This document shows positions 1-64,000 of a DNA stretch of 64,000 nucleotides, piece after piece. Numbering within the stretch: position 1 is the first letter of the stretch; every line of letters begins with the position of its first letter. The DNA comes from Chitinophaga sp. MM2321. GTDB taxonomy: Bacteria > Bacteroidota > Bacteroidia > Chitinophagales > Chitinophagaceae. The notes beneath the pieces are model-generated. The model was not told the origin of the DNA. It ran no database searches and saw only the letters and a program-made list of their open reading frames with translations. The DNA lies in NCBI RefSeq assembly GCF_964033635.1, contig NZ_OZ035533.1:5270001-5334000 (forward strand), given 5' to 3'. A program made the position numbers and the translations under genes.

Positions 1-1231
1 CCAGCACCAAAGGATCTATAGCATGATCAATACGTAACAGGGCTTCAATTTTTGCCGCATCGTCCAATGATTCATAATTGTCGGGTAATGCGTCCGTCTT
101 TTCTGCCACTGCACTCAGCAATGTTTCATGAATGGAGCTGTCCTGGCGTATATCCAGCGAAGCGAAGAAGAGTCCGAAGATCTCTACTTTGCTGATCAGG
201 TTATCTACCAGGTGAACAAAAAGTCCGTTATGTTCGGTTACAATTGTTTGACGAATAGCTGTTAAGGTGTCCAGGATTTCCTGGCGGCTGATATCGGCTT
301 TATGTCCCGGTATAAACAGGTTGCGGGATAATTTGGCTTCCAGTGCGGCCACTACGTTTTCCACCCCTTTGAAGGTGAGCCTGCGCCGGAGGTTACGCAC
401 CTCGCGGAAATAGCATTTCATCACCGAAGCGCGCAATGCAGCGGCCACTTCCACGGTGATAGCAGCATTCACAAAAGGATTCCCGTCACGGTCACCACCA
501 GGCCAGAAGCCCATGCGGATTACCGGGTTATCGCTACTGATGGCACCGGGGAACTGCGCCCGCATAAAGGAGAGGATGCGTCCGCCGGCCCGGTAAAATA
601 TATTTTCAAGGAACCATACCAGGCTGATAGCTTCATCATATGGTGTAGGCTTTTCTTTTTTGAAGAAGGGTGTTTTACCCAGTTGCTGGAGGTACATATT
701 TACCTCCGAAGTATTTTCTTCGATCAGTGCTTTAGAGAGATCATTAATAATACCCAGTACTTCGCCGGGATAAAACTGTGTAGGGTGTGCGGTGAGTACC
801 AGTCTTACAGAAAAATCCTTCAGCTTCTCTTTTAGCTTATCCTGCGCCTGCTCCTGCATCACTTCTGATTGCAGGTGCCGGAGAGTGCCCGTACCCTGGA
901 GGTCGCGGATATAGCGGAATGCGGCATCTTCCAGTGCATCAAATAATACCACCTGCCTTTCTGCATATTGTACAAAGCGGAATAAAAGATCCGTTTTCTG
1001 CTTTTCCTGCTGGAAGGTAGTGTACTGTTTAAAAAAGGAATCCATTATTTCCTGAGGGCTGTTGCCTTTGGCATAGCCCTCCTCACAATGCAGGAGGAAT
1101 AAGGAAAGAAAAACACCTGTCTTTTCCACCCGGTGAAAAGGTAACGAGGTGAAAAGGCTATTATAAAGCTGGAACTTTGTACCAACAAGGTTCTTGAATT
1201 GTTGCAACGAGTTATTTACCGGCGCTTCCAT
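1..1231 (-). CDS. ppc: Phosphoenolpyruvate carboxylase, N-terminal part (runs off left edge)
   Basis: The minus strand from an ATG at 1229-1231 stays open to the window edge, giving 410 codons. It shows two PEP carboxylase signatures: TAHPTQ at residues 147-152, with the catalytic histidine at 149, and the glycine-rich GGDRDGNP at 245-252 that helps bind PEP. The enzyme carboxylates phosphoenolpyruvate to oxaloacetate to refill the TCA cycle, in the cytoplasm. The family is usually 850-950 residues, so about half is present; the C-terminal bicarbonate and allosteric regions lie outside the window. No frameshift is seen. It is transcribed in the same direction as the TonB gene upstream, but a terminator-like hairpin separates them, so it is probably its own unit. 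Confidence 0.95.
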   Translation of the reverse strand, partial: MEAPVNNSLQQFKNLVGTKFQLYNSLFTSLPFHRVEKTGVFLSLFLLHCEEGYAKGNSPQEIMDSFFKQYTTFQQEKQKTDLLFRFVQYAERQVVLFDALEDAAFRYIRDLQGTGTLRHLQSEVMQEQAQDKLKEKLKDFSVRLVLTAHPTQFYPGEVLGIINDLSKALIEENTSEVNMYLQQLGKTPFFKKEKPTPYDEAISLVWFLENIFYRAGGRILSFMRAQFPGAISSDNPVIRMGFWPGGDRDGNPFVNAAITVEVAAALRASVMKCYFREVRNLRRRLTFKGVENVVAALEAKLSRNLFIPGHKADISRQEILDTLTAIRQTIVTEHNGLFVHLVDNLISKVEIFGLFFASLDIRQDSSIHETLLSAVAEKTDALPDNYESLDDAAKIEALLRIDHAIDPLVL

Positions 1232-1393
1232 ACTAAAAATCCGTTTATAGTGCTGAAGAAGAGAACTAAGCGGCCGTTAAATTAATAATTATTCCGTTTA
1301 GTTGTTTATATATTAAACGCTTTATTCCTTGATTATTTTCCCACAGATGGTTTAAATGTTTGAATATTTTCTAATGAGACTTTAAAAAACAGG

Positions 1394-1423
1394 TATCCCG
1401 GCCGCGAAAAGCAGACCGGGATA
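1394..1423 (-). terminator. Intrinsic terminator after orphan tonB
   Basis: The arms TATCCCGG and CCGGGATA (8 bp) enclose a 14-nt loop. Read on the minus strand the stem is followed by CCTGTTTTTTAAA, so it can terminate the TonB gene that ends at 1493 and insulate ppc. Confidence 0.6.
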
Positions 1424-1492
1424 TGTTAGAATGGCGAATAAAGATTCCTACAGATTACAGCAAATGGATGCAGGCCGGGATAAGTAATTTTA

Positions 1493-2326
1493 CTATTGCG
1501 CTAATATGAAATTTACGGGGAGGTTAAAAAATACAGCCACCTGTTGCCCGCTTTGTTTACCGGGTTTCCATTTAGGCATATTCCGCACTACGCGCATCGC
1601 TTCTTCTTCCAGGCCGCCACCTTTGACTGCACCCCTTGTTTTAACATCGGTGATGCTGCCATCACGATTTACAACAAACTGGATATACACCGTGCCCTGG
1701 ATTTCATTGGACTGGGCCAATGAAGGATAACGCATATTTTTTTGCAGGTATTTCATTAACGCAGCTTGCCCACCGGGAAATTCCGGCTTAATATCCACAA
1801 AGGTCAGTGGTCCTTCCCTATCAGGTGCCAGCGGTGCTTCCACTACACTCCCACCCGGCTTACCGAACTCGGGTAATCCATCTGCCAAACCATCCGGATT
1901 GCCTACCTTATTTTCAAGACCAATTGCTTTATTTCCGATGTCGCTGAGCTTTGGTGGTTCGTCTTCCGGTCTTACCTCTTTATCTGGTGTTACCACCATT
2001 TTTGCGAGGCGCACGCTGGTAGCAGCAGGAGGGGGCGTATGCACCGCCGGGGGAGGAATAACCCGGTTCTCTTCCGGTAATTTCACCGTCATTAATTCCG
2101 TTATTTTTTCTGCTATAAATGGGCGGATAACATTTTCAGCAGCCATTAATTTATTATTCAGCACATATCCACCAATGATCATTAACAAGATGGAAGTGGT
2201 GCCCATTATTGCATTGCGAACGCGCACATCATAACGATTGCGCAATTCATAGGCCCCATAATCTTTGTTCCTTCCATCAAAAAGGATGTCGAGGAAATCA
2301 TTCCCCGGGATTTTAATTGAGTCCAT
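1493..2326 (-). CDS. TonB-family energy transducer (orphan copy)
   Basis: This 277-residue protein has a short cytoplasmic N-terminus, one membrane segment at about residues 39-56, a proline-rich periplasmic linker (about 90-165) and a C-terminal TonB domain (about 190-277) ending in FNLPVNFILAQ. TonB proteins carry proton-motive energy from ExbB/ExbD to outer-membrane TonB-dependent transporters. It closely resembles the TonB of the exbB operon at 55686-56522; both start with MDS and share the FLDILFD and KDYGAYELR/KEYGAYELR N-terminal motif. Here no exbB or exbD is adjacent, so it probably borrows the other operon's motor or serves a specific transporter. The start ATG is at 2324-2326; no clear promoter was assigned. 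Confidence 0.9.
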   Translation of the reverse strand: MDSIKIPGNDFLDILFDGRNKDYGAYELRNRYDVRVRNAIMGTTSILLMIIGGYVLNNKLMAAENVIRPFIAEKITELMTVKLPEENRVIPPPAVHTPPPAATSVRLAKMVVTPDKEVRPEDEPPKLSDIGNKAIGLENKVGNPDGLADGLPEFGKPGGSVVEAPLAPDREGPLTFVDIKPEFPGGQAALMKYLQKNMRYPSLAQSNEIQGTVYIQFVVNRDGSITDVKTRGAVKGGGLEEEAMRVVRNMPKWKPGKQSGQQVAVFFNLPVNFILAQ

Positions 2327-2437
2327 AATAATATGTTTCTAATTAGATGTGAGGGAGAAATATTTTCCATAAAAATTTGTGAAAAAGAAGGTTGGGGAAA
2401 AAGCAGTATCCGTATTGCCGGGAGCGTTATATAAAGA

Positions 2438-2460
2438 AGTCCCGGCACGCGACCGGGACT
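2438..2460. terminator. Strong GC hairpin in the 2.3-3.2 kb gap
   Basis: AGTCCCGG and CCGGGACT form a perfect 8-bp stem around a 7-nt loop. On the minus strand it is followed by TCTTTATATAACG, a poor U-tract, so it is a weak terminator or an attenuator ahead of the TonB gene. Apart from this hairpin I see nothing definite in 2327-2640. The 14-mer TTGCCGGGAGCGTT occurs here (from 2415) and again inside the S-box-like element near 2954. Confidence 0.4.
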
Positions 2461-2641
2461 TACTGGCACTTGGAGCCTTACCTGAAAGCAGATGGTTCCT
2501 TGGATGTATTTAGGCTTTCCGAAAAACGTATAAGCGTTAGGGTTATATCATGAGCATAGATAATGCGATGTAATAATTAAATATTAATGGCTGGTTACTG
2601 ATGGCAGAAAAAATATTGAAACAGAAAAGTAAGGAAGCAAC

Positions 2642-2722
2642 TGCGGGGATGCCAGGAGGATGCGGGTAGGTACGTTACTGAAAAATTTACCACCAATAAA
2701 TTTGCAGCATACCATCCCCGCA
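2642..2722 (-). repeat. Long-range inverted repeat downstream of the Cys-rich small ORF
   Basis: TGCGGGGATG at 2642-2651 and CATCCCCGCA at 2713-2722 are perfectly complementary over 10 bp and are separated by 61 nt. The pair lies just downstream, on the minus strand, of the cysteine-rich leader-like ORF, where an attenuator stem would be expected. Past the stem the minus strand reads GTTGCTTCCTTACTTTTC, a pyrimidine-rich run. The attenuator role is inference. Confidence 0.4.
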
Positions 2723-2771
2723 AGCCAAGCCAGGCATTCTATTTACAGCATACAGAACGCTAGTCTTTGCA

Positions 2772-2891
2772 TTAGCAACAGCAACAACTACAATAGTAGC
2801 GCGCCGGCTGAATGTAACGGGAACAGGTATTTTTTTCCACTGATAATTGCGCGTGGGAACGCCGTCCAAAAACAGGAGTGTGCCATGTCAT
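2772..2891 (-). CDS. Possible 39-aa cysteine-rich leader peptide
   Basis: An ATG at 2889-2891 opens a 39-codon reading frame that ends in YYCSCCC followed by TAA, so four of its last six codons are cysteine. It lies downstream of an S-box-like structure and a palindromic operator, all in the same orientation, and upstream of a long-range stem. This layout is what a cysteine-sensing attenuation leader would have: ribosomes stall on the Cys codons when cysteine is scarce. No protein family is recognised and the rest of the peptide looks unremarkable. No sulfur-metabolism gene follows within this window; the next gene on this strand is the orphan tonB, 446 bases further on. The frame could also be fortuitous. 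Confidence 0.35.
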   Translation of the reverse strand: MTWHTPVFGRRSHAQLSVEKNTCSRYIQPARYYCSCCCC

Positions 2892-2910
2892 AGTGTATTG
2901 TATTTACACG

Positions 2911-2990
2911 ATTCTTTTCAATATTGGCAGCAGCACCTTGCTGGTGGTCAAAGGTTGCCGGGAGCGTTGCCTTATACTCCCTGATGGTGG
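2911..2990 (-). promoter_or_regulatory. S-box (SAM riboswitch)-like element
   Basis: On the minus strand the order GGGAG, CTCCCGGCAACC, CAAGGTGCTG, TGCCA and GAAAAG resembles the core of SAM-I riboswitches, where GCAACC is followed by AAGGTGCT and a closing purine-rich segment. A GGGAG/CTCCC stem (2977-2981 with 2960-2964) stands where P2 would be, but the canonical GGCCC loop is missing. It may be a divergent Bacteroidota form, a decayed copy or chance. It sits just downstream of the operator at 3001-3021. Confidence 0.35.
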
Positions 2991-3000
2991 TAAACTTAAT

Positions 3001-3021
3001 TAGTCTACTGAATTGGTAGAC
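3001..3021. promoter_or_regulatory. Palindromic operator TAGTCTA-N8-GTAGAC
   Basis: GTCTAC (3003-3008) and GTAGAC (3016-3021) form a perfect 6-bp inverted repeat with 7 nt between. The form TAGTCTA-N8-GTAGA recurs at 14943-14962, where it overlaps the -33 box of a SusC promoter. Here a TTG overlaps its edge on the minus strand and a weak TAAGTTTA follows 22 nt later, so it probably controls the minus-strand leader at 2772-2990. The regulator is unknown. Confidence 0.5.
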
Positions 3022-3152
3022 AAATATACATCAGGTTTTAATAATTCCAAATAACCCGGTAACTTTTTTTTGAAATAATTTCTACCGGCAATGATCCCGG
3101 TAATTATTAAATTCATAGTACTCATCACCTTCAATTCAATTCCGGTAATCCT

Positions 3153-3160
3153 TACTTTTG
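3153..3160 (+). promoter_or_regulatory. -7 promoter box of the YitT gene, near-leaderless
   Basis: TACTTTTG matches the Bacteroidota -7 element TAnnTTTG exactly and ends 4 nt before the ATG at 3165. Transcription would start at or next to the start codon. The -33 TTG is not clear. Confidence 0.5.
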
Positions 3161-3164
3161 CGCC

Positions 3165-3995
3165 ATGAAAGAGCATTTGAAGAACATCTTACTCATCATA
3201 GCCGGTGCGTTCATCTTCGCAGTAGGTATCAACTATCTTACTATCCCCAACAAATTATCAGAAGGCGGGGTGATCGGTATTACCATCGTTACCTATTATT
3301 ATTGGGGCTGGTCGCCGGGAATCACCAACCTGGTCATCAATTCCGTACTGATTGCTGCCGGCTATAAACTGCTCGACAAACGTGGCATGTTTTATACGAT
3401 CCTGGGCATCCTGTTTTGCTCACTGTTCCTATACATGACGGAAAACAACCTTACACCGGTGACCACCAACTCCATGCTGGCAGCCATCTTTGGAGGACTC
3501 CTGGTTGGCATCGGCGTCGGACTTGTATTTCTTTCCGGTGGCTCCACCGGAGGATCGGCCATCGTAGCCCGGTTCTGCAACAAATACCTGGGCTGGACCC
3601 TGGGCAATGCCATGCTGATCTTTGACGTAGTGGTAATCGCCAGTTCTGCCTTCATTATCGGCATTGAAAAAACGATGTATACCTTTATTGCCGTTTACAT
3701 CGGCGCCAGGGTAATAGATTATATCGTTGATGGCCTGAACACCAAACGCGCCATCACCATCATCTCCGCCAATACAAAAGCCATCGCGGAAAAGATCACC
3801 GGCGAAATGAAACGCGGCGCCACCGTACTGCATGGGCACGGCGCCTACACACAGGCTCCCAAAGAAGTACTGTACGTAATAGTTGGTAAACAGGAACTGA
3901 TGCACTTAAAAGCCCTCGTAAAGCAAGCAGACCCCGAAGCATTCGTTGTGATCCACGAAGTGCACGAGGTACTGGGAAAAGGCTTCTCTATGTAA
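3165..3995 (+). CDS. YitT family membrane protein (DUF161 plus DUF2179)
   Basis: The 276-residue protein has about five hydrophobic segments in its first 180 residues, including the FLSGGSTGGSAIVARF motif typical of the YitT/DUF161 membrane domain. A soluble C-terminal DUF2179 domain follows (about residues 195-276), with the family's GxTxLxGxGAYT pattern and a final VHEVLGKGF. Length and domain order match the family. The function is not established; transport has been suggested because of the repeated membrane halves. The start is fixed by the -7 box just upstream. The gene meets the convergent glycosidase with only 3 bp between stop codons, and no terminator separates them. Confidence 0.9.
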   Translation: MKEHLKNILLIIAGAFIFAVGINYLTIPNKLSEGGVIGITIVTYYYWGWSPGITNLVINSVLIAAGYKLLDKRGMFYTILGILFCSLFLYMTENNLTPVTTNSMLAAIFGGLLVGIGVGLVFLSGGSTGGSAIVARFCNKYLGWTLGNAMLIFDVVVIASSAFIIGIEKTMYTFIAVYIGARVIDYIVDGLNTKRAITIISANTKAIAEKITGEMKRGATVLHGHGAYTQAPKEVLYVIVGKQELMHLKALVKQADPEAFVVIHEVHEVLGKGFSM

Positions 3996-3998
3996 TCC

Positions 3999-5063
3999 TT
4001 ATTGCTTGCCCGTCAACTTTTTTATCACCGCCACTTCTTCCTGGCTGTAAGGAGTACCATCCTTTCTGAAAATATCATGAAACCAGGGATTGGGCTCTCC
4101 CCCATCCGGCATTGGTTGATCCCAGGCGTAGATGGTATTTGTTTTACCCGCTACCAGTCCCCAGTTATAAGCACCGATATTTTCCTTTTTCAGCAAAGGC
4201 ATAATGTTTTCAAAATGGCTGCCACGGGTGCGGGCCATATATTCTGTACAGATCAACGGACGGCCAAATGTGCGTAAGGTATCTATCATCCGCTGGTGTT
4301 GTTCCGGCGGACCATAATTATGGTAAGTGATCACATCTGAATTTTCCAGCTGAAAAGTACTCAGCTCTTTTAAATTCCAATCCCACACACCGGCAGACAA
4401 AGGCTGCTGCGGATTTACCTCGCGGCCCCAGTGGAATGCCTTTTCCAGTAATACCAGGCTTTTATTGCCGCTACCCTCATTACCCGGTTCATTATACAGA
4501 TCCCATAATACAACACGGGAATCTTTACCAAAGGTGGTCAGTATATCCTTTACATATCTTTCCAGTGTATCCGTTAACGTTATATTCCTTTGCAAAGCCG
4601 GACCGGGGTCCTGTACCCATCCTGAATTATGAATGCCTGTTCTGGGAGCAGGCTGTGTACCGGCATGATACTCTTTGTTCCAGCAATCATCAAACAGCAC
4701 AAACATGGTAGAGATCCCATGACCGTTTGCGATGGACAAATAAGTATCCACTCTTTTTTTAAATCCTTCCGGATCAGTTAGCCAGGCCAGGTGATGCAGG
4801 TATACCCGCATGGAGTTTAACCCGATGGAAGCCGCATAGCCCAGCTCCCTGTTGATAGTAGTGGTATCAAAAGTGGCGGCCTGCCACATTTCCAGCTGGT
4901 TTACAGCAGTGCTGGGGATAAAGTCGCTCCCCCGCAGCCAGCCCTGGCCGGCATACCACTGCTCCGCCTTTTCTTTAGACCATACCGTTCGCTCCTCTTG
5001 GGCACAGCCCATCTGAAGGAGGGAAATAACTATTATCAGTAACGTGAAAAATCTTTTATACAT
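3999..5063 (-). CDS. GH-A clan glycoside hydrolase (GH5-like), lipoprotein
   Basis: This 354-residue protein starts with a lipoprotein signal (SLLQMGCAQ, Cys20), so it is probably anchored to an outer membrane. The body is a GH-A type TIM barrel: VLWDLYNEPG supplies the acid/base Glu192, and PLICTEYMAR on a later strand supplies the nucleophile Glu274. Related database proteins are often named cellulase or 1,4-beta-xylanase, but the substrate cannot be read from sequence. The length is right for a single catalytic domain with no carbohydrate-binding module. It stands alone, not in a SusCD cluster, so it may act on oligosaccharides or envelope glycans. Confidence 0.8.
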   Translation of the reverse strand: MYKRFFTLLIIVISLLQMGCAQEERTVWSKEKAEQWYAGQGWLRGSDFIPSTAVNQLEMWQAATFDTTTINRELGYAASIGLNSMRVYLHHLAWLTDPEGFKKRVDTYLSIANGHGISTMFVLFDDCWNKEYHAGTQPAPRTGIHNSGWVQDPGPALQRNITLTDTLERYVKDILTTFGKDSRVVLWDLYNEPGNEGSGNKSLVLLEKAFHWGREVNPQQPLSAGVWDWNLKELSTFQLENSDVITYHNYGPPEQHQRMIDTLRTFGRPLICTEYMARTRGSHFENIMPLLKKENIGAYNWGLVAGKTNTIYAWDQPMPDGGEPNPWFHDIFRKDGTPYSQEEVAVIKKLTGKQ

Positions 5064-5239
5064 GTTTTACGGGTTTATCAGGAACACTTAAAATAATAAA
5101 TTTTCACCAGCGCAGTGCGGATATTGTGCAGATAAATAAAAAAGGTTTTTGGATTTTGTAAGATAGATGTCTATATTGTAGACGCTCAAACGCTAATTGC
5201 ACACCTTACCATCTTATCAACCAACTCAATTAGGGGAAA

Positions 5240-6361
5240 ATGACACAAGGCTCCCAACGATTTCTACCGCTGGACGTATTCCGCGGCATGACAGTCTGTT
5301 TCATGATCATTGTGAATACCGGAGGCACCGGTGGTACCTATTGGCCACTGGATCATGCTGCCTGGCATGGCTGGACACCCACAGATCTGGTATTCCCTTC
5401 CTTCCTTTTTGCCGTAGGTAATGCCATGAGTTTCAGTATGCGGAAATACGAACAGATTGGCAATTCGGCTGTATTAGGAAAGATTTTCAAACGCACACTT
5501 ATTATTTTTTTACTGGGATACCTGATGTACTGGTTTCCATTTGTTCAGAACACACCCGATGGTCTGAGCTTTTCGCCATTCAGTCATACCCGCATCCTGG
5601 GCGTGTTGCAACGCATCGCACTCTGCTATTGTATCGGCTCTCTCATGATTCATTATCTGTCAAAAAAAATGGTATGGACCATCAGTACCCTCTTCCTCTT
5701 TGGGTATTGGGCTATTCTCTGGTATACCGGCACACCCGGCGACCAGTATGGCATACATGGTAATGCCGGACTGGCATTAGACAGATGGGTAATGGGCGAA
5801 CCGCATATGTATCATGGTGAAGGCTTCGCCTTTGATCCCGAAGGGATACTGAGCACCATTCCAGCTGTTGTGAACGTTATTGCAGGCTATTATACCGGTT
5901 TGTTTATACAACAACAGGGAAGAACAAAACCCGGATTGTTGCGCCTCGTTTTTGCCGGCATCCTCTTTATTGCACTGGCATATGCCTGGAATACTGTATT
6001 CCCTATCAACAAAAAATTATGGACCAGCTCCTACGTACTGCTCACAGTAGGCATCGACCTGCTGCTGCTGTCCTTGCTGATCTTTGTAATAGATATGCTC
6101 GGCTTCAGTAAAGGGAGCGGATTTTTTACGGTATTTGGTAAAAATCCGTTGTTCCTCTATCTCCTGTCTGAAATACTGGTCACCGTGCTCTTTTTTATTA
6201 TGATCAATGGTTCCTCGTTATACGATTGGATCAATGAACATATTTTCCAGCCTTTATCACCGGGAAAATTCGGGTCACTCCTCTTCTCGCTGGCTTTTAT
6301 GCTGGTATGCTGGCTGGTAGGATTTATACTGGACAAAAAACGCATTTACGTAAGAGTGTAA
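5240..6361 (+). CDS. NagX/HGSNAT-like multi-pass membrane protein (DUF5009)
   Basis: The 373-residue protein begins RFLPLDVFRGMTVCFMIIVN and continues with LVFPSFLFAVGNAMSFSM, signatures of the family related to eukaryotic heparan-alpha-glucosaminide N-acetyltransferase (bacterial NagX/DUF5009). About ten hydrophobic segments are visible. Human HGSNAT moves acetyl from cytosolic acetyl-CoA across the membrane to glucosamine; in bacteria a role in N-acetylglucosamine use or surface-sugar acetylation is inferred by homology only. The ATG at 5240 follows a purine run (GGGGAAAA). The stop codon lies at the edge of a 25-bp inverted repeat, which may serve as its terminator. Confidence 0.8.
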   Translation: MTQGSQRFLPLDVFRGMTVCFMIIVNTGGTGGTYWPLDHAAWHGWTPTDLVFPSFLFAVGNAMSFSMRKYEQIGNSAVLGKIFKRTLIIFLLGYLMYWFPFVQNTPDGLSFSPFSHTRILGVLQRIALCYCIGSLMIHYLSKKMVWTISTLFLFGYWAILWYTGTPGDQYGIHGNAGLALDRWVMGEPHMYHGEGFAFDPEGILSTIPAVVNVIAGYYTGLFIQQQGRTKPGLLRLVFAGILFIALAYAWNTVFPINKKLWTSSYVLLTVGIDLLLLSLLIFVIDMLGFSKGSGFFTVFGKNPLFLYLLSEILVTVLFFIMINGSSLYDWINEHIFQPLSPGKFGSLLFSLAFMLVCWLVGFILDKKRIYVRV

Positions 6362-6453
6362 ATATTTACGAATTTTGTGATGTAGGAATTTAGGAGTTTT
6401 GTTGTAAATAACTAAATCGCAAAATTCGTACATCACAAAATTCGTAAATATTT
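6360..6453. repeat. Perfect 25-bp inverted repeat with 44-bp spacer
   Basis: The arms at 6360-6384 and 6429-6453 are perfect reverse complements over 25 bp and are AT-rich, built around ACGAATTTTGTGATGTA. The spacer carries a further partial copy (CGCAAAATTCG). The left arm overlaps the NagX-like stop codon and the right arm ends 4 nt before the SDR start codon. As RNA it would form a large hairpin next to the SDR start, so it could terminate the upstream message or hide the downstream start. As DNA it resembles a palindromic intergenic repeat that may recur elsewhere in the genome. Confidence 0.8.
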
Positions 6454-6457
6454 TATT

Positions 6458-7243
6458 ATGGATCTTTCTTTAAAAGGAAAAACCGCGCTCGTATGCGGTA
6501 GTTCACAGGGCATAGGACTTGCTACCGCTATAGAATTATCGTTGCTGGGTGCGCGTTGTATCCTGCTGGCAAGAAATGAAGACCGGCTGAAAGCCGCCGT
6601 AGCATTACTGGATACCACATCCGGACAAACACATAGCATTGAAACGGCAGATTTTTCCGATGTTGCTGCCATTACAAAAGTGGCCATCGCCATAGCAGCC
6701 AGAGAGCCGGTGCATATCCTGGTAAACAATACCGGCGGGCCTGCCAGCGGACCAATATTATCTGCTACCGCAACGGCTTTTACGGATGCCTTTTCACAGC
6801 ATGTGCTATGCAACCAGGCATTAACGCAGGCATTGGTACCGGGTATGATCCTGGCAGGTTATGGTCGTATCATCAATATCATTTCCACTTCTGTAAAAAC
6901 ACCGCTCAAAAATCTGGGCGTATCCAATACCACCCGATGGGCAGTAGCTGCATGGTCCAAAACACTGGCCACCGAGCTGGCGCCGCACGGTATCACCGTA
7001 AATAATGTTTTACCGGGTTCCACTTCCACGGCCCGGCTGGATAGCTTGTTCAAGAGTAGCGCCGCCGCCCGGAATGTAGCACCGGAAGTAGTAGCAACAG
7101 AATGGCTGAAAGAAATTCCGATGAACAGGTTTGGCGAAGCCCATGAAATAGCCGCATTGGCAGCTTTTCTGGCCGCGCCTGCCGCCGCCTATATTACAGG
7201 CACCAGCACCGCGGTGGATGGGGGCAAAACACCGGTGATGTAA
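6458..7243 (+). CDS. Atypical short-chain dehydrogenase/reductase (SDR)
   Basis: The 261-residue protein has a Rossmann fold with the cofactor motif GSSQGIG (14-20), NNTGG (90-94), the catalytic-type Ser at about 143 and the C-terminal PG motif and ITGTSTAVDGG tail of FabG-like SDRs. The usual YxxxK pair is absent: aligning WSKTLATELA with normal family members puts Ser156 and Arg160 (SNTTR) in those places. A subgroup of FabG-related SDRs has this change and the catalytic consequence is unclear. It lies 68 bp upstream of lutA in the same direction and might be cotranscribed, but no functional link to lactate oxidation is shown. Confidence 0.85.
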   Translation: MDLSLKGKTALVCGSSQGIGLATAIELSLLGARCILLARNEDRLKAAVALLDTTSGQTHSIETADFSDVAAITKVAIAIAAREPVHILVNNTGGPASGPILSATATAFTDAFSQHVLCNQALTQALVPGMILAGYGRIINIISTSVKTPLKNLGVSNTTRWAVAAWSKTLATELAPHGITVNNVLPGSTSTARLDSLFKSSAAARNVAPEVVATEWLKEIPMNRFGEAHEIAALAAFLAAPAAAYITGTSTAVDGGKTPVM

Positions 7244-7311
7244 AGTCGCCGGATTAAACTAAATGGCTGCTCCGGTGTTAATGGATACATACCCAACCAA
7301 ACGATCTCGAT

Positions 7312-8055
7312 ATGAAAGTTGGCTTATTTATTCCATGTTATATTGATGCAATTTATCCCGAAGCTGGTATTGCCACGCTGGAATTGCTGGAGCGTTTCGG
7401 CGTGGAAGTTGTTTATCCGCTCAATCAAACCTGCTGTGGACAACCTATGGCCAATGAAGGGGATCAGGAGCATTCTGCCGCAGCTGAAAAACTCTTCGTA
7501 GAAAATTTCCGTGAATTTGAATATATCGTTGGCCCCGCAGGCAGCTGCGTAAAACATGTAAAACACCACCTGGACGCCATTCCACAGGACCAGGATGTAC
7601 TTAACGTACGGTCACGCACATACGAATTGGTAGAATTTCTTCATGATATATTGAAAGTAGAAAGTTTTCCCTGGGCTTATTTCCGCTATAAGGTAGGACT
7701 ACACAACAGTTGCAGCTCCATACGCGGTTTAGGTATTGCCCTGCCTTCCGAAATAATGGGTACTCCTTTCAACAAAACAGCCAGGTTATTGCAAATGGTG
7801 GAAGGGCTGGAACTGGTGCCTATGGACCGTCCTGATGAATGCTGTGGTTTTGGTGGCACCTTCTGTGTAACTGATGAAGCGGTGAGTGCCAGCATGGGCA
7901 TCGACAAGATCCATGACTATGTACGGCATGATGCAGAATTTATCGTTTCTCCGGATATGTCGTGTCTGATGCACCAACAGGGCATTGCACGCAAAGCCGG
8001 TATTGATATGAAATTCTTACACGTGGCACAGGTATTAAATGGTGGGCCCTTTTAA
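7312..8055 (+). CDS. lutA: LutA-type Fe-S subunit of lactate oxidation
   Basis: The 247-residue protein carries two copies of the CCG domain (DUF224): QTCCGQP at 40-45 and DECCGFGG at 175-182, each paired with a partner cysteine region (GSCVKH at 78-83 and PDMSCLMH). CCG domains bind Fe-S clusters in LutA, GlpC and heterodisulfide reductases. With LutB and LutC it forms the cytoplasmic LutABC complex that oxidises L-lactate to pyruvate in Bacillus and many other bacteria. The lutA-lutB-lutC order here is the standard one, with 11 bp to lutB. Length matches the family (about 240). Confidence 0.9.
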   Translation: MKVGLFIPCYIDAIYPEAGIATLELLERFGVEVVYPLNQTCCGQPMANEGDQEHSAAAEKLFVENFREFEYIVGPAGSCVKHVKHHLDAIPQDQDVLNVRSRTYELVEFLHDILKVESFPWAYFRYKVGLHNSCSSIRGLGIALPSEIMGTPFNKTARLLQMVEGLELVPMDRPDECCGFGGTFCVTDEAVSASMGIDKIHDYVRHDAEFIVSPDMSCLMHQQGIARKAGIDMKFLHVAQVLNGGPF

Positions 8056-8066
8056 TAATTTTTTTT

Positions 8067-9467
8067 ATGGGAGATGAAAAAAAAATAGATGTCGCTGCAC
8101 ACGCTGCTGCATTTATTAACCAGGACGATATTCATGAACCGATGCATGATAAAAACCTGTGGGCAGCGCGCATGCGGCGCGATGATGCCGCCAGGGAAGT
8201 GCCCGAATGGGAAACATTGCGACAGCTGGCATCCCAGATTAAAGAACATACGCTTACCCACCTGGATCATTACCTGGAAATGTTTGAAACCAATGCCATT
8301 AAAAGAGGGGCAAAAATATACTGGGCCAGGGATGCAGCAGAACACAACCAACACGTGTGGGACATTCTACAACAAAAAAATATAACATCCGTTATTAAAA
8401 GTAAGTCGATGTTGCAGGAAGAATGTGGCATGACGGCCTTCCTCGAAAACCGTGGTATCACTGTAACAGAATCGGATCTGGGCGAACGTATCCAGCAACT
8501 GGACGATCAGCCTCCCAGTCATATTGTAATGCCGGCCATCCACAAAACACCCAAAGACGTTGCCGCCTTATTTGCCCGCACTATTGGTACCGATCCTGCT
8601 AATGAAGATCCCCATTACCTGAATGAGGCCATGCGCGACAATGCCCGCAAGAAATTTCTGAGCGCCGGCGCTGGTATGACAGGCGCCAACTTCGCCATAG
8701 CCGAAACCGGTAGCTTTGTTGTTTGTACCAATGAAGGGAATGCAGATATCGGTACTTCCGTACCACCCGTACACATCGCGAGTATAGGTATTGAAAAACT
8801 GTTGCCAAAAGTAACGGACCTTGGCATCTTCATCCGGTTGTTATCGCGCAGCGCGCTGGGCACACTGGCTACGCAATACACCTCACATTTCAGCGGGCCT
8901 AAAAAAGAGGGCGAGCTGCATATCATACTCACCGATAATGGCAGGAGCAAGCGGCTGGGCATGCCTGATTTCTGGTCTTCCCTCAAGTGCATCCGCTGCG
9001 GTGCATGCATGAATACCTGCCCTGTATACCGCCGTAGCGGCGGCCTTTCATATGGCGCTACGTATTCCGGTCCTATCGGAATCATACTCGATCCTACTTT
9101 CGATGAATCGAAGTATAGTGAGCTTCCCTATCATTCTTCGTTATGTGGCTCCTGTACGGAAGTATGTCCGGTGAAAATTGATATCAGTGATCAGATCCTG
9201 AAGTGGCGTAAAGTGATGGCAGCCAAAAAATATCTGCCCATTAACAGGCGGTTGGCTTTCGGTACTGCCGGTAAAATTTTTGAGCATCCGCAATTATTCC
9301 GCAATATAGAAGCGGCGGCCAGTGGCGCGATGCGCTTCACGCCGCATTTTCTGCTGTACAACAGGGTATTAAATCCGTGGGGGCGTCACCGTGAGTTGCC
9401 GCATTTTGCAAAGCAAACTTTCCGCGAATGGTATTTACAATATAAAACAAAAGATAATGGACAGTAA
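8067..9467 (+). CDS. lutB: LutB-type iron-sulfur protein of lactate oxidation
   Basis: This 466-residue protein has an N-terminal LUD domain (about 60-290, with the conserved GxTGANFAIAETGS stretch at 203-216). A ferredoxin-like region with two cysteine motifs follows: CIRCGACMNTCPV (Cys308, 311, 314, 318) and CGSCTEVCPVK (Cys360, 363, 367). It fits LutB, the electron-carrying subunit of the lactate oxidase complex. The last 11 bases overlap the start of lutC, which suggests translational coupling. Length is close to Bacillus LutB (about 475). Confidence 0.92.
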   Translation: MGDEKKIDVAAHAAAFINQDDIHEPMHDKNLWAARMRRDDAAREVPEWETLRQLASQIKEHTLTHLDHYLEMFETNAIKRGAKIYWARDAAEHNQHVWDILQQKNITSVIKSKSMLQEECGMTAFLENRGITVTESDLGERIQQLDDQPPSHIVMPAIHKTPKDVAALFARTIGTDPANEDPHYLNEAMRDNARKKFLSAGAGMTGANFAIAETGSFVVCTNEGNADIGTSVPPVHIASIGIEKLLPKVTDLGIFIRLLSRSALGTLATQYTSHFSGPKKEGELHIILTDNGRSKRLGMPDFWSSLKCIRCGACMNTCPVYRRSGGLSYGATYSGPIGIILDPTFDESKYSELPYHSSLCGSCTEVCPVKIDISDQILKWRKVMAAKKYLPINRRLAFGTAGKIFEHPQLFRNIEAAASGAMRFTPHFLLYNRVLNPWGRHRELPHFAKQTFREWYLQYKTKDNGQ

Positions 9468-10044
9468 TGCCCGCAACCAGGTATTGGCTGCTGTTCGCAG
9501 CCAACAGCCAACAGAAAAAGTAACCTATCCCGTTATTCCGGTGTTTACTACAACCATCACCGCATTATTACCGGCATTTGAAGAACGGTTAAAAGAAGCC
9601 GGCGGAGAAATTTTCCATCCCGCAGGAGCCGCAGCAGCACAGGATTTGCTGGCACAGCAATATCCTGACGCAAAAGTGATATGTTCTGCTGCCCCTGAAA
9701 TCAGGGGTAACCGTGATATTCATGCGGTTAAAAATCCGAATGAACTGGCAGATGTAGATGTAGGTGTTATCCGCGCCAGGTTTGGCGTTGCGGAAAACGG
9801 GATGGTATGGCTTACCCAGGAAGACCTTGTTCACAATGCGTTGGGATTTCTTTCCCAGCACCTGGTGATCCTACTCTCTCCTGCTGAAATAGTAACAGAT
9901 ATGTACGATGCATACTTACATGTACATCTCGAAGATACCGCGTATGGCTGTTTCATGATGGGACCTTCTGCTACCGCAGATATTGGGGCTGTGCTGGTAC
10001 ATGGCGCACAGGGCGCCAGAAGCCTGCGTGTATACCTGTTTTAA
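9457..10044 (+). CDS. lutC: LutC-type LUD-domain protein
   Basis: The 195-residue protein is a LUD (lactate utilization domain) protein: GVIRARFGVAENGMVWL and a C-terminal GPSATADIGAVLVHGAQG region are typical of LutC. The ATG at 9457 is preferred over an upstream in-frame ATG at 9391, because the earlier one would add 22 residues encoded entirely within lutB, and the shorter form matches the family start. It overlaps lutB by 11 bp and closes the operon; a stem-loop follows at 10079. Confidence 0.9.
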   Translation: MDSNARNQVLAAVRSQQPTEKVTYPVIPVFTTTITALLPAFEERLKEAGGEIFHPAGAAAAQDLLAQQYPDAKVICSAAPEIRGNRDIHAVKNPNELADVDVGVIRARFGVAENGMVWLTQEDLVHNALGFLSQHLVILLSPAEIVTDMYDAYLHVHLEDTAYGCFMMGPSATADIGAVLVHGAQGARSLRVYLF

Positions 10045-10078
10045 AATATCCTGCGTGCTTTAATACAGGCAACAAAAA

Positions 10079-10152
10079 ACCTGATTGAAATAGATAGATA
10101 CAAGTGGAAAACCATGGTTGGTCATCTCTTCTATCTACCAGATCAATCAGGT
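10079..10152. terminator. Bidirectional terminator between lutC and susD
   Basis: ACCTGATTGA (10079-10088) pairs with TCAATCAGGT (10143-10152), and TAGATAG (10091-10097) pairs with CTATCTA (10131-10137) inside it. This long stem sits between the convergent lutC and SusD genes. U-tracts are short, so Rho-independent efficiency is uncertain. Confidence 0.55.
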
Positions 10153-10179
10153 CAAATTCTTTAATCCTTCAATCCTGGT

Positions 10180-11607
10180 TTAGTACATATCAAACCACAC
10201 CTTCGTGGTTAGCAGATCCGCACCCTGGCGGGCTACGGCAGCTTTATAGTTATTACCGTTCAGTGCCTGTTCGCTGGATGGATAGGTGAAGCGCAAAGGC
10301 ATTTTACCATTTAAAGCACCGGTGTAAGCAGGCTTCAGTTGCGGGTAATCCAGTCTTCTCCATTCTGCAAATGCTTCCAGTCCTTCTCCGAAAAGGGCCA
10401 GCCACTTCTGTTCTCCGATAGACTTTTTATAGTTAGCAGCATTGTATGCTACCCCAGGTTGTGCGATATAAGCAATTACTTCCGTAGCAGGAATATCATA
10501 TTGTGCGAAAGAAGCAGTGATGGCTTTTTTGTAGTAATCAGCCGCATTGCCGCTGATCAGGTTGCGTTGTGCAGCTTCTGCCAGGATAAACTGTTGCTCG
10601 GCATAACTAAACAATACAGCCGGCGCCATGGTGGCAGTAAATACAGCACCTGCATCAACAGTTTTAGTGAAACCCAGCCTGGCCGCAGAATCAGTAGCCA
10701 ATCCGTTGGTTACACCAATGAACACATTGGTATCTTTTGCGGGTGCTACGTATATGCTTAACCGTGGGTCATTCAATGCGGTGAGTTTATCTACAATAGT
10801 TTTACTTGCGCGGTAATCGTTGCGGGTTTCGCGGTTACGTCCTACAGGATTCTGATTGGGAGAAGCCAGGTAGTTGAGCTGTACATCACCATCCTTATCT
10901 GTCAGCAGCAGGTTGCCGCCGGCAGCCACATCATCAAATACAGCTTTGGCAGCAGCGAAGTCGCGGTCTGCAATACGCAGGGCTATACGCAGGCGGAGAC
11001 CATTCGCAAACTTCTTCCATTTTTGTATATCACCATGCAACAGCACATCCCCTTGTATGGCAGTAGGGCCGGTAGCCTGATCCACCGCTGATTTCAGCTC
11101 TGCAAGAATACCGTTATAAACTACACGCTGGCTGTCATATACCGGTGTAAGATATTTTTCAATATTGGCGGTCTGTGTATAAGGCACATCCCCATAGAGA
11201 TCCGTCAGCACCTGGAAAATCCAGGAGCGCATAACAATAGCGGGGATTTTGTAGTTAGGGTTTTGCAGGCTGTCGCTCAATTGTGCGAGGGTAGTAAAAT
11301 CTTCTACACCCTGTGCATAAAAGTTACTCCATACATTTTGTATGCTGGTAGAAGCGGGTATATAACGATCGGGATCTGTATACTGGATCTTTGCCCAATA
11401 CTGGATGTAGAGCAATGAACTTTCCATCGAAGCATCTGTTCCCCAGTAGGTATCCACATTCGATTTTATGCCGTTACTCAGCAGGTAATCGGGTTCCAGG
11501 CTGGTGGGTTCATTCGGATTTTTGTTCACCCGCTCCAGATCTTTCTGGCAACCGGCCAGTAAGAGTGCAGTGAATAATATATAGCAAGGTATCAAGAACT
11601 TTTTCAT
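10180..11607 (-). CDS. SusD/RagB-like outer-membrane lipoprotein (SusD-like 2 type)
   Basis: The 475-residue protein has a lipoprotein signal (LLLAGCQKD, Cys20) and the N-terminal NPNEPTSLEPDYLL pattern of the SusD-like 2 subfamily (PF12771 type). Its C-terminal WRRLDYPQL and GALNGKMPLRFTYP motifs are also typical. SusD proteins sit on the cell surface as a lid on a SusC channel and capture the substrate. It follows the SusC gene by 13 bp on the same strand, so the two form one transport unit. No glycosidase, sulfatase or peptidase adjoins the pair and the ligand is unknown. The subfamily also serves non-sugar nutrients. Confidence 0.9.
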   Translation of the reverse strand: MKKFLIPCYILFTALLLAGCQKDLERVNKNPNEPTSLEPDYLLSNGIKSNVDTYWGTDASMESSLLYIQYWAKIQYTDPDRYIPASTSIQNVWSNFYAQGVEDFTTLAQLSDSLQNPNYKIPAIVMRSWIFQVLTDLYGDVPYTQTANIEKYLTPVYDSQRVVYNGILAELKSAVDQATGPTAIQGDVLLHGDIQKWKKFANGLRLRIALRIADRDFAAAKAVFDDVAAGGNLLLTDKDGDVQLNYLASPNQNPVGRNRETRNDYRASKTIVDKLTALNDPRLSIYVAPAKDTNVFIGVTNGLATDSAARLGFTKTVDAGAVFTATMAPAVLFSYAEQQFILAEAAQRNLISGNAADYYKKAITASFAQYDIPATEVIAYIAQPGVAYNAANYKKSIGEQKWLALFGEGLEAFAEWRRLDYPQLKPAYTGALNGKMPLRFTYPSSEQALNGNNYKAAVARQGADLLTTKVWFDMY

Positions 11608-11620
11608 ATCCGGTCAAAAA

Positions 11621-14600
11621 TTAAAATGAAACATTCAGGTTAAAGCCTATGCTGCGGGTAGTAGGTATCTGCAGGGTTTCAAGGCCCTGGCCATTACCGG
11701 TATTAAACGCAGTTTCAGGATCAATGTTAGGCACATTCTTTTGCAGGTATCCCAGGTTCCTGGCTACCAGCGCCACATTCACCGCTTGTAGTCCCCATCT
11801 GTTGATCAATGATTTAGGTAAGGCATAACCCAGTTTTACTTCACGCAGCTTAATGAAAGAAGCATCGTAAACGCTGCTTTCATTCACACTGCTGTTGTAT
11901 ACGCCTTTATAGTAGCTTGCTGCCGGCAGAATAGTGGTGTTCTTGCTTCCATCTCTGTTATATCCGTCGAAGATCATTCCATCATGTTTTACCACGGCGT
12001 TATTTGGTGCGGTAGCATTGTGATCAGCCAATTGAATATTCTTTCCGTTGTCTACATAGTAAGGCAGACCGCCATGCTCTTCATCTCTGCCGGGCAGGGA
12101 CGCTTCCAGTACGCCGGTGTAAATACCGGTGTAGTTGGTACCTGACCAGATAGAACCACCCTGTTTGGTGTCAATGAGGAAGCTCAGGCTGAAACCCTTG
12201 AAGGCAAAGCTGTTGGAGATACCACCTGTCCATTTCGGTGTATAGTAACCCAATACTTTTTTATTGGGATCAATAGCCGGTGTACCATCTCCATTCACGA
12301 TAATCCTGTTCTCTCCATCACGCAGAAAAGCCTTGCCATACAACGCGCCATACTTTTTACCCTTGCTGGCCAATACCTGGATATTACCGGAACTACCCAG
12401 TACATAATCATTCAGGAAACCTTCTCTATCCAGCTCTATAACTTTACTCACGTTACGTGCGTAGTTGATGTTTACATCCCAGCGGAAACCAGAGCGTGTA
12501 GTGATGGGCGTTAGTCCAAGCATTACTTCTACCCCGTGGTTATTAATCTCCCCTGCATTGAGCAGTTTTTTGAGATAGCCGGTAGTAGGACTTACATCCG
12601 CCAGTAATATCTGGTTGCGGCTATTAGAGTTATAGTAGGTAACATCCAGCCGTGCGCGGTTTTCGAAGAACCCGGCTTCTATACCTACCTCTGTTGAGGT
12701 AGTGATTTCCGGTTTGAGATCTTTTTTCAGGAACTTGTCAGATACCGTCAGTAAAGGATTTTCGCCGAATGGCTGGTTAAATGGATAGGTATTGATGAGC
12801 TGATAAGGATCGGTATCTTTACCTACCTGTGCCCATCCACCACGGAGCTTCAGTAATGTCAGTACATTGCTTTGAATATGCAAGGCATCTGAAAGTACCA
12901 GGCTTCCATTTATAGATGGATAGAAGTAAGCGTTGTTGCCACTTGGCAAAGTAGAGGACCAGTCGTTACGTGCAGTAACATTCACAAACGCATAGTTGCG
13001 GAATGCCAGTTGTGCTGATCCGAAAGCACTGTATACTTTTTGTTTGCTGAAGTAGCTGGTAGATAACAACGGATCACGGGAGTTATTCAGCGTATATACA
13101 TCTTTCACGGCCAGTTTGGGCGCCTGTTGGTAGTTCTGTTCAAACTGGTTGGTGCGGAGGTTTCCACCCGCCAGTACATCAATACTAAAATCGCTGCTGA
13201 GTTTTTTCTTTGCATTCAGTGTAAACTCGCCGTTGGTTTCTCCTACAGCATAATTATCTTCTGTATAAGAACCAAAAGGAGTACCGTTCGTATAATATGC
13301 TACTTTATATTTTCTTCTGTCCTGGTAATAGTCAGTACCTATACGCAGATTAGCCGTCAGCCAGTCCTGTATTTCGTAAGAAAGCCTGGCGTTACCAAAG
13401 AAGCGGTTACGCAACTGGCCTACTGTATTTTCATGCTGGATCCAGTATGGATTACTATAGTAGCTGTGGTTCCAGTTGTAGTCGGTACCATCTGCATTTT
13501 TATAGTCTTTCAGACGGCTAACATCTACCTGGCGGCCAAACCAGATGAACTGAAGGGTAACGCTGTTACCACGTTTGCCATCAATGCCGGGGAGATTATC
13601 CGCGCTGCTGCGTATATAATCCGCATAGGTGCTGAGTGTCAGCTTAGGGCTGATACGGAAAGTATTGCTGGCAGTAAATGTATTGCGGGTAATGCCGGTG
13701 TTGGGAAGGATACCTGTTTGTTTGGTATTGTTATAAGAAAAGCGGTAATCAATTTTTTCGTTGCTGCCACCTACGGACAATCCATTATTTAACGTATAGC
13801 CGCTCACGTAGAAATCTTTCACGTTATTCGGATGCGGTACAAAGGGTACGGCTTCGCCGTTGGAGAAGAATTGCGGAATGAGACGGCCATCCATCTTCGG
13901 TCCCCAGCTTTCGTCGGTACCATCGTTGATACCACCGCCTTTACCATCTTTATAGGAAAATTGTCCGCCGGCGCCTTGTCCGTATACATTCTGAAAATCG
14001 GGCAGGATCAATACATCTTCGAAAGTGGCGTTTGAATTAACGGTAATACCTAACCCGCCGTTGGTATCTTTTCCTGTTTTTGTTTTGATAAGAATCACAC
14101 CGTTAGAAGCTCTTGAGCCATACAATGCGGCAGCGTTAGGGCCTTTCAGTACGCTGATGGAAGCGATATCATCTGCATTCACATCGGCGATGGCATTGGC
14201 AAAGTCGCGGCCAGTGCCTATTCCGAGCTGACTGTTATCTACGGGAATACCATCCAGTATAAAAAGCGGCTGGTTATTTCCTGCGATAGACGTTTCACCG
14301 CGGATCACGATCCGGGAAGATCCGAGGTTGCCCTGGCTGTTGGTAACCTGTACCCCTGCTATCTTTCCGGACAATGCATTCACCAGGTTGGTTTCTTTTG
14401 CTTCCGTAATATCTTTCGATTTTAATTCCTGTACTGCATATCCCAATGATTTTTTTTCACGGGAGATGCCCAACGCGGTTACTACTACTTCCTGCAATTT
14501 GCTGTCACTGCTTTCCAGCGCGATATTGACAACACGATTATTATTAACTGCTACAAATGCTTGCTGGAAGCCGAGGAAAGAAACCTGTAATGTATCTGCC

Positions 14601-14803
14601 GAAGACGCGCTGATCACATACTTACCATCCGCATCCGCCTGCGTACCCTGGTTGGTACCTTTTATCCTTACTGTAGCGCCGGGAATCCTTTGTGCATCGC
14701 TGCGGGAAGTTACTACACCGCTCACACGGATTTCCTGGGCAATACTCTGCTGCAGCCACAGTAAGCCGGGCAGCAGGCATAAAAGCCTTTTCATGTATTT
14801 CAT
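11621..14803 (-). CDS. SusC/RagA TonB-linked outer-membrane transporter
   Basis: This 1060-residue protein has a signal peptide (about 1-22), a carboxypeptidase-like regulatory domain (about 27-105, with the GTNQGTQADADGKY pattern), a plug domain (GVQVTNSQGNLGSSRIVIRG and LFILDGIPVDN) and a long beta-barrel ending in FNLNVSF. The RagA/SusC signature LKGPNAAALYGSRASNGVILIKTK is present. There is no N-terminal STN domain, so unlike the second SusC here it is not expected to signal to an anti-sigma factor. The promoter at 14920-14949 and its overlapping palindrome point to control by a DNA-binding regulator. The ATG at 14803 is used; the ATG at codon 4 is an alternative start. Confidence 0.93.
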   Translation of the reverse strand: MKYMKRLLCLLPGLLWLQQSIAQEIRVSGVVTSRSDAQRIPGATVRIKGTNQGTQADADGKYVISASSADTLQVSFLGFQQAFVAVNNNRVVNIALESSDSKLQEVVVTALGISREKKSLGYAVQELKSKDITEAKETNLVNALSGKIAGVQVTNSQGNLGSSRIVIRGETSIAGNNQPLFILDGIPVDNSQLGIGTGRDFANAIADVNADDIASISVLKGPNAAALYGSRASNGVILIKTKTGKDTNGGLGITVNSNATFEDVLILPDFQNVYGQGAGGQFSYKDGKGGGINDGTDESWGPKMDGRLIPQFFSNGEAVPFVPHPNNVKDFYVSGYTLNNGLSVGGSNEKIDYRFSYNNTKQTGILPNTGITRNTFTASNTFRISPKLTLSTYADYIRSSADNLPGIDGKRGNSVTLQFIWFGRQVDVSRLKDYKNADGTDYNWNHSYYSNPYWIQHENTVGQLRNRFFGNARLSYEIQDWLTANLRIGTDYYQDRRKYKVAYYTNGTPFGSYTEDNYAVGETNGEFTLNAKKKLSSDFSIDVLAGGNLRTNQFEQNYQQAPKLAVKDVYTLNNSRDPLLSTSYFSKQKVYSAFGSAQLAFRNYAFVNVTARNDWSSTLPSGNNAYFYPSINGSLVLSDALHIQSNVLTLLKLRGGWAQVGKDTDPYQLINTYPFNQPFGENPLLTVSDKFLKKDLKPEITTSTEVGIEAGFFENRARLDVTYYNSNSRNQILLADVSPTTGYLKKLLNAGEINNHGVEVMLGLTPITTRSGFRWDVNINYARNVSKVIELDREGFLNDYVLGSSGNIQVLASKGKKYGALYGKAFLRDGENRIIVNGDGTPAIDPNKKVLGYYTPKWTGGISNSFAFKGFSLSFLIDTKQGGSIWSGTNYTGIYTGVLEASLPGRDEEHGGLPYYVDNGKNIQLADHNATAPNNAVVKHDGMIFDGYNRDGSKNTTILPAASYYKGVYNSSVNESSVYDASFIKLREVKLGYALPKSLINRWGLQAVNVALVARNLGYLQKNVPNIDPETAFNTGNGQGLETLQIPTTRSIGFNLNVSF

Positions 14804-14919
14804 GCTTTGTTGTTAATTTATTGCTAGTGCTGGTTGATGCGGATGATGGCCTTTTTCCGTTGCCCCAGGCTGGTTGTTATACCCGGTTATTGATGGGTAT
14901 TTGACTACCGATCAGGATG

Positions 14920-14962
14920 CAAAAGTATGACACAATTATTAATCTACAAAATTCATAGACTA
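14920..14962 (-). promoter_or_regulatory. SusC promoter with overlapping palindromic operator
   Basis: On the minus strand TTG (14947-14949), a 19-nt spacer and TACTTTTG (14920-14927) match the Bacteroidota -33/-7 promoter exactly. The sequence TAGTCTA-N8-GTAGA (14943-14962) overlaps the -33 box, in the position of a repressor site or activator contact. It is the same motif as at 3001-3021. The 5' leader to the SusC ATG is about 115 nt. Confidence 0.65.
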
Positions 14963-14970
14963 GATATAGT

Positions 14971-15018
14971 AAAAAAATCTCCCATCATCCGTATTATAAG
15001 GAACGGATAATGGGAGAT
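14971..15018 (-). terminator. Intrinsic terminator of the 15.1-15.4 kb gene
   Basis: Two 16-bp arms (14977-14992 and 15003-15018) pair with a single mismatch around a 10-nt loop. On the minus strand the stem is followed directly by a run of T residues (complement of 14971-14977). This is the clearest Rho-independent terminator in the window, and it separates the small secreted protein gene from the SusC promoter. Confidence 0.85.
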
Positions 15019-15052
15019 ATAAATAGCATTATTACATGCGCTTCCCGCAGTA

Positions 15053-15442
15053 CTATTGATTCAGTAGTTTTTTCAGGTCCGCCTTGCAGGACTCTACATT
15101 TTCCCAGATAAGTTTATCCTCGCATACGGTGCCTTTGTACTTGACGGAAACATTTGTTTTACGAAGAACAATCTGATAATACTCAGGGGCATCGGGTGAA
15201 TTTTCCCAGGTGATCTTCCCTTTTTCTTCGATTCCACCGGCCATTTTATCTTCAATGAGATCATTGACCTGTTTGTGCATATTGTCAGGAAAATCGTAGG
15301 CCACTTCACTTTTCACGAGGCAGGTGGTATCTGTTACCAACAGTTGTTCATTACTTTTTGCTGCAGCATTTTGCTGAGCGGCAGATAGCAGCAGACATCC
15401 TGCTACTATGAGCATTAACGGGAATTTTATCAAACGTTTCAT
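15053..15442 (-). CDS. Small secreted protein of unknown function
   Basis: The 129-residue protein starts with a clear signal peptide (MKRLIKFPLMLIVAGCLLLS, cleavage likely near residue 28). The mature part is hydrophilic with three cysteines (TTCLVK, GTVCED, ESCKAD), which might form a disulfide in the periplasm. I recognise no family. It stands alone as a single transcription unit with a strong terminator at 14971-15018. The Cys16 context is less like a lipobox than a normal hydrophobic core, so a soluble periplasmic protein is more likely than a lipoprotein. Confidence 0.7.
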   Translation of the reverse strand: MKRLIKFPLMLIVAGCLLLSAAQQNAAAKSNEQLLVTDTTCLVKSEVAYDFPDNMHKQVNDLIEDKMAGGIEEKGKITWENSPDAPEYYQIVLRKTNVSVKYKGTVCEDKLIWENVESCKADLKKLLNQ

Positions 15443-15569
15443 AGTAAGAGAAATTATTATAACGATGGAGAATAGATATATAACAAGTTGCTGTAAGGTT
15501 CGTCGATTTTGGTTTTTTATCTCCCTAACTTATTATTAATATAATCTATTTAACCCGTATTACAAAATA

Positions 15570-15587
15570 CCCGTCATAAATGGCGGG
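15570..15587 (-). terminator. Weak terminator after the amidase gene
   Basis: CCCGTCA and TGGCGGG pair (one G-T pair) around TAAA, 43 bases past the amidase stop on the minus strand. TATTTTG follows, a moderate U-tract. Confidence 0.4.
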
Positions 15588-15630
15588 AGATAATAGGGGT
15601 ATCTTCATCATAAAGTGTCTTACAAACAGG

Positions 15631-16464
15631 TCATTGATATTTTCTGAATACGTTGAAAAGAACCTTTTGGGCAGCCTCGGAGGAAGGTGCAATAGTGTCT
15701 TGTGGCATAAAATGCCGTTTAAAGGCCTGCAGGGCGGCGGTGCTGTCTTTTATATCATATCCGATGATCCGCAGCGCCTGCCATTTATCAAAAGATGCCG
15801 GTACGGCTGTGTTTGTAGTATCATCATACCACAAGCCAAATCCTTTCCGTGCCAGTTGTTGCCAGGGGAAATAAGCACTGGGGTCCACTTTGCGGCCGGG
15901 TGCAATATCGCCATGGCCCACAAAATTGGCCGCAGGAATGTTGTAGCGGTGTTGCAGGGTATCGAGCAGGATCATCAGGCTGTTGATCTGTGCAGGTTGA
16001 AAAGGCTCGAATCCGTTGTTGTCCAGCTCAATACCGATGGAAGAAGAGTTAATATCCGTAAGATTGCCCCATCTGGCAGCTCCTCCGTGCCAGGCACGGA
16101 GATAATCGTTGAGCATATGATGAATGGTGCCATCGCGGCAGATCACGTAATGGGCGCTTACCTGCGTGCGCTGCATGGTAAACGTTTTTAATGTTTGTTC
16201 ACATGAATTCTGTGCTGTATGATGAATAATTACCAGGTTTGGTTTGCGCAGGTTGAAGTTCACCGTACCTGCCCACCAGGCCGGCATTACACCAGCGTCT
16301 CCGGGCAAATCGCCCGGTTGCTCCCGCAGTACCTTTGCGTAGGTTTTGGCCTGTTGCCGGTACATTTTGTTGGTTTGTGCATACGGCGTGCGTGCGCAAT
16401 AGGTGTACAAACAGACGATCGCCGCGAGGCAGCAAAGCTTTACAAAGTGTTGAATAGTATTCAT
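15631..16464 (-). CDS. N-acetylmuramoyl-L-alanine amidase (Amidase_2 type)
   Basis: The 277-residue protein has an N-terminal hydrophobic signal, possibly a lipobox (YTYCA, Cys23), and one Amidase_2/PGRP zinc-amidase domain (about 72-205). Visible zinc ligands are the His81/His82 pair (VIIHHTA), His184 (VGHGDIAPG) and Asp194 (KVDPS), and Glu146 lies in IGIELDNN. The family cleaves the amide bond between muramic acid and the stem peptide and often works in peptidoglycan recycling or cell separation. It is divergent from the acyltransferase gene at 16618, and the two share a roughly 150-bp promoter region. Confidence 0.9.
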   Translation of the reverse strand: MNTIQHFVKLCCLAAIVCLYTYCARTPYAQTNKMYRQQAKTYAKVLREQPGDLPGDAGVMPAWWAGTVNFNLRKPNLVIIHHTAQNSCEQTLKTFTMQRTQVSAHYVICRDGTIHHMLNDYLRAWHGGAARWGNLTDINSSSIGIELDNNGFEPFQPAQINSLMILLDTLQHRYNIPAANFVGHGDIAPGRKVDPSAYFPWQQLARKGFGLWYDDTTNTAVPASFDKWQALRIIGYDIKDSTAALQAFKRHFMPQDTIAPSSEAAQKVLFNVFRKYQ

Positions 16465-16617
16465 CTGCAGGTGTTAAAGTTTACCAAACATACGGCGATA
16501 AAGATACTAAATGTACCGATCCACCGTTTTTTTAACAGGCACTATGAAAAGTGTCCGGTATCATATATATTTACGTTTTCATTAGTACTCTCCGGAGTAT
16601 CAAAAACCTATGCCATA

Positions 16618-17499
16618 TTGTCCATAATAGCCTACTTCCTGTTACTACCTGTGATTTATGCAGTGTCATTACTGCCTTTCCGGGTATTATACTTCCTGAG
16701 TGATCTGGTATATGTATTGCTATACTATGTGATGGGCTACCGCAAAAATGTGGTATTGCAGAATCTCCGTAATTCCTTTCCTGACAAAAATGAAGCCGAG
16801 ATAAAACGTATCTGCAAGGATTTTTATCACTATCTCTGTGATCTTTTCCTGGAAACATTTAAAACGCTCACGATCAGTAAAGATGCGATGATAAAACATT
16901 GCCGTTTTACGGATGATACGCTGGCACTATTCAACAAGCTGGCAGACGATAAAAAAAGTGTGGTATTGGTGATGGGGCACAAAGGAAACTGGGAATGGGC
17001 CGGCAATACCTTTAGTATTTTATGCAAACAGCAACTGTACGTGATCTATCACCCACTGGCCAATAAACATTTCAATGGCCTGATGTATCGCATGCGCACC
17101 CGCTTTGGTACCAAACTGATAGCCATGCAGGATACTTTCCGCGACATGGTACAGAACCGGGACGAAGTAAATGCCACTGCTTTCATCGCCGACCAGGCGC
17201 CACAGCCCAAAACTGCGCAATGGCTTACCTTTTTAAACCAGGACACCCCTGTTTTCAAAGGCACGGAAAAGATTGCACAAAAAATGAATTATCCCGTGGT
17301 GTATGTAACCGTACAACGCGAAAAAAGAGGATATTATACCGTAGTGGCAAAGCTGCTGACCGCTACCCCCGCTGATGAAAAAGACGGGGATATAACGGCA
17401 GCGCACACACGAAAACTGGAAGAGGATATTGTAGCGCAACCTGCAACATGGTTGTGGTCACATAAAAGATGGAAACACAGGCGTACAAACCTGATTTAA
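16618..17499 (+). CDS. LpxL/HtrB-type lipid A acyltransferase family protein
   Basis: The protein has an N-terminal membrane segment, the YRKNVVLQNLRNSFPDK motif and VLVMGHKGNWEWAG, in which the catalytic HxxxxE/D dyad of LpxL-type acyltransferases would lie, then FIADQAPQP and a C-terminal PATWLWSHKRWKHR. These enzymes add the secondary acyl chain to lipid A or ornithine-type lipids at the inner membrane. The frame stays open upstream to 16219, but that would overlap the divergent amidase gene and match nothing. No ATG exists in frame near the conserved start. I therefore place the start at the TTG of 16618-16620, giving 293 residues, the normal length. The start is the uncertain part. Confidence 0.8.
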   Translation: MSIIAYFLLLPVIYAVSLLPFRVLYFLSDLVYVLLYYVMGYRKNVVLQNLRNSFPDKNEAEIKRICKDFYHYLCDLFLETFKTLTISKDAMIKHCRFTDDTLALFNKLADDKKSVVLVMGHKGNWEWAGNTFSILCKQQLYVIYHPLANKHFNGLMYRMRTRFGTKLIAMQDTFRDMVQNRDEVNATAFIADQAPQPKTAQWLTFLNQDTPVFKGTEKIAQKMNYPVVYVTVQREKRGYYTVVAKLLTATPADEKDGDITAAHTRKLEEDIVAQPATWLWSHKRWKHRRTNLI

Positions 17500-17544
17500 T
17501 AAAGCTTAATCAACAAAACAATTTTTCGATCAGAAGTTACGAAT

Positions 17545-18576
17545 ATGCGGGAAGGTAAAGAGTTAATATTGGCCACCAGGCCATATGCAAGTGAGAAGAG
17601 AGCTAAAAGCTGGCTGTATACGCTATCAACATTATGTTTTTTAGTGCTATCACTGTCGGGCACCCTCGTATTACCCTATCTGGCGCTCAGGATCATCTGC
17701 AGCATTCTTTCAGGGTTACTGATCGTACGGATGTTTGTCATCTATCATGATCATCAGCATCATGCCATCCTGCATAAATCATGGCTCGCAGATGCTATCA
17801 TGAATATTTTCGGGGTCTATATACTGGCCCCTACCAGTATCTGGAAGCGTTCACACGATCATCATCATAAACATAACTCCAAACTTTTCAGTGCCAGCAT
17901 CGGTTCTTATCCGATTGTTACCCGCAGGAAATTTGAAACGATGACGGCGGGTGAAAAACGCAGCTATCTCTTTTCCCGGCATCCGGTTACCGTGGCTGCC
18001 GGCTACTTGTCTATGTTCATGCTGGGGATGTCCCTTCATTCCTTTGTAAGCAGTCCGCGCAAGCACAAAGACTCCCTGCTGGCACTCCTGATACATATAG
18101 GAGGCAGCGTGGCTATCTGGTACTTCCTGGGCTGGCAAAGCTGGTTGTTATTTGTGGCGGTTCCTTTTACCATCGCCTGTGGTATCGGCGCTTACCTGTT
18201 TTATGCGCAGCATAATTTTCCGGGTGTAACTTTTAATGACAATAAGGAATGGTGTTATGACAAAGCCGCGATGCATAGTTCCAGCTACCTGGTGATGCAT
18301 CCTGTTATGGCCTGGTTCACTGCTAACATCGGGTATCATCATATCCATCACCTGAATGCGCGCATTCCTTTTTATCGTTTGCCGGAAGTGATGCAGGGCA
18401 TCCCCGAGCTGCAAACAGCCAAAACAACGACTTTCCGCTTACGTGATATCCGCGCCTGTTTCCGCCTGAAAGTATGGGACCCCGAGCTGAATAAAATGAT
18501 CAGTCTCCGTGAAGCCAATGCTATCAGGAAGGCTTCCCGGATGGCAACACCTGATCCTGTAGTATATCACGGATAA
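17545..18576 (+). CDS. Membrane fatty-acid desaturase family protein
   Basis: The 343-residue membrane protein has the three histidine boxes of fatty-acid desaturases: HDHQHH at 68-73, HDHHHKH at 104-110 and HHIHH at 265-269. These bind the di-iron centre. Hydrophobic segments flank them at about 26-65, 150-165 and 185-225. It probably introduces a double bond into a membrane acyl chain, or hydroxylates it, using O2. It follows the LpxL-type gene by 45 bp in the same direction, so a lipid-modification operon is likely. The last 53 bases overlap the 3' end of the convergent DJ-1/PfpI gene. Confidence 0.88.
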   Translation: MREGKELILATRPYASEKRAKSWLYTLSTLCFLVLSLSGTLVLPYLALRIICSILSGLLIVRMFVIYHDHQHHAILHKSWLADAIMNIFGVYILAPTSIWKRSHDHHHKHNSKLFSASIGSYPIVTRRKFETMTAGEKRSYLFSRHPVTVAAGYLSMFMLGMSLHSFVSSPRKHKDSLLALLIHIGGSVAIWYFLGWQSWLLFVAVPFTIACGIGAYLFYAQHNFPGVTFNDNKEWCYDKAAMHSSSYLVMHPVMAWFTANIGYHHIHHLNARIPFYRLPEVMQGIPELQTAKTTTFRLRDIRACFRLKVWDPELNKMISLREANAIRKASRMATPDPVVYHG

Positions 18577-19228
18577 TTTTTTTCCTTGTTTCCAGCATAT
18601 GTCGTGTCATCTCCCGGGCTGATTGCAGCACCGGTATACCGGCTGTATGGGGAGATCCTGCCCGGAATGGTGGCGCCGGATTATATTCCAGCTGCAACTG
18701 AATTATTTTAGCCATTTCTTCTCCACCTATCAATGCTGTTAACACCAGTCCGAAATCGATGCCGGCAGTTACGCCGCCACCGGTGATCCGGTTACGGTCC
18801 CTTACTACGCGCGCTTCCGCTGTATCCACGCCAAACATCTGCAGCAGCTCCAGCGAGCGCCAATGCGTAGTAGCTTTATAGCCGTGTAGCAGCCCGGCTG
18901 CCGCCAGCACCAGTGACCCGGTACAAACAGATGTAATATATTTTGCCTGAACCGCCTGCCGGCGGAGAAAAGATAACACGGTGTCATTGGTCAGCAAAGC
19001 ATTGATGCCCCGGCCACCTGGTACAAAGATGATATCCAGCTGGGGGCAATCAGCCAGGGCTAAATTGGGTTGCAGCATCAATCCGCCTTCTGCTTTCAGC
19101 GGGGCTATACTTTCCCCGATAATGATCACTTCAAAGCAGGCGGCCCTTATAAACAGTTCATAGGGGCCTGTAAAATCGAGGATGGTCACGTCCGGAAAGA
19201 GGAGCATGCCTATTTTGAGTTGCTGCAT
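18524..19228 (-). CDS. DJ-1/PfpI family protein, isonitrile-hydratase-like
   Basis: The 234-residue protein has the DJ-1/PfpI fold: MLLFPDVTILDFTGPYE at the N-terminus and the nucleophile elbow SVCTGSLVLAAAGLL with Cys102. Asp18, Cys102 and Thr103 match the Asp/Cys/Thr set described for Pseudomonas isonitrile hydratase (InhA), so hydration of an isonitrile to an N-formamide is a reasonable guess. The family also contains AraC-fused regulators; there is no DNA-binding domain here. The C-terminal 40 residues are charged and extend past the core. Its 3' end overlaps the convergent desaturase gene by 53 bp. Confidence 0.85.
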   Translation of the reverse strand: MQQLKIGMLLFPDVTILDFTGPYELFIRAACFEVIIIGESIAPLKAEGGLMLQPNLALADCPQLDIIFVPGGRGINALLTNDTVLSFLRRQAVQAKYITSVCTGSLVLAAAGLLHGYKATTHWRSLELLQMFGVDTAEARVVRDRNRITGGGVTAGIDFGLVLTALIGGEEMAKIIQLQLEYNPAPPFRAGSPHTAGIPVLQSAREMTRHMLETRKKIIRDILQDQVLPSGKPS

Positions 19229-19279
19229 ATAACGGAACTTTAAATGCGGTACAATAATAAATTTTCTGCCTGCACTACC

Positions 19280-20176
19280 CTACAGGTGCTGTTCGTACTT
19301 ATTTATGGGAAGTGCCGCCTGTAACTGCTGCAAATCTGCGGCGGTCAGCGCAGGCGCCTGCACCGCTCCGATGGCGTCTTCCAGTTGTTGCATGGTACGC
19401 ATCCCCACTACGGCTGTAGTAACGGCCGGTTGCTGCAATACAAAGCGGAGTGCTGTTTGCGCAGCATCTCTACCGGTTACGGATAAACGTTGTACGGCTG
19501 CTGCGGCTGTCGCCACTTCTTCGGGGTTGTAATTGAGATACGCCACTGGGGGCTTACTCACCAGCAACCCCTTTGCTACCGGCCCTCTTGCCAATACACC
19601 GATACCGTTTTCGGCCAACAGGGAGAAACAGGTTTCTTCCGGTCGACGGTCCAGCAGGCTGTATTGCATCATCACACTCACTATATTGGCGCGTTGCACA
19701 TATGTTCTGATAACATCCGGCCTGATGGAAGAAATACCGTAGTATCTTATTTTACCCTGTTGCTGCAAGGTTTCGAAGGCGGCAATGGTATCATCGATCG
19801 GATCATTGATAGTACCGCCATGCAACTGGTAGAGATCAATATAGTCTGTTTGCAGCCGCTGCAGGCTTTCTTCCACACTGGCCAGGATATATTTTTTAGT
19901 AGGGTTCCAATCCCACCCGCTGCCATCTTCCCGCCACTGGTTACCTACTTTCGTAGCGATGACCACATCCTGTCTTTTTCCTTTCAACGCTTTACCCACC
20001 GTTATTTCATTCTGTCCCTGGTTATAAAGATCGGCGGTATCAAAACAATTGATTCCTTTCTCAATGGCGTGGTGAATGAGCTGCGCGTTACCCGTATCAT
20101 CATTTCCAAGCGACATACAGCCAAAAGTAATTTCGCTTACACGCAGTGTTGATTTTCCGAGTAGTTGATATTGCAT
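19280..20176 (-). CDS. Aldo/keto reductase
   Basis: The 298-residue protein is an AKR TIM barrel with the catalytic tetrad Asp46, Tyr51 (FDTADLY), Lys76 (ATKVG) and His119 (YQLHGG), plus a C-terminal NADPH-binding region (AVVGMRTMQQLEDAI). The ATG at 20176 (MQYQLLGKSTL) is chosen because family members begin with this phrase; an in-frame ATG 20 codons upstream would add residues unlike the family. The substrate is unknown, and the enzyme is likely a cytoplasmic NADPH-dependent aldehyde or ketone reductase. It is the last gene before a noncoding stretch of about 1.3 kb. Confidence 0.9.
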   Translation of the reverse strand: MQYQLLGKSTLRVSEITFGCMSLGNDDTGNAQLIHHAIEKGINCFDTADLYNQGQNEITVGKALKGKRQDVVIATKVGNQWREDGSGWDWNPTKKYILASVEESLQRLQTDYIDLYQLHGGTINDPIDDTIAAFETLQQQGKIRYYGISSIRPDVIRTYVQRANIVSVMMQYSLLDRRPEETCFSLLAENGIGVLARGPVAKGLLVSKPPVAYLNYNPEEVATAAAAVQRLSVTGRDAAQTALRFVLQQPAVTTAVVGMRTMQQLEDAIGAVQAPALTAADLQQLQAALPINKYEQHL

Positions 20177-20321
20177 GATCAGGGAGGATTTAATAGTAAG
20201 CAGATAATGCTTCCGGCACACTTTTGCAGACAGCACCTGTCACGAAGATAGCGCCTATTCACGCACTTTTATATGCCGGGAGCAATAAAATTGTGTTGTA
20301 ACTCGCTGCAAGCATAAACAA

Positions 20322-20920
20322 GGGCTGCCTGGAAAAGCAGCCCGGAGATTCGCCAATTCGACAATTAACACCCTATTAGTATAGCTGACAGCCACCTGTT
20401 CCTGTAAGCGGACAGGCAACTGATAATGTTTAAATCACGGGCGGCCTGGAAAGGCCACCCGATTGGTTCAATAACAACATAAAACGCCTGTTCAATCTAT
20501 AATAATTTTAAAAGTGGGGTCTGTTTGGAAAAACAGTCCCGTTAGTTCGCCATGATTACACTTATGAAAAAAAATATGATGAGGACTGTGTTCGCAGTCT
20601 GTTTTTCTAAATAAAGGGGATTGCCTGAAAAGACGATCCCTGTTGTGAAAACCACGCAACCTTCAACACAACCTGGATCAACAACAGGTTTGTTGTAAGT
20701 ATTATGGCCGCTGTAGGTACTTATTCATTTATATATAATGGACCAACCTGCACGCCTGGTGCATGCCGGGATTTGTAATAGTGGGACCGTTTTTTAAGAC
20801 GGTCCCTGCCGGTACTTCCCAACTACCGGGCATTCCAATAATGTTTTAAAAAATGAGCCTGTTTGAGGTATTCGATGACGTCCTGGTTTATAATGGGGAC
20901 CACCTGGAAAGGCAGTCCCC
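20322..20920 (+). repeat. Array of seven related hairpins with conserved loop and variable stems
   Basis: Seven stem-loops lie in 600 bp without a gene: 20322-20343, 20439-20460, 20516-20540, 20582-20600, 20616-20640, 20783-20806 and 20895-20920. Most start GGG(G) and end CCC(C), with stem sequences that differ but still pair. Five share the loop core CTGGAAA or a close variant (TTGGAAA, CTGAAAA). After at least four hairpins a GTTC/TTCGCC element follows about 5 nt past the stem (TTCGCCA after the first and third, GTTCA after the second and seventh). The fourth is followed by GTTTTTCT, as in a terminator. Further stems lie at 20664-20696 and 20807-20832. Different stems with one loop suggest RNA structures kept by selection or a mobile hairpin element. 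Strand of action is unknown. Confidence 0.75.
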
Positions 20921-21467
20921 TGCACGTTCATCTTGATTGCCTATTCGGACTTCTTATATTTCCGGATAAATATTTGCTTGTATGATCCGGTTGGGCAGGA
21001 TCATCCGCGATAAATAAACAATGGCCGGCTGTTCTTTTCGTGCGATGCAGTTCTTTACGCTGCTGGTGTACGGTCATACACGTCACGCGGCCATGACCGG
21101 GAAACGATGTTCCAGCCAGCTAATTCAGCATAAAGAAGCAGAACAGGTGGTAATGATATTTACCCAGAAATGTACATGTTTGAAAATGTCGGTTAAAAAG
21201 AAAAGTTTGCATGTGGGTCGGTTTTTCATGATAAAAATTTCAAAACAATTAAATGATGCCTGGCATATAGCCGGCGGGGTTAAATATTGGTTGGTTGTAT
21301 ACGCATTGCTGCGTTACTTGATATACTATCCCGAGATTAACAAAATATGCTACGAAGCAAGCAACTGATCAACAGATATGGTATAAATACGCTAACAGTT
21401 ACAATGTTATAATGCAAAGATAATTATCAAACTGAGGTAAAAATCAGCTTATAAGCCTAAAACTCCA

Positions 21468-21587
21468 ATGAATGAGAATGAACAGATCAAGGGCCGGTTG
21501 AACAAAATGAATAGGAGGATTTTTAAAAAATGCGGCATAACAAAAGACAGACAAATGGGAATGTTAAAATACCACATTACGGACTGA
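21468..21587 (+). CDS. Possible small ORF (39 aa)
   Basis: An ATG at 21468 opens 39 codons of a charged, basic peptide (from MNENEQIKGRLNKMNRRIF) ending at TGA 21587. A second, overlapping frame of 25 codons begins at an ATG after TAGGAGGATTTTTAAAAA, which carries a Shine-Dalgarno-like GGAGG, rare in this window. No family is recognised and neither may be real. The rest of 20921-21650 shows no convincing gene. Confidence 0.2.
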   Translation: MNENEQIKGRLNKMNRRIFKKCGITKDRQMGMLKYHITD

Positions 21588-21650
21588 CAGTGGCACAGGC
21601 GGGTTAAACTTCAGACTCCCATCCCTGTCTAATAACTATATTTAAAAACA

Positions 21651-22463
21651 ATGAAAAACAGAACTTACATGCTGTTTGTGTTGATTGGGCTATTATGCAC
21701 AACTACAGCGAAAAGCACATACGCACAGCGTGGTCATGGTGGTGGCGGAGGTGGCGGAAGCCGGGTACATATGTCAGCGCCACATTTTTCTGCTCCACGC
21801 AGTGTAAGCCGGGGATTTTCTTCGCCACACACACCAGCAGTGATGAACAGGGGCTATTATAGCCATAGCTACCGGCCTCCTGTTTACCATAGTGGTGGCT
21901 ATTACAGACGCCCCTGGTACAGACCGGGATACAGACACTTCTATGGATATAACCCATTCTTTCCTCCTTTAGGATTCTATGTATCAACGCTGCCTTACGG
22001 ATATTTTACACTTGGCGCCGCCTTCGGCCCAATGTATTATTACGGCGGAACCTACTATGAATCTGATAACGACAACGGATACAAAGTAGTAGAACCTCCA
22101 ATGGATGCCGCAGTTCCGGACTTACCGGATGGTGCGCAGGAAATCCAGGTGAATGGTAACACCTACTATGAAGTAAATGGTACCTACTACCAGGAAATAA
22201 TGACCGACAATGGTAGACGTTTTAAAGTAGTAGGCGAAAATGGAAAGATCGGGAATACAGTAGTAGCGCCGCAAGACAATAACGACAGCAACGCCAATGC
22301 ACCCGCTGAAAATATTATTTCAGCACTGCCTGATGGCTGTCGCACAGTGAACATTAATGGACAACAGTATTATCTGTCACCTGATGGTATGTACTACCAG
22401 GAAGTAAAAACAAATAATACAACCGGATATAAAATTGTTGGTAAGATGAATGCCGATAATTAG
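21651..22463 (+). CDS. Secreted glycine/tyrosine-rich protein, DUF6515-like
   Basis: The 270-residue protein has a signal peptide (cleavage near STYAQ, about residue 25), a Gly/His/Tyr/Pro-rich region (about 27-120), a short hydrophobic LGFYVSTLPYGYFTLGAAFGP stretch, and two tandem repeats of about 38 residues. The first repeat starts LPDGAQEIQVNGNTYYEVNG (about 157) and the second LPDGCRTVNINGQQYYLSPD (about 229). This resembles DUF6515 proteins of Bacteroidota, whose function is unknown. It probably sits in the periplasm or outer membrane. A good terminator follows at 22487-22521. Confidence 0.75.
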   Translation: MKNRTYMLFVLIGLLCTTTAKSTYAQRGHGGGGGGGSRVHMSAPHFSAPRSVSRGFSSPHTPAVMNRGYYSHSYRPPVYHSGGYYRRPWYRPGYRHFYGYNPFFPPLGFYVSTLPYGYFTLGAAFGPMYYYGGTYYESDNDNGYKVVEPPMDAAVPDLPDGAQEIQVNGNTYYEVNGTYYQEIMTDNGRRFKVVGENGKIGNTVVAPQDNNDSNANAPAENIISALPDGCRTVNINGQQYYLSPDGMYYQEVKTNNTTGYKIVGKMNADN

Positions 22464-22486
22464 CCATGGTTGGTACCCATTTTCCC

Positions 22487-22521
22487 GGCGAAGGAAGGAG
22501 ATAGTATTTCCTTCCTTCGCC
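22487..22521 (+). terminator. Intrinsic terminator after the DUF6515-like gene
   Basis: GGCGAAGGAAGGA and TCCTTCCTTCGCC form a perfect 13-bp stem around 9 nt, followed on the plus strand by ATTTTTATT. It lies between convergent genes and may also serve the minus-strand TPM gene, though no T-run follows on that side. Confidence 0.85.
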
Positions 22522-22528
22522 ATTTTTA

Positions 22529-24139
22529 TTACCAGCTGCTGCTGGCGCCTCCACCTCCCGAAGAACCACCGCCCCAGCTGGAACTGGACGATGAGGACGA
22601 AGAGGAAGAGGACGATGAGGAGGAAGACGATGAAGACTCCCTGATCCGTGGAATTTCAAACCGGTAATCATGCGAAAATGCGCAGGCAGCACAGCGATAT
22701 GATTTTATGCCCCAGCCCTCCGAACGGGTAGTAGCCCTTTTCTGCGTCTTCGTTTTTTTACATTCAAATGTTTTATGGACACAGGAAGGGCATTCGGAAA
22801 CCGTTGATCTTATATTCGTATAATCCAGTGTCAGCTGGTAATCGCAGGGATCACATCTCCATACATCATAATCTACTGATACCAGTTTCTCTTCTATAAC
22901 CTGCGCTTTATCCAGGTAATGATCGTCGCTTACTTCATCCAGTTTATGCATGGGGTTCAGACACTGCGGACAATCATACACGTTATCCCGCAAACTATTC
23001 AGCCGGGATTTCATAGTACGCAGATAGATAAACAGAAAAGGTAACGGGAAGATATAACCCGCCGGCAACAGCCGTTTATATACCGGCTCCAGTCGCAACC
23101 ATTTCCCGTGCCTGTCTGCATCGCGCAGTGCAATACCGGCACGCAGCGCCATAATCAGCACAGCAACATGCATAAAAACCGTCCATACCAGGTAATAGAT
23201 CAGTAAGGTCAGAAAGAATCCTGCATCGCTTCTTTTCTCAAATATCAGATAGGATATGATGATACCAGCCGTTAAATGAATCAGCAGCAACCCAAACCAC
23301 CGGGGCCTCAGAAATTCATTGGGCAATACACCAGTGATGACCGGCATTTCATCTTCCCCAATCTTTATCTTTTTTAATTTTTTACCAAAAAATGCCCCCA
23401 TCATAATGGCGGAAATAACCACCGCAGCGATCAATGCAAAAAAAGAGAAATCACCGGGTCCCCGCGCGCCACTGTAACCGGCATCATCAGCCGGTGTGGT
23501 AGGCGTGCTTGCGAAAGCGGAAGGCGCCATTTCCACAATTGGCGGCTCGTTGTCGGCTACAACCGAATCAGCAGACGCCATCAGTGAATGATCCAGTACC
23601 ATCTGCTCCGGAATATCCACTGCATCATAGGCATAATTGCCGCTGTTCATCAGAGATGAAACGGAATGGATACCATCTATGAAAGCCTGGTCAAACGAAC
23701 CTTCCTTGATCCGTGGGATCATATACTCCTGCTGGATCCGGAAGCATAAAATATCCGGCATATCGGCTTCCAGTCCCCGCCCGGTTTCAAATACCAGCTT
23801 GTGGTCATCTTCCACCAGGAGGATCAGTAAGCCGTTGTTGGTGTCACTGTTCCCTATTTTCCAGTAGTTAAACAACTTATGTGCGTACTCTTTGGAGTCA
23901 TAGCCGCCAATACTGTGCAGCAGTACAACGGCCACCTGGGCCTTCTGCGCATGGTCCAGTTCAGACAGCTGGCTATTCAGTAAATTCACGGTCGCATCTG
24001 AAATAATATGATCGGGATTGCTCACATATCCCCCACCGGATTGTTTGGGGTCAGGCACATTGGCCACATCAAATTTTCCTTTCTTATCATTACATGACAG
24101 GAGTAATGATACCAGCAGCGTTAACAAAACAAATCTCAT
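22529..24139 (-). CDS. TPM-domain lipoprotein with zinc-ribbon cysteines and polyserine tail
   Basis: The 536-residue protein has a lipoprotein signal (SLLLSCND, Cys16) and a TPM domain (about 36-175, YVSNPDHIISDA, GLLILLVEDDHKLVFETGRGLE). A hydrophobic segment lies near 230 and two or three more at about 285-375. A cysteine-rich part follows with CxxC pairs (DCPQC, RCDPC, ECPSC, RCAAC), then about 24 consecutive serines and a Trp/Gly/Ser tail. TPM proteins of the YgcG type are envelope proteins; some members have phosphatase activity or act in photosystem II repair. The membrane plus zinc-ribbon arrangement is known in related Bacteroidota proteins, but their job is not. The serine tract uses many different Ser codons, which argues for protein-level selection. 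Confidence 0.8.
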   Translation of the reverse strand: MRFVLLTLLVSLLLSCNDKKGKFDVANVPDPKQSGGGYVSNPDHIISDATVNLLNSQLSELDHAQKAQVAVVLLHSIGGYDSKEYAHKLFNYWKIGNSDTNNGLLILLVEDDHKLVFETGRGLEADMPDILCFRIQQEYMIPRIKEGSFDQAFIDGIHSVSSLMNSGNYAYDAVDIPEQMVLDHSLMASADSVVADNEPPIVEMAPSAFASTPTTPADDAGYSGARGPGDFSFFALIAAVVISAIMMGAFFGKKLKKIKIGEDEMPVITGVLPNEFLRPRWFGLLLIHLTAGIIISYLIFEKRSDAGFFLTLLIYYLVWTVFMHVAVLIMALRAGIALRDADRHGKWLRLEPVYKRLLPAGYIFPLPFLFIYLRTMKSRLNSLRDNVYDCPQCLNPMHKLDEVSDDHYLDKAQVIEEKLVSVDYDVWRCDPCDYQLTLDYTNIRSTVSECPSCVHKTFECKKTKTQKRATTRSEGWGIKSYRCAACAFSHDYRFEIPRIRESSSSSSSSSSSSSSSSSSSSWGGGSSGGGGASSSW

Positions 24140-24301
24140 AGTTATGGTTGACTCTTTATTCCGGGGCTAAAAATACTATATTTTAGTTTTCATACGTTTT
24201 AGATATTGCTGCTGTTATTAGCAGGATTTTTGCCCGCAATGATAAATATTACATAAATTAGTGATTCTCAAAGTACTTACACCATCATCAATACAGCGCA
24301 C

Positions 24302-25372
24302 ATGAAAAGGTTTTTTGCATTGGTTGCCTTTATCTTCCCGCTGGTACTGAGCGCACAGACAAAGCTCGCACAGCCCGTTTCGGACGATTTTTCGGCAAGA
24401 GTAGCGTATCATTACCAACTCAGAAATGATTCTATCACCGGATACATCGCTGAACAGATGACGCGCAGCGGCGCCGCCGGCCTGGATATAGACTCAACCA
24501 TCTTTGATCTCAAAAAAGATCCGGTGGCCCTGGATGCGGCATTGAAATACCTTTACCAGTACAGTGACTGCAACCGGCAACGGTTTATCGGCAACCTGCG
24601 TGCTATGAACCTGCAATCCGGCAGTGTATTTCCGCTGGCTACCTATACCGCCAATAAATATAAAAGCGAGGTAAAAGCATTGCTGGAAGATAAAGCCGAC
24701 TTTCTGAAAACATATACCGGTCCGGTTACCGGCAAGGGAGCTCCCGCAAGCGTAGCTGCAGTACCCGCGGCAACTGCCGGCAACACCACTGCCCCTACCG
24801 GTGATCAACCCGCCGCCTCACCTGCCGCCACTACCCCGGCAGCAACCACGGTAACGGATACACGGAACTGGGAAGTAAGACCGCTGTTCCAGGTTCGTAC
24901 ACCGGAACAACTGGTGGAAATGTTCGGAAAAGACAATGTTACCCAGCGCGATGCGACCGACCTCGCAGGCGACAAGGAAGGAGAAGCCTATGCCATCTAT
25001 CCCGAAACAGACGATGAACTGGAAGTGCAGTTCGACGGCGAAAACGGTAATATCCTCACCTTTTCCCACTATCCATCCAAGTGGAAATCACCCTACGGCA
25101 TTAAAGCCGGCGACCCGCTGGATAAGCTCATTAAAGTAAACGGCCGGCCTTTCCGGCTCAATGCCTTTGAATGGACTAATGGCGGCATCGTAACCGACTG
25201 GCAGGGCGGCGCCCTGGAAGGAAAAGGTGTAACCATTATGCTGAAAGCCAATAATACCGGCGATCCCAAACAATATGACCAGGTTACAGGCGATAAAAAG
25301 ATCAGGTCTGACCTCCCCGTATTGAAAAAACTGGACGTGGTGATACAGTCCGTAGCGTTTAAGGGTAATTAA
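24302..25372 (+). CDS. Secreted protein of unknown function with Ala/Thr/Pro linker
   Basis: The 356-residue protein has a signal peptide ending near VLSAQ (residue 19). A helical N-terminal region (about 25-140) is followed by a low-complexity Ala/Pro/Thr linker (about 145-185) and a C-terminal domain (about 190-356). That domain includes LVEMFGKDNVTQRDA and PYGIKAGDPLDKLIKVNGRPF. The last phrase resembles the start of BamE/SmpA-like or periplasmic ligand-binding folds, but I cannot name a family. It probably faces the periplasm. The VOC gene follows by 35 bp in the same direction. Confidence 0.7.
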   Translation: MKRFFALVAFIFPLVLSAQTKLAQPVSDDFSARVAYHYQLRNDSITGYIAEQMTRSGAAGLDIDSTIFDLKKDPVALDAALKYLYQYSDCNRQRFIGNLRAMNLQSGSVFPLATYTANKYKSEVKALLEDKADFLKTYTGPVTGKGAPASVAAVPAATAGNTTAPTGDQPAASPAATTPAATTVTDTRNWEVRPLFQVRTPEQLVEMFGKDNVTQRDATDLAGDKEGEAYAIYPETDDELEVQFDGENGNILTFSHYPSKWKSPYGIKAGDPLDKLIKVNGRPFRLNAFEWTNGGIVTDWQGGALEGKGVTIMLKANNTGDPKQYDQVTGDKKIRSDLPVLKKLDVVIQSVAFKGN

Positions 25373-25407
25373 CTTCCTTAAAAAGATATGAATTACTATA
25401 TTGTTGT

Positions 25408-25872
25408 ATGAAAAAATTATTTTTAGCCGGTTTCCTTTTGCTGATTGCAATAACCGGGATATCCACCAACATGAGCGCACAAACGAAGAAGAGCCCTTCA
25501 CTGAATCATATTGCACTGTATGTAGTAGACCTGGAACGTAGCACGTCTTTCTACCGGGATGTGGTGCAACTGGAAGGGATGGAAGAACCTTTTAAAGACG
25601 GCCGCCACAGCTGGTTTAAAGTAGGCGAACATAGCCAGCTACATATTATTTCCGGTGCCGCCAAAGCCACAGAGCACCCAAAAGACATGCACCTCTGTTT
25701 CAGCGTACCTTCCATGAAAGATTTCCTGGTAGTACTGGGCAAACACAAAATAGCCTACGAAGACTGGCCAGGCAAACCGAATACCATCAATAAAAGGGTG
25801 GACGGTGTACAACAGATTTATTTCCGTGACCCGGATGGATACTGGCTGGAAATCAATGACGATAAATATTAA
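25408..25872 (+). CDS. Secreted VOC (glyoxalase/bleomycin-resistance) superfamily protein
   Basis: This 154-residue protein starts with a signal peptide (FLLLIAITGISTNMSAQ, cleaved near residue 25) and carries one VOC domain: LNHIALYVVDLERSTSFYRDV, HSWFKVGEHSQLHI and YFRDPDGYWLEIND. The His in the first strand and the Glu in the last fit the metal-binding positions of VOC enzymes. VOC proteins include glyoxalase I, dioxygenases and drug-binding proteins. A periplasmic location is unusual for glyoxalase, so the substrate is open. It ends 2 bp before the convergent TPR gene. Confidence 0.85.
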   Translation: MKKLFLAGFLLLIAITGISTNMSAQTKKSPSLNHIALYVVDLERSTSFYRDVVQLEGMEEPFKDGRHSWFKVGEHSQLHIISGAAKATEHPKDMHLCFSVPSMKDFLVVLGKHKIAYEDWPGKPNTINKRVDGVQQIYFRDPDGYWLEINDDKY

Positions 25873-25874
25873 TC

Positions 25875-26609
25875 CTATCGCAGTTCCTTTTCAAGCGCAG
25901 CAGCTTTAGCAGCAATCGCCGCATCAGCGGGTATTTTATCCAGCCAGGTGCGTGCCTCTTTCTTGTTATGCTGCTGCGCATAATATAATGCCGTATAAAA
26001 TGCGGCATCGTATTTAAACAGTGATGCGCCTGCGTATACTGTTTCCAGTTCCGCTAAACCCGCTTCAACACTGCCTCCCCGCAATTGCGCAACCCCCCTG
26101 TAGAAGTGGGCCATCTGGCTGCTGCTGTCCTGTTCCAGGTATTCATTCAGTAAGGGAATTACTTTCGTATAGGCGCGTTCGTTAAAAAAGAGTGCAGCGG
26201 AGCGGAGTAAGGAATCCTTGTTATCACCACGTTCCACAGACGCCTGCATTTCGATATTACCGTAGATAGCCATGTAATCCATTTCGCCGTTATGGCGGAA
26301 CACCACCACTGCCGCGATCAGTATGGCCGCTGCCGCCGCGAAGCCCACCAGGTATTTTCTCATGGAGATCACTTTCGGGGGATGTTTAAAATAGGTATCC
26401 CGCCGGCGCTGCAGTTCTTCCTGCAACAGATCCGCCTCTGCATCCGGTGGTAAGCGCCTGACCAACGTATCTTTCAGTGTTCTGAAAGCAGCTACCGCAG
26501 CAGCCAGTTCTGCATCCGCTTTCAATGCAGCCTCAAACCGCTGCCTTTCTTCCGGCAGCATCTCCTCTTCTACATAACGGATAACATCATCATTATTATA
26601 AGCAGTCAT
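25875..26609 (-). CDS. Membrane TPR protein, probable anti-sigma factor
   Basis: The 244-residue protein has a cytoplasmic N-terminus with an anti-sigma-like start (about 1-60, NDDVIRYVEEEMLPEERQRFEAAL, reminiscent of zinc-less anti-sigma N-termini), one membrane segment (about 86-104) and a periplasmic C-terminus with tetratricopeptide-like helices (about 130-240, AALFFNERAYTKVIPLLNEYLEQD, HFYRGVAQL). It begins 3 bp after the sigma factor's stop codon on the same strand, the usual place for a cognate anti-sigma. The role is inferred from position and topology: it would hold the sigma factor until the periplasmic TPR part senses a signal. Confidence 0.75.
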   Translation of the reverse strand: MTAYNNDDVIRYVEEEMLPEERQRFEAALKADAELAAAVAAFRTLKDTLVRRLPPDAEADLLQEELQRRRDTYFKHPPKVISMRKYLVGFAAAAAILIAAVVVFRHNGEMDYMAIYGNIEMQASVERGDNKDSLLRSAALFFNERAYTKVIPLLNEYLEQDSSSQMAHFYRGVAQLRGGSVEAGLAELETVYAGASLFKYDAAFYTALYYAQQHNKKEARTWLDKIPADAAIAAKAAALEKELR

Positions 26610-26612
26610 AAT

Positions 26613-27191
26613 CTAAATTTTCTGAGCCTGTACATAGGATAACAAAGTAGCCATACATTCGGATTTCTTCTTACGCAGATAGCCATAGGTAACGCCCATT
26701 GCTGCCGCGATCTTTTCCTGCGCCTCCCCTGCCAGCGCCTGCCGGAGGATCTCTTTACACTTCTCTCCCAACCGCTCAAACTGTGCCAGGAACATACTTG
26801 CTTCTGCCTCTTCCTTTATCACCTGTTCTGCGGAAGCAAAAACATCTTCTCCTACTTCATATAAATCATCCAGCCTTTTTGTTACCGGTTGCCGGCCTCT
26901 TTTCTTTAGTTCATTCAGCCATTTTCTTTTGCAGATCAACAGAAAGAAAGGTTCAAAGGGACAGGTAAGTTGCAACTCCTTGTGTTTCGCCTGGTTATAC
27001 AGGTCCATAATAGATTCCTGGAAAATATCTGCTGCATCATCTTCTGATCCCTGGTGCTGCATAATATGGTGCCTGATCTTTCCTGCAAAGCGTTCATAGA
27101 TCTCCTGCACCAGGCGGGTGTCATTATTTAACAGGCCATCCAGGTATCGCTGGTCGGGGTGAATCGTCATCGGGAGCTGATTTGCATGCAT
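26613..27191 (-). CDS. ECF-like RNA polymerase sigma factor
   Basis: The 192-residue protein has a sigma-70 region 2 (about 25-95, VQEIYERFAGKIRHHIMQH, EDDAADIFQESIMDLY) and a region 4 helix-turn-helix (about 130-185, EKIAAAMGVTYGYLRKKKSECMATLL). It belongs to the Bacteroidota ECF-like group often encoded beside membrane TPR proteins. The ATG at 27191 and another seven codons later are both possible starts. It is divergent from the lipoprotein gene at 27323, and its likely targets include the lipoprotein-PKD-CHAT genes to the right; that link is inference. Confidence 0.85.
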   Translation of the reverse strand: MHANQLPMTIHPDQRYLDGLLNNDTRLVQEIYERFAGKIRHHIMQHQGSEDDAADIFQESIMDLYNQAKHKELQLTCPFEPFFLLICKRKWLNELKKRGRQPVTKRLDDLYEVGEDVFASAEQVIKEEAEASMFLAQFERLGEKCKEILRQALAGEAQEKIAAAMGVTYGYLRKKKSECMATLLSYVQAQKI

Positions 27192-27322
27192 TGACAGAAG
27201 TATATCACATCTAAAAATACATCTTTCTAAAAATAAATTTCAAAAAGGGGGGTAACAAAATAAAAAGGCGGTTGATCTACTTACAAACAAGCAAAAAAAT
27301 TACTCATCAAAAAATAGTTTGT

Positions 27323-28411
27323 ATGAAAACGCTTTCCTTAAAATCTATCGCCTGTTTATTGGCCGCAGCACTGGCAGTATCATCCTGCAGAAGAAACAAC
27401 AATGAAGTTCCGCTTCCCTCGCCCAGCGAGGATGGAAAAATGTTGTCTGCACTCCTCAGCAGCTATGCACCTAAATTCGAAAGCTTTACCGTGGATGCCG
27501 CCGCCGGTGGTGTAATAACCACCACAAACGGAACGAAATATACAATTCCTCCGAATGTATTTACTACTAAAAGCGGAGTTCCTGTTACGGGAGCCGTTGC
27601 CATCAGCATCAAGGAAATCCTGAATGTCAGTTCCATGATCTTATCAGATAAACCTACCATGACCAGTGATGGCCGGATACTGGTATCATACGGAGAATTT
27701 TTCATGAAGGCCGAACAAAACAAACAGAATCTCGCGCTGCAACCCAATGCTAACGGGCGTGCTATACAGGTACAGGTACCTGCCAAACCCGGAGATGGTG
27801 TAAAAGAAGTACCCATGTGGGATGGAGATACCACTGTTACCCTTACCCAAAATGGTTTTAACCACATTAACCAACCGGTGACAGTTAGCTCAGAGGTAAC
27901 GCTCAACAAAGGGATGATGTGGACCCAGATTGATAACAACTACGCCATCTTCAACTCCGCCAATGGCACTATGGACTTTCGGCTTGATAGCCTGATCAAA
28001 TGGACAAACTGTGATGGGCTGTACTATGACCCGAATCCTAAAACCACTGTAATGGCTTATTTCACCAATCACTTCAATGCAGAAACCGGTGTTGGCTTCG
28101 GTGGGGAACAACCCAGCATGCTGTTCTTCAAACCCCGCTATAGCAATACAGTGGTTAAATTTTATAACGTCATCCTGGCTGCACCAACTGGCAAAGAAGG
28201 GTTCCATAGCTACCAATCCTCTATCCCTGTTGGCATGGAAGGCACGTTCCTGGCTATCAGCGCGGTAAACGGGCAGCTCTATGCAGAACAGAAAGATGTG
28301 ACAATAGGAACGCCTGCTACCGGTAATGACTATACGACTGTGAGCTTTGACCTGCAAGCTGTTGACGCCAATTCTTTAATAGCACTGATCAATAGTATGA
28401 ATTCGAAATAA
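27323..28411 (+). CDS. Lipoprotein of unknown function in the CHAT cluster
   Basis: The 362-residue protein has a lipoprotein signal (LAVSSCRR, Cys22). After it, a region at about 55-130 (GGVITTTNGTKYTIPPNVFTTKSG, GAVAISIKEIL) resembles the ZU5-like beta-sandwich domains found in Bacteroidota surface lipoproteins. The C-terminal part is unrecognised. The ATG at 27323 is used because the signal peptide starts there; an in-frame upstream ATG at 27272 adds 17 residues with no signal character. It lies 131 bp from the divergent sigma gene and ends before a strong terminator, so it is a separate transcript from the PKD and CHAT genes. Confidence 0.7.
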   Translation: MKTLSLKSIACLLAAALAVSSCRRNNNEVPLPSPSEDGKMLSALLSSYAPKFESFTVDAAAGGVITTTNGTKYTIPPNVFTTKSGVPVTGAVAISIKEILNVSSMILSDKPTMTSDGRILVSYGEFFMKAEQNKQNLALQPNANGRAIQVQVPAKPGDGVKEVPMWDGDTTVTLTQNGFNHINQPVTVSSEVTLNKGMMWTQIDNNYAIFNSANGTMDFRLDSLIKWTNCDGLYYDPNPKTTVMAYFTNHFNAETGVGFGGEQPSMLFFKPRYSNTVVKFYNVILAAPTGKEGFHSYQSSIPVGMEGTFLAISAVNGQLYAEQKDVTIGTPATGNDYTTVSFDLQAVDANSLIALINSMNSK

Positions 28412-28452
28412 CCGGCCTGTTATCCGTTTACAAGTACACCCAAAGTTGAACA

Positions 28453-28484
28453 GCAATAAGTCAATCCTCCGGTTGACTTATTGC
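28453..28484 (+). terminator. Intrinsic terminator after the lipoprotein gene
   Basis: GCAATAAGTCAA pairs perfectly with TTGACTTATTGC around an 8-nt loop and is followed by CTTTTTTGT on the plus strand. It ends the lipoprotein transcript before the PKD gene. Confidence 0.88.
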
Positions 28485-28529
28485 CTTTTTTGTATAATAT
28501 TTATTTACATTTATATAGATAATCCCCTT

Positions 28530-30524
28530 ATGCAAAAAACCACTACTGCTGTCGCACTTTTCCTGTTCTTTCATGTAATATGCCTGGCGCAATCGCTCCC
28601 GAAGCCGGTAGCACCGGCCTTTCCACAGGATACCGTTCCTGCTGAAATTACCTTGCAGGGCAATGATGACAGTATGCAGCTGGTGGCTAATCTGCGCCCG
28701 TTGCGACAGATAGCCGGCGCACCCGCCGCCTTTTATACCTACTTCTGGGAAATGGGTGACGGCACCTTCAGCTTCAGTAAAAACCCGGTGCCACAATACA
28801 AAGATACCGGCACCTACCAGGTACGGCTATACGCTACCAACAATTATGATGATGGAAAAGCGCCGCCTACCAGTCCCCGTCCTATAAAAGTGAAGAAGCC
28901 CGTCAAGAACAGTACCTGGGCATCCCACTTCTTTCACGGAGCAGGTAATATAGAAATGAAGATCAACCGCAATCCTAAGCCCGGCGAAGATTTCATGGCA
29001 CTGATAGGCTACCGTAACCTGTCCGGAGATGTGGGCAGCGGTTCACTGGTATTGTTTTTTAATGAGAAGCAATTCGGTCACGACGGCTTTCATATGACGG
29101 AAAAAAGGAGCTATCACGGGGAAGACAGCAGCTCCTTACAAACACTGCTGGCAGCTTTGAATCCACCGGATGATAACATGAACATCGCCCTTGCACGGGG
29201 CCCTCATGCCGCAGCGGCAGCCCCTTTCGGGGAAGCAGCCAAAGCGATGATCCAGTCCATGCAAAGTACTTACAACGGACACACGGTTTTACATTACAGC
29301 AACGCCGCACCCGACAAGGAGCAATTCCTTTTCCTGAATATGCATACCCTGCCGGAAATGATCCAGGACACCAATGCCACCGTTACCATGACGGCCATGC
29401 TGGTACCGGACAACCCGGCTATGCAACCGGAAATGTATCAGCTGGAAATGGCCATAGTAGCATCACATGACCCCAATCGCCTACAACTGAAACGCCACCG
29501 GATCAACTACCGGTTTATGGGAAAGAAAAAAGAACTGACCTACAAGGTCCAGTTTCAGAATACCGGCAAGGGCCCTGCGAAGAAAGTAGCCATTGGCATC
29601 GCAGTACCCCGGCAACTAAATACAGAAACGATCAAACTACTGGAGATAAGTCCGGCCTGCATCAGCTGCGATTCGGCCTATCAGCAACAGAGCTGTATTG
29701 ATACCGTACGCACGCGCGACAGTGTATACTTTGTGTTCCGGAACATTTACCTGCCCGGGCTGCAACAGGAAGGTGTCATGGACCCGGATTCTACCAAAGG
29801 GTTTGTCCGTTATTCCGTGCTGTTTAAGAAGAAACCCCGGAAGATCCCTTTCAGCAGCAGGGCCGCCATCATCTTTGACAAGAACGAGCCGATTTATACC
29901 AACCGTGCTACCGCCAGGTTCATTAAAGGCATTTCCCCTACTATTATAGCAGGCTACAACTTCACACCTAACAGCCGCGACTATACGTTGAAAGGGCCGT
30001 TACAGGTAGGTGTGGCGCTGGCGCCATTTGCGCCGGACCGTCCTTATTTCCAGGCAGAAGCTTACGCCGGTTTGCAGGAAAAAGAAATAAGCAGGGAACA
30101 ACTCACCCGCGACAAAAGGGATACGATGTATAACGGGCAGGGCTATCTGATTTCCGGCAGGGGCCAGCAAACAACGTTGACCCGCAATACCCTGCAAATA
30201 GTGCCCTTACACTTCCGCTATAACATCAGCAAGTGGATTGGTATCGGCGCAGGCGCTTTAGCGCAGGTAGATGTATCCACACAAACAAGCACGGTATCCA
30301 ATATCTACCTGAGCGACTTCCAGCAACCGGATGTGCCCCTACACACCTTCCGCAATACAGTGAAAGAAGAAACGAAATGGTTTACCGGCTGGAATGCAGC
30401 CCCCTTCGTTGATTTGCAGATAGGCAAAGTAAAAACCGGTCCTGCTATAGGGCTCCGCTACCTCCGGCAACTGGCGGGCAATACGCCGAACCGTTTCTTC
30501 GTATATGCTAGCTATAAACTGTAA
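28530..30524 (+). CDS. PKD-domain envelope protein in the CHAT cluster
   Basis: The 664-residue protein has a signal peptide (from MQKTTTAVALFLFFHVICLA) and a PKD domain (FYTYFWEMGDGTFSFSKNP to YQVRLYATN) with the family WDFGDG-like motif. A DUF11-like stretch (ELTYKVQFQNTGKGPAKKV) and a C-terminal aromatic-rich beta-strand region ending in FFVYASYKL follow, consistent with an outer-membrane beta-barrel. The ATG at 28530 is preferred to an in-frame upstream ATG at 28446, which lies in the terminator. It is 22 bp upstream of the CHAT gene, so the two are likely cotranscribed. Role unknown; it may present or receive a signal at the outer membrane. Confidence 0.75.
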   Translation: MQKTTTAVALFLFFHVICLAQSLPKPVAPAFPQDTVPAEITLQGNDDSMQLVANLRPLRQIAGAPAAFYTYFWEMGDGTFSFSKNPVPQYKDTGTYQVRLYATNNYDDGKAPPTSPRPIKVKKPVKNSTWASHFFHGAGNIEMKINRNPKPGEDFMALIGYRNLSGDVGSGSLVLFFNEKQFGHDGFHMTEKRSYHGEDSSSLQTLLAALNPPDDNMNIALARGPHAAAAAPFGEAAKAMIQSMQSTYNGHTVLHYSNAAPDKEQFLFLNMHTLPEMIQDTNATVTMTAMLVPDNPAMQPEMYQLEMAIVASHDPNRLQLKRHRINYRFMGKKKELTYKVQFQNTGKGPAKKVAIGIAVPRQLNTETIKLLEISPACISCDSAYQQQSCIDTVRTRDSVYFVFRNIYLPGLQQEGVMDPDSTKGFVRYSVLFKKKPRKIPFSSRAAIIFDKNEPIYTNRATARFIKGISPTIIAGYNFTPNSRDYTLKGPLQVGVALAPFAPDRPYFQAEAYAGLQEKEISREQLTRDKRDTMYNGQGYLISGRGQQTTLTRNTLQIVPLHFRYNISKWIGIGAGALAQVDVSTQTSTVSNIYLSDFQQPDVPLHTFRNTVKEETKWFTGWNAAPFVDLQIGKVKTGPAIGLRYLRQLAGNTPNRFFVYASYKL

Positions 30525-30546
30525 TAAATCATAACTTCAGCCTTGT

Positions 30547-33237
30547 ATGGCTGAAGCACGCGTGCACATATTCCTGGTTAAAAGGTGGCTGCTGTTACTG
30601 GCGATAGCCTTGCTATCAGTAGCCTGGCAGGAGCCGACCACCGGTGCGCTACCCGACACCCTGCGCAAATACCGGGCAGCAGATCAGCTCACAGAATGGA
30701 TCTATACACAGTTGCAATGGCCCGCCGCCACCCCGCTGGAAAAGGCCGCCATCCTAAAACAAGCCACCACGCATATCTGGCGTCTTCCAAAAACCGCTGA
30801 AGAAGTACAGGCCTGGCAGGATCTGCTGATCAACCAAGGCTATACGTTATTACTGAGCGGAGACATTGTATCTTCTACAGATGCCTACCAGCAAGCATTT
30901 GAATGGGCCAGGCAACACCTGTCCACCACAGATGAAAGCCTCGTACTGGAATACATCCTCAAACCACTGGGCAACAACTATACGCGGCTGGGTGATTATG
31001 AGCAGGCGCTTTTCATTCATCAGAAGGCACTTGCACTGGCTAACAGCCTGCAGGATCAATCCGCACTGGCCGGCACTTACAGCAACCTTACCAATACAGC
31101 CGGCAATATGGGGCAACTGGAACAGGCGCGCTTATATTGCCAGGAAGGACTCAAAGTCGCCGATAAAAAAAGTGCCTTATACGGATTGCTGTTATCAGAA
31201 CAGGCAGATGTTTGTGAGAAACTATCGCAACATGATATTGCCAAAAGCAGCATCCGGGAAAGTATCCGTATCCTGCGACAACAACCGGCAGGCGACCAGG
31301 AAGCCGCTCACTGGCTATTTATGGCCTATCAGCAGGCAGGTGATATTTATTTGTCAACCCCTATCACCGCCAAACAATATTACCAGGAAGCTTTGCATTA
31401 TATGCGCCGCAAACAGGTAGTACGCAAGCGGGAACAGGCCAAATTATACCAGCGCCTCGGCCAACTGTACGTGGCACTGGAGGAGCCGCAGCACGCACTC
31501 TCCTGGCTGGACAGCTGCGCCCGCATACTATTGCCGGGTAAGGATTTCCGGCAACTGAAAGAAGAGGACATGTACGGAGAATATACCTTACTGGATATGC
31601 TCTTTGCCCGTGCAGCCGCTTACAACCAGCTACAGCAGCCCGATGCAGCCCTGCAAGCCTATCGTTTATGTTTCGCTACCGAGCATAAATTACGCAGCCA
31701 GTTTATATCTGCCTCCGCAAAAGAAATGGCCGTTTCAGATAGCCGTTCCCGTTATGAGATGGCTATTGAAACAGCTTACAACTGCTGGCTAAAAACCCGT
31801 CAGACATCCTACCAGCAAGTGATATTACAGTTCATGGAAAACAGTAAATCACAACTGCTATGGGAAGAAATGCTGCAACAGGCCCAGTACCATACCGGCG
31901 ACAGCACCTTGAAACGTATCCGGTTACTGGAACAGGCGCAGATCTATTACCGCAAAGAAGCCCTCCAGAATGGTGGCGGGGATAGCCTGCTGAAAGTACG
32001 CCAGCAACGGGTAGCGTGGGACCTGGCTACCTTGCGTAAAAAAATGCCGGTCATGGCAAATGATACTTTATCGGTCGGTCATCTCACAAAATTATTGCCT
32101 GACAAACATGTAATCCGCAGTTACTTTGCCGGTACAACCGGTTTATATAGCATAGAGCTTGACAAACAAGGCATCCGTTTTACCAACAGGCTGGCTATTA
32201 CCACACAGTGGCATGATAGCCTCCTGTACTTCCGGCAGCATTATTTTGAAAACGGCGCACAGGCGATGATCAATACGCCCAAAGCCTATTACGACGCAGC
32301 CTACCGCATTTATGCGCAACTATTCCGGCAACAGCCATTGCAAACCGGCAACACTTATATGCTTATGCCGGACGGCGTGTTAAGCACCATTCCATTAGAA
32401 GCCCTGGTAACAGATTCCGTTTATCCCGCCGCCATCGGCAAGTGGCCGTTCCTCGTAAAACAGGCGACCATTGCCTACGCTTACTCCTTACGTACCTGGC
32501 AGGCGCAACTATCCGGAGATACCAACAAAAAAGGATTTAGCGGATTTTTTATAGCCCGGCAACAACACGGATTAGCCGCCTTACAAGGGGTGGAAGCAGA
32601 AAAAGAACTGATGGCGCCCGTTATCAGCAATGGCCGGTGGTTTCCTGACGCACAGGCTACCGTGGCCAGTTTCCGGCAAGCCTTAACCGAATCGGCTATT
32701 GTACATATCAGCACACACGCTTTTCTTAAACAGGACAGTATGCAGGCGCCACATATCGCATTTTATGATGCGCCCTTTTATTTATTTGAACTAAATGCGC
32801 TCCCGCGGCATCCGGCCATGGTGGTATTGAGCGCCTGTGGCACCGCCGATGGCAGGCTGGTCACCGGCGAAGGCGTTCAGAGCCTGGCGCACGCCTTCAT
32901 GGCTATAGGCACCCCCGCTGTTGTAGCAGCTTTATGGAATGTAAATGATGCGACCACACCACAACTGATGCAAACCTTTTACAAAACACTTTCCACAACG
33001 GCCAATGCAGCAGCGGCATTGCAACAAGCAAAACTAAGCTGGCTGAAAGATCCCGCTGTAACGGACATGCATAAACTCCCTTATTACTGGGCAGCACTCG
33101 GCTACCAGGGCAATACACAGGCGCTACAGGCAGGCGTATTGCCGGCCCGCGGAAACTATTGGTACTGGCTGTTGTTATTGTTAGGAATCCCGGTATTTAT
33201 CTTGCTAAAAAAAATCAGTAATAACCGGCATATATAA
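30547..33237 (+). CDS. Membrane-anchored TPR-CHAT caspase-like protease
   Basis: The 896-residue protein has an N-terminal signal or membrane segment (about 8-27) and a long stretch of tetratricopeptide helices (about 95-480, e.g. NNYTRLGDYEQALFIHQKAL). A C-terminal CHAT domain follows (about 640-860), then a final membrane segment (about 872-888). CHAT is a caspase-like peptidase fold; its His-Cys dyad is visible as HISTHA (His724) and VVLSACGTADG (Cys764), and LAHAFMAIGTPAVVAALWNVND is also typical. With a signal at one end and an anchor at the other, the protease is predicted to lie in the periplasm. The target is unknown. It probably forms an operon with the PKD gene. Confidence 0.88.
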   Translation: MAEARVHIFLVKRWLLLLAIALLSVAWQEPTTGALPDTLRKYRAADQLTEWIYTQLQWPAATPLEKAAILKQATTHIWRLPKTAEEVQAWQDLLINQGYTLLLSGDIVSSTDAYQQAFEWARQHLSTTDESLVLEYILKPLGNNYTRLGDYEQALFIHQKALALANSLQDQSALAGTYSNLTNTAGNMGQLEQARLYCQEGLKVADKKSALYGLLLSEQADVCEKLSQHDIAKSSIRESIRILRQQPAGDQEAAHWLFMAYQQAGDIYLSTPITAKQYYQEALHYMRRKQVVRKREQAKLYQRLGQLYVALEEPQHALSWLDSCARILLPGKDFRQLKEEDMYGEYTLLDMLFARAAAYNQLQQPDAALQAYRLCFATEHKLRSQFISASAKEMAVSDSRSRYEMAIETAYNCWLKTRQTSYQQVILQFMENSKSQLLWEEMLQQAQYHTGDSTLKRIRLLEQAQIYYRKEALQNGGGDSLLKVRQQRVAWDLATLRKKMPVMANDTLSVGHLTKLLPDKHVIRSYFAGTTGLYSIELDKQGIRFTNRLAITTQWHDSLLYFRQHYFENGAQAMINTPKAYYDAAYRIYAQLFRQQPLQTGNTYMLMPDGVLSTIPLEALVTDSVYPAAIGKWPFLVKQATIAYAYSLRTWQAQLSGDTNKKGFSGFFIARQQHGLAALQGVEAEKELMAPVISNGRWFPDAQATVASFRQALTESAIVHISTHAFLKQDSMQAPHIAFYDAPFYLFELNALPRHPAMVVLSACGTADGRLVTGEGVQSLAHAFMAIGTPAVVAALWNVNDATTPQLMQTFYKTLSTTANAAAALQQAKLSWLKDPAVTDMHKLPYYWAALGYQGNTQALQAGVLPARGNYWYWLLLLLGIPVFILLKKISNNRHI

Positions 33238-33295
33238 TACAACGATAGGCGTATTGCCCTTTTTTCGTTATATTCAATTACTTCATACAAGCTTT

Positions 33296-33934
33296 ATGTC
33301 ATTACAACTGAATGTTCCTTTCGCAGAAAACGAAGAAGCAAAATCAAAGGGTGCGCTATGGGATGCCAATCTGCAAACCTGGTATCTGCCGGAAGCCCAC
33401 TACGACCGGCTGATGGAGGTAGATAAATGGATTCCGGAAAAAGATACTGCCATTATCCTGTCTAACGAAATCACCATCGCACAGGCAGAAAGACCTTGCT
33501 GGAAATGTCATCAGCCCAACCTGGTCATTGCTATTGGCAGCGATTATTTTTATGAGAAAGATATCAATGAGCGCGATGAAGCGGTATGGCTGGAACAAGG
33601 CTTCTTCACGCTGTTTCAACAGGTATCTGCTGTATCCGGAAACCTGCAGGCATTGTTACAGGATCATTATCCGAACTACAAGACCGGCTATACGAAAAAT
33701 ACCGCCGGACAATATTGGAGCAACCACTGTGCTGCGTGTCAAAGTATTCAGGGCGACTGGTTCCTGTTTGATGAAGCTGGCAGCGTATTTTACCCGGTCA
33801 CCCAGGAAGCGGCCATACTTATTACATTAAAGACCTTCCCCCTGAAATATGCCCCACGCATAGATGCAGGTTACATCTACGGCAATCATCTCCGCCTGAT
33901 AACAGAATTCGCTGCCAGGGTGAATGTTACCTGA
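33296..33934 (+). CDS. DUF5710-containing protein with two CxxC motifs
   Basis: The 212-residue protein starts with a DUF5710 unit (about 1-43, LNVPFAENEEAKSKGALWD and WYLP), a short motif found in phage and plasmid replication proteins and DNA primases. CWKC (about 68) and CAAC (about 145) follow and could bind zinc. The ATG at 33296 is preferred to one 42 bp upstream because DUF5710 begins right there. No signal peptide is present, so it is cytoplasmic. The function is not known; a nucleic-acid role is suggested only by the domain. The last 8 bases overlap the convergent START gene. Confidence 0.7.
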   Translation: MSLQLNVPFAENEEAKSKGALWDANLQTWYLPEAHYDRLMEVDKWIPEKDTAIILSNEITIAQAERPCWKCHQPNLVIAIGSDYFYEKDINERDEAVWLEQGFFTLFQQVSAVSGNLQALLQDHYPNYKTGYTKNTAGQYWSNHCAACQSIQGDWFLFDEAGSVFYPVTQEAAILITLKTFPLKYAPRIDAGYIYGNHLRLITEFAARVNVT

Positions 33935-34592
33935 CACCATGTGCTTTCTCCACCAGCGTTTTAAACCTGTTCATCGTTTCAAAGAGATTTCCCCGGACAA
34001 TAGGGTCGGAAACCCAGCGTGGCACCTTCTTACTACGGTTGGTAGAGATGCTGTAGATCACCTTCACACTTCCGTTTCCCTGCTCATGTAAGAGCCATTT
34101 CCCCTGCACTCCTGTGATGCGGGTTACTTTATTAAAAACAGGAAACCTGCTATGCGAAGTACTTTCAAAAGTAATTTCTGCCGGCTTACCATCTTTACCT
34201 TCTTCCCTGACATGATATTTAAGACAACAATCCTGATCATCAAACGGCCAGGGGATACTGTACTTGATGTAGGTGATCCATGTATTTTCATCTCCGGCCG
34301 GTAGTACATTATAGGCTTTGGCTTCCATATTCCAGTCGGTGCCCCTTTCCTGGTCTGTTAAAAGCAGGTGGATGTCTTTTTTATTGGCATGCACAAAGAA
34401 AACAGCCTTCAGTTCCCTAACCGGTTCTTTTTCAGCACCCGGAATCCACCTTTCATAAAGGGATATTCCCCTCTCCTCTTTCACCAGCTTGAAATCATCC
34501 CCGCCCAGTTGATTGGCCGGCAGCAGCTGAGAGATGAATGTACCCGTCATCATTAATAACTTTAGACTTCCCACGTAAAACGTTTTATGCAA
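33927..34592 (-). CDS. Secreted START/SRPBCC-domain lipid-binding protein
   Basis: The 221-residue protein has an N-terminal signal-like segment (FYVGSLKLLMMTGTFISQLL) and a START/SRPBCC domain (FKLVKEERGISLYERWIPG to FETMNRFKTLVEKAH), with the W-I-T-Y and D-C-C-L-K-Y strands of that family. START domains bind lipids or other hydrophobic ligands. The start is a TTG at 34590-34592, with GGAGGA five bases upstream, one of the few good Shine-Dalgarno matches here; an ATG 13 codons later would cut the signal region. A periplasmic location is likely. It is divergent from the dehydrogenase gene. Confidence 0.75.
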   Translation of the reverse strand: MHKTFYVGSLKLLMMTGTFISQLLPANQLGGDDFKLVKEERGISLYERWIPGAEKEPVRELKAVFFVHANKKDIHLLLTDQERGTDWNMEAKAYNVLPAGDENTWITYIKYSIPWPFDDQDCCLKYHVREEGKDGKPAEITFESTSHSRFPVFNKVTRITGVQGKWLLHEQGNGSVKVIYSISTNRSKKVPRWVSDPIVRGNLFETMNRFKTLVEKAHGVR

Positions 34593-34764
34593 AAATGTCC
34601 TCCATTATTCCTTATTCAGCCAATTTTCTAATGAGCTGTCAGATTATCGTCTTGAATCGTTGATGACAGATAACGTTTATGCTCAGAAATCGGTAAAAAA
34701 AGACCTGCTTATCCCTATTAATTTTAATATTTTAGGCCACTAAAACGCTTTAAAACATTTGTAA

Positions 34765-35772
34765 ATGAATAAAATCATGGCAACTAAAGATATTCCTGTT
34801 GGTGTAGCCGGTCTTGGTTTAATGGGTTGCAGTATTACAGCCTGTTTACTGATGGCGGGCCATCCTGTGATAGCTGTAGCGCCCATTCCGGATGACATGA
34901 AACATGCACACAAACGGGTTTTGTCCCATTTACAAAGGGCTTACCAGGAAGGGCTCACTACAAAGCAACCGGAATACCTGCTGGAATCGCTGGTAATTAC
35001 AGAAGACTTTGGTGCATTGAAACCTTGCAGACTGGTGATTGAAAGCACCATCGAGAACCTGGAGATCAAGAAAACAGTTTATGGAAAAATTGAGTCTGTT
35101 ATTGATACTACCTGTTTGCTGGTAAGTAATACATCTGCTATTCCTATCAGCATATTGCAAAAACTCACTACCCATCCTGAACGCTTTTTCGGACTACACT
35201 GGGCCGAACCATCGCATACTACCCGCTTCCTGGAAGTGATCTGCGGAGATCTCAGCAGTATTGAACTGGGTGAATATTTATATCAGCTATCGCATCAGTG
35301 GGGCAAAGAACCAATACTGGTACGTAAAGATATCCGGGGGTTTATCACCAACCGGTTAATGTACGCCATGTACCGCGAAGCATTCCACCTTGTTGAGAAT
35401 GGCTACGCTACCATAGAAGATGTAGACAGATCCTGCCGTAATAATGCGGGCTATTTTATGACGCTGGTCGGCATTTTCCGCTGGATGGACCTGACAGGTG
35501 TAGCCGCTTATCACAATGTAATGAAAGACCTGTTCCCCGACCTCGATAACTCCACTACGGTTCCAAAACTTATCGATGACATCGTTAAGGAAGGCGGCAG
35601 AGGTATTGCCAATGCAAAAGGCTTTTATAAATACACCCCGGAAGAAGCAAAAATGTGGGAAGAAACTTTCGCAGACTTTAGTTACAAAATCAGGGAGCTT
35701 GCATTACAATACCCCGCAAATGTAGTAGAGCTGAAAATGGAAGCAGCCAGGAAAGAGCAGGAAGAGAAATAA
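34765..35772 (+). CDS. 3-hydroxyacyl-CoA dehydrogenase family protein
   Basis: The 335-residue protein has an NAD-binding Rossmann domain (VGVAGLGLMGCSITACLL, glycine motif at about 12-18) and a C-terminal 3-hydroxyacyl-CoA dehydrogenase domain. The conserved LFGLHWAEPSHTTRFLEVI-type stretch carries the catalytic His (FGLHW), and RGFITNRLMYAMYREA is also typical. The family oxidises 3-hydroxyacyl-CoA to 3-ketoacyl-CoA in beta-oxidation, or 3-hydroxybutyryl-CoA. The glycine-rich motif reads GLGLMG rather than GAGxMG, a change common in this subgroup. The ATG at 34765 is used; another at codon 5 is possible. It is a single-gene unit ended by a long stem-loop. Confidence 0.85.
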   Translation: MNKIMATKDIPVGVAGLGLMGCSITACLLMAGHPVIAVAPIPDDMKHAHKRVLSHLQRAYQEGLTTKQPEYLLESLVITEDFGALKPCRLVIESTIENLEIKKTVYGKIESVIDTTCLLVSNTSAIPISILQKLTTHPERFFGLHWAEPSHTTRFLEVICGDLSSIELGEYLYQLSHQWGKEPILVRKDIRGFITNRLMYAMYREAFHLVENGYATIEDVDRSCRNNAGYFMTLVGIFRWMDLTGVAAYHNVMKDLFPDLDNSTTVPKLIDDIVKEGGRGIANAKGFYKYTPEEAKMWEETFADFSYKIRELALQYPANVVELKMEAARKEQEEK

Positions 35773-35817
35773 TTATTTATCTGCCAACGGCAAATATTTC
35801 TTATTACGATATACTTT

Positions 35818-35856
35818 CAGAAAAGCATGTTATTTTGAAAATAACATGCTTTTCTG
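35818..35856 (+). terminator. Near-perfect 39-bp palindrome / terminator
   Basis: Two 19-bp perfect arms (35818-35836 and 35838-35856) flank one base, then TTTCTTTACT on the plus strand. It most likely terminates the dehydrogenase transcript, and its right arm lies 27 bp before the Crp start codon. Confidence 0.75.
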
Positions 35857-35882
35857 TTTCTTTACTGCAATACCGGTTCATC

Positions 35883-36467
35883 ATGCAACCCGATTTTTTC
35901 CATATCAAACAAGCCCTCGATAAATTTCTGCCGCTACCAGCAACAGAGTGGAATGACTTTTCCCAAAAACTCATCTCCAAAAAATATAACAAAGGTGATT
36001 ACCTGATCAGGGAAGGCCAGGTAGAGAACTACATTTATTTTCTGCACAAAGGCGCTACCCGCAACTACTTCAACAAAGAAGGTAAAGAATTCACGGTAGA
36101 TTTTCATTTTCAGGGCGAGTTTGTAACGGCCTACTATTCGCTTATTACCAGGGAACCCAGCTCCATTTTTATCGAACTACTGGAAGACGCGGAAGTAGTT
36201 GCCATACCACTGAAATTCCTGAACGAATTTTACGCCAGATATCATAACGGTGAAAAAATCGGAAGACTCATGGCAGAGTATCAATATGTAAAACGACTAC
36301 AGAAAGAAATGGATCTGCTATCCAAAACAGCCGAAGAAAGATATACCCAACTAATGGAAAAAAACCCTGAATTGATCCGTAACATTTCTGTAAAACATTT
36401 GTCTTCTTACCTGGGCATTCAGCCCGAAAGCCTCAGCCGCATCAGGAAGTTGCATACACGAAGCTAA
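35883..36467 (+). CDS. Crp/Fnr-family transcription regulator
   Basis: The 194-residue protein has a cyclic-nucleotide-binding-like beta-roll (about 25-120, GDYLIREGQVENYIYFLHKG, VAIPLKFLNEF) and a C-terminal winged helix (about 140-190, IRNISVKHLSSYLGIQPESLSRIRK). The ligand pocket lacks the clear arginine of true cAMP binders, so it belongs to the broad Crp group often sensing redox state or other signals. The ATG at 35883 is chosen over one 48 bases upstream that falls in the terminator. The DoxX and DUF4188-like genes follow in the same direction and are the likely targets. Confidence 0.85.
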   Translation: MQPDFFHIKQALDKFLPLPATEWNDFSQKLISKKYNKGDYLIREGQVENYIYFLHKGATRNYFNKEGKEFTVDFHFQGEFVTAYYSLITREPSSIFIELLEDAEVVAIPLKFLNEFYARYHNGEKIGRLMAEYQYVKRLQKEMDLLSKTAEERYTQLMEKNPELIRNISVKHLSSYLGIQPESLSRIRKLHTRS

Positions 36468-36529
36468 CATACATCATTTTCTATCCAGCGTGCATTATCG
36501 ACTTTTGTGTGTATAAAAGCCGAACGATT

Positions 36530-36988
36530 ATGAAACCACTCCTCTTATTGATAGTTGTTTTTGCCGCCACCAGTGCTATTTCAAAATTTGTCACAAGCAA
36601 CTGGAGCCTGCCACTGTCCGCCAACCTGGCGATGTGCCCGATGCTGTGCTTTACAGCGTTAGGACACTTCATGTTTCCCAAAGGCATGGCCATGATGATT
36701 CCACCGTTTATCCCCTATAAAACAGCCTTGGTATACATCACCGGTATTGCGGAAGTTCTCCTGGGGCTGGCGTTGCTTTTCCCCGCTTTGAGGCCATACA
36801 CAGGATATGTGCTGATTGTATTCTTTATTCTAATTCTGCCGGCAAACATCTACGCTGCTATTAAACACATCGACCTTGAAAAAGGGACCTACGGCGGCCC
36901 CGGGCCCAACTATTTATGGTTCAGAATTCCGATGCAGCTATTTCTCATCGCGTGGGTTTATTACTTCTCCATCAGCTCATCTATTTAA
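36530..36988 (+). CDS. DoxX-like small membrane protein
   Basis: The 152-residue protein has four hydrophobic segments (about 5-20, 33-48, 60-90, 98-120 and a last one near the C-terminus), with GHFMFPKGMAMMIPPFIPYK and the AAIKHIDLE motif found in DoxX-like proteins. Family members sit in the inner membrane and several work with redox or antibiotic-resistance partners; the exact role is unknown. The ATG at 36530 is preferred to an upstream ATG at 36509 because the hydrophobic start begins there. It follows the Crp gene by 62 bp. Confidence 0.75.
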   Translation: MKPLLLLIVVFAATSAISKFVTSNWSLPLSANLAMCPMLCFTALGHFMFPKGMAMMIPPFIPYKTALVYITGIAEVLLGLALLFPALRPYTGYVLIVFFILILPANIYAAIKHIDLEKGTYGGPGPNYLWFRIPMQLFLIAWVYYFSISSSI

Positions 36989-36999
36989 ATTTAAACATC

Positions 37000-37389
37000 A
37001 TGCCATCCGGACATCATTTTTATGAAGTGGATATTACCAACCACGAATCCATAGTTTTTATCAACAGTATTCAGGTCAAAAATTTAAAAGGATTTCTCTG
37101 GCTATGGTTAAATCTGCCAGGGATCATCAAATCAGTGAAACGGCATAGCGGCGCATATGAATGTATTCCCGCCCTGGTAAGCCCCTTACAGATTGTTATG
37201 GTCAGCTATTGGTATAACTACCGTGAATTAGGCGATTATTACAAAGGTAATATCCACCAGCAATTCATCGGGTTTGTAACAAGGAATCCCACAGCATTGG
37301 GCATGTACTTTGAAAGTTTTGCCGGCAATAAATCGGGGAAGTATATTAATGGAGTTTTTGGATTGGGGAAGAATTTCAGGCGAAGATGA
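37000..37389 (+). CDS. DUF4188-like protein (monooxygenase-type fold)
   Basis: The 129-residue protein has the DUF4188 pattern: an N-terminal FINSIQVKNLKGFLWLWLNLPG, VSYWYNYRELGDYYKGN, and the C-terminal GKYINGVFGLGKNF motif where family members have a GxYExIYGxMP-like phrase. DUF4188 proteins are predicted to have an alpha-beta barrel like antibiotic monooxygenases. No cofactor residues are visible. The ATG at 37000 is chosen because the 84-base upstream extension overlaps the DoxX gene. It lies 11 bp past the DoxX stop, so Crp-DoxX-DUF4188 is a likely operon. Confidence 0.65.
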   Translation: MPSGHHFYEVDITNHESIVFINSIQVKNLKGFLWLWLNLPGIIKSVKRHSGAYECIPALVSPLQIVMVSYWYNYRELGDYYKGNIHQQFIGFVTRNPTALGMYFESFAGNKSGKYINGVFGLGKNFRRR

Positions 37390-37434
37390 TCATCAGCTTC
37401 TGTAAAAACACTAAGGTATGTGTACTCATCGATT

Positions 37435-39318
37435 TCATATTTCATTTCCTCCAGTGATACTTATATTCAATCTATCTTTTAGATAATTTTCCAGTTCCTT
37501 ATCTTCGCAATAAATATAACAACCTTTCATGCCTCTTGTCATCAGTGTTCTGTAAGTATTCTTAATAATAGTTCTGACTAATTTTTTTGCTTTCTCCGGA
37601 TGCTCTTTCAGCATTTTCTTGTATCCAGAGATAGATTTATCGTCTTTGGACCTTTTCGAAGGGTCTACCAATACCTGCCCCTCACGGGCTATCAGGTCTT
37701 TCCCTATAATGACTCCAATATAATCAACATCCAGGCCCTGACAGGTATGGATGCAGCCAACCTGATCAATTGATCTTGGATCAATAATCCAGGCAGATTC
37801 ATACGCCATGAAATTCCATTTCATCCTGAAGTTATGCTCAGGAATAATAATATCGTATTCACTTGATTTTCGTTTACTATTCCAATCCCAGCAATATCCC
37901 GCTACAAGCCGGGCTTTGTTATTGATTTTATTCTTTTCGGCGATTATATTATATAATGCTGCCGGACTATCCACTATTTTAAAATCATATGCGAATCTAA
38001 TAGAATCAAAAGATTCATTGGCAGTATTCCGGATTTGCAAAACATCATCCAACCATGCAAGGTAACCGTCGGAGCCGTTGCAACGGAACTGTGAGGATAA
38101 AGTAAGCCGGTGAACTTTTGCATCGGCAGCAATAGCAAATTCTTCTATTATTTGAATATCTGCATAATCGTCAAAATGTACCCTCTGATCTTCATCGATA
38201 AAAAATATAGAGCAAGTTGCAGTATTGATAATTTCCTTTACCTGGTTATCACCCTGCCGGAGAAAACCGGTTTTTTCTGTGAGGCGGTGGGCTTCATCTA
38301 CAATCAGTGTAGATATTGCGTTTTGAGGTGCTTGCATAAATGTACCTGACCCAACAAATAAGTTTCTAAGTTCCGTCATCCTTTTAACATCCCTTAGTTT
38401 ATCAAAATACACACTACGTGGAGCCAGGGTTTTCGTAACATACTGCGTCATCAAGCCTCTATGATTTAATTCAACCAATAAATTGATGGCCACTACAGAT
38501 TTACCTGTACCTGGTCCTCCTTCAACAATCAGCACATTCTTATTTTTCTCATTGGAGTGCTGTGCCAGATGAAGGGCAGTTTCATAGGTTACCTTTTGGT
38601 CATCGATCATGATGAATTCCTTATTCCCTTTAATCAGTGATTTAAGGCTGTCAGCCAGGCTTTTGCTAGGTCTTATTTTTCCATTGTCTATTTTGGCTAT
38701 GATATTCGTTTTATCACCATACTTCATAAATTTCTTTATGAATTCCCGTAGTTTAATGGCATCCTTTTTCAGGAATACGGGTGCTTTCTCAATATAGTAG
38801 CTATAGAACTCGTTGGTTATTACGTCATCCTGCTCATAATTATGCAGATAGGCACAAGGCTGAACAACAATTGATTCCTCCTCAATAGTGGCGTTAAAGG
38901 ACTGGAGCAAAGCTGCATATGACCATGCCTGATAGGAAGGATGGCTGGTAGGTACTCGGTTACCTTTGAATTGGGTTTCAACAATCCCATCCTTTTCTGT
39001 TAAGTGGGCTTCTGACCATTGTTTAAGCTCAACAATAACTACATTTTCTTTATCTCCATCAGAGCCAGTAATGATAAAATCTGCCCTTTTGGAGGTTTGT
39101 GGGAGATGATATTCTATAGAAATGCCACAATCGTTTGGTATATCGTGATCATTGAGAACCATTCCCATATAGACCAATGAATTTTTATAAGATTTTAATT
39201 CGTTTGGTGCTACAGACTTTCCTGTTTTAAGTTTTATTTGCCGGGCAATGATATTTTCGATATCATTTGTCAATAGATCATTGCCAAATCCCTGCTTGTC
39301 TTCCTGATATACGATCAT
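37435..39318 (-). CDS. PD-(D/E)XK nuclease-DUF2075 helicase fusion
   Basis: The 627-residue protein has an N-terminal PD-(D/E)XK-type nuclease region (Asp80, then VIVELKQW with Glu97 and Lys99). A DUF2075 superfamily-1-type helicase core follows, with Walker A GGPGTGKS (267-274), Walker B IVDEAHR (DEAH at 341-344), LSSQFRCNG and VGCIHTCQGLDVDYIG motifs. DUF2075 helicases are related to the Schlafen ATPase/helicase group and are repeatedly found in phage-defence loci. The gene is visibly richer in A+T than its neighbours, which suggests transfer. A MazG-like gene lies 30 bp upstream and is likely cotranscribed. The target nucleic acid is unknown. Confidence 0.85.
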   Translation of the reverse strand: MIVYQEDKQGFGNDLLTNDIENIIARQIKLKTGKSVAPNELKSYKNSLVYMGMVLNDHDIPNDCGISIEYHLPQTSKRADFIITGSDGDKENVVIVELKQWSEAHLTEKDGIVETQFKGNRVPTSHPSYQAWSYAALLQSFNATIEEESIVVQPCAYLHNYEQDDVITNEFYSYYIEKAPVFLKKDAIKLREFIKKFMKYGDKTNIIAKIDNGKIRPSKSLADSLKSLIKGNKEFIMIDDQKVTYETALHLAQHSNEKNKNVLIVEGGPGTGKSVVAINLLVELNHRGLMTQYVTKTLAPRSVYFDKLRDVKRMTELRNLFVGSGTFMQAPQNAISTLIVDEAHRLTEKTGFLRQGDNQVKEIINTATCSIFFIDEDQRVHFDDYADIQIIEEFAIAADAKVHRLTLSSQFRCNGSDGYLAWLDDVLQIRNTANESFDSIRFAYDFKIVDSPAALYNIIAEKNKINNKARLVAGYCWDWNSKRKSSEYDIIIPEHNFRMKWNFMAYESAWIIDPRSIDQVGCIHTCQGLDVDYIGVIIGKDLIAREGQVLVDPSKRSKDDKSISGYKKMLKEHPEKAKKLVRTIIKNTYRTLMTRGMKGCYIYCEDKELENYLKDRLNISITGGNEI

Positions 39319-39348
39319 CTTAGGATAGGAGGTAAGGTGAGAAATAGG

Positions 39349-39687
39349 TTACAGTTCGTTGTATTTCTTTGAGGTTCCCTTTGATTTATCTATCGGGTAT
39401 TTTTCTGCATTTTTTTTAATCTTGTCAAGTACAATCTCTTTTACATTCAGATTATGCTTATTGGCCAACAGAAAACAAAAAGAAAAAACATCAGCTAATT
39501 CTTCTTTCAACCTTTCTTTATTGACTTGTTCGGCGTCAGGCATATTTTTCCATAGAAAGAGTTCATTCAGCTCAGCTGCTTCAATTGAAATGGCTGCAGC
39601 AAGATTTTTTGAATCATGGAATTGTTCCCAATGGCGGTCATCCCTGAATTTGACCAGTTCTTGTACTATAATATCGCAATCAGACAT
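39349..39687 (-). CDS. MazG-like nucleotide pyrophosphohydrolase
   Basis: The 112-residue protein is all-helical with the MazG/dCTPase metal motif: EAAE (Glu36, Glu39) and KEELADV (Glu62, Glu63, Asp66). Similar small enzymes (RS21-C6/iMazG type) hydrolyse (deoxy)nucleotide triphosphates to monophosphate and pyrophosphate, often to remove non-canonical nucleotides. It is the first gene of the two-gene module with the nuclease-helicase. Depleting or sanitising nucleotides fits a defence role, but this is inference. Length is normal for the single-domain family. Confidence 0.85.
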   Translation of the reverse strand: MSDCDIIVQELVKFRDDRHWEQFHDSKNLAAAISIEAAELNELFLWKNMPDAEQVNKERLKEELADVFSFCFLLANKHNLNVKEIVLDKIKKNAEKYPIDKSKGTSKKYNEL

Positions 39688-39820
39688 ACTGCATGTAATT
39701 TGGCTTGATTATCTTAATAATCATAAGTGTATAATATAAGGTTTTTTATCAAAATGTCAATGATAGACAAATATAGAAATTACAGGTTAATCATCTATTG
39801 TGATAAAAAATCTGAATAAT

Positions 39821-39857
39821 AGAATAGCCGTCTCCTTTATCCGGAAACGGCTATTCT
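39821..39857 (-). terminator. Terminator of the polysaccharide-utilization operon
   Basis: AGAATAGCCGT (39821-39831) and ACGGCTATTCT (39847-39857) form a perfect 11-bp stem. On the minus strand the sequence after it (ATTATTCAGATTTTTTATC) includes a T-run. It marks the end of the utilization locus. Confidence 0.75.
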
Positions 39858-39878
39858 GTTATTAAAACATCTATCCTA

Positions 39879-42818
39879 CTACAGTGCTGCTACCTTAAAA
39901 AGCCTTGTCTGACCGGCTTTAAAAGGGCAGGCTATATTGGTACCACTACCTTCCCAGTTGTCAAAAAGATCCTGCACTTTCACCTTACCCGGCCAGGTGA
40001 TCGTTATTGTACTATCCTGCTCAGCGGTGGAGGTGATGGCAACAAGTTCTTTGCTGGCATGTACAAAGCTGTTTACCGGCCCATAGCAATGAACACCCGC
40101 CTCCTGTAACCATTTCCGCAGGAATGGCACATCAAGGTAAGGAGGAACACCACACCAGATCAGTTTGCCTCCATTGGCTAATGCCCGCTCTGCTCCGGCA
40201 GTTTTACCATCTTTATATTTTAGCCAGCCTTCTCCGTTAACATAGCCCCGTGGACGGATCACCTCCGCTGGCGCCCCTGCGGCAACGGGGAAACTACAAA
40301 GCATTTCGCCATTGGGCAGGAATGCCTCTGCTGATCCTGCTACATCTTCTATCTTCACAGGTAAACCGGTTAACTGCGCGGTGGCCGATGTATTCCACTT
40401 CCCGGTAACGGGATCTATAAGACCTGTGGCGCCTATCAGGATGATGGTTCTGTTACCTTTGCTGATCAGTGTTTTAAGTTTTGCGATGTCTTCCTTTTTT
40501 GCAGCGGGAGAGAAAGCAACCACCACCACCTTAATCCGATCAGGTAATTTATTGGCATCGGAAAGCAGCCACACGCCTAAAGGAGCCCCGGTTCTGGCCA
40601 GGGCGCTCATCATGAAATGGTGACTATACAGCGGGTATTTACTTGTTGCCGTAAATGAGCCGAAACTATTATCATCTACCATAAAGGCCACCTGTTCTGT
40701 CGGTGTTCTATCGAATCCGGTGTTGCCCGCGTGAAGCCGTATCTGCCTGGCAAATTCTTCCTGCAATGCTTTGTCATAATGCCAGGTAGGATAAAGCGAG
40801 AACCACTGTCTTGAAGCACCATGTACTGCATCATTGGCCAGCACCCTTCTGTGCATGGATATTGCCGCTCCACGGGGGTCGTTATGATCGTATTCCGTAT
40901 ACCAGGAATCATTGTGCAACCAGCTGAAAAGATCATCTTCGTTGTTGTATAATTTACCCGCCGCCTGAATGCTTGCAGTAGCGGAAGTATAGGTGTCATA
41001 ACCGTTACCGGTCAGTTTTCTGAAGGTATGCAGCGGGATACCGGTAATGTAATCAATATCAGGGTTATCAAGGATCTCGCGCAAGGCGAAATTACCGGAG
41101 GTACTTTGTCTTGCTTCACCCGCACACTGGATGACGTAGCCATACAAAATGCCCACCAGGCTTCTCTGCTGCGTTTCTTCTTTAATAACGTGCGAAAAAT
41201 AATTGATCGTTTCAGCGGTCAATAGGGAGTAGTAGCTGTCGTATGCGGCAGCCCATCTGCCTTCTTCGGTATCGGGGAAAACATCGCGACCTCCCTGTGC
41301 ACGGATGGCAGGATCTGGTATTCGTGTAAACCCATAGCCATTTTTCCGGCACCACTGTGCGAATGCATTTTCGTTCACATTACTGTAATCTGCAAACTGG
41401 TTATCGTTACATGCCCAGGCAAACCATTCTTCTGTTACTTCACCCGATGGAAAAAAGCTCACAACACGTTCCGCCCAGGGTTGCCGTTTAACGTAGCGGA
41501 TCAGCTCCCGCAGTACCTCTGCCTGCTGCTGACGCCATGCGGTACTGGCTAGTGATGGTCCGATAGTACCTGTTTCTTCCCAAACAATATCCCCATTCTT
41601 CGTGCGCACTGTTGCCCTGGCATCGGGATGCTCATCAAACCAGAAAGGAGGAAGACAAAGCGAAACACGCAATACGATATTTGCATCAGGATTGGCACTC
41701 AGGGCCATGCAAACGCGTTGTTCCAATTCTCCAAAATCATAATCGTTTCCACCATACCAGGTGGGCGAAGCTACCTGGTGTATATGCCTGCCGGCAGCAA
41801 CCGGTATATAGAACAGATTTGCGCCGGAACGGCCAAACTCGTTCACAGAGCCGGGTACAAAGTTATAGGTCGCGTAGCCGCTCCAGTTGTACGGAGTCCC
41901 GTTCTTAAAAAAAGTAGGACGGCCATTGTAATTACGACGTTCCATTTTAGGTAGTGCGGTAGCTTTACTTCCTGTTATTTTTATGGCGGCTTCTTTTCCT
42001 TCAACCCTGTAACCATTGGCTACAAGTCCTACCGTTACATCGCCGGAAGCCAGGTACCACGGCATCTTACGTACCACTTCACCGTTACCATTATTTTCAA
42101 GCGCGGTCTTTTCTTCGGCTGTAAGTCTTATACGCCAGATCACCCACCTGCTATGCCGTACTTCAATATCTAATGGACCTGCTCCTGTGCTGCCCTCTGT
42201 TTTTATATGGAAGCGTATTTCTTTTCCGGCTTCTGCATGCGGAGGGGAAGTGATCGAAAGCGTTTTTAATCCGGCTGCATAAGGATAATAAATTTGTAGT
42301 TCCCTGCAATAAAGATCATATGTTTTATCATCACTGATATCAGCAGCCTGTAACCACAATTCCGTTGACAACATCGTGATCTGCTTTTCTTCCCCACTCC
42401 GGAGTACTTCCCTGGAAGTGCCTGCCGCCAGTGTAATATCCGTTTTGCCACCATTAAAAACGATCAGCGTATACTTCTCGGGTTTAACACGGGTTTCATA
42501 TTTAAACCGGAGTGTAGCACCTGCTGTACTCCCTGCTTTCCTGTTGAACTGCCAGTTTACCCATTTATGCTTTCCTCTTTTCACCTCCCGCAACTCATTA
42601 AGATGAAAGGCATTGTTCCTTGTGATCACATCATTGTCAATAAAGACAGTAGACAGGCTGGTAAAGCCGGCCGGTTTGTATACCCTTGGCATGGAGTAAC
42701 TGTCATAGGGATCGTCTGTCCTGTCTGTTGCATGCGCCGGGAGTATATATAGTGTAGCCATCATCAGGGCTACCGTCCATAACGATCTGAAGGAAAAGGT
42801 TATCATATCTGTTTTCAT
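39879..42818 (-). CDS. GH42-like (GH-A clan) glycoside hydrolase
   Basis: The 979-residue protein has a signal peptide (from MKTDMITFSFRSLWTVALMM, about 30 residues) and N-terminal beta domains. A large GH-A TIM barrel follows with GEVTEEWF (acid/base candidate Glu460), and downstream a beta-galactosidase trimerization-like region (DDNSFGSFTATSKYPLYSHH and later LLSDANKLPDRIKVVVVAF). This layout is GH42-like; the nucleophile may be the Glu in NNEDDLFSW, not certain. I take the ATG at 42816-42818 rather than a GTG three codons earlier. It follows the six-hairpin glycosidase by 40 bp and is the last gene of the operon. Substrate unknown. Confidence 0.75.
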   Translation of the reverse strand: MKTDMITFSFRSLWTVALMMATLYILPAHATDRTDDPYDSYSMPRVYKPAGFTSLSTVFIDNDVITRNNAFHLNELREVKRGKHKWVNWQFNRKAGSTAGATLRFKYETRVKPEKYTLIVFNGGKTDITLAAGTSREVLRSGEEKQITMLSTELWLQAADISDDKTYDLYCRELQIYYPYAAGLKTLSITSPPHAEAGKEIRFHIKTEGSTGAGPLDIEVRHSRWVIWRIRLTAEEKTALENNGNGEVVRKMPWYLASGDVTVGLVANGYRVEGKEAAIKITGSKATALPKMERRNYNGRPTFFKNGTPYNWSGYATYNFVPGSVNEFGRSGANLFYIPVAAGRHIHQVASPTWYGGNDYDFGELEQRVCMALSANPDANIVLRVSLCLPPFWFDEHPDARATVRTKNGDIVWEETGTIGPSLASTAWRQQQAEVLRELIRYVKRQPWAERVVSFFPSGEVTEEWFAWACNDNQFADYSNVNENAFAQWCRKNGYGFTRIPDPAIRAQGGRDVFPDTEEGRWAAAYDSYYSLLTAETINYFSHVIKEETQQRSLVGILYGYVIQCAGEARQSTSGNFALREILDNPDIDYITGIPLHTFRKLTGNGYDTYTSATASIQAAGKLYNNEDDLFSWLHNDSWYTEYDHNDPRGAAISMHRRVLANDAVHGASRQWFSLYPTWHYDKALQEEFARQIRLHAGNTGFDRTPTEQVAFMVDDNSFGSFTATSKYPLYSHHFMMSALARTGAPLGVWLLSDANKLPDRIKVVVVAFSPAAKKEDIAKLKTLISKGNRTIILIGATGLIDPVTGKWNTSATAQLTGLPVKIEDVAGSAEAFLPNGEMLCSFPVAAGAPAEVIRPRGYVNGEGWLKYKDGKTAGAERALANGGKLIWCGVPPYLDVPFLRKWLQEAGVHCYGPVNSFVHASKELVAITSTAEQDSTITITWPGKVKVQDLFDNWEGSGTNIACPFKAGQTRLFKVAAL

Positions 42819-42858
42819 ATTAATCACGGTTTCCGTTTGTTTAAAATCAGACAGCGCA

Positions 42859-45800
42859 TCATTTTGCTGTCGCTGTTACCAGATTTATTCCAAATATGCC
42901 TACGTTGGCATCAGGCGAGTTGAGTGCGATATCAAATTTTTCAAGCTCGCGCCGGGGATCTGCTTTTATAGCAAATGCTGCCACATGTTTTGCAAATTCC
43001 AGTTTGCGAATCGTTACATGCTTTGCAAAAGGCAGCATCATACAGTCAATATTGTCACCGTAAATGAGTGGAACATTTTCTGTAAAACCATCCTTATAGT
43101 GTAGTGCTACCACACCTATTGGCATATCTGTCAGTCTTACCTGGCATTCGGCTGCTACAAGAAATTCCAGCCCTGCTATTTTTTTACTGACATTAAATGT
43201 GGTTCTTTCCGGCCGTGCAGAGAGTATCAGTTTATTGGTGTAACCATCTGAAGCGCCCACTTCCAGTACCAGCATGTTCTGCCCGTTGGTCTTTACCCGG
43301 AAGCGGAAATCACCTACGGTCAATTGTCCGTTATTGTTGGTTGTATCTTTCAACATACCGGAGAAATCAAATGTATGTTGTCCCAGCCGCCAGAAATTCT
43401 TACCAAGAATAAAATCACTGTTGAATTGTTTATCCAGGGAGATATTTTCCCGGATACCTTTCAATGTAATCCGTTCTGCAGGCTGTTGTACGTTATTGCC
43501 AAAATCGAGTTCACAGGGGGTTAATCCATTATTACCGGCCAGGAAGAACACCTTCCTGCCACTGTGTTTGGCAGGTATGCCGCTGAACTGTCTACCATCT
43601 ATGCGAAAAGAACTAAAAACCCGTTGGGGGTCTTTTATACTGTAGCCATCGCCGGGCAGCGTCCAGGAAACGCGGTCGCCGGCTACTTGTGTGGGGGGCT
43701 GCCAGCTGCTTTCCTTTTTAAACTGAATTGTAAAGGTATGCTGCGTAGCAGGTGGCAATATTATTTCCACTTCTCCACCAATGGTACCAGAGATAATACG
43801 GTAAGCGATCCCTTTGCCGCCGGCCATTACGCTGTGTACCACCTTACCTTCCAATGGTATGTTACAAACAAGGCCCTGTGGTTGCGAACATTTCAATTCA
43901 TACATGCGGCGCTGTCCTTTTGAAGCAACGGACATCACAATATCTTTTACACGCAGGCTGGCGTTATCCCATGTTGCCGGGATAGCCGGCCGCCAGTGTA
44001 AAGGCTTATCCATTGGTTGCCGTTGCAACCCAAAAAGGTCGCTGATCAATGCCCTGGCGTACATGGCAGCGGGGTTGCTGAATGCATAATCGGGTAATCC
44101 CCAGCCTGTGTTTGAATTAAATTCCGGAAAGCTGCCGGGGGAATCTGTCAGTATAGTAGCTCCCAACGCAGTACCATGTAGCAGCGCCCATCCTTTTTGT
44201 AAGCGTCCTGCGCTGAAATAAGCAGCAGCAGCTTCCGCCATCTGCGTGGGCTTCACAGCGTTATTGCCAAAGAGATCCGGTTTGTAATTCCCCGCTCTCA
44301 TCAGGTGATCGTTTATCCAAAGACGTTGGTCGCATGCCAATAAAGACAACCAGTTGTATTCCGCAGGTGTTCCTGCATAAAGTTGTGCGAATACAAAATC
44401 AGTATAATAACTGGCTTGCTGTACCAATCCGTCTGGTGTAACTGACGCCGCAAACCGGCCCTCTGCGGGTATCCACAAGCGCCTTATTATTTCACTGCGT
44501 GCATGTTCCAGTTGTTTTGTCCAGATGTTTGCACGGGCGGTATCCTGCTGTTGTAACGCCATCTCTTTCATCATGGTGAGCAAACCGCAAAACATCAAAC
44601 TGGGCGAAGCCGCTTCACCTATCAGCTGCAGGTGATCTGCCTGGTACAGGAAAGCATTACAACCGTAATGCCAGTTCAATAATCCGTTGCCTTCCGGGTC
44701 TCTGACCTGGGCCATCGTTTCAAAATTGCGACGGGTACCTTCCCAAACCTTTGCCAGGGTTGCGTTGTCGCCTGTTGCTTTCCAGTATTGCCACAGTTGC
44801 AGAATATAATATGGTAACCCTTCTTCCGACCGCGTTTCTGTATCCTTATTACGTGTTCCGTCTGCATTGAATACATAGCCGGGGCCTTCTTCCCGGTCAC
44901 CAAAATAAAGGACCGCCTCTTTTGCACGCTCCATCTGTCCAAGGCTGATAGCCGCCGATATGTGGTAGTTATTGGAAAAATAGGAATTCCATTCATGAAT
45001 GCCTTCCAGCCAGCCCGGTGCAGCATAAGTATAATCCATGTTCAGGATAGATGCATAGAAACCGGCGTTCAATACGCTATCCGGTGTTTGGATCTCGTAG
45101 TCATCCAACAAGTCATTGTAATATTGTTTCGCTGCGGTAATAAGTGGATCGGTTACTTTTGCATCCGCACTTTTCCCTTCTCCTTCTTCACCTTTACGCA
45201 ACAATAACCGCATGGTTGATGTTCCGGGAAGAAGCTCTTTACTAAAAACCGCGCGCTGTTTTATATCCGCCGTATTTTTTATGATGCGCAAATGATTGTT
45301 GCCATCACATGTTGCAACAGCACCGTATTTAACCGCAGGGTCTTTCAGATAGGCGCTCTTTCCATGCAATCGAAGTATATCATTCTCTTCTTCACCTGGT
45401 GCAATCGTAAAATATTCGGGAAAGAAATTAATAAATTTCAGGTCTGCGCCTCCTACTGTAATGGCTATTTGTGCATCTGCCGGTAACTGTTTGGATGCAG
45501 TAGTAGTAACGGTAACGGCTATAGCGTTATTTTCAACAAGGAGCCCTTCCACTTCAACCGTCAATCCACTTTCCGCAATTGTTACTTTATGCACTGTGCC
45601 CCAGGGATAAAACCGTACGGTGGTTTCTCCCTGCTCATCCAGCCAGTAACTTTTCCCGGCTACGGTATAGCTGATCCTTACATCTCCCAGCATATTAAAA
45701 TGTGGGTTCAGTTCGGGGATGCGATCTGTTTGCACAAGCGAAAACCTGGGAAGGTCGCCGCTTACAAACCAGGCGGGATTCCTTCGCACCACCCAGTTAA

Positions 45801-46056
45801 AGTGCCAGGGGCCACTGCGGGACAAATCCCGGGCCTGATGCACCTCCAGGTATGTCTGCCACCACATGGCGCCGGCAGCCGGCCATACTTCATATTTACG
45901 CCCCTTCCAGCTGCCTTCATAAATGCCTTTCCCTTCTACAATAGTATACGCTGGTTGCCGGGCAGGTGCGCTGAAAAAATGGCCCTGCTGCTGCTGCGCC
46001 CAAGTCACCATATAACAACAGACAGCCGCTATCAGGCCAATTATCGATCTGAACAT
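42859..46056 (-). CDS. Six-hairpin glycosidase family protein
   Basis: This 1065-residue protein has a signal peptide (MFRSIIGLIAAVCCYMVTWA) and N-terminal beta-sandwich regions (about 25-310). An (alpha/alpha)6-barrel follows (about 315-690, YTYAAPGWLEGIHEWNSYFSNN, RSEEGLPYYILQLWQYWKATG, DSPGSFPEFNSNTGWGLPDY), then C-terminal beta domains. The layout matches rhamnosidase- or GH78/GH94-like six-hairpin enzymes used in glycan degradation. The catalytic acid is probably among the Glu/Asp of EGIHEWN, but I cannot fix it. It is probably periplasmic and works with the GH42-like enzyme next to it. The SusD gene precedes it by 58 bp in the transcript. Confidence 0.75.
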   Translation of the reverse strand: MFRSIIGLIAAVCCYMVTWAQQQQGHFFSAPARQPAYTIVEGKGIYEGSWKGRKYEVWPAAGAMWWQTYLEVHQARDLSRSGPWHFNWVVRRNPAWFVSGDLPRFSLVQTDRIPELNPHFNMLGDVRISYTVAGKSYWLDEQGETTVRFYPWGTVHKVTIAESGLTVEVEGLLVENNAIAVTVTTTASKQLPADAQIAITVGGADLKFINFFPEYFTIAPGEEENDILRLHGKSAYLKDPAVKYGAVATCDGNNHLRIIKNTADIKQRAVFSKELLPGTSTMRLLLRKGEEGEGKSADAKVTDPLITAAKQYYNDLLDDYEIQTPDSVLNAGFYASILNMDYTYAAPGWLEGIHEWNSYFSNNYHISAAISLGQMERAKEAVLYFGDREEGPGYVFNADGTRNKDTETRSEEGLPYYILQLWQYWKATGDNATLAKVWEGTRRNFETMAQVRDPEGNGLLNWHYGCNAFLYQADHLQLIGEAASPSLMFCGLLTMMKEMALQQQDTARANIWTKQLEHARSEIIRRLWIPAEGRFAASVTPDGLVQQASYYTDFVFAQLYAGTPAEYNWLSLLACDQRLWINDHLMRAGNYKPDLFGNNAVKPTQMAEAAAAYFSAGRLQKGWALLHGTALGATILTDSPGSFPEFNSNTGWGLPDYAFSNPAAMYARALISDLFGLQRQPMDKPLHWRPAIPATWDNASLRVKDIVMSVASKGQRRMYELKCSQPQGLVCNIPLEGKVVHSVMAGGKGIAYRIISGTIGGEVEIILPPATQHTFTIQFKKESSWQPPTQVAGDRVSWTLPGDGYSIKDPQRVFSSFRIDGRQFSGIPAKHSGRKVFFLAGNNGLTPCELDFGNNVQQPAERITLKGIRENISLDKQFNSDFILGKNFWRLGQHTFDFSGMLKDTTNNNGQLTVGDFRFRVKTNGQNMLVLEVGASDGYTNKLILSARPERTTFNVSKKIAGLEFLVAAECQVRLTDMPIGVVALHYKDGFTENVPLIYGDNIDCMMLPFAKHVTIRKLEFAKHVAAFAIKADPRRELEKFDIALNSPDANVGIFGINLVTATAK

Positions 46057-46114
46057 AAATGCTATTTGTATTTAGATGATCCCGGTATGCACATACCGGA
46101 AATACGTGTTGCTC

Positions 46115-47848
46115 TTACCACCCTGGATTTTGTACAAACAAAGGCATGGTAATTATTTCGGTTGAAGGGATAGGGAAGACATGAAACTTTTCAGCCCATG
46201 ACTGCCGCCTGTCTACAACAATCCGTTTACCGGCAAATGAATTGGCCGCTACTTTGGTCCATTGCATACCTGTTGTGAGCTTGTCTGTCTGATCCAGAAT
46301 TTTCCAGCGGCGTACATCCCAGAAACGGTTCTCTTCAAACGCGAGTTCTACCCGGCGTTCATTCCGCACGCGTTGCCGGAATTGCTCTTTCGTCAATCCG
46401 CTAAGTGGTGGCATACTTACGCTGGGCCTTGATCGTATTGCATTAACAGCATCATAGGCTTCGGGGGTAGTGCCATAGGCTTCATTTAACGCTTCTGCAT
46501 AATTGAGATAAATTTCTGCCAACCGGTACCTTCTCCATTTGGCACTGCTTCCCTGATCATTCCGCAAAGAAGCATCAATAAATTTATGTAGATAATAACC
46601 GTTGTGGGTATGTTTCCGGTCATTGTTCCGTATACCGTCAGTGCCGTCTACATGGGATTCTATGTAATGAGGAACACCGTTAATCGTACCATAATAAGCA
46701 TTGTTATAGAACACGGTGGCATAAAAGCGTGGATCCCTGTTCACATAGGGATCGGTTTCATCATATCCCGAAGCCGTATTGATTACCGGATGCAAATGAT
46801 CTGCATCCGCATAGCCGGTAATGGGTGGCTGCCCGTTCTTCATTTCATAAGCATCTACCAGTTCCTGCGAAGGAGTGGAACCTCCTTTGTACGGCGAAAT
46901 GGACGGGATCCCATTGAAATTGGTCAGGGCATCCATTACATCCGAGTTTTTCAGTTGCAGGATCGTTTCTTTATCAGCAGGATTGGCGCCCAGATCAGGT
47001 GTAGTGAGGAAGTAGTTCCGATAATCACTTGCCAGCATAAACCCGTTGCCGGTGAGCGCGTCAAGTGCTTCTTTGGAGAGCGTTGCCGCCTGTTGCCATT
47101 TTTCAACATTATTATCAGGGTTCCATAAAGGACTGGCATTAAATAATGTTGCTTCAGACATGATAGCATAAGCTACTGCTTTTGTAAAACGACTCCTGTC
47201 TGTTTCGCCGGTGGTTATTCTCCAGGGCAATTGCGGTTCGGCAATCGCTTCCTTGCAGTCCTTTACAATAAACTGTACACAATCATTGAATGCATCGCGT
47301 TTCAGGTTTACAAAATCTGCTGTAAGGTCAAATGGTTTATCTACAACCGGCATTCCACCATACATTTTAATCAGCTCCCAGTAATAATAGGCGCGCAGTA
47401 CTTTAGCTTCGGCCTTCCACCTGGCGGCATCTGCCGGATTCGTAACCTTTGCATTATCTATATTAGCGAGGAATACATTGCACTTTCTGATGCCCTGCCA
47501 TGCAGTACCGTAATAATTACCATTGTCATCTCCACGGTTATTGCCCAGTGGATTATTGCTTGGGGTCAATGTTCCTTTGTACCAGGCCGTAGCTGTCAGG
47601 TTTTCAGTTGGATCATCACTATCATGCGCCTCATCAGAGAGCGCCGCCAGGAACATAAAGTGGAAATAGCGTATGCCGTATTTCTGTAAAAAAGCGTAGC
47701 AGGAATTGAGATAGGCGCCGGTCTGATCATTGTCACTGAAAACATCTTTCAGCGTAGTTCTGCCATCAGGTGTTATATCCAGGGGATCTTTCCCGCAGCC
47801 TCCGGCGATAATTATAATGAATGAGATGATAAATATTTTCTTGATCAT
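46115..47848 (-). CDS. RagB/SusD outer-membrane lipoprotein
   Basis: The 577-residue protein has a lipoprotein signal (IIIIAGGCGKD, Cys18) and the SusD/RagB N-terminal TPR-like scaffold (ARWKAEAKVLRAYYYWELIKMYGGMPVVDKPF). The conserved C-terminal phrases RLAEIYLNYAEALNEAYG, RNERRVELAFEENRFWDVRRW and the tail IPSTEI are present. SusD captures oligosaccharides at the surface and closes over SusC. It lies 18 bp downstream of the SusC gene. The pair, with two glycosidases and a sigma/anti-sigma pair, defines this as a polysaccharide-utilization locus. Confidence 0.95.
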   Translation of the reverse strand: MIKKIFIISFIIIIAGGCGKDPLDITPDGRTTLKDVFSDNDQTGAYLNSCYAFLQKYGIRYFHFMFLAALSDEAHDSDDPTENLTATAWYKGTLTPSNNPLGNNRGDDNGNYYGTAWQGIRKCNVFLANIDNAKVTNPADAARWKAEAKVLRAYYYWELIKMYGGMPVVDKPFDLTADFVNLKRDAFNDCVQFIVKDCKEAIAEPQLPWRITTGETDRSRFTKAVAYAIMSEATLFNASPLWNPDNNVEKWQQAATLSKEALDALTGNGFMLASDYRNYFLTTPDLGANPADKETILQLKNSDVMDALTNFNGIPSISPYKGGSTPSQELVDAYEMKNGQPPITGYADADHLHPVINTASGYDETDPYVNRDPRFYATVFYNNAYYGTINGVPHYIESHVDGTDGIRNNDRKHTHNGYYLHKFIDASLRNDQGSSAKWRRYRLAEIYLNYAEALNEAYGTTPEAYDAVNAIRSRPSVSMPPLSGLTKEQFRQRVRNERRVELAFEENRFWDVRRWKILDQTDKLTTGMQWTKVAANSFAGKRIVVDRRQSWAEKFHVFPIPSTEIITMPLFVQNPGW

Positions 47849-47866
47849 AATAAATTGCCTTAAATA

Positions 47867-50800
47867 TTAAAAAACTACGTTCACACCAAAATTGAATGTC
47901 TTAATAATTGGATAGCTGAGCGGACTGGATACTTCAGGATCAAAGTCCCCGTTTCTCATTTTAGTCCAGGTGTAGAGGTTCAGTCCATTGGCATAAAAGC
48001 GTATTCGCTGCGAACCTATTTTATTGCTCCAGCGTACCGGCAAAGTGTAACCCAGCTCAACATTTTTCAGCCGGACATAAGTGGTATTCTCCACAAAGAA
48101 GGAATTAACGGTTGATTCACTGTAAGAAATGGAAGTAGACAATGCAGGGAAGTCAATAGGCAATCCTGCTGCTGCGCGTTCTTCCGTCCATGCATTGAAC
48201 ATCCTGCTCCGGTAGGATGTCAGGGTACCACTGTTTTCATATACACCAACATTTGCAAACAAATTAGATACCCTGGAAACTCCCTGAAAGAGGACAGAGA
48301 CATCAAAGTTTTTATAGCTCACATTAAATGCACTGCCAAAAGTATATTGCGGAACGCTGGTAAATCCAATGGGAGCCTGATCACGTTCGTCAACGATCTT
48401 ATCGCCGTTAGCATCTTTAAATTTCAGGTCGCCGGGCCGGGGTTGTGTTCCTACAAAAGTAAGTTCCGACTTTGTAATCTCTTCCTGGCTGCCCCAGTAA
48501 CCATCTGTTATCATTCCAAAAAACTGACCATATGCATAACCTGTTTGCCGGTATGGATACGCATAATCATCTGTGCGTCTTGCTTCATCCATAAACTCTA
48601 CTTTGTTTATCGCATGGTTGAAATTCAGTTTCGCCAATACAAAAAGGTCCTTGTTAATAGTCTTGTTATAATTCAGTTCTATCTCATAGCCATGGTTCTT
48701 CATCCGGCCAAGGTTCACGGGAGGCAGCGCACCCGGGAAACCGTTCACCATCGGTACTGTCTGCCGGTTGATCATCATATCGTTTCTGCTCTCCCGGTAT
48801 ACATCTACAGTGAGTACAAACTGGTTAAATAATCCCAGTTCCATACCTACGTTTGTTTTCTTTGATATCTCCCATCTGAGATCGGGGTTGCCCAATGAAT
48901 TTTCATTAACGGTTTGTCCTTTCCCTACGTTACCACTGTAACCACCACCGCCTATCTGCACATTATCCAGGTACAGGAATCTCCTGCCTCCCAGCCGGTC
49001 GTTACCTACCAATCCGTAAGAGCCTCTTAATTTCAGCAGGCTGAGTACCTTGTTACCTTGCAGGAAAAGCTCATCAGATATCAGCCAGCCGGCTGAAAAG
49101 GATGGAAAGAACCCATACCGGTGTCCTTTGGCAAATTGCTCGGAGCCGTTGTAACCGGCATTTATCTCCGCAAAATATTTATTATCATAAGCATAGGTAG
49201 CACGTCCTGCAACCCCTCTCAGGTTATAGGGAAGCCTGTCGTTGGGGCGTATACGTTGGTCCTGCTGTGCCAGCAGTAATCCTGTAAATGTATGTTTAGT
49301 GCCGAAGGTGCGGTTGTAGTTGATGAAAAGTTGCGAGTTGGTATAGGACTCAAAACGGCTGGCGGTAGAAGTAACGAGGTTGGTATTTTCCTTTTCATTG
49401 AATCGCCGATAGGCGATGGTATCTCCCTGTGTAACCTGTTCCCATCGCTGGTAATCACGGTTTGCCAGTAATGAATATACCGTACGGCTGTCGAAAGACA
49501 TCATGAATTTTACAGATAATCCCGGCGTAATAACTTTCAGGTCCTGCTGCATACCAAAGGAGGCCATGATATTACTCCTTGTTTCCTGCAGATAACCGGT
49601 ACGGTTGATCTCCGCATAAGCGGGATAGATCTGACCACCACCGGTAAGGATCTGACCATCTGGTGTCAGAGGGCCGGCCTGCAACGGTGAAGTGTTCCAA
49701 ATAGCTGCCAGCAGTACACTTCTGTCGGTATAATTGGCATTCACACCGGATACACTGGTAGCCGGGGAGTTTACTTTTTCCAGGTAACCGGCTACGTTCA
49801 GAAATGCCGTTAATGTTTTGGCTTTATTTAATGTAGCATCAATATTTGACCGAAAGTTATATCGTTTTAGGAATGCAGAAGGATCATAATCTTTCTTCTC
49901 CGATACTTTCCATTGTCCACCCTGTTGCAGATAACCGGCATTCACAAAATACCGCACAAAATTTCCACCACCAGACAGGTTAAGGTTATACCTGTTTTGA
50001 GTGACGTAGTCATTCAACAGTAATTTGGACCAGTTATTATTCGGATAATGCACGGGGTCATCCTGCAGTTTATAATGTTCCAGGGCGGCATCGGAGTAAA
50101 AAAAATTGGGGCCTAGTCCATCATTTACGCCGGCCTGGTTCCTCAATGTTGCAAAATCGTAGGCGCTTACCTGTGAGGGCGTGCGGGTAAATCCCTGCTG
50201 CCCTGTTTCAGCCGAGAAGCTGATCTCCGGCTTCTCTGACCGGCCCCTGCGAGTGGTGATGAGTATTACGCCGTTGGCACCTCTTACCCCAAACATGGCG
50301 GTGGAAGAGGCATCTTTTAAGATTGTAACATTATCCACTTCATTGGGATCGATATAGGTCAGTTCCCGCTCCACGCCATCTACCAGGATGAGTGGGTTTT
50401 GTCCGTTAATAGTGCCCTGACCACGCAGGAAGAGATTAACAGCATCCCTGCCAGGCTCTCCGGAGGTTTGTATCGCGGTAAGGCCCGGCAAACGGCCCGC
50501 CAGTGTAACGGCCAGGTTGGCTGCGGGACTTTGTTTTATTTCTTTTGTTTGTATAGAAGAAATGGCTCCTGTAATCGTCGCTTTCTTTTGCGTGCCGAAA
50601 GCCACTACCACCACTTCTCCCAGGTTGGCGGCATCTTGTTTTAATATGATGTCAAAGACCACATCCTTTGCTACCGGTATTTCCCGGGATACGTAGCCCA
50701 TGAAAGAAAATACAAGCGTATCACCTGTGTTTGCAGATACACGGAAACGTCCGTCCGTATCTGTTGCAGCGCCTTTCCTAGTGCCTTTAACGGCAATACT

Positions 50801-51250
50801 TACCCCAGGTAAAGGATTTGCTTTTTCATCCGTTACGCTGCCGGTTATTTCTCCGGGTGGTCTGGCGGTTCTTTCCTGCGAAGTAGTATTGCCTCTCTTT
50901 TTCAGCAGGATTACTTCCTTGCTGATCGTGTAGGTAATGCCTGTACCTTTCAAGACGTGGTTCAGCACCTCTGACACGCTGGCCTGGTGCATATCCAGGC
51001 TAACCGGGGCATCATCTTTTAATAAGTTGTGGCTGTAGAAAACGGTCAATCCGGTTTGCTGTTCTATGGCTGTGAATACTTTTGATACAGGTATTTTATC
51101 TCCCTGTATAGTAACTACAGGTATCTTTTCTACCTGCGCCATTAAAACCTGACTGATAAACAAGCAGCATTGTATCATCAGCATTTGCCTGAGTAGCTTT
51201 ACACAAAAGTTCCCCATACAAAAGCTTTTGGCTTTTATACTTTTTTTCAT
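47867..51250 (-). CDS. SusC/RagA TonB-linked transporter with STN signalling domain
   Basis: The 1127-residue protein has a long N-terminus with a signal peptide ending near VLMAQ (about residue 39), an STN domain (about 47-117, IPVVTIQGDKIPVSKVFTAI, VFYSHNLL) and a carboxypeptidase-like regulatory domain (about 130-210). The plug (LILVDGVERE) and SusC signature (LKDASSTAMFGVRGANGVILITT) follow, then the barrel ending in FGVNVVF. The STN domain contacts the periplasmic part of FecR anti-sigma factors, so substrate import can switch on its own operon through the FecR/ECF pair just upstream. The start at 51250 gives an unusually long pre-signal N-terminus; ATGs at codons 12 and 23 are alternatives. 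Confidence 0.93.
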   Translation of the reverse strand: MKKSIKAKSFCMGNFCVKLLRQMLMIQCCLFISQVLMAQVEKIPVVTIQGDKIPVSKVFTAIEQQTGLTVFYSHNLLKDDAPVSLDMHQASVSEVLNHVLKGTGITYTISKEVILLKKRGNTTSQERTARPPGEITGSVTDEKANPLPGVSIAVKGTRKGAATDTDGRFRVSANTGDTLVFSFMGYVSREIPVAKDVVFDIILKQDAANLGEVVVVAFGTQKKATITGAISSIQTKEIKQSPAANLAVTLAGRLPGLTAIQTSGEPGRDAVNLFLRGQGTINGQNPLILVDGVERELTYIDPNEVDNVTILKDASSTAMFGVRGANGVILITTRRGRSEKPEISFSAETGQQGFTRTPSQVSAYDFATLRNQAGVNDGLGPNFFYSDAALEHYKLQDDPVHYPNNNWSKLLLNDYVTQNRYNLNLSGGGNFVRYFVNAGYLQQGGQWKVSEKKDYDPSAFLKRYNFRSNIDATLNKAKTLTAFLNVAGYLEKVNSPATSVSGVNANYTDRSVLLAAIWNTSPLQAGPLTPDGQILTGGGQIYPAYAEINRTGYLQETRSNIMASFGMQQDLKVITPGLSVKFMMSFDSRTVYSLLANRDYQRWEQVTQGDTIAYRRFNEKENTNLVTSTASRFESYTNSQLFINYNRTFGTKHTFTGLLLAQQDQRIRPNDRLPYNLRGVAGRATYAYDNKYFAEINAGYNGSEQFAKGHRYGFFPSFSAGWLISDELFLQGNKVLSLLKLRGSYGLVGNDRLGGRRFLYLDNVQIGGGGYSGNVGKGQTVNENSLGNPDLRWEISKKTNVGMELGLFNQFVLTVDVYRESRNDMMINRQTVPMVNGFPGALPPVNLGRMKNHGYEIELNYNKTINKDLFVLAKLNFNHAINKVEFMDEARRTDDYAYPYRQTGYAYGQFFGMITDGYWGSQEEITKSELTFVGTQPRPGDLKFKDANGDKIVDERDQAPIGFTSVPQYTFGSAFNVSYKNFDVSVLFQGVSRVSNLFANVGVYENSGTLTSYRSRMFNAWTEERAAAGLPIDFPALSTSISYSESTVNSFFVENTTYVRLKNVELGYTLPVRWSNKIGSQRIRFYANGLNLYTWTKMRNGDFDPEVSSPLSYPIIKTFNFGVNVVF

Positions 51251-51373
51251 ACCGTGGTTTATAATTGTTTATTAACTGATGTTCACATTAAAAGACGGGT
51301 GGATGTAAAAACGGGTGAATTGCCGGGCGTACTTTTTAAAAGTTTTTTTGGCAGGAAGGTGAATGACCACCCA

Positions 51374-52540
51374 CTATTTAAGATGCAGGACGCCATCTTT
51401 AAAATAATAATCAATATCAGCGGTGGTTCTGAGGTTATCCAGAAAATCCGTTACCGGGCTATTACGGCGCAATAAGCCGCTCAGTTGCAGGTTGGCGGCA
51501 GCAGGATTGTCAAATACCACCTGTATATTATACCAGCGTTGTATGGTTATGGCAATTTCACGGATAGTTCTTTTCTTGAAATAATAGTGCCCCTGCATCC
51601 ATGAAAGCTCAGTTCTTTCATCAAATTTATCCACTGTGATGTTGCCGGCAGGCAAGGCAATGCCCTGGTAACCGGGTCTTATTATTACCGGCCGGTCATC
51701 TTTTGTACTTACTGCCACACTTCCTTTTACCAAAGAAGTTTTCACCGGACCATCTTCATACGCATTCACATTAAACTCCGTTCCCAGCACCTTGATAGTC
51801 AATTGGGCCGTATGTACAATGAAAGGGCTTTCTGCATTTGCCGCTATCTTAAAATATGCTTCCCCATCCAGGTATACTTCCCGTTGCTTTTTCGGGAATG
51901 CGGAAGGGAAACGAAGATTGGATACAGCATTCAACCATACCTCCGTACCATCTGCCAGCTCAATACGATAATCATAACCGGCAGGAACTGTTAGTGTATT
52001 CATTTCCGTGCTAAGCGGATCACTGCTATTGAAACTAAATTTTTGCTGCGCGATATTTAACTGAAGACTCCCCACCTGCAATTGCTGATTAGCCCTTCCA
52101 GAGAGAGCCACTTCTTTTCCATTCCCCAAAGTCAGTTTAACGGCGGCTGTATCTGCAACCCGGTTAACTGACAGTGGCGCCGCTGCCGGGTGTTGCTGCC
52201 GGAAAAAATGCAGTCCTACTGTCAGCAACAAGAGTACAGAAGCCGCTATCAGCGATCCGTATATGGTTATACGGCGCAAAGGGGTAGCAGCTATCCCGCC
52301 ATATTTCTTATCCCATTTTTGCCATGCCTTTTCCTCATCTATCTGTTGTAAGACCACACTGGATTCAGGGGTATCCATCCTGGAAACAATGTTCTCCCAT
52401 AAGTCACGTACCCCCTCATCTTTTCTGATCAGCTCTTCCAGATACAGATCTTCCTCCCCGGAAATGGTTCCTACCAGTTTCTCCATCATTAGCCGGTCAA
52501 TATGTTCTTTGTTGTATTCCATATGAGGTGAAAAGATCAT
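51374..52540 (-). CDS. FecR-family anti-sigma factor
   Basis: The 388-residue protein has a cytoplasmic N-terminus (about 1-88), a membrane segment (about 91-111) and a FecR domain (about 185-290, AGYDYRIELADGTEVWLNAVS, EVYLDGEAYFKIA). A C-terminal periplasmic STN-like/DUF4974 part (about 310-388, SWMQGHYYFKKRTIREIAITI) follows. FecR proteins hold the ECF sigma factor inactive until the STN domain of the partner SusC signals. Its ATG overlaps the sigma factor's TGA by ATGA, which indicates translational coupling. The transporter gene follows 123 bp downstream. Confidence 0.92.
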   Translation of the reverse strand: MIFSPHMEYNKEHIDRLMMEKLVGTISGEEDLYLEELIRKDEGVRDLWENIVSRMDTPESSVVLQQIDEEKAWQKWDKKYGGIAATPLRRITIYGSLIAASVLLLLTVGLHFFRQQHPAAAPLSVNRVADTAAVKLTLGNGKEVALSGRANQQLQVGSLQLNIAQQKFSFNSSDPLSTEMNTLTVPAGYDYRIELADGTEVWLNAVSNLRFPSAFPKKQREVYLDGEAYFKIAANAESPFIVHTAQLTIKVLGTEFNVNAYEDGPVKTSLVKGSVAVSTKDDRPVIIRPGYQGIALPAGNITVDKFDERTELSWMQGHYYFKKRTIREIAITIQRWYNIQVVFDNPAAANLQLSGLLRRNSPVTDFLDNLRTTADIDYYFKDGVLHLK

Positions 52541-53106
52541 TTTAGATGTAGTAACCGCTGACGCAAGGTACGTACTGCTATTCTTAAATGTGTTTTTACT
52601 GAATTAATACTGATCCCCATTTTTTCAGCTGCCTCCCTGTATTTTTTCTCCTGTAAAAATACAAGGTTAAAAGCTTCCATCCGCTGTGGGGGCAACTCAC
52701 TGAGCGCAGCGTCAAAATCCTGTTTCATATCCTGCCAGGACATGCCATTATCCGGTACCATATATGCTTCTTCCAATACAGGTGCATGGTTCAGCGTAAT
52801 CCGGTATTCATTTAACTGTTTTTGTTCATTCTTTTTCTTCTCGATCAGATCCAGGCATTTATTATTAACGGCCTTGTAAAGGTATGCCTTCAGCGAAGTA
52901 TTTACTGAATGATACAGCTGGTTTTCCCATATCTTACCCAACAGCCCCTGTACCAGGTCTTCCGCCTCCATCTCATCGCCCAGCATATAATATGCTTTTA
53001 CATACAAGAGCTTGTAGTATTTTTTAAAAATCTGCTCATAGGCACTTTTGGCATTGCCAGATTGCAATTCCGCCAGGAGGGCTATGTCATCTATTGGCTC
53101 ATTCAT
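52537..53106 (-). CDS. FecI-type ECF sigma factor
   Basis: The 189-residue protein has sigma region 2 (about 22-95, YEQIFKKYYKLLYVKAYYMLGDEMEAEDLVQ) and region 4 (about 130-185, AFNLVFLQEKKYREAAEKMGISINSVKTHL), the usual Bacteroidota ECF layout. With the FecR protein (4-bp overlap) and the STN-bearing SusC it forms a surface-signalling system that activates the glycan-utilization genes when substrate is imported. It is the first gene of the locus and is divergent from the SGNH lipoprotein gene across 286 bp. Confidence 0.92.
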   Translation of the reverse strand: MNEPIDDIALLAELQSGNAKSAYEQIFKKYYKLLYVKAYYMLGDEMEAEDLVQGLLGKIWENQLYHSVNTSLKAYLYKAVNNKCLDLIEKKKNEQKQLNEYRITLNHAPVLEEAYMVPDNGMSWQDMKQDFDAALSELPPQRMEAFNLVFLQEKKYREAAEKMGISINSVKTHLRIAVRTLRQRLLHLK

Positions 53107-53392
53107 GCTGAAGACATGTGGAATTTCTAATCAATTAATATAGCTGTATCGGTAAGCAACAACTGTCCATGTGCTTATCATATATTTCTTGTCTCCCTTA
53201 AAAACGGCACATTACATGACAAGAAAAAATTTCGGTTGAAAAATTAAGATAAAGCAAGAGAAGGATAATCCCATGCTGTACTGTCCTGCAGTAGCTTCCT
53301 GAAAACTGGTGAACAGGGCAGCATCTTATTTAAAATACCAAGACAATTAACATGTTTTTGTTTTAAATTCTATCTTGTAATAATTGTCAGTC

Positions 53393-54124
53393 ATGAATAA
53401 AGGATTTATTTTTCTTTCAGTTTTAGTTTGTTTGGTTTTCATACAATGCGCCACTCCGCAGCTGCATAATACACAGGAAGCCCTGGTTACCAGGTCCGTC
53501 ATTACGTCAACAAAAGGAATCTGTATCGGTAACAGCACCGTAGCTGCTTATCTTGGTGGCGCTGCCGTAGCTTCGCTTTTATTTACCGATGAAGAAATAG
53601 CAAAGGGATATTCCTGTCACTCTCTCGCCGTACCTGGTCATACTATTTATCAACAGCTAAATGCCTGGAAAGCCTACCAGGACAAGGACCAGGCCGATTG
53701 GATCATTATTGAAATAGGACTGAACGACTTAAAACCTACTGATGCACTTGATGCCACTCTTGACCGGTATCAAAAATTAATTGACACCATTAACTTAACC
53801 AAAAAAACCGGTGCAAAACTGTTGCTCGCCACCATGACGCCCTGCAAGCAAAGATTAATTAATATCTACAAAGAAAATGCAATGGTATCCTATAAAAAAT
53901 GGATGGCTATGAACAATGCTATTATGGGGAAAGGTCCACATGCAATTACCGGAGTGGATCATAGATTTAACGGGCATACAATTATGCTTATGGATAAAGC
54001 AGGTAATCTGAAAGCGGAATACGAAGTGCCGGAAAAAGATCGTATACACGAAAACACAGCGGGGCGTTTGATCATTGCGAGCCATTGGCGGCTGGCGCTG
54101 GCGGCAGCAGGGTATTTGCCATAA
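53393..54124 (+). CDS. SGNH/GDSL-like hydrolase lipoprotein
   Basis: The 243-residue protein has a lipoprotein signal (LVFIQCAT, Cys19) and SGNH hydrolase blocks: GNST (Ser48, block I with Asn in place of the usual Asp), GLND (109-112, block III) and DRIH (Asp216, His219, block V), which gives the Ser-Asp-His set. SGNH enzymes cleave esters, for instance acetyl or acyl groups on sugars or lipids. The ATG at 53393 is used; a TTG three codons earlier is the only nearby alternative. A role beside the glycan locus, such as deacetylation, is possible but not shown. No terminator was identified after it. Confidence 0.75.
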   Translation: MNKGFIFLSVLVCLVFIQCATPQLHNTQEALVTRSVITSTKGICIGNSTVAAYLGGAAVASLLFTDEEIAKGYSCHSLAVPGHTIYQQLNAWKAYQDKDQADWIIIEIGLNDLKPTDALDATLDRYQKLIDTINLTKKTGAKLLLATMTPCKQRLINIYKENAMVSYKKWMAMNNAIMGKGPHAITGVDHRFNGHTIMLMDKAGNLKAEYEVPEKDRIHENTAGRLIIASHWRLALAAAGYLP

Positions 54125-54175
54125 ATTGAATATTCAGTGAGTAACAAATTAGTTATTCATATGAGTAAACTCTTA

Positions 54176-55558
54176 TTACTTCCCAATACAAAACTTACTA
54201 AAAATATAATCCAGTCTATCTTCATTCGTTACTTCACCAGTTATCTCCCCGAGATAGTGCAAACACCTGCGTATGTCCAGTGCCAGCAGATCTCCCGGCA
54301 AGCCGTTGTCCATGCCTTGTTTCACGTCGTGTAGTGATTTCAGTACTTCCTGTAAAGCGGTATGATGACGTGCATTGGTGATGATGGTATCTTCTGTATT
54401 GATATCTCCTGACAACACTTTGTGTACAAGTGCATCTTTGAGGTCCTGGATGTGGGCATGATTTTTTGCAGAGATAAAGAGCATGTCTGTGATGCCGGCA
54501 AACTTTATCTCAACAGTAGTTTCGCCAAGTATATCTGTTTTGTTGCCGACGAGCAAATAATTTATATTATCTGCTTTAAACGCGGCCACCTGATTACGTA
54601 TATCCGTAGCAGTTAGTTCGTTCACATCAAAAAGATATACAACAACGCCGGCTTCTTTAATCTTCTCCATTGTTCTCTGTACCCCGATACTTTCTATGCT
54701 GTCCAGGCTTTCGCGGATGCCGGCAGTATCAATAAGGCGGAAGAGAATGCCTTCTATATTCAGGATCTCTTCGATGGTATCGCGGGTAGTGCCGGCGATC
54801 TCGCTGACGATAGCCCGGTTTTCGTTGAGCAGGGTATTCAGTAGCGTAGATTTCCCGGCGTTGGGCTTACCTACGATGGCGGTGTTAACTCCGTTTTTGA
54901 TGACGTTCCCCATGCGGAAAGAATCTATCAGGTGTTGGAGCACACCGGTGGCATTGGTTACAAGGGCATATAAGCGGGTTCTATCGGCAAATTCCACATC
55001 TTCCTGGCTGAAGTCCAACTCCAGCTCTATCAGGGCGGAAAAGGTGATCAGCTGCTCCCGCAGGGCATGGAGTTCTTTGGAGAAGCCACCACGCATTTGT
55101 TGCATAGCGGTCTGATGTGAAGCGGCGGAGTTGCTGGCTATCAGGTCAGCTACTGATTCGGCCTGGGTAAGGTCCAGTTTCCCGTTCAGGAAGGCGCGCT
55201 GGGTGAATTCTCCCGGTTTGGCCAAACGGGCGCCGGCCTGTATGGTGGCGTCAATGATTTGTTGCTGGATATAGGGGGAGCCATGACAGGAGATCTCGAT
55301 CACGTCTTCACCGGTATAGGAACGGGGGCCTTTATACAGGCTTACCACCACTTCGTCAATGAGTTTCCCGGCCGCTACGATGCTACCAAAATGAAGGGTA
55401 TGACTGGCTTGCCGCTGCAGGTCCTTTGCGGGGAATAAGGCATTACAGATATCATAGGCGCGGTTGCCACTCAGCCTGATCACGGCAATAGCGCCTACAC
55501 CTGCTGCAGTAGCCGGTGCTACGATGGTATCATCAAATCCTGTTAATTTTCCCAGCAT
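54176..55558 (-). CDS. mnmE: tRNA modification GTPase MnmE
   Basis: The 460-residue protein has the N-terminal tetrahydrofolate-binding domain (DDTIVAPATAAGVGAIAVIRLSG), the helical part and the G domain with GKPNAGKS (230-237), DTAG and NKTD motifs. It ends in the conserved C-terminal CIGK with Cys457. With MnmG it makes the 5-carboxymethylaminomethyl group on wobble uridine-34 of certain tRNAs. Length and all key residues match the family. It is convergent with the SGNH gene; the preceding TonB operon ends with a terminator at 55628, so mnmE has its own promoter. Confidence 0.97.
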   Translation of the reverse strand: MLGKLTGFDDTIVAPATAAGVGAIAVIRLSGNRAYDICNALFPAKDLQRQASHTLHFGSIVAAGKLIDEVVVSLYKGPRSYTGEDVIEISCHGSPYIQQQIIDATIQAGARLAKPGEFTQRAFLNGKLDLTQAESVADLIASNSAASHQTAMQQMRGGFSKELHALREQLITFSALIELELDFSQEDVEFADRTRLYALVTNATGVLQHLIDSFRMGNVIKNGVNTAIVGKPNAGKSTLLNTLLNENRAIVSEIAGTTRDTIEEILNIEGILFRLIDTAGIRESLDSIESIGVQRTMEKIKEAGVVVYLFDVNELTATDIRNQVAAFKADNINYLLVGNKTDILGETTVEIKFAGITDMLFISAKNHAHIQDLKDALVHKVLSGDINTEDTIITNARHHTALQEVLKSLHDVKQGMDNGLPGDLLALDIRRCLHYLGEITGEVTNEDRLDYIFSKFCIGK

Positions 55559-55627
55559 ACCTGTTTGTTAGTTTATATTCCAAAGGGCACAAATTTACGC
55601 ACTATCCGCCCGATCACCAATAAATCA

Positions 55628-55663
55628 AAAGCCCCGTCTTAACTTTCGTTGAGACGGGGCTTT
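55628..55663 (-). terminator. Terminator of the exbB-exbD-exbD-tonB operon
   Basis: AAAGCCCCGTCT and AGACGGGGCTTT form a perfect 12-bp stem around a 12-nt loop. On the minus strand it is followed by TGATTTATTGG, with the Ts of the stem end extending it. It separates the operon from mnmE. Confidence 0.8.
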
Positions 55664-55685
55664 GAATATAAAGTTAAATACAGTA

Positions 55686-56522
55686 CTACTCTTGCAAAGT
55701 AAAGCGGATCGGTAAGTTAAACTGTACAGAAACCTGGCGACCATTTTGTTTACCAGCTTTCCATTTAGGCATGGTTTTCACCACACGCACAGCTTCTTCT
55801 TCCAGGCCACCACCTTTTGCGGCGCCTACTGTTTTCACATCTTTAATGTTTCCTTCAGAATCTACCACAAACTGTACAAACACAGTACCGGAGATACCAT
55901 TTTCCTGCGCTACGCGTGGATAACGGATGTTTTTGCTCAGATACTTGGCAAGTGCTTCCTCACCACCTGGGAAGGTAGGAGGCTGCTCTACGAAAGTGAA
56001 AATTTCTTCTTTTGCAGGAGCAGGAGGAGCTTCTACCACACCCGTACCTTTACTGTCTTCCAGCAATCCGGCGTCGATACCGTTCGGATCACCTTCCACA
56101 GTTTTGGTGCTGATGGATTTGTCTTTGATATCCTCGTGTTTTGGAGGTTCTTCTTCCGGTGGTACTTCATTATCCTTTTTGATCACCGGAGGAGTGAACT
56201 GTACTGACGGTTTTACCGGCGGCGGCGGTGCCGGCGGTGGTGGAGGTGGTGGTGGAGTCTTCGGATCATCCGGTAACTTCACATCCTCCATCTTGATTTC
56301 CTGGATAACAGGCTTTTTGAGATTATCTCCCTCTGAGGCTTTTACCCAGTTCGCTATGAGGTATGTCGCGAAGAAGACGAGAAACAGGGATACAGTGCCT
56401 AAAATGGCGTTCCGCACACGTTTATCATAATGCTTCCTCAGTTCATAAGCCCCATATTCCTTATTCCTGTTGTCAAACAGGATATCCAGAAAATCGGACT
56501 TTAAGACTTTAGCTGAATCCAT
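55686..56522 (-). CDS. tonB: TonB energy transducer (operon copy)
   Basis: The 278-residue protein has one membrane segment (about 39-58), a proline-rich periplasmic linker including PPPPPPPPAPPPP (about 90-105) and a C-terminal TonB domain (about 190-278, PPTFPGGEEALAKYLSKNIRYP, ending FNLPIRFTLQE). Together with the ExbB and two ExbD proteins encoded directly upstream it powers SusC-type transporters from the proton gradient. It is the last gene of the operon and is followed by a good terminator. It is clearly homologous to the orphan TonB at 1493-2326. Confidence 0.95.
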   Translation of the reverse strand: MDSAKVLKSDFLDILFDNRNKEYGAYELRKHYDKRVRNAILGTVSLFLVFFATYLIANWVKASEGDNLKKPVIQEIKMEDVKLPDDPKTPPPPPPPPAPPPPVKPSVQFTPPVIKKDNEVPPEEEPPKHEDIKDKSISTKTVEGDPNGIDAGLLEDSKGTGVVEAPPAPAKEEIFTFVEQPPTFPGGEEALAKYLSKNIRYPRVAQENGISGTVFVQFVVDSEGNIKDVKTVGAAKGGGLEEEAVRVVKTMPKWKAGKQNGRQVSVQFNLPIRFTLQE

Positions 56523-56569
56523 TGTTAATGTTTTATGATGGATGCAAAAAATTAATTAATTCCACAAGA

Positions 56570-57157
56570 CTATTTAGCACTATTAGCAGTTTCTGTCTGC
56601 TTAATCCAGGTTTTATCCTGATCGCTGATATCAACAGTAGCGTAACGTTGGATACGGTTGATAGCCATTTCGTCCAGAATATCCACAAAGTTCATATAAG
56701 TAGCGTCGTTATCCGCTTTTATAATCACAACCACGTCTTCGGGTTCGCCTTTTGCATTCCTCAGTTTGGCTACTTCGTCCCGCTTTTTGATGATCTCATC
56801 TCTGATACCTCCTTTGGCGGCAAAACTGGTTGCTTTAAAGAAGTCCGGATCTGCAGATGCATTCGGGTCTTGTGCTAAACCTGCGTAATAATACACTCGA
56901 TTGTCTTTTCCGAGTAAAATGGTCAAAGCAGTACTTTCTTTTACTTTGTTCTGCTCCTTCTCATTCTCGGTATCTTTTGGCATGATCAAGTCCATTGTTT
57001 TGGGCTTGGACATGGTAGTGGTAAGCATGAAGAAGGTGATCAACAGAAAACCTAAATCCACCATGGGCGTCATATCCACACGGGTAGAATGTTTCTTCGA
57101 TTTCGTACCTCCGTGTTTCCCTTTCCCACCACTACTACTGGTATCCATTTCTGCCAT
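56570..57157 (-). CDS. exbD: ExbD-family biopolymer transport protein (first copy)
   Basis: The 195-residue protein has one membrane segment with the conserved aspartate (VDMTPMVDLGFLLITFF, Asp of MVDLG) that carries protons in ExbD/TolR, and a periplasmic C-terminal part. I use the ATG at 57157 (MAEMDTSSS) rather than a TTG three codons upstream. A Gly/Lys/Ser-rich 25-residue N-terminal tail is unusual but common in Bacteroidota. It lies between the second ExbD and TonB with a 47-bp gap to TonB. Confidence 0.93.
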   Translation of the reverse strand: MAEMDTSSSGGKGKHGGTKSKKHSTRVDMTPMVDLGFLLITFFMLTTTMSKPKTMDLIMPKDTENEKEQNKVKESTALTILLGKDNRVYYYAGLAQDPNASADPDFFKATSFAAKGGIRDEIIKKRDEVAKLRNAKGEPEDVVVIIKADNDATYMNFVDILDEMAINRIQRYATVDISDQDKTWIKQTETANSAK

Positions 57158-57221
57158 AGTAGCCAATTTTTTTTAGTTCTTAAATCAGCGGCCTTCCACG
57201 TCAGGAAGCAATTGCCACCGT

Positions 57222-57878
57222 TTACTTCTTCGCCGGAGCATGTTCCTCTTCGTACGCTGCCGTACCCGGAGGCGCTGCCTTCAGATTAGTCACCAGGTTC
57301 AGTTTCTGAATATGCTTCTTTTTGAAAGTATCCAGAATCTCCTTGATCTTAGGATAAGGAGTAGCGTTGTCAGCCTTGATACAATACTTCAGTTTATTGA
57401 AGTTGCCACCTTGTGCTGCCATACCATACTCAATCCAGGCGGCTAATTCGTTATTCGCAGAATCCGTAGGAATGCCTTTATCAAGACCTGCTGTTTTACG
57501 CTCCGCCTCTCCCATAGAGAGGTAAGTCTTCAGATCTTTAATCGGTGTACCAACGCTGGCACCTGTTACAAAGTTTTTAACTTCCTTGTCAGTCAGTCCC
57601 AGTTTATACTGCGTGTTCAGATCTTCGATCAGCTTTTTTCTTTTAGGCTGGCCATCCATGCTGAAAAACACTCTTCCGTCTTTATCTACTGTGAATAACA
57701 ACACATCAGAATCAGGCAAAAGGGTCGTGTTAATAGAGGACGGGGTAACTACCGTTACCGGTTCATCCGGTTTGAACTTAGTTGCCAGCATAAAGAAAGT
57801 TAATAGCAGAAAAGCCACATCACACATTGCTGTCATGTCAACTAGCGTGCTTTTCCTTGGCATTTTAACTTTTGGCAT
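57222..57878 (-). CDS. exbD: ExbD-family biopolymer transport protein (second copy)
   Basis: The 218-residue protein carries a membrane segment with the ExbD aspartate (MCDVAFLLLTFFMLA) and a longer periplasmic domain with an extra 60 residues compared with classic ExbD. Two ExbD paralogues in one operon are the rule in Bacteroidota; they may form a heteromer in the ExbB5-ExbD2 motor. It follows ExbB and precedes the first ExbD. Confidence 0.92.
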   Translation of the reverse strand: MPKVKMPRKSTLVDMTAMCDVAFLLLTFFMLATKFKPDEPVTVVTPSSINTTLLPDSDVLLFTVDKDGRVFFSMDGQPKRKKLIEDLNTQYKLGLTDKEVKNFVTGASVGTPIKDLKTYLSMGEAERKTAGLDKGIPTDSANNELAAWIEYGMAAQGGNFNKLKYCIKADNATPYPKIKEILDTFKKKHIQKLNLVTNLKAAPPGTAAYEEEHAPAKK

Positions 57879-57937
57879 CTTTACTCTTTTTTATGGTTTA
57901 CTTTAAATAGATTCAAAACCGCTGATATTCCACAAAA

Positions 57938-58792
57938 CTATTTGTGATTTGCAGCAAAGCTCTGTGTCAAAGTAAAGCCAGATTCGTCAATAGCATAAGT
58001 GATGCTATCGATATTGGTAGTAAAGTAGTTGTACATGATGATAGCGATAGCAGATGTACCGATACCCAGTGCAGTGTTGATCAATGCTTCAGAGATACCT
58101 AACGCCAGCTGTGCAGAATCTGGTGCACCACCGGAAGACATCGCCGCAAACGCCTTGATCATACCTAATACTGTTCCGAACAGACCCAACAGGGTTGCTA
58201 CTGATGCAATAGTAGATAAGAATACCAGGTTCTTTTCCATCATTGGCAGTTCCAGTGCTGTTGTTTCTTCAATTTCGTTCTTGATACTAACTACTTTCTG
58301 CTCTACATCCAACTCAGTATTGGAAATCATTTCCTTATACTTTTTCAGACCAGCTTTCAGTACATTTCCTACAGAACCTTTCTGTTTGTCACACTCAGCC
58401 AAAGCCGCGTCAACGTTTTTGTTTGCCAGGTGATACTGTACTTTACGTACCAGTTCAGAACCGCTGAATTTACCTTTTGCTTTTGCCAGGTAAAGGAAAC
58501 GCTCAATTACGAAAGTCAGACAGATCAGCAATACAGAAATCAGAACAGGTACTACTAAACCACCCTTGTAAATGGTACCTAACCATTTTCCAATACCAGA
58601 ATCAATCGGATGCCCGTCTGGATTATTACCCTGGAAGTTGGCTGGATTACCTAATACAAAAAAGAAAAACAGAAACCCTGCTACTAAGCAGATCGGTACA
58701 GCCAAGCCTGCGAACAGGTTGGATGACTTTTTAGGTTGATGAGAAGAAGCCTTAGCTGTAGCTGCAGTCACAGTTGTTTTAGTCTCAGCCAT
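57938..58792 (-). CDS. exbB: ExbB/MotA/TolQ-family proton channel
   Basis: The 284-residue protein has an N-terminal hydrophobic segment (about 27-47), a second near 80-105 and two C-terminal membrane segments with the ExbB motif FLSTIASVATLLGLFGTVLGMIKAF and ALINTALGIGTSAIAIIMYNYF. ExbB forms the pentameric proton channel around ExbD and TonB. The first 25 residues are rich in Ala/Thr/Lys. It is the first gene of the four-gene operon, behind a clear -33/-7 promoter at 58907-58936. Confidence 0.95.
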   Translation of the reverse strand: MAETKTTVTAATAKASSHQPKKSSNLFAGLAVPICLVAGFLFFFFVLGNPANFQGNNPDGHPIDSGIGKWLGTIYKGGLVVPVLISVLLICLTFVIERFLYLAKAKGKFSGSELVRKVQYHLANKNVDAALAECDKQKGSVGNVLKAGLKKYKEMISNTELDVEQKVVSIKNEIEETTALELPMMEKNLVFLSTIASVATLLGLFGTVLGMIKAFAAMSSGGAPDSAQLALGISEALINTALGIGTSAIAIIMYNYFTTNIDSITYAIDESGFTLTQSFAANHK

Positions 58793-58906
58793 GTTGATTG
58801 AAATTTTAGTGTTAAAAATTAAACTATTGTTTGTTAGAAGTTACTAATTACAATTTTACCCTGGAATGCCTCGCAGCACTCAATTTACTGTTTAATCAGT
58901 GATTCG

Positions 58907-58936
58907 CAAAGTTATAAGGTTGACCCAAAAAAACAA
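58907..58936 (-). promoter_or_regulatory. Promoter of the exbB operon
   Basis: On the minus strand TTG (58934-58936), 19 nt and TAACTTTG (58907-58914) fit the Bacteroidota consensus. Transcription should start near 58900, leaving a leader of about 105 nt. Confidence 0.65.
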
Positions 58937-58977
58937 GTGCAGCCCAAAAAAACCCACAAAAATTAACCTTCACACAC

Positions 58978-59000
58978 AAAAGCCCCTTCACAGGGCTTTT
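58978..59000. terminator. Orphan terminator-like hairpin upstream of the exbB promoter
   Basis: AAAAGCCC and GGGCTTTT (8 bp) enclose a 7-nt loop, with T residues on either strand side. It lies upstream of the exbB promoter, so it cannot attenuate that operon. No gene ends here on either strand, which suggests a short noncoding transcript from 59001-59536 on the minus strand or a stray element. Apart from this I see no gene, repeat or RNA in 59001-59536; the stretch is AT-rich. Confidence 0.45.
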
Positions 59001-59536
59001 TAACCGCTTGTTTTTTATAGAGCAAACACTTAAACCAGCAAATAACCAAAATTTCAGTCGTCTTTTAACTGTTACTGTCCCAAAGATTGAAAGCGTTTAA
59101 TTTTTTTCAAAGTTGGACGCACAATTTAAGAAAATTTTCAAATGTTCCAACAGAAATCTTACAAATCTGAGAACTTATTTATTTCCGCGCCAGTCAAGAG
59201 TTTGAGACGAAGCTAATTGCTTTTAGCTATTCATTCATCCCATATTTTCTATTACTCCTAACACCAAACGCAATACCGTTGAGGATATTATCTCCCCCTC
59301 TTCTCTCTATCTATATAAATATATTATGTACTATAATAATTAATATTTACATAAAAAGTTGTCTTCACAATTAATGTTTAAACGCACACATCCAGCCCGC
59401 TCCCGCTATTTTTCCATTCCTACACCCATTAATACGCCTATGGATTTTCCTGATAAGTTAATACTTTATATACTTACTTGCAAAGCGTTTACAAAAAAAA
59501 CATTCTGCAACTTATCTAAACCTGTCAAAAGAAACA

Positions 59537-62095
59537 ATGCACAAATCTATCCCTCATAAACTGATGATAGCCATGGCAGCCGCAATATGCCTGAGTTCAA
59601 CAGTTTACAATTCTGCCAATGCACAACGGAAAAAAAATTCCAGCACCCCTCCTGTTACTACCTCCGCTGCGAAAGATTCTACCGGTAAACCTCCCATGAT
59701 CAAACCAGGACCCAAGCCCGGCGTTAAACCATTTGCTGATGTAATCACCAATAAAGCGAAAGCTGATTCCGGTTTATTCAACATCTACAAACAGGACGAT
59801 CGCTACTTCTTTGAAATACATGATTCCCTCCTCAGCAGGGATGTACTGGTAGTGAACCGCATCTCCAAATCAGCCGCAGGACTGCGTGTACGGATGATGG
59901 GCTTCAGCGGTGATATCATCGGCGAAAATGTAATCCGCTTTGAAAAAGGCCCCAACGATCGCATCTTTCTGAAAAACATCTCTTACGCCGACGTTTCAAA
60001 GGACTCCTCACAGCCCATGTTTACCGCTGTGATGAATTCTAATCTCCAACCCATCGTTGCTGCTTTCGATATTAAAGCATTCTCCAAAGACAGCTCCGGT
60101 AGCATCATAGACCTTACGGAATACATCAGCGGCGATAATGATATCCTCTTCTTCGACGGCGGATTAAAAATGATGATGAAACTGGGCTCCGTACAACCGG
60201 ATAAATCCTACATTTCCGATGTAGTATCCTACCCGATGAATACAGAAATTAAAACAGTTAAAACATATACCAAATCAGGACAATCACTGCCCGGTGCACC
60301 ACCTTCCGGCGGCGGATTCGCCACTGTAGAACTCAACAGCTCCATCGTATTGCTGCCCAAAGTACCCATGGAACCCCGCTACTTCGATCCGCGCGTAGGC
60401 TACTTCACCACCGGCGTAACCGACTTTGACGCCGATCCCCAGGGTGTGAAAAAATTGCAGATGATCACCCGCTGGCGCCTCGAACCCAAAGCGGAAGACA
60501 TGGAAAAATATAAACGCGGCGAACTGGTGGAACCTAAAAAACCTATCGTGTTTTATATCGATCCTGCCACCCCCGAAAAATGGCGGCAGTACCTGATCCT
60601 GGGCGTTAACGACTGGCAGCAGGCATTTGAAAAAGCCGGTTTTAAAAATGCCATCATCGCAAAAATGGCGCCTACCAAAGCAGAAGATTCTACCTGGTCT
60701 ATTGAAGATGCCCGGTTCTCTGCCATCGTATACAAACCATCCGAAGTACCCAATGCCAGCGGTCCTCATATCCATGATCCCCGCTCCGGTGAAATCCTGG
60801 AAAGCCATATCAACTGGTACCACAACGTGATGCGTTTACTACGCAACTGGTACTTCATTCAGGCCGCTCCCAACGATCCCCGGGCCCGCAATATGCAATT
60901 CAGTGATGAGCTGATGGGCGACCTGATCCGCTTTGTGTCTTCACATGAAGTAGGTCATACCCTCGGTCTGCGCCATAACTTCGGCTCCAGCTCTGCCTAT
61001 CCGGTTGAAAAACTGCGCGATAAAGAATGGGTGAAGAGCAACGGCCATGCCGCTTCTATCATGGATTATGCCCGCTTCAACTATGTAGCGCAACCAGGTG
61101 ACGGTATCACCGGCGCCGACCTTTATCCCCGTATTAACTTCTACGATAAATGGGCGATTGAATGGGGCTACAGCTTACTCCCGGATGCTAAAGATGCCAA
61201 AGCCGAACAAGCCATCCTGAACAAATGGGTGATAAGCAGACTAAAGCTTAAAAAATACTGGTTCGGAACAGAAACGAATCCGGATGATCCAAGATCACAA
61301 AACGAAGACCTGGGCGACAACGCCATGAAAGCCAGTGGCTACGGCATCAAAAACCTGCAGTTTATGATGCCTAACCTCCTCGCATGGACCAAGGTAGAAA
61401 ATGAAGGTTACGCCAACCTTGCGGAACTGTACGGGGAACTGGCCGGTCAATTCAGCCGCTATATGGGTCATGTGGCGAAAAACGTGGGTGGTATTTATGA
61501 AACCCCTAAAACCGTAGAACAGCCGGGTGCTGTTTATGAATACGTTCCGAAAAGCATACAGAAAGAAGCCGTTCAGTTTCTCAACCAGCAACTGTTTACC
61601 ACACCCAAATGGCTGATAAACCAGGATCTGCTGAGTCGTATCGGGATGAATGGCATCACCCTGATTAGCTCCCGCCAGACACCCATACTGGAAAGGATCA
61701 TGAGCGTCAGAACCCTCAACAAACTGATTGCCGGGGAAGCCGCACTGGGCGCAGCCAATGCCTACCAGGCCAATCAATTACTGAGTGACCTGAAAAAGGG
61801 CATCTTCACAGAAATTTATACACACAAACCCATAGATGTTTATCGCAGAAACCTGCAACGTACTTATGTGGAAAACCTGTCAAAACTGGTTGCCCCTCCG
61901 GCGCCCACGGGTTCGATGTCATTCGGTTCCTCGCAAACCGATGCCAGCATGTCAGATGCCGCCGGTATCGGCCGTGCGCAGCTCACTGCATTAAGAGCAG
62001 ACCTGCGCGCAGCAGCAGGTAGCGGTGATACCATGACCCGCTATCATATCCAGGATATGATAGCACGCATCACGATGGTACTCGATCCGAAGTAA
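59537..62095 (+). CDS. Large secreted zinc-dependent metalloprotease (DUF5117/DUF5118 type)
   Basis: The 852-residue protein has a signal peptide (AAAICLSSTVYNSANAQ, cleaved near residue 30) and a Lys/Pro/Ser-rich stretch. A DUF5118/DUF5117-like N-terminal region and a metalloprotease core follow, with HEVGHTLGLRH (His470, Glu471, His474, His480), the HExxHxxGxxH zinc motif of metzincins, and a matching SIMDYARFNYV Met-turn. The C-terminal helical part (about 620-852) corresponds to DUF4953. The family is widespread in Bacteroidota and exported; its substrates are unknown. It is a single-gene unit with a strong terminator. Confidence 0.9.
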   Translation: MHKSIPHKLMIAMAAAICLSSTVYNSANAQRKKNSSTPPVTTSAAKDSTGKPPMIKPGPKPGVKPFADVITNKAKADSGLFNIYKQDDRYFFEIHDSLLSRDVLVVNRISKSAAGLRVRMMGFSGDIIGENVIRFEKGPNDRIFLKNISYADVSKDSSQPMFTAVMNSNLQPIVAAFDIKAFSKDSSGSIIDLTEYISGDNDILFFDGGLKMMMKLGSVQPDKSYISDVVSYPMNTEIKTVKTYTKSGQSLPGAPPSGGGFATVELNSSIVLLPKVPMEPRYFDPRVGYFTTGVTDFDADPQGVKKLQMITRWRLEPKAEDMEKYKRGELVEPKKPIVFYIDPATPEKWRQYLILGVNDWQQAFEKAGFKNAIIAKMAPTKAEDSTWSIEDARFSAIVYKPSEVPNASGPHIHDPRSGEILESHINWYHNVMRLLRNWYFIQAAPNDPRARNMQFSDELMGDLIRFVSSHEVGHTLGLRHNFGSSSAYPVEKLRDKEWVKSNGHAASIMDYARFNYVAQPGDGITGADLYPRINFYDKWAIEWGYSLLPDAKDAKAEQAILNKWVISRLKLKKYWFGTETNPDDPRSQNEDLGDNAMKASGYGIKNLQFMMPNLLAWTKVENEGYANLAELYGELAGQFSRYMGHVAKNVGGIYETPKTVEQPGAVYEYVPKSIQKEAVQFLNQQLFTTPKWLINQDLLSRIGMNGITLISSRQTPILERIMSVRTLNKLIAGEAALGAANAYQANQLLSDLKKGIFTEIYTHKPIDVYRRNLQRTYVENLSKLVAPPAPTGSMSFGSSQTDASMSDAAGIGRAQLTALRADLRAAAGSGDTMTRYHIQDMIARITMVLDPK

Positions 62096-62121
62096 CGTAT
62101 AAGTACAAACGAAGAAATCCG

Positions 62122-62150
62122 CTCCCTTCCCGGTTATTCCGGGAAGGGAG
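62122..62150 (+). terminator. Terminator of the metalloprotease gene
   Basis: CTCCCTTCCCGG and CCGGGAAGGGAG form a perfect 12-bp stem around TTATT, followed by TTTTC. It lies 27 bases after the metalloprotease stop. Confidence 0.88.
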
Positions 62151-62176
62151 TTTTCATTCCAGTCAACCGGATCTTA

Positions 62177-62210
62177 TTCTGTATTATTACAGAAATTGCT
62201 TAATATATTT
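62177..62210 (+). promoter_or_regulatory. Promoter and palindromic operator of the LacI-type regulator
   Basis: TTCTGTA (62177-62183) and TACAGAA (62188-62194) are perfect 7-bp arms around TTAT. A -7 box TATATTTG lies about 10 bases past the palindrome. The palindrome overlaps where the -33 region would be, so autorepression by the LacI-type protein encoded just downstream is a good guess. Confidence 0.5.
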
Positions 62211-62235
62211 GCATGACTAAAACACAGCCTCAAAA

Positions 62236-63270
62236 GTGAAAGAGCGTACTAACAAGATAACGATATACGATATTGCTCAACAACTAAACCTGTCTGCGTC
62301 CACGGTATCAAGAGCTTTACAGAATAATCCGCTTATCAATGAAGAAACGCGGGTAAAAGTACAGCATGCCGCCACAGAAATGGGCTATGTTCCTAACTGG
62401 ATTGCCTCCAGCCTGCGCAAGAAACGTTCAAACATCATTGGCCTGATCGTACCCCGCACTTCCATGTACTTTCAGAGTACGGCTATCAGCGGCATTCAGC
62501 ATGAAGCACATAAGTACGGCTTCAGCATCGTCATTGGCCAGACAGATGAAACCGTAGCCATGGAAAAAGAACTGGTACATACCTTCTACTCCTTGCGTGT
62601 AGACGGCCTGCTGGCAGTAGCTTCCATGTTTACCACCAATTTCGATCACTTCAGCCCGTTTATAAAAAACAATATTCCCCTGGTGTTTTATGATCGCGTT
62701 CCCAACGATTTCCAGGGTTATACCATCACCGGTGATGATTTCAGGGGCGGATTTCTCGCTACAGAACACCTGATCCGGCAAGGCTGCAAACGTATTGCGC
62801 ATTTCTCCGGATTATTAACGTGTAACCTTTACCAGCAAAGACTTGCAGGTTACAAGGAAGCATTGGCGAAATACGACATTCCTTACGATGAGCAGCTGGT
62901 CTACATCCATAATCTTACCATGGATGCGGCCTCGCAGGCAGCACGGGAAGTATTTGACAAAGGAGAACTTCCGGATGGTATGTTTACCGCCAATGACAGT
63001 TCTGCAGTAGCCTTTATCCAGGAAGCCAGGAAAAGGAATGTGGCAGTACCGGAACAAATTAAGGTGGTAGGATATTCAAATGACCTCTCTTCCCGCATCA
63101 TTACGCCTACCCTGACCACTATTGAGCAATCGGGCTATAATATGGGCCAGAAAGCCGTAGAAACGATCGTACAGCTCATCAACCAGGAAGAAGGGATTAA
63201 AGTGACTAAAAACTTCATATTTCCGGTTGAATTGATCCAGCGGGAATCCACCACGGTAAAAAAACTGTAA
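62236..63270 (+). CDS. LacI-family transcription regulator
   Basis: The 344-residue protein has an N-terminal LacI helix-turn-helix (ITIYDIAQQLNLSASTVSRAL, residues 8-28), the hinge helix (NWIASSLRKKRSN) and a periplasmic-binding-protein-like sugar-sensing core (IIGLIVPRTSMYF, GCKRIAHFSGL, TTIEQSGYNMGQKAVE). It is likely to control a sugar-utilization gene set. The start is GTG at 62236; the ATG at 62213 is out of frame. The targets are not identified; the gene at 63326 could be one. Confidence 0.9.
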   Translation: MKERTNKITIYDIAQQLNLSASTVSRALQNNPLINEETRVKVQHAATEMGYVPNWIASSLRKKRSNIIGLIVPRTSMYFQSTAISGIQHEAHKYGFSIVIGQTDETVAMEKELVHTFYSLRVDGLLAVASMFTTNFDHFSPFIKNNIPLVFYDRVPNDFQGYTITGDDFRGGFLATEHLIRQGCKRIAHFSGLLTCNLYQQRLAGYKEALAKYDIPYDEQLVYIHNLTMDAASQAAREVFDKGELPDGMFTANDSSAVAFIQEARKRNVAVPEQIKVVGYSNDLSSRIITPTLTTIEQSGYNMGQKAVETIVQLINQEEGIKVTKNFIFPVELIQRESTTVKKL

Positions 63271-63325
63271 TGGCTGTTCTTTTCGTATGTACCATAGCAT
63301 TATTATGAATTAACCTACAATTTTT

Positions 63326-64000
63326 ATGAAACATCACTTTTATGCCGGTATCCTGTTATCGGGTGCAGTAGCCATATCTTCCTGTAATAAGCATATATAT
63401 GTTCCCAATACAGTTAATGCGCCATTATTGAAGGAGAAACACGAATTTAAAGGCAGTATTTCTCCAACCAATCTCCAGGCAGCATTTGCCATTACAGACA
63501 ATATCGCCATTATGGCCAACGGGCAATATGTATACCGCTTCAAATTTGCTGATGATAATAATAATGATAACGACGTATTTGTTGATAATAATACCCGCGG
63601 CGGTGTGGTAGAAGGCGCGGTCGGTTTTTTCAAACCGCTCGATCCTAAAAAAAGAATGGTGTTTGATGTGTATGCCGGCTTTGGAGCAGGTCACTTTAAA
63701 ACGTTGGCATCGCAAAGCAACAGTACTACAGGCACTAACGTAAACGACTATCTGTTAAAGAACCAGTTCTCGAAAGTTTTCATACAACCCAGCATAGGCT
63801 TTGTGCATCCCGTTTTCGAGGCCGCATTTACGAGTCGTTTTTCATTGCTGAATTTCTACAATACCTATCTTGGCTCAAAGGCTTTTGAAAATGATGCTAC
63901 AGGCAAAGAGAATTTTATGCGCATCAGCGATAAGCCGGTCGCATTTTATGAACCTGGTTTTACTTTCCGGGTGGGATATAAATATGTGAAGTTCCAGATG
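63326..64000 (+). CDS. Putative lipoprotein, outer-membrane-like, partial (runs off right edge)
   Basis: An ATG at 63326 opens 225 codons to the window edge without a stop. The N-terminus is a lipoprotein signal (SGAVAISSCNKH, Cys20), followed by repeated amphipathic strands (NIAIMANGQYVYRFKFAD, GVVEGAVGFFKP, VFDVYAGFGAGHF, VFIQPSIGFV, GFTFRVGYKYV) of the kind found in outer-membrane beta-barrels. A patch of Asp/Asn repeats (DDNNNDNDV) is visible. No family is recognised. It begins 55 bp after the LacI-type gene. Confidence 0.6.
   Translation, partial: MKHHFYAGILLSGAVAISSCNKHIYVPNTVNAPLLKEKHEFKGSISPTNLQAAFAITDNIAIMANGQYVYRFKFADDNNNDNDVFVDNNTRGGVVEGAVGFFKPLDPKKRMVFDVYAGFGAGHFKTLASQSNSTTGTNVNDYLLKNQFSKVFIQPSIGFVHPVFEAAFTSRFSLLNFYNTYLGSKAFENDATGKENFMRISDKPVAFYEPGFTFRVGYKYVKFQM

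Follow-up and report, generated by a model that had tools for sequence, protein, structure and literature searches.

The hairpin array described here is best read as part of a Chitinophaga-specific dual-function RNA, in which the mRNA of a micropeptide is followed by a multivalent hairpin RNA. It lies on the minus strand in Chitinophaga sp. MM2321 (genome of 6.78 Mb, single contig), within the 64,000-nt window that was analysed (C1:5270001-5334000; positions below are those of the window). Its anatomy, comprising strand, structure, conservation, selection on the open reading frame (ORF) and synteny, is well supported. According to this reading, an RNA of about 1.1 kb would span the stretch between a promoter-like box near 21,413 and a terminator-like hairpin near 20,310. 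The 5' part would be the mRNA of a conserved 30-residue peptide, and the 3' part a conserved structured RNA with type B hairpins about every 107 nt, a second hairpin type and conserved linkers. As a complete statement, that is, a minus-strand RNA gene combining a peptide mRNA with a trans-acting hairpin RNA that binds a partner via its loops, the reading is tentative and falls just short of an even chance of being right.

Six hairpins of one 24-nt design (type B), all in a single orientation, occupy positions 20321-20919. On the minus strand they are found at 20896..20919, 20517..20540 and 20438..20461 (each with the loop UUUCCA), at 20783..20806 (divergent loop UUAAAA) and at 20617..20640 (loop UUUUCA, within the core-unit match at 20573-20666), all assigned by folding, model searches and covariation, and at 20321..20344. 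The latter is the last hairpin of the array, with the loop UUUCCA, and folding and reading of its tail (TTGTTTAT) give it a terminator-like appearance. Two further minus-strand hairpins lie among them: a short type A hairpin at 20582..20600 (fold near 20583-20600), which is inside the match of the core model R3 and whose helix covaries in relatives, and an extra hairpin at 20395..20416, possibly also of type A according to its predicted fold. The sequence-only reading had counted seven stem-loops, of which six share the 24-nt design; the seventh is not of this design and was likely the shorter hairpin of the second type at 20582-20600. Its description of GGG(G) and CCC(C) ends with varied stems that still pair was borne out, as the six hairpins end in GG(G)...(C)CC on the plus strand and their stems differ in sequence yet keep pairing. 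So was the common or variant loop in five of them, the plus-strand loops being TGGAAA in four, TGAAAA in one and TTTTAA in the remaining one. A GTTC/TTCGCC element said to follow the hairpins is present at four of the six (three GTTC, one ATTC), but has no regular position in the alignments of relatives when inspected by eye.

The strand is where the first description needs to be turned around: the plus strand that it used is the complement, and the pairing fits the minus strand much better. Among 118 candidate hairpins from 19 loci, selected without distinguishing G-T from A-C, the plus strand has 39 G-T versus 154 A-C cells (27 versus 112 in the 82 distinct hairpins). In the 69-hairpin alignment A4, the minus strand has 89 G-U versus 18 A-C cells, 533 of the 552 inner pair cells are standard on the minus strand versus 459 on the plus strand, and 50 hairpins fold better on the minus strand versus 17 on the plus strand. 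Since an A-C cell reads as G-U on the opposite strand, the selected molecule is the minus-strand RNA. A4 was chosen from 120 hairpins together with the window hairpins, two of which have other loops or mismatches and were included by position; five badly paired off-array rows and near-duplicate loci were dropped, and the divergent last hairpin of one clade is also left out. In the undropped 120 hairpins, for which the loop and parts of the 3' arm had served as selection criteria, leaving the pairing of the 5' arm free, 84 pair at all eight inner positions, 19 at seven, 11 at six and six at five or fewer.

Covariation, which had been proposed as a check, is present. In the nine-pair helix of the 69 sequences, 91.9% of the cells are paired and seven of the nine pairs have changes on both sides; such both-side-change cells number 76 versus 19.8 in shuffles, with none of 500 shuffles as high, although this significance is overstated because the hairpin sequences share kinship. 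The count of additional pair types stands out less (17 versus 15.1; 10 of 500 shuffles as high). When the partner is shifted by one to three columns, only 30-56% of the cells pair. The outermost pair is open in 31 of the 69 sequences and the sixth pair in 11. Covariation in both the type B and the type A helices, combined with the strand-specific wobble pairs, upholds the earlier suggestion of selection on RNA structure. The same data bear on an origin at the DNA level, that is, a REP-like palindromic repeat, a set of binding sites or a single-stranded DNA hairpin: imperfect palindromes repeated in one orientation in an intergenic region would look like this, but the wobble asymmetry requires a one-strand RNA, pairing is kept while the stem sequence varies, and the array occupies a single syntenic place without spread in this genome, which makes this explanation extremely improbable.

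Across 29 loci, 165 hairpins (three to nine per locus) follow the type B design of a 9-bp stem and a hexaloop U-N-U-Y-H-A, mostly UUUCCA. The minus-strand loop is UUUCCA in 76 of them, and position 3 is U and position 4 is C or U in 164 of 165 each, while positions 1 and 6 are selection rules of this count. The spacing of the hairpins has a median of 107 nt (quartiles 90-135). Elsewhere in the genome the loop type is rare: in 864 kb it occurs in three of 89 terminator-like hairpins and in five of 1138 others, two of the five being the array itself, as found with perfect stems only, a search that misses imperfect hairpins including most of the array.

The array is not a chance assembly. A model built from the six window hairpins and one similar hairpin elsewhere in the genome (R1) has exactly these seven source hairpins as its best matches in the 6.78-Mb genome, and 28 other Chitinophaga genomes have the array at this position. 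The idea of a hairpin element spreading by copying is not supported, given one array per genome at one syntenic place, the sole strong off-array match being a lone hairpin at C1:1957454; a spreading repeat was thus rejected from the R1 genome search and the single syntenic place across the genus. Nor was REP-like dispersal seen in this genome, where the six array hairpins and the lone hairpin top the genome-wide list. The search for copies therefore gave no further arrays in this genome, but it did give arrays in relatives. Used as a pattern with two mismatches, the motif of the sequence-only reading gave 38 matches (15 forward, 23 reverse) versus 10 for the reversed-pattern control; among the off-array matches, six stretches look coding by eye and one is the lone hairpin. 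This hairpin (G000:C1:1957454-1957489), of the same design, lies between a short-chain-dehydrogenase-like gene and the next gene, and its long T-run on the minus strand gives it the look of a terminator. R1 matches in 77 of 79 genus genomes and R2 matches in 36 of 195 family genomes were discarded as counts of arrays. In the 18 loci from outside the genus each match is a single place, and, by eye, a T-rich tail accompanies most of the 21 single matches that were read, on one strand or both.

A run of at least six T within eight nucleotides follows 18 of the 136 inner hairpins, compared with 12 of the 29 last ones. In seven close species, the last hairpin is followed by GC and then four to seven T. 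The earlier statement that the array fits no terminator role therefore holds for most inner hairpins and less so for the last one; conversely, a strong T-run at only 12 of the 29 last hairpins counts against the best explanation, which places the end of the RNA there. Some intrinsic terminators of Chitinophagaceae have the same design (e.g. GGGGCTGCCTTTCCAGGCAGCCC with a T-run in L133), whereas the array hairpins are serial and most inner ones lack a T-run.

Conservation extends beyond the type B hairpins. Of 28 loci, 23 have a CGATTGATTC linker before one of the hairpins; the window is among the five that lack this exact linker. The type A helix comes after one type B hairpin and this linker. 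Covariation was found at four of the six type A pairs in 15 sequences (alignment A5, which holds only loci with the CGATTGATTC linker and leaves out L148, L149, L151, L152 and near-duplicates); for the type A and type B helices jointly, two of five measures were reached by 14 and 18 of 500 shuffles. The core model R3 matches the window at 20573-20666 on the minus strand (E 4.3e-6). In 21 pairs of seven close species, identity is 0.83-1.00 in the hairpins and 0.77-0.96 in the linkers versus 0.45-0.82 at the four-fold sites of the neighbouring reductase gene, with gap columns excluded, which flatters the noncoding identity. Some linkers are invariant over 15-34 nt in the seven species. Two of these features stand against the best explanation: a plain sponge needs no conserved linkers, and part of the sequence that separates the last hairpin from the reductase likewise exceeds the four-fold sites (0.62-0.96 identical).

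Conserved linkers would be expected of a large self-structured RNA like OLE, ROOL or GOLLD, forming a compact or multimeric particle whose loops make tertiary or kissing contacts. Short complements of the loop are indeed above shuffles in the linkers (TGGA 96 versus 69.5, TGGAA 41 versus 24.4, GGAAA 46 versus 24.9), but the full complement TGGAAA is below them (3 versus 8.3), in orthologues that are not independent, and the signal for loop-linker pairing is mixed. The variable number of hairpins and the lack of matching Rfam families also speak against such a particle, which we consider improbable.

The region had been called a noncoding stretch, which is not wholly so, as the minus strand carries a conserved 30-codon ORF at 21120..21212 (MQTFLFNRHFQTCTFLGKYHYHLFCFFMLN plus stop), supported by profile relatives in the genus and dN/dS. 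A profile search found one copy of the peptide in 23 of 79 genus genomes, all 23 of them array carriers. Twelve Chitinophaga records supplied relatives of the peptide, one a metagenome-assembled genome and 11 with species names: C. niastensis, C. ginsengisegetis, C. arvensicola, C. polysaccharea, C. hostae, C. silvatica, C. fulva, C. terrae, C. eiseniae, C. qingshengii and C. varians. The ORF is under purifying selection. In 22 ORFs (that of G060 was not caught by the pattern), the median dN/dS is 0.11 over 71 usable of 231 pairs, the remaining pairs being outside the dS limits; differences at the three codon positions number 1586, 1182 and 3327, and single-change codon pairs are synonymous in 1853 cases versus 803 nonsynonymous, in ORF pairs that are not independent because of common ancestry. 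Peptide length differs by one codon between the clades. The peptide is small, aromatic and hydrophobic, and has no match in Pfam or NCBIfam. Partial matches in eight of 294 family genomes outside the genus (E 0.0015-0.007) were taken as chance.

A small, aromatic, hydrophobic and selected peptide at the 5' end of a structured RNA could also belong to a type I toxin-antitoxin system or a membrane peptide gene, the hairpins serving only to protect or silence the mRNA of an effector peptide. However, no antisense gene came to light, and six of the 29 array loci (G026, G061, G066, G071, G072 and G085) have hairpins but no recognisable peptide, so that we rate this very unlikely. These six loci also weigh against the best explanation and imply that the RNA and peptide halves need not work together.

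The locus would be transcribed between putative signals that flank the ORF and the array. A promoter-like box TATCTTTGCA lies at 21413..21422 on the minus strand and is of the TAnnTTTG type, the promoter consensus of Bacteroidota. Its TA..TTTGCA form is kept in relatives, where 18 of 22 loci have it at a distance of 154-278 nt upstream of the ORF, and no second box at standard spacing upstream of it was identified. Further upstream are TTCA repeats, in the window as a TTCA-rich region with several repeats at 21466..21515 (minus strand), which looks similar in relatives by eye; they may be a regulator binding site. The TTCA motifs are about one helical turn apart, and also occur in the peptide-less array loci L152 and L214. 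In L095, L096 and L097 (G050, G028 and G067), tandem units of about 24 nt like AGCATTATAARCATGTACCAGGAT were seen before the peptide ORF, and the promoter-like box was not found within 420 bases upstream. A minus-strand ORF at 22529-24139 has a long run of serines and, after it, an end rich in glycine and serine. On the other side of the array, sequence reading gives a second promoter-like box, TATCTTCG, at 20243..20250 on the minus strand before the reductase gene, in which CTTCGT is kept in most relatives of both clades, by eye. The likely order of elements, as read from sequence, is thus promoter, peptide ORF, hairpin array, terminator, second promoter-like box and reductase.

The array neighbour is an aldo/keto reductase gene at 19280..20176 on the minus strand (PF00248, E 2.7e-62). 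This reductase was found in 77 of 79 genus genomes, in all of which up to about 3 kb upstream of it was read, the two reductase-less genomes being outside this count. The array is upstream of it in 29, every time on the reductase strand, and absent there in 48. The array could also be a cis-acting 1.1-kb 5' leader of the reductase gene and of the DJ-1/PfpI gene that follows it, in which the hairpins act as attenuators in series and the ORF encodes a leader peptide. The two are adjacent on one strand in all 29 loci, and the position of the array just upstream, as a leader would have it, is itself a point against the best explanation; the T-runs after the 18 inner hairpins fit attenuation as well. 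On the other hand, most inner hairpins have no T-run, the number of hairpins ranges from three to nine, a terminator-like hairpin and a second promoter-like box stand between the array and the reductase, and the reductase does without the array in those 48 loci. We regard the cis leader as unlikely. The absence of the array from 48 of the 77 reductase-bearing species also counts against the best explanation and indicates that the array is dispensable.

R3 matches were found in 25 of 79 genus genomes, every match on an array and every genome a carrier, with four of the 29 carriers missed (G061, G066, G071 and G081). In a sample of the order, three of 396 genomes matched, all Chitinophaga carriers, one known carrier there being missed, and no R3 match was found in other genera. 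Stricter filters were used in the large R3 searches, and because R3 misses known carriers, absence outside the genus means no R3 match rather than proof of absence. On these sequence comparisons, the hairpin array is best read as specific to Chitinophaga. Five non-carriers retain the DUF6515 neighbour; in the two of these that were read closely, L206 and L210, the gap contains an open frame of at least 100 codons, and other dense palindromic repeats built on AAACCGGTTTGGGTAAAA occupy the same intergenic place in the non-carrier L197 (G037).

Under the best explanation, a trans-acting hairpin RNA behind a peptide mRNA, the RNA would be a transcript of its own, and its many like loops would all bind the same partner, most likely an RNA-binding protein, which would be titrated or gathered; the peptide may act separately or on the same pathway. 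We infer the action in trans, the protein partner and the role of the peptide. The multi-copy regulatory RNA or protein-binding sponge proposed in the sequence-only reading is a possible role. A bolder form, which we hold to be doubtful, is that one transcript gives both the 30-residue peptide and a hairpin chain whose UUUCCA-type loops assemble a dedicated ribonucleoprotein, with the peptide perhaps a part of it, in a Csr-like titration in bacteria in which no CsrA was found. Such an RNA would constitute a new bacterial class. The locus joins strong covariation, a strand assignment, a selected micropeptide and clear presence or absence across 77 genomes of one genus, and this combination makes direct testing possible in, for example, C. 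niastensis, C. arvensicola or C. ginsengisegetis. Should a protein bind the loops, the locus would point to a new Csr-like post-transcriptional regulator where no CsrA was found; otherwise it would still encode a large RNA not described before, along with a peptide, a seldom-seen combination.

Among described RNAs, the array RNA matches no family in Rfam, OLE, ROOL and GOLLD included to the extent that the searched library covers them: neither the window nor ten loci of relatives gave a match at the gathering score, and the best weak match in the region, to a human-virus family (E 0.15), was taken as chance. No description of such an RNA appeared among the titles and abstracts that searches of the open-licence literature brought up. 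In type III toxin-antitoxin systems the toxin gene lies directly behind the repeat array; here the next gene after the array is the aldo/keto reductase (PF00248). The plus-strand TGGAAA loop had suggested a CsrA sponge, which was rejected because selection acts on the opposite strand and no CsrA turned up. GGA is on the complement only, the minus-strand loops being UUUCCA-like, and CsrA (PF02599) was found in none of the 79 genus genomes, that of MM2321 included, in a search whose control finds it in three of 14 known genomes. The array is therefore no sponge of the Csr system, although its mode of action may be similar. In CsrB, motifs repeated in the loops of hairpins are described as sequestering a protein (PMC7652899), and the array resembles CsrB/RsmZ in that a single RNA carries many similar hairpins sharing a conserved loop motif; it differs in its loop (UUUCCA, not GGA), in the absence of CsrA, and in having long conserved linkers and an ORF.

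Dual-function RNAs, RNAIII also being one, offer a second comparison. A small selected ORF accompanies the array, apart from the six array loci without a recognisable ORF, and in VcdRP and SgrS/SgrT a small conserved ORF is likewise described upstream of the regulatory RNA part, the VcdP peptide of VcdRP having 29 residues (PMC8672173). The array locus differs from these in its much longer hairpin array, its unrelated peptide and its phylum. Given this arrangement and the multiple copies of one exposed loop, the UUUCCA loops might pair with UGGAAA-like sites in target mRNAs in the manner of VcdRP (PMC8672173). However, loop positions 2 and 5 vary between copies, unlike a strict antisense seed, and the usual target is missing because Bacteroidota mRNAs are described as being without Shine-Dalgarno sites (PMC6847099); a base-pairing RNA is thus rather improbable. 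Finally, like OLE, ROOL and GOLLD, which are described as long, structured and conserved RNAs (PMC12286853), the array RNA is long, structured and conserved, but it is predicted to consist of serial independent hairpins rather than one intricate fold, is without an Rfam match and encodes a peptide.
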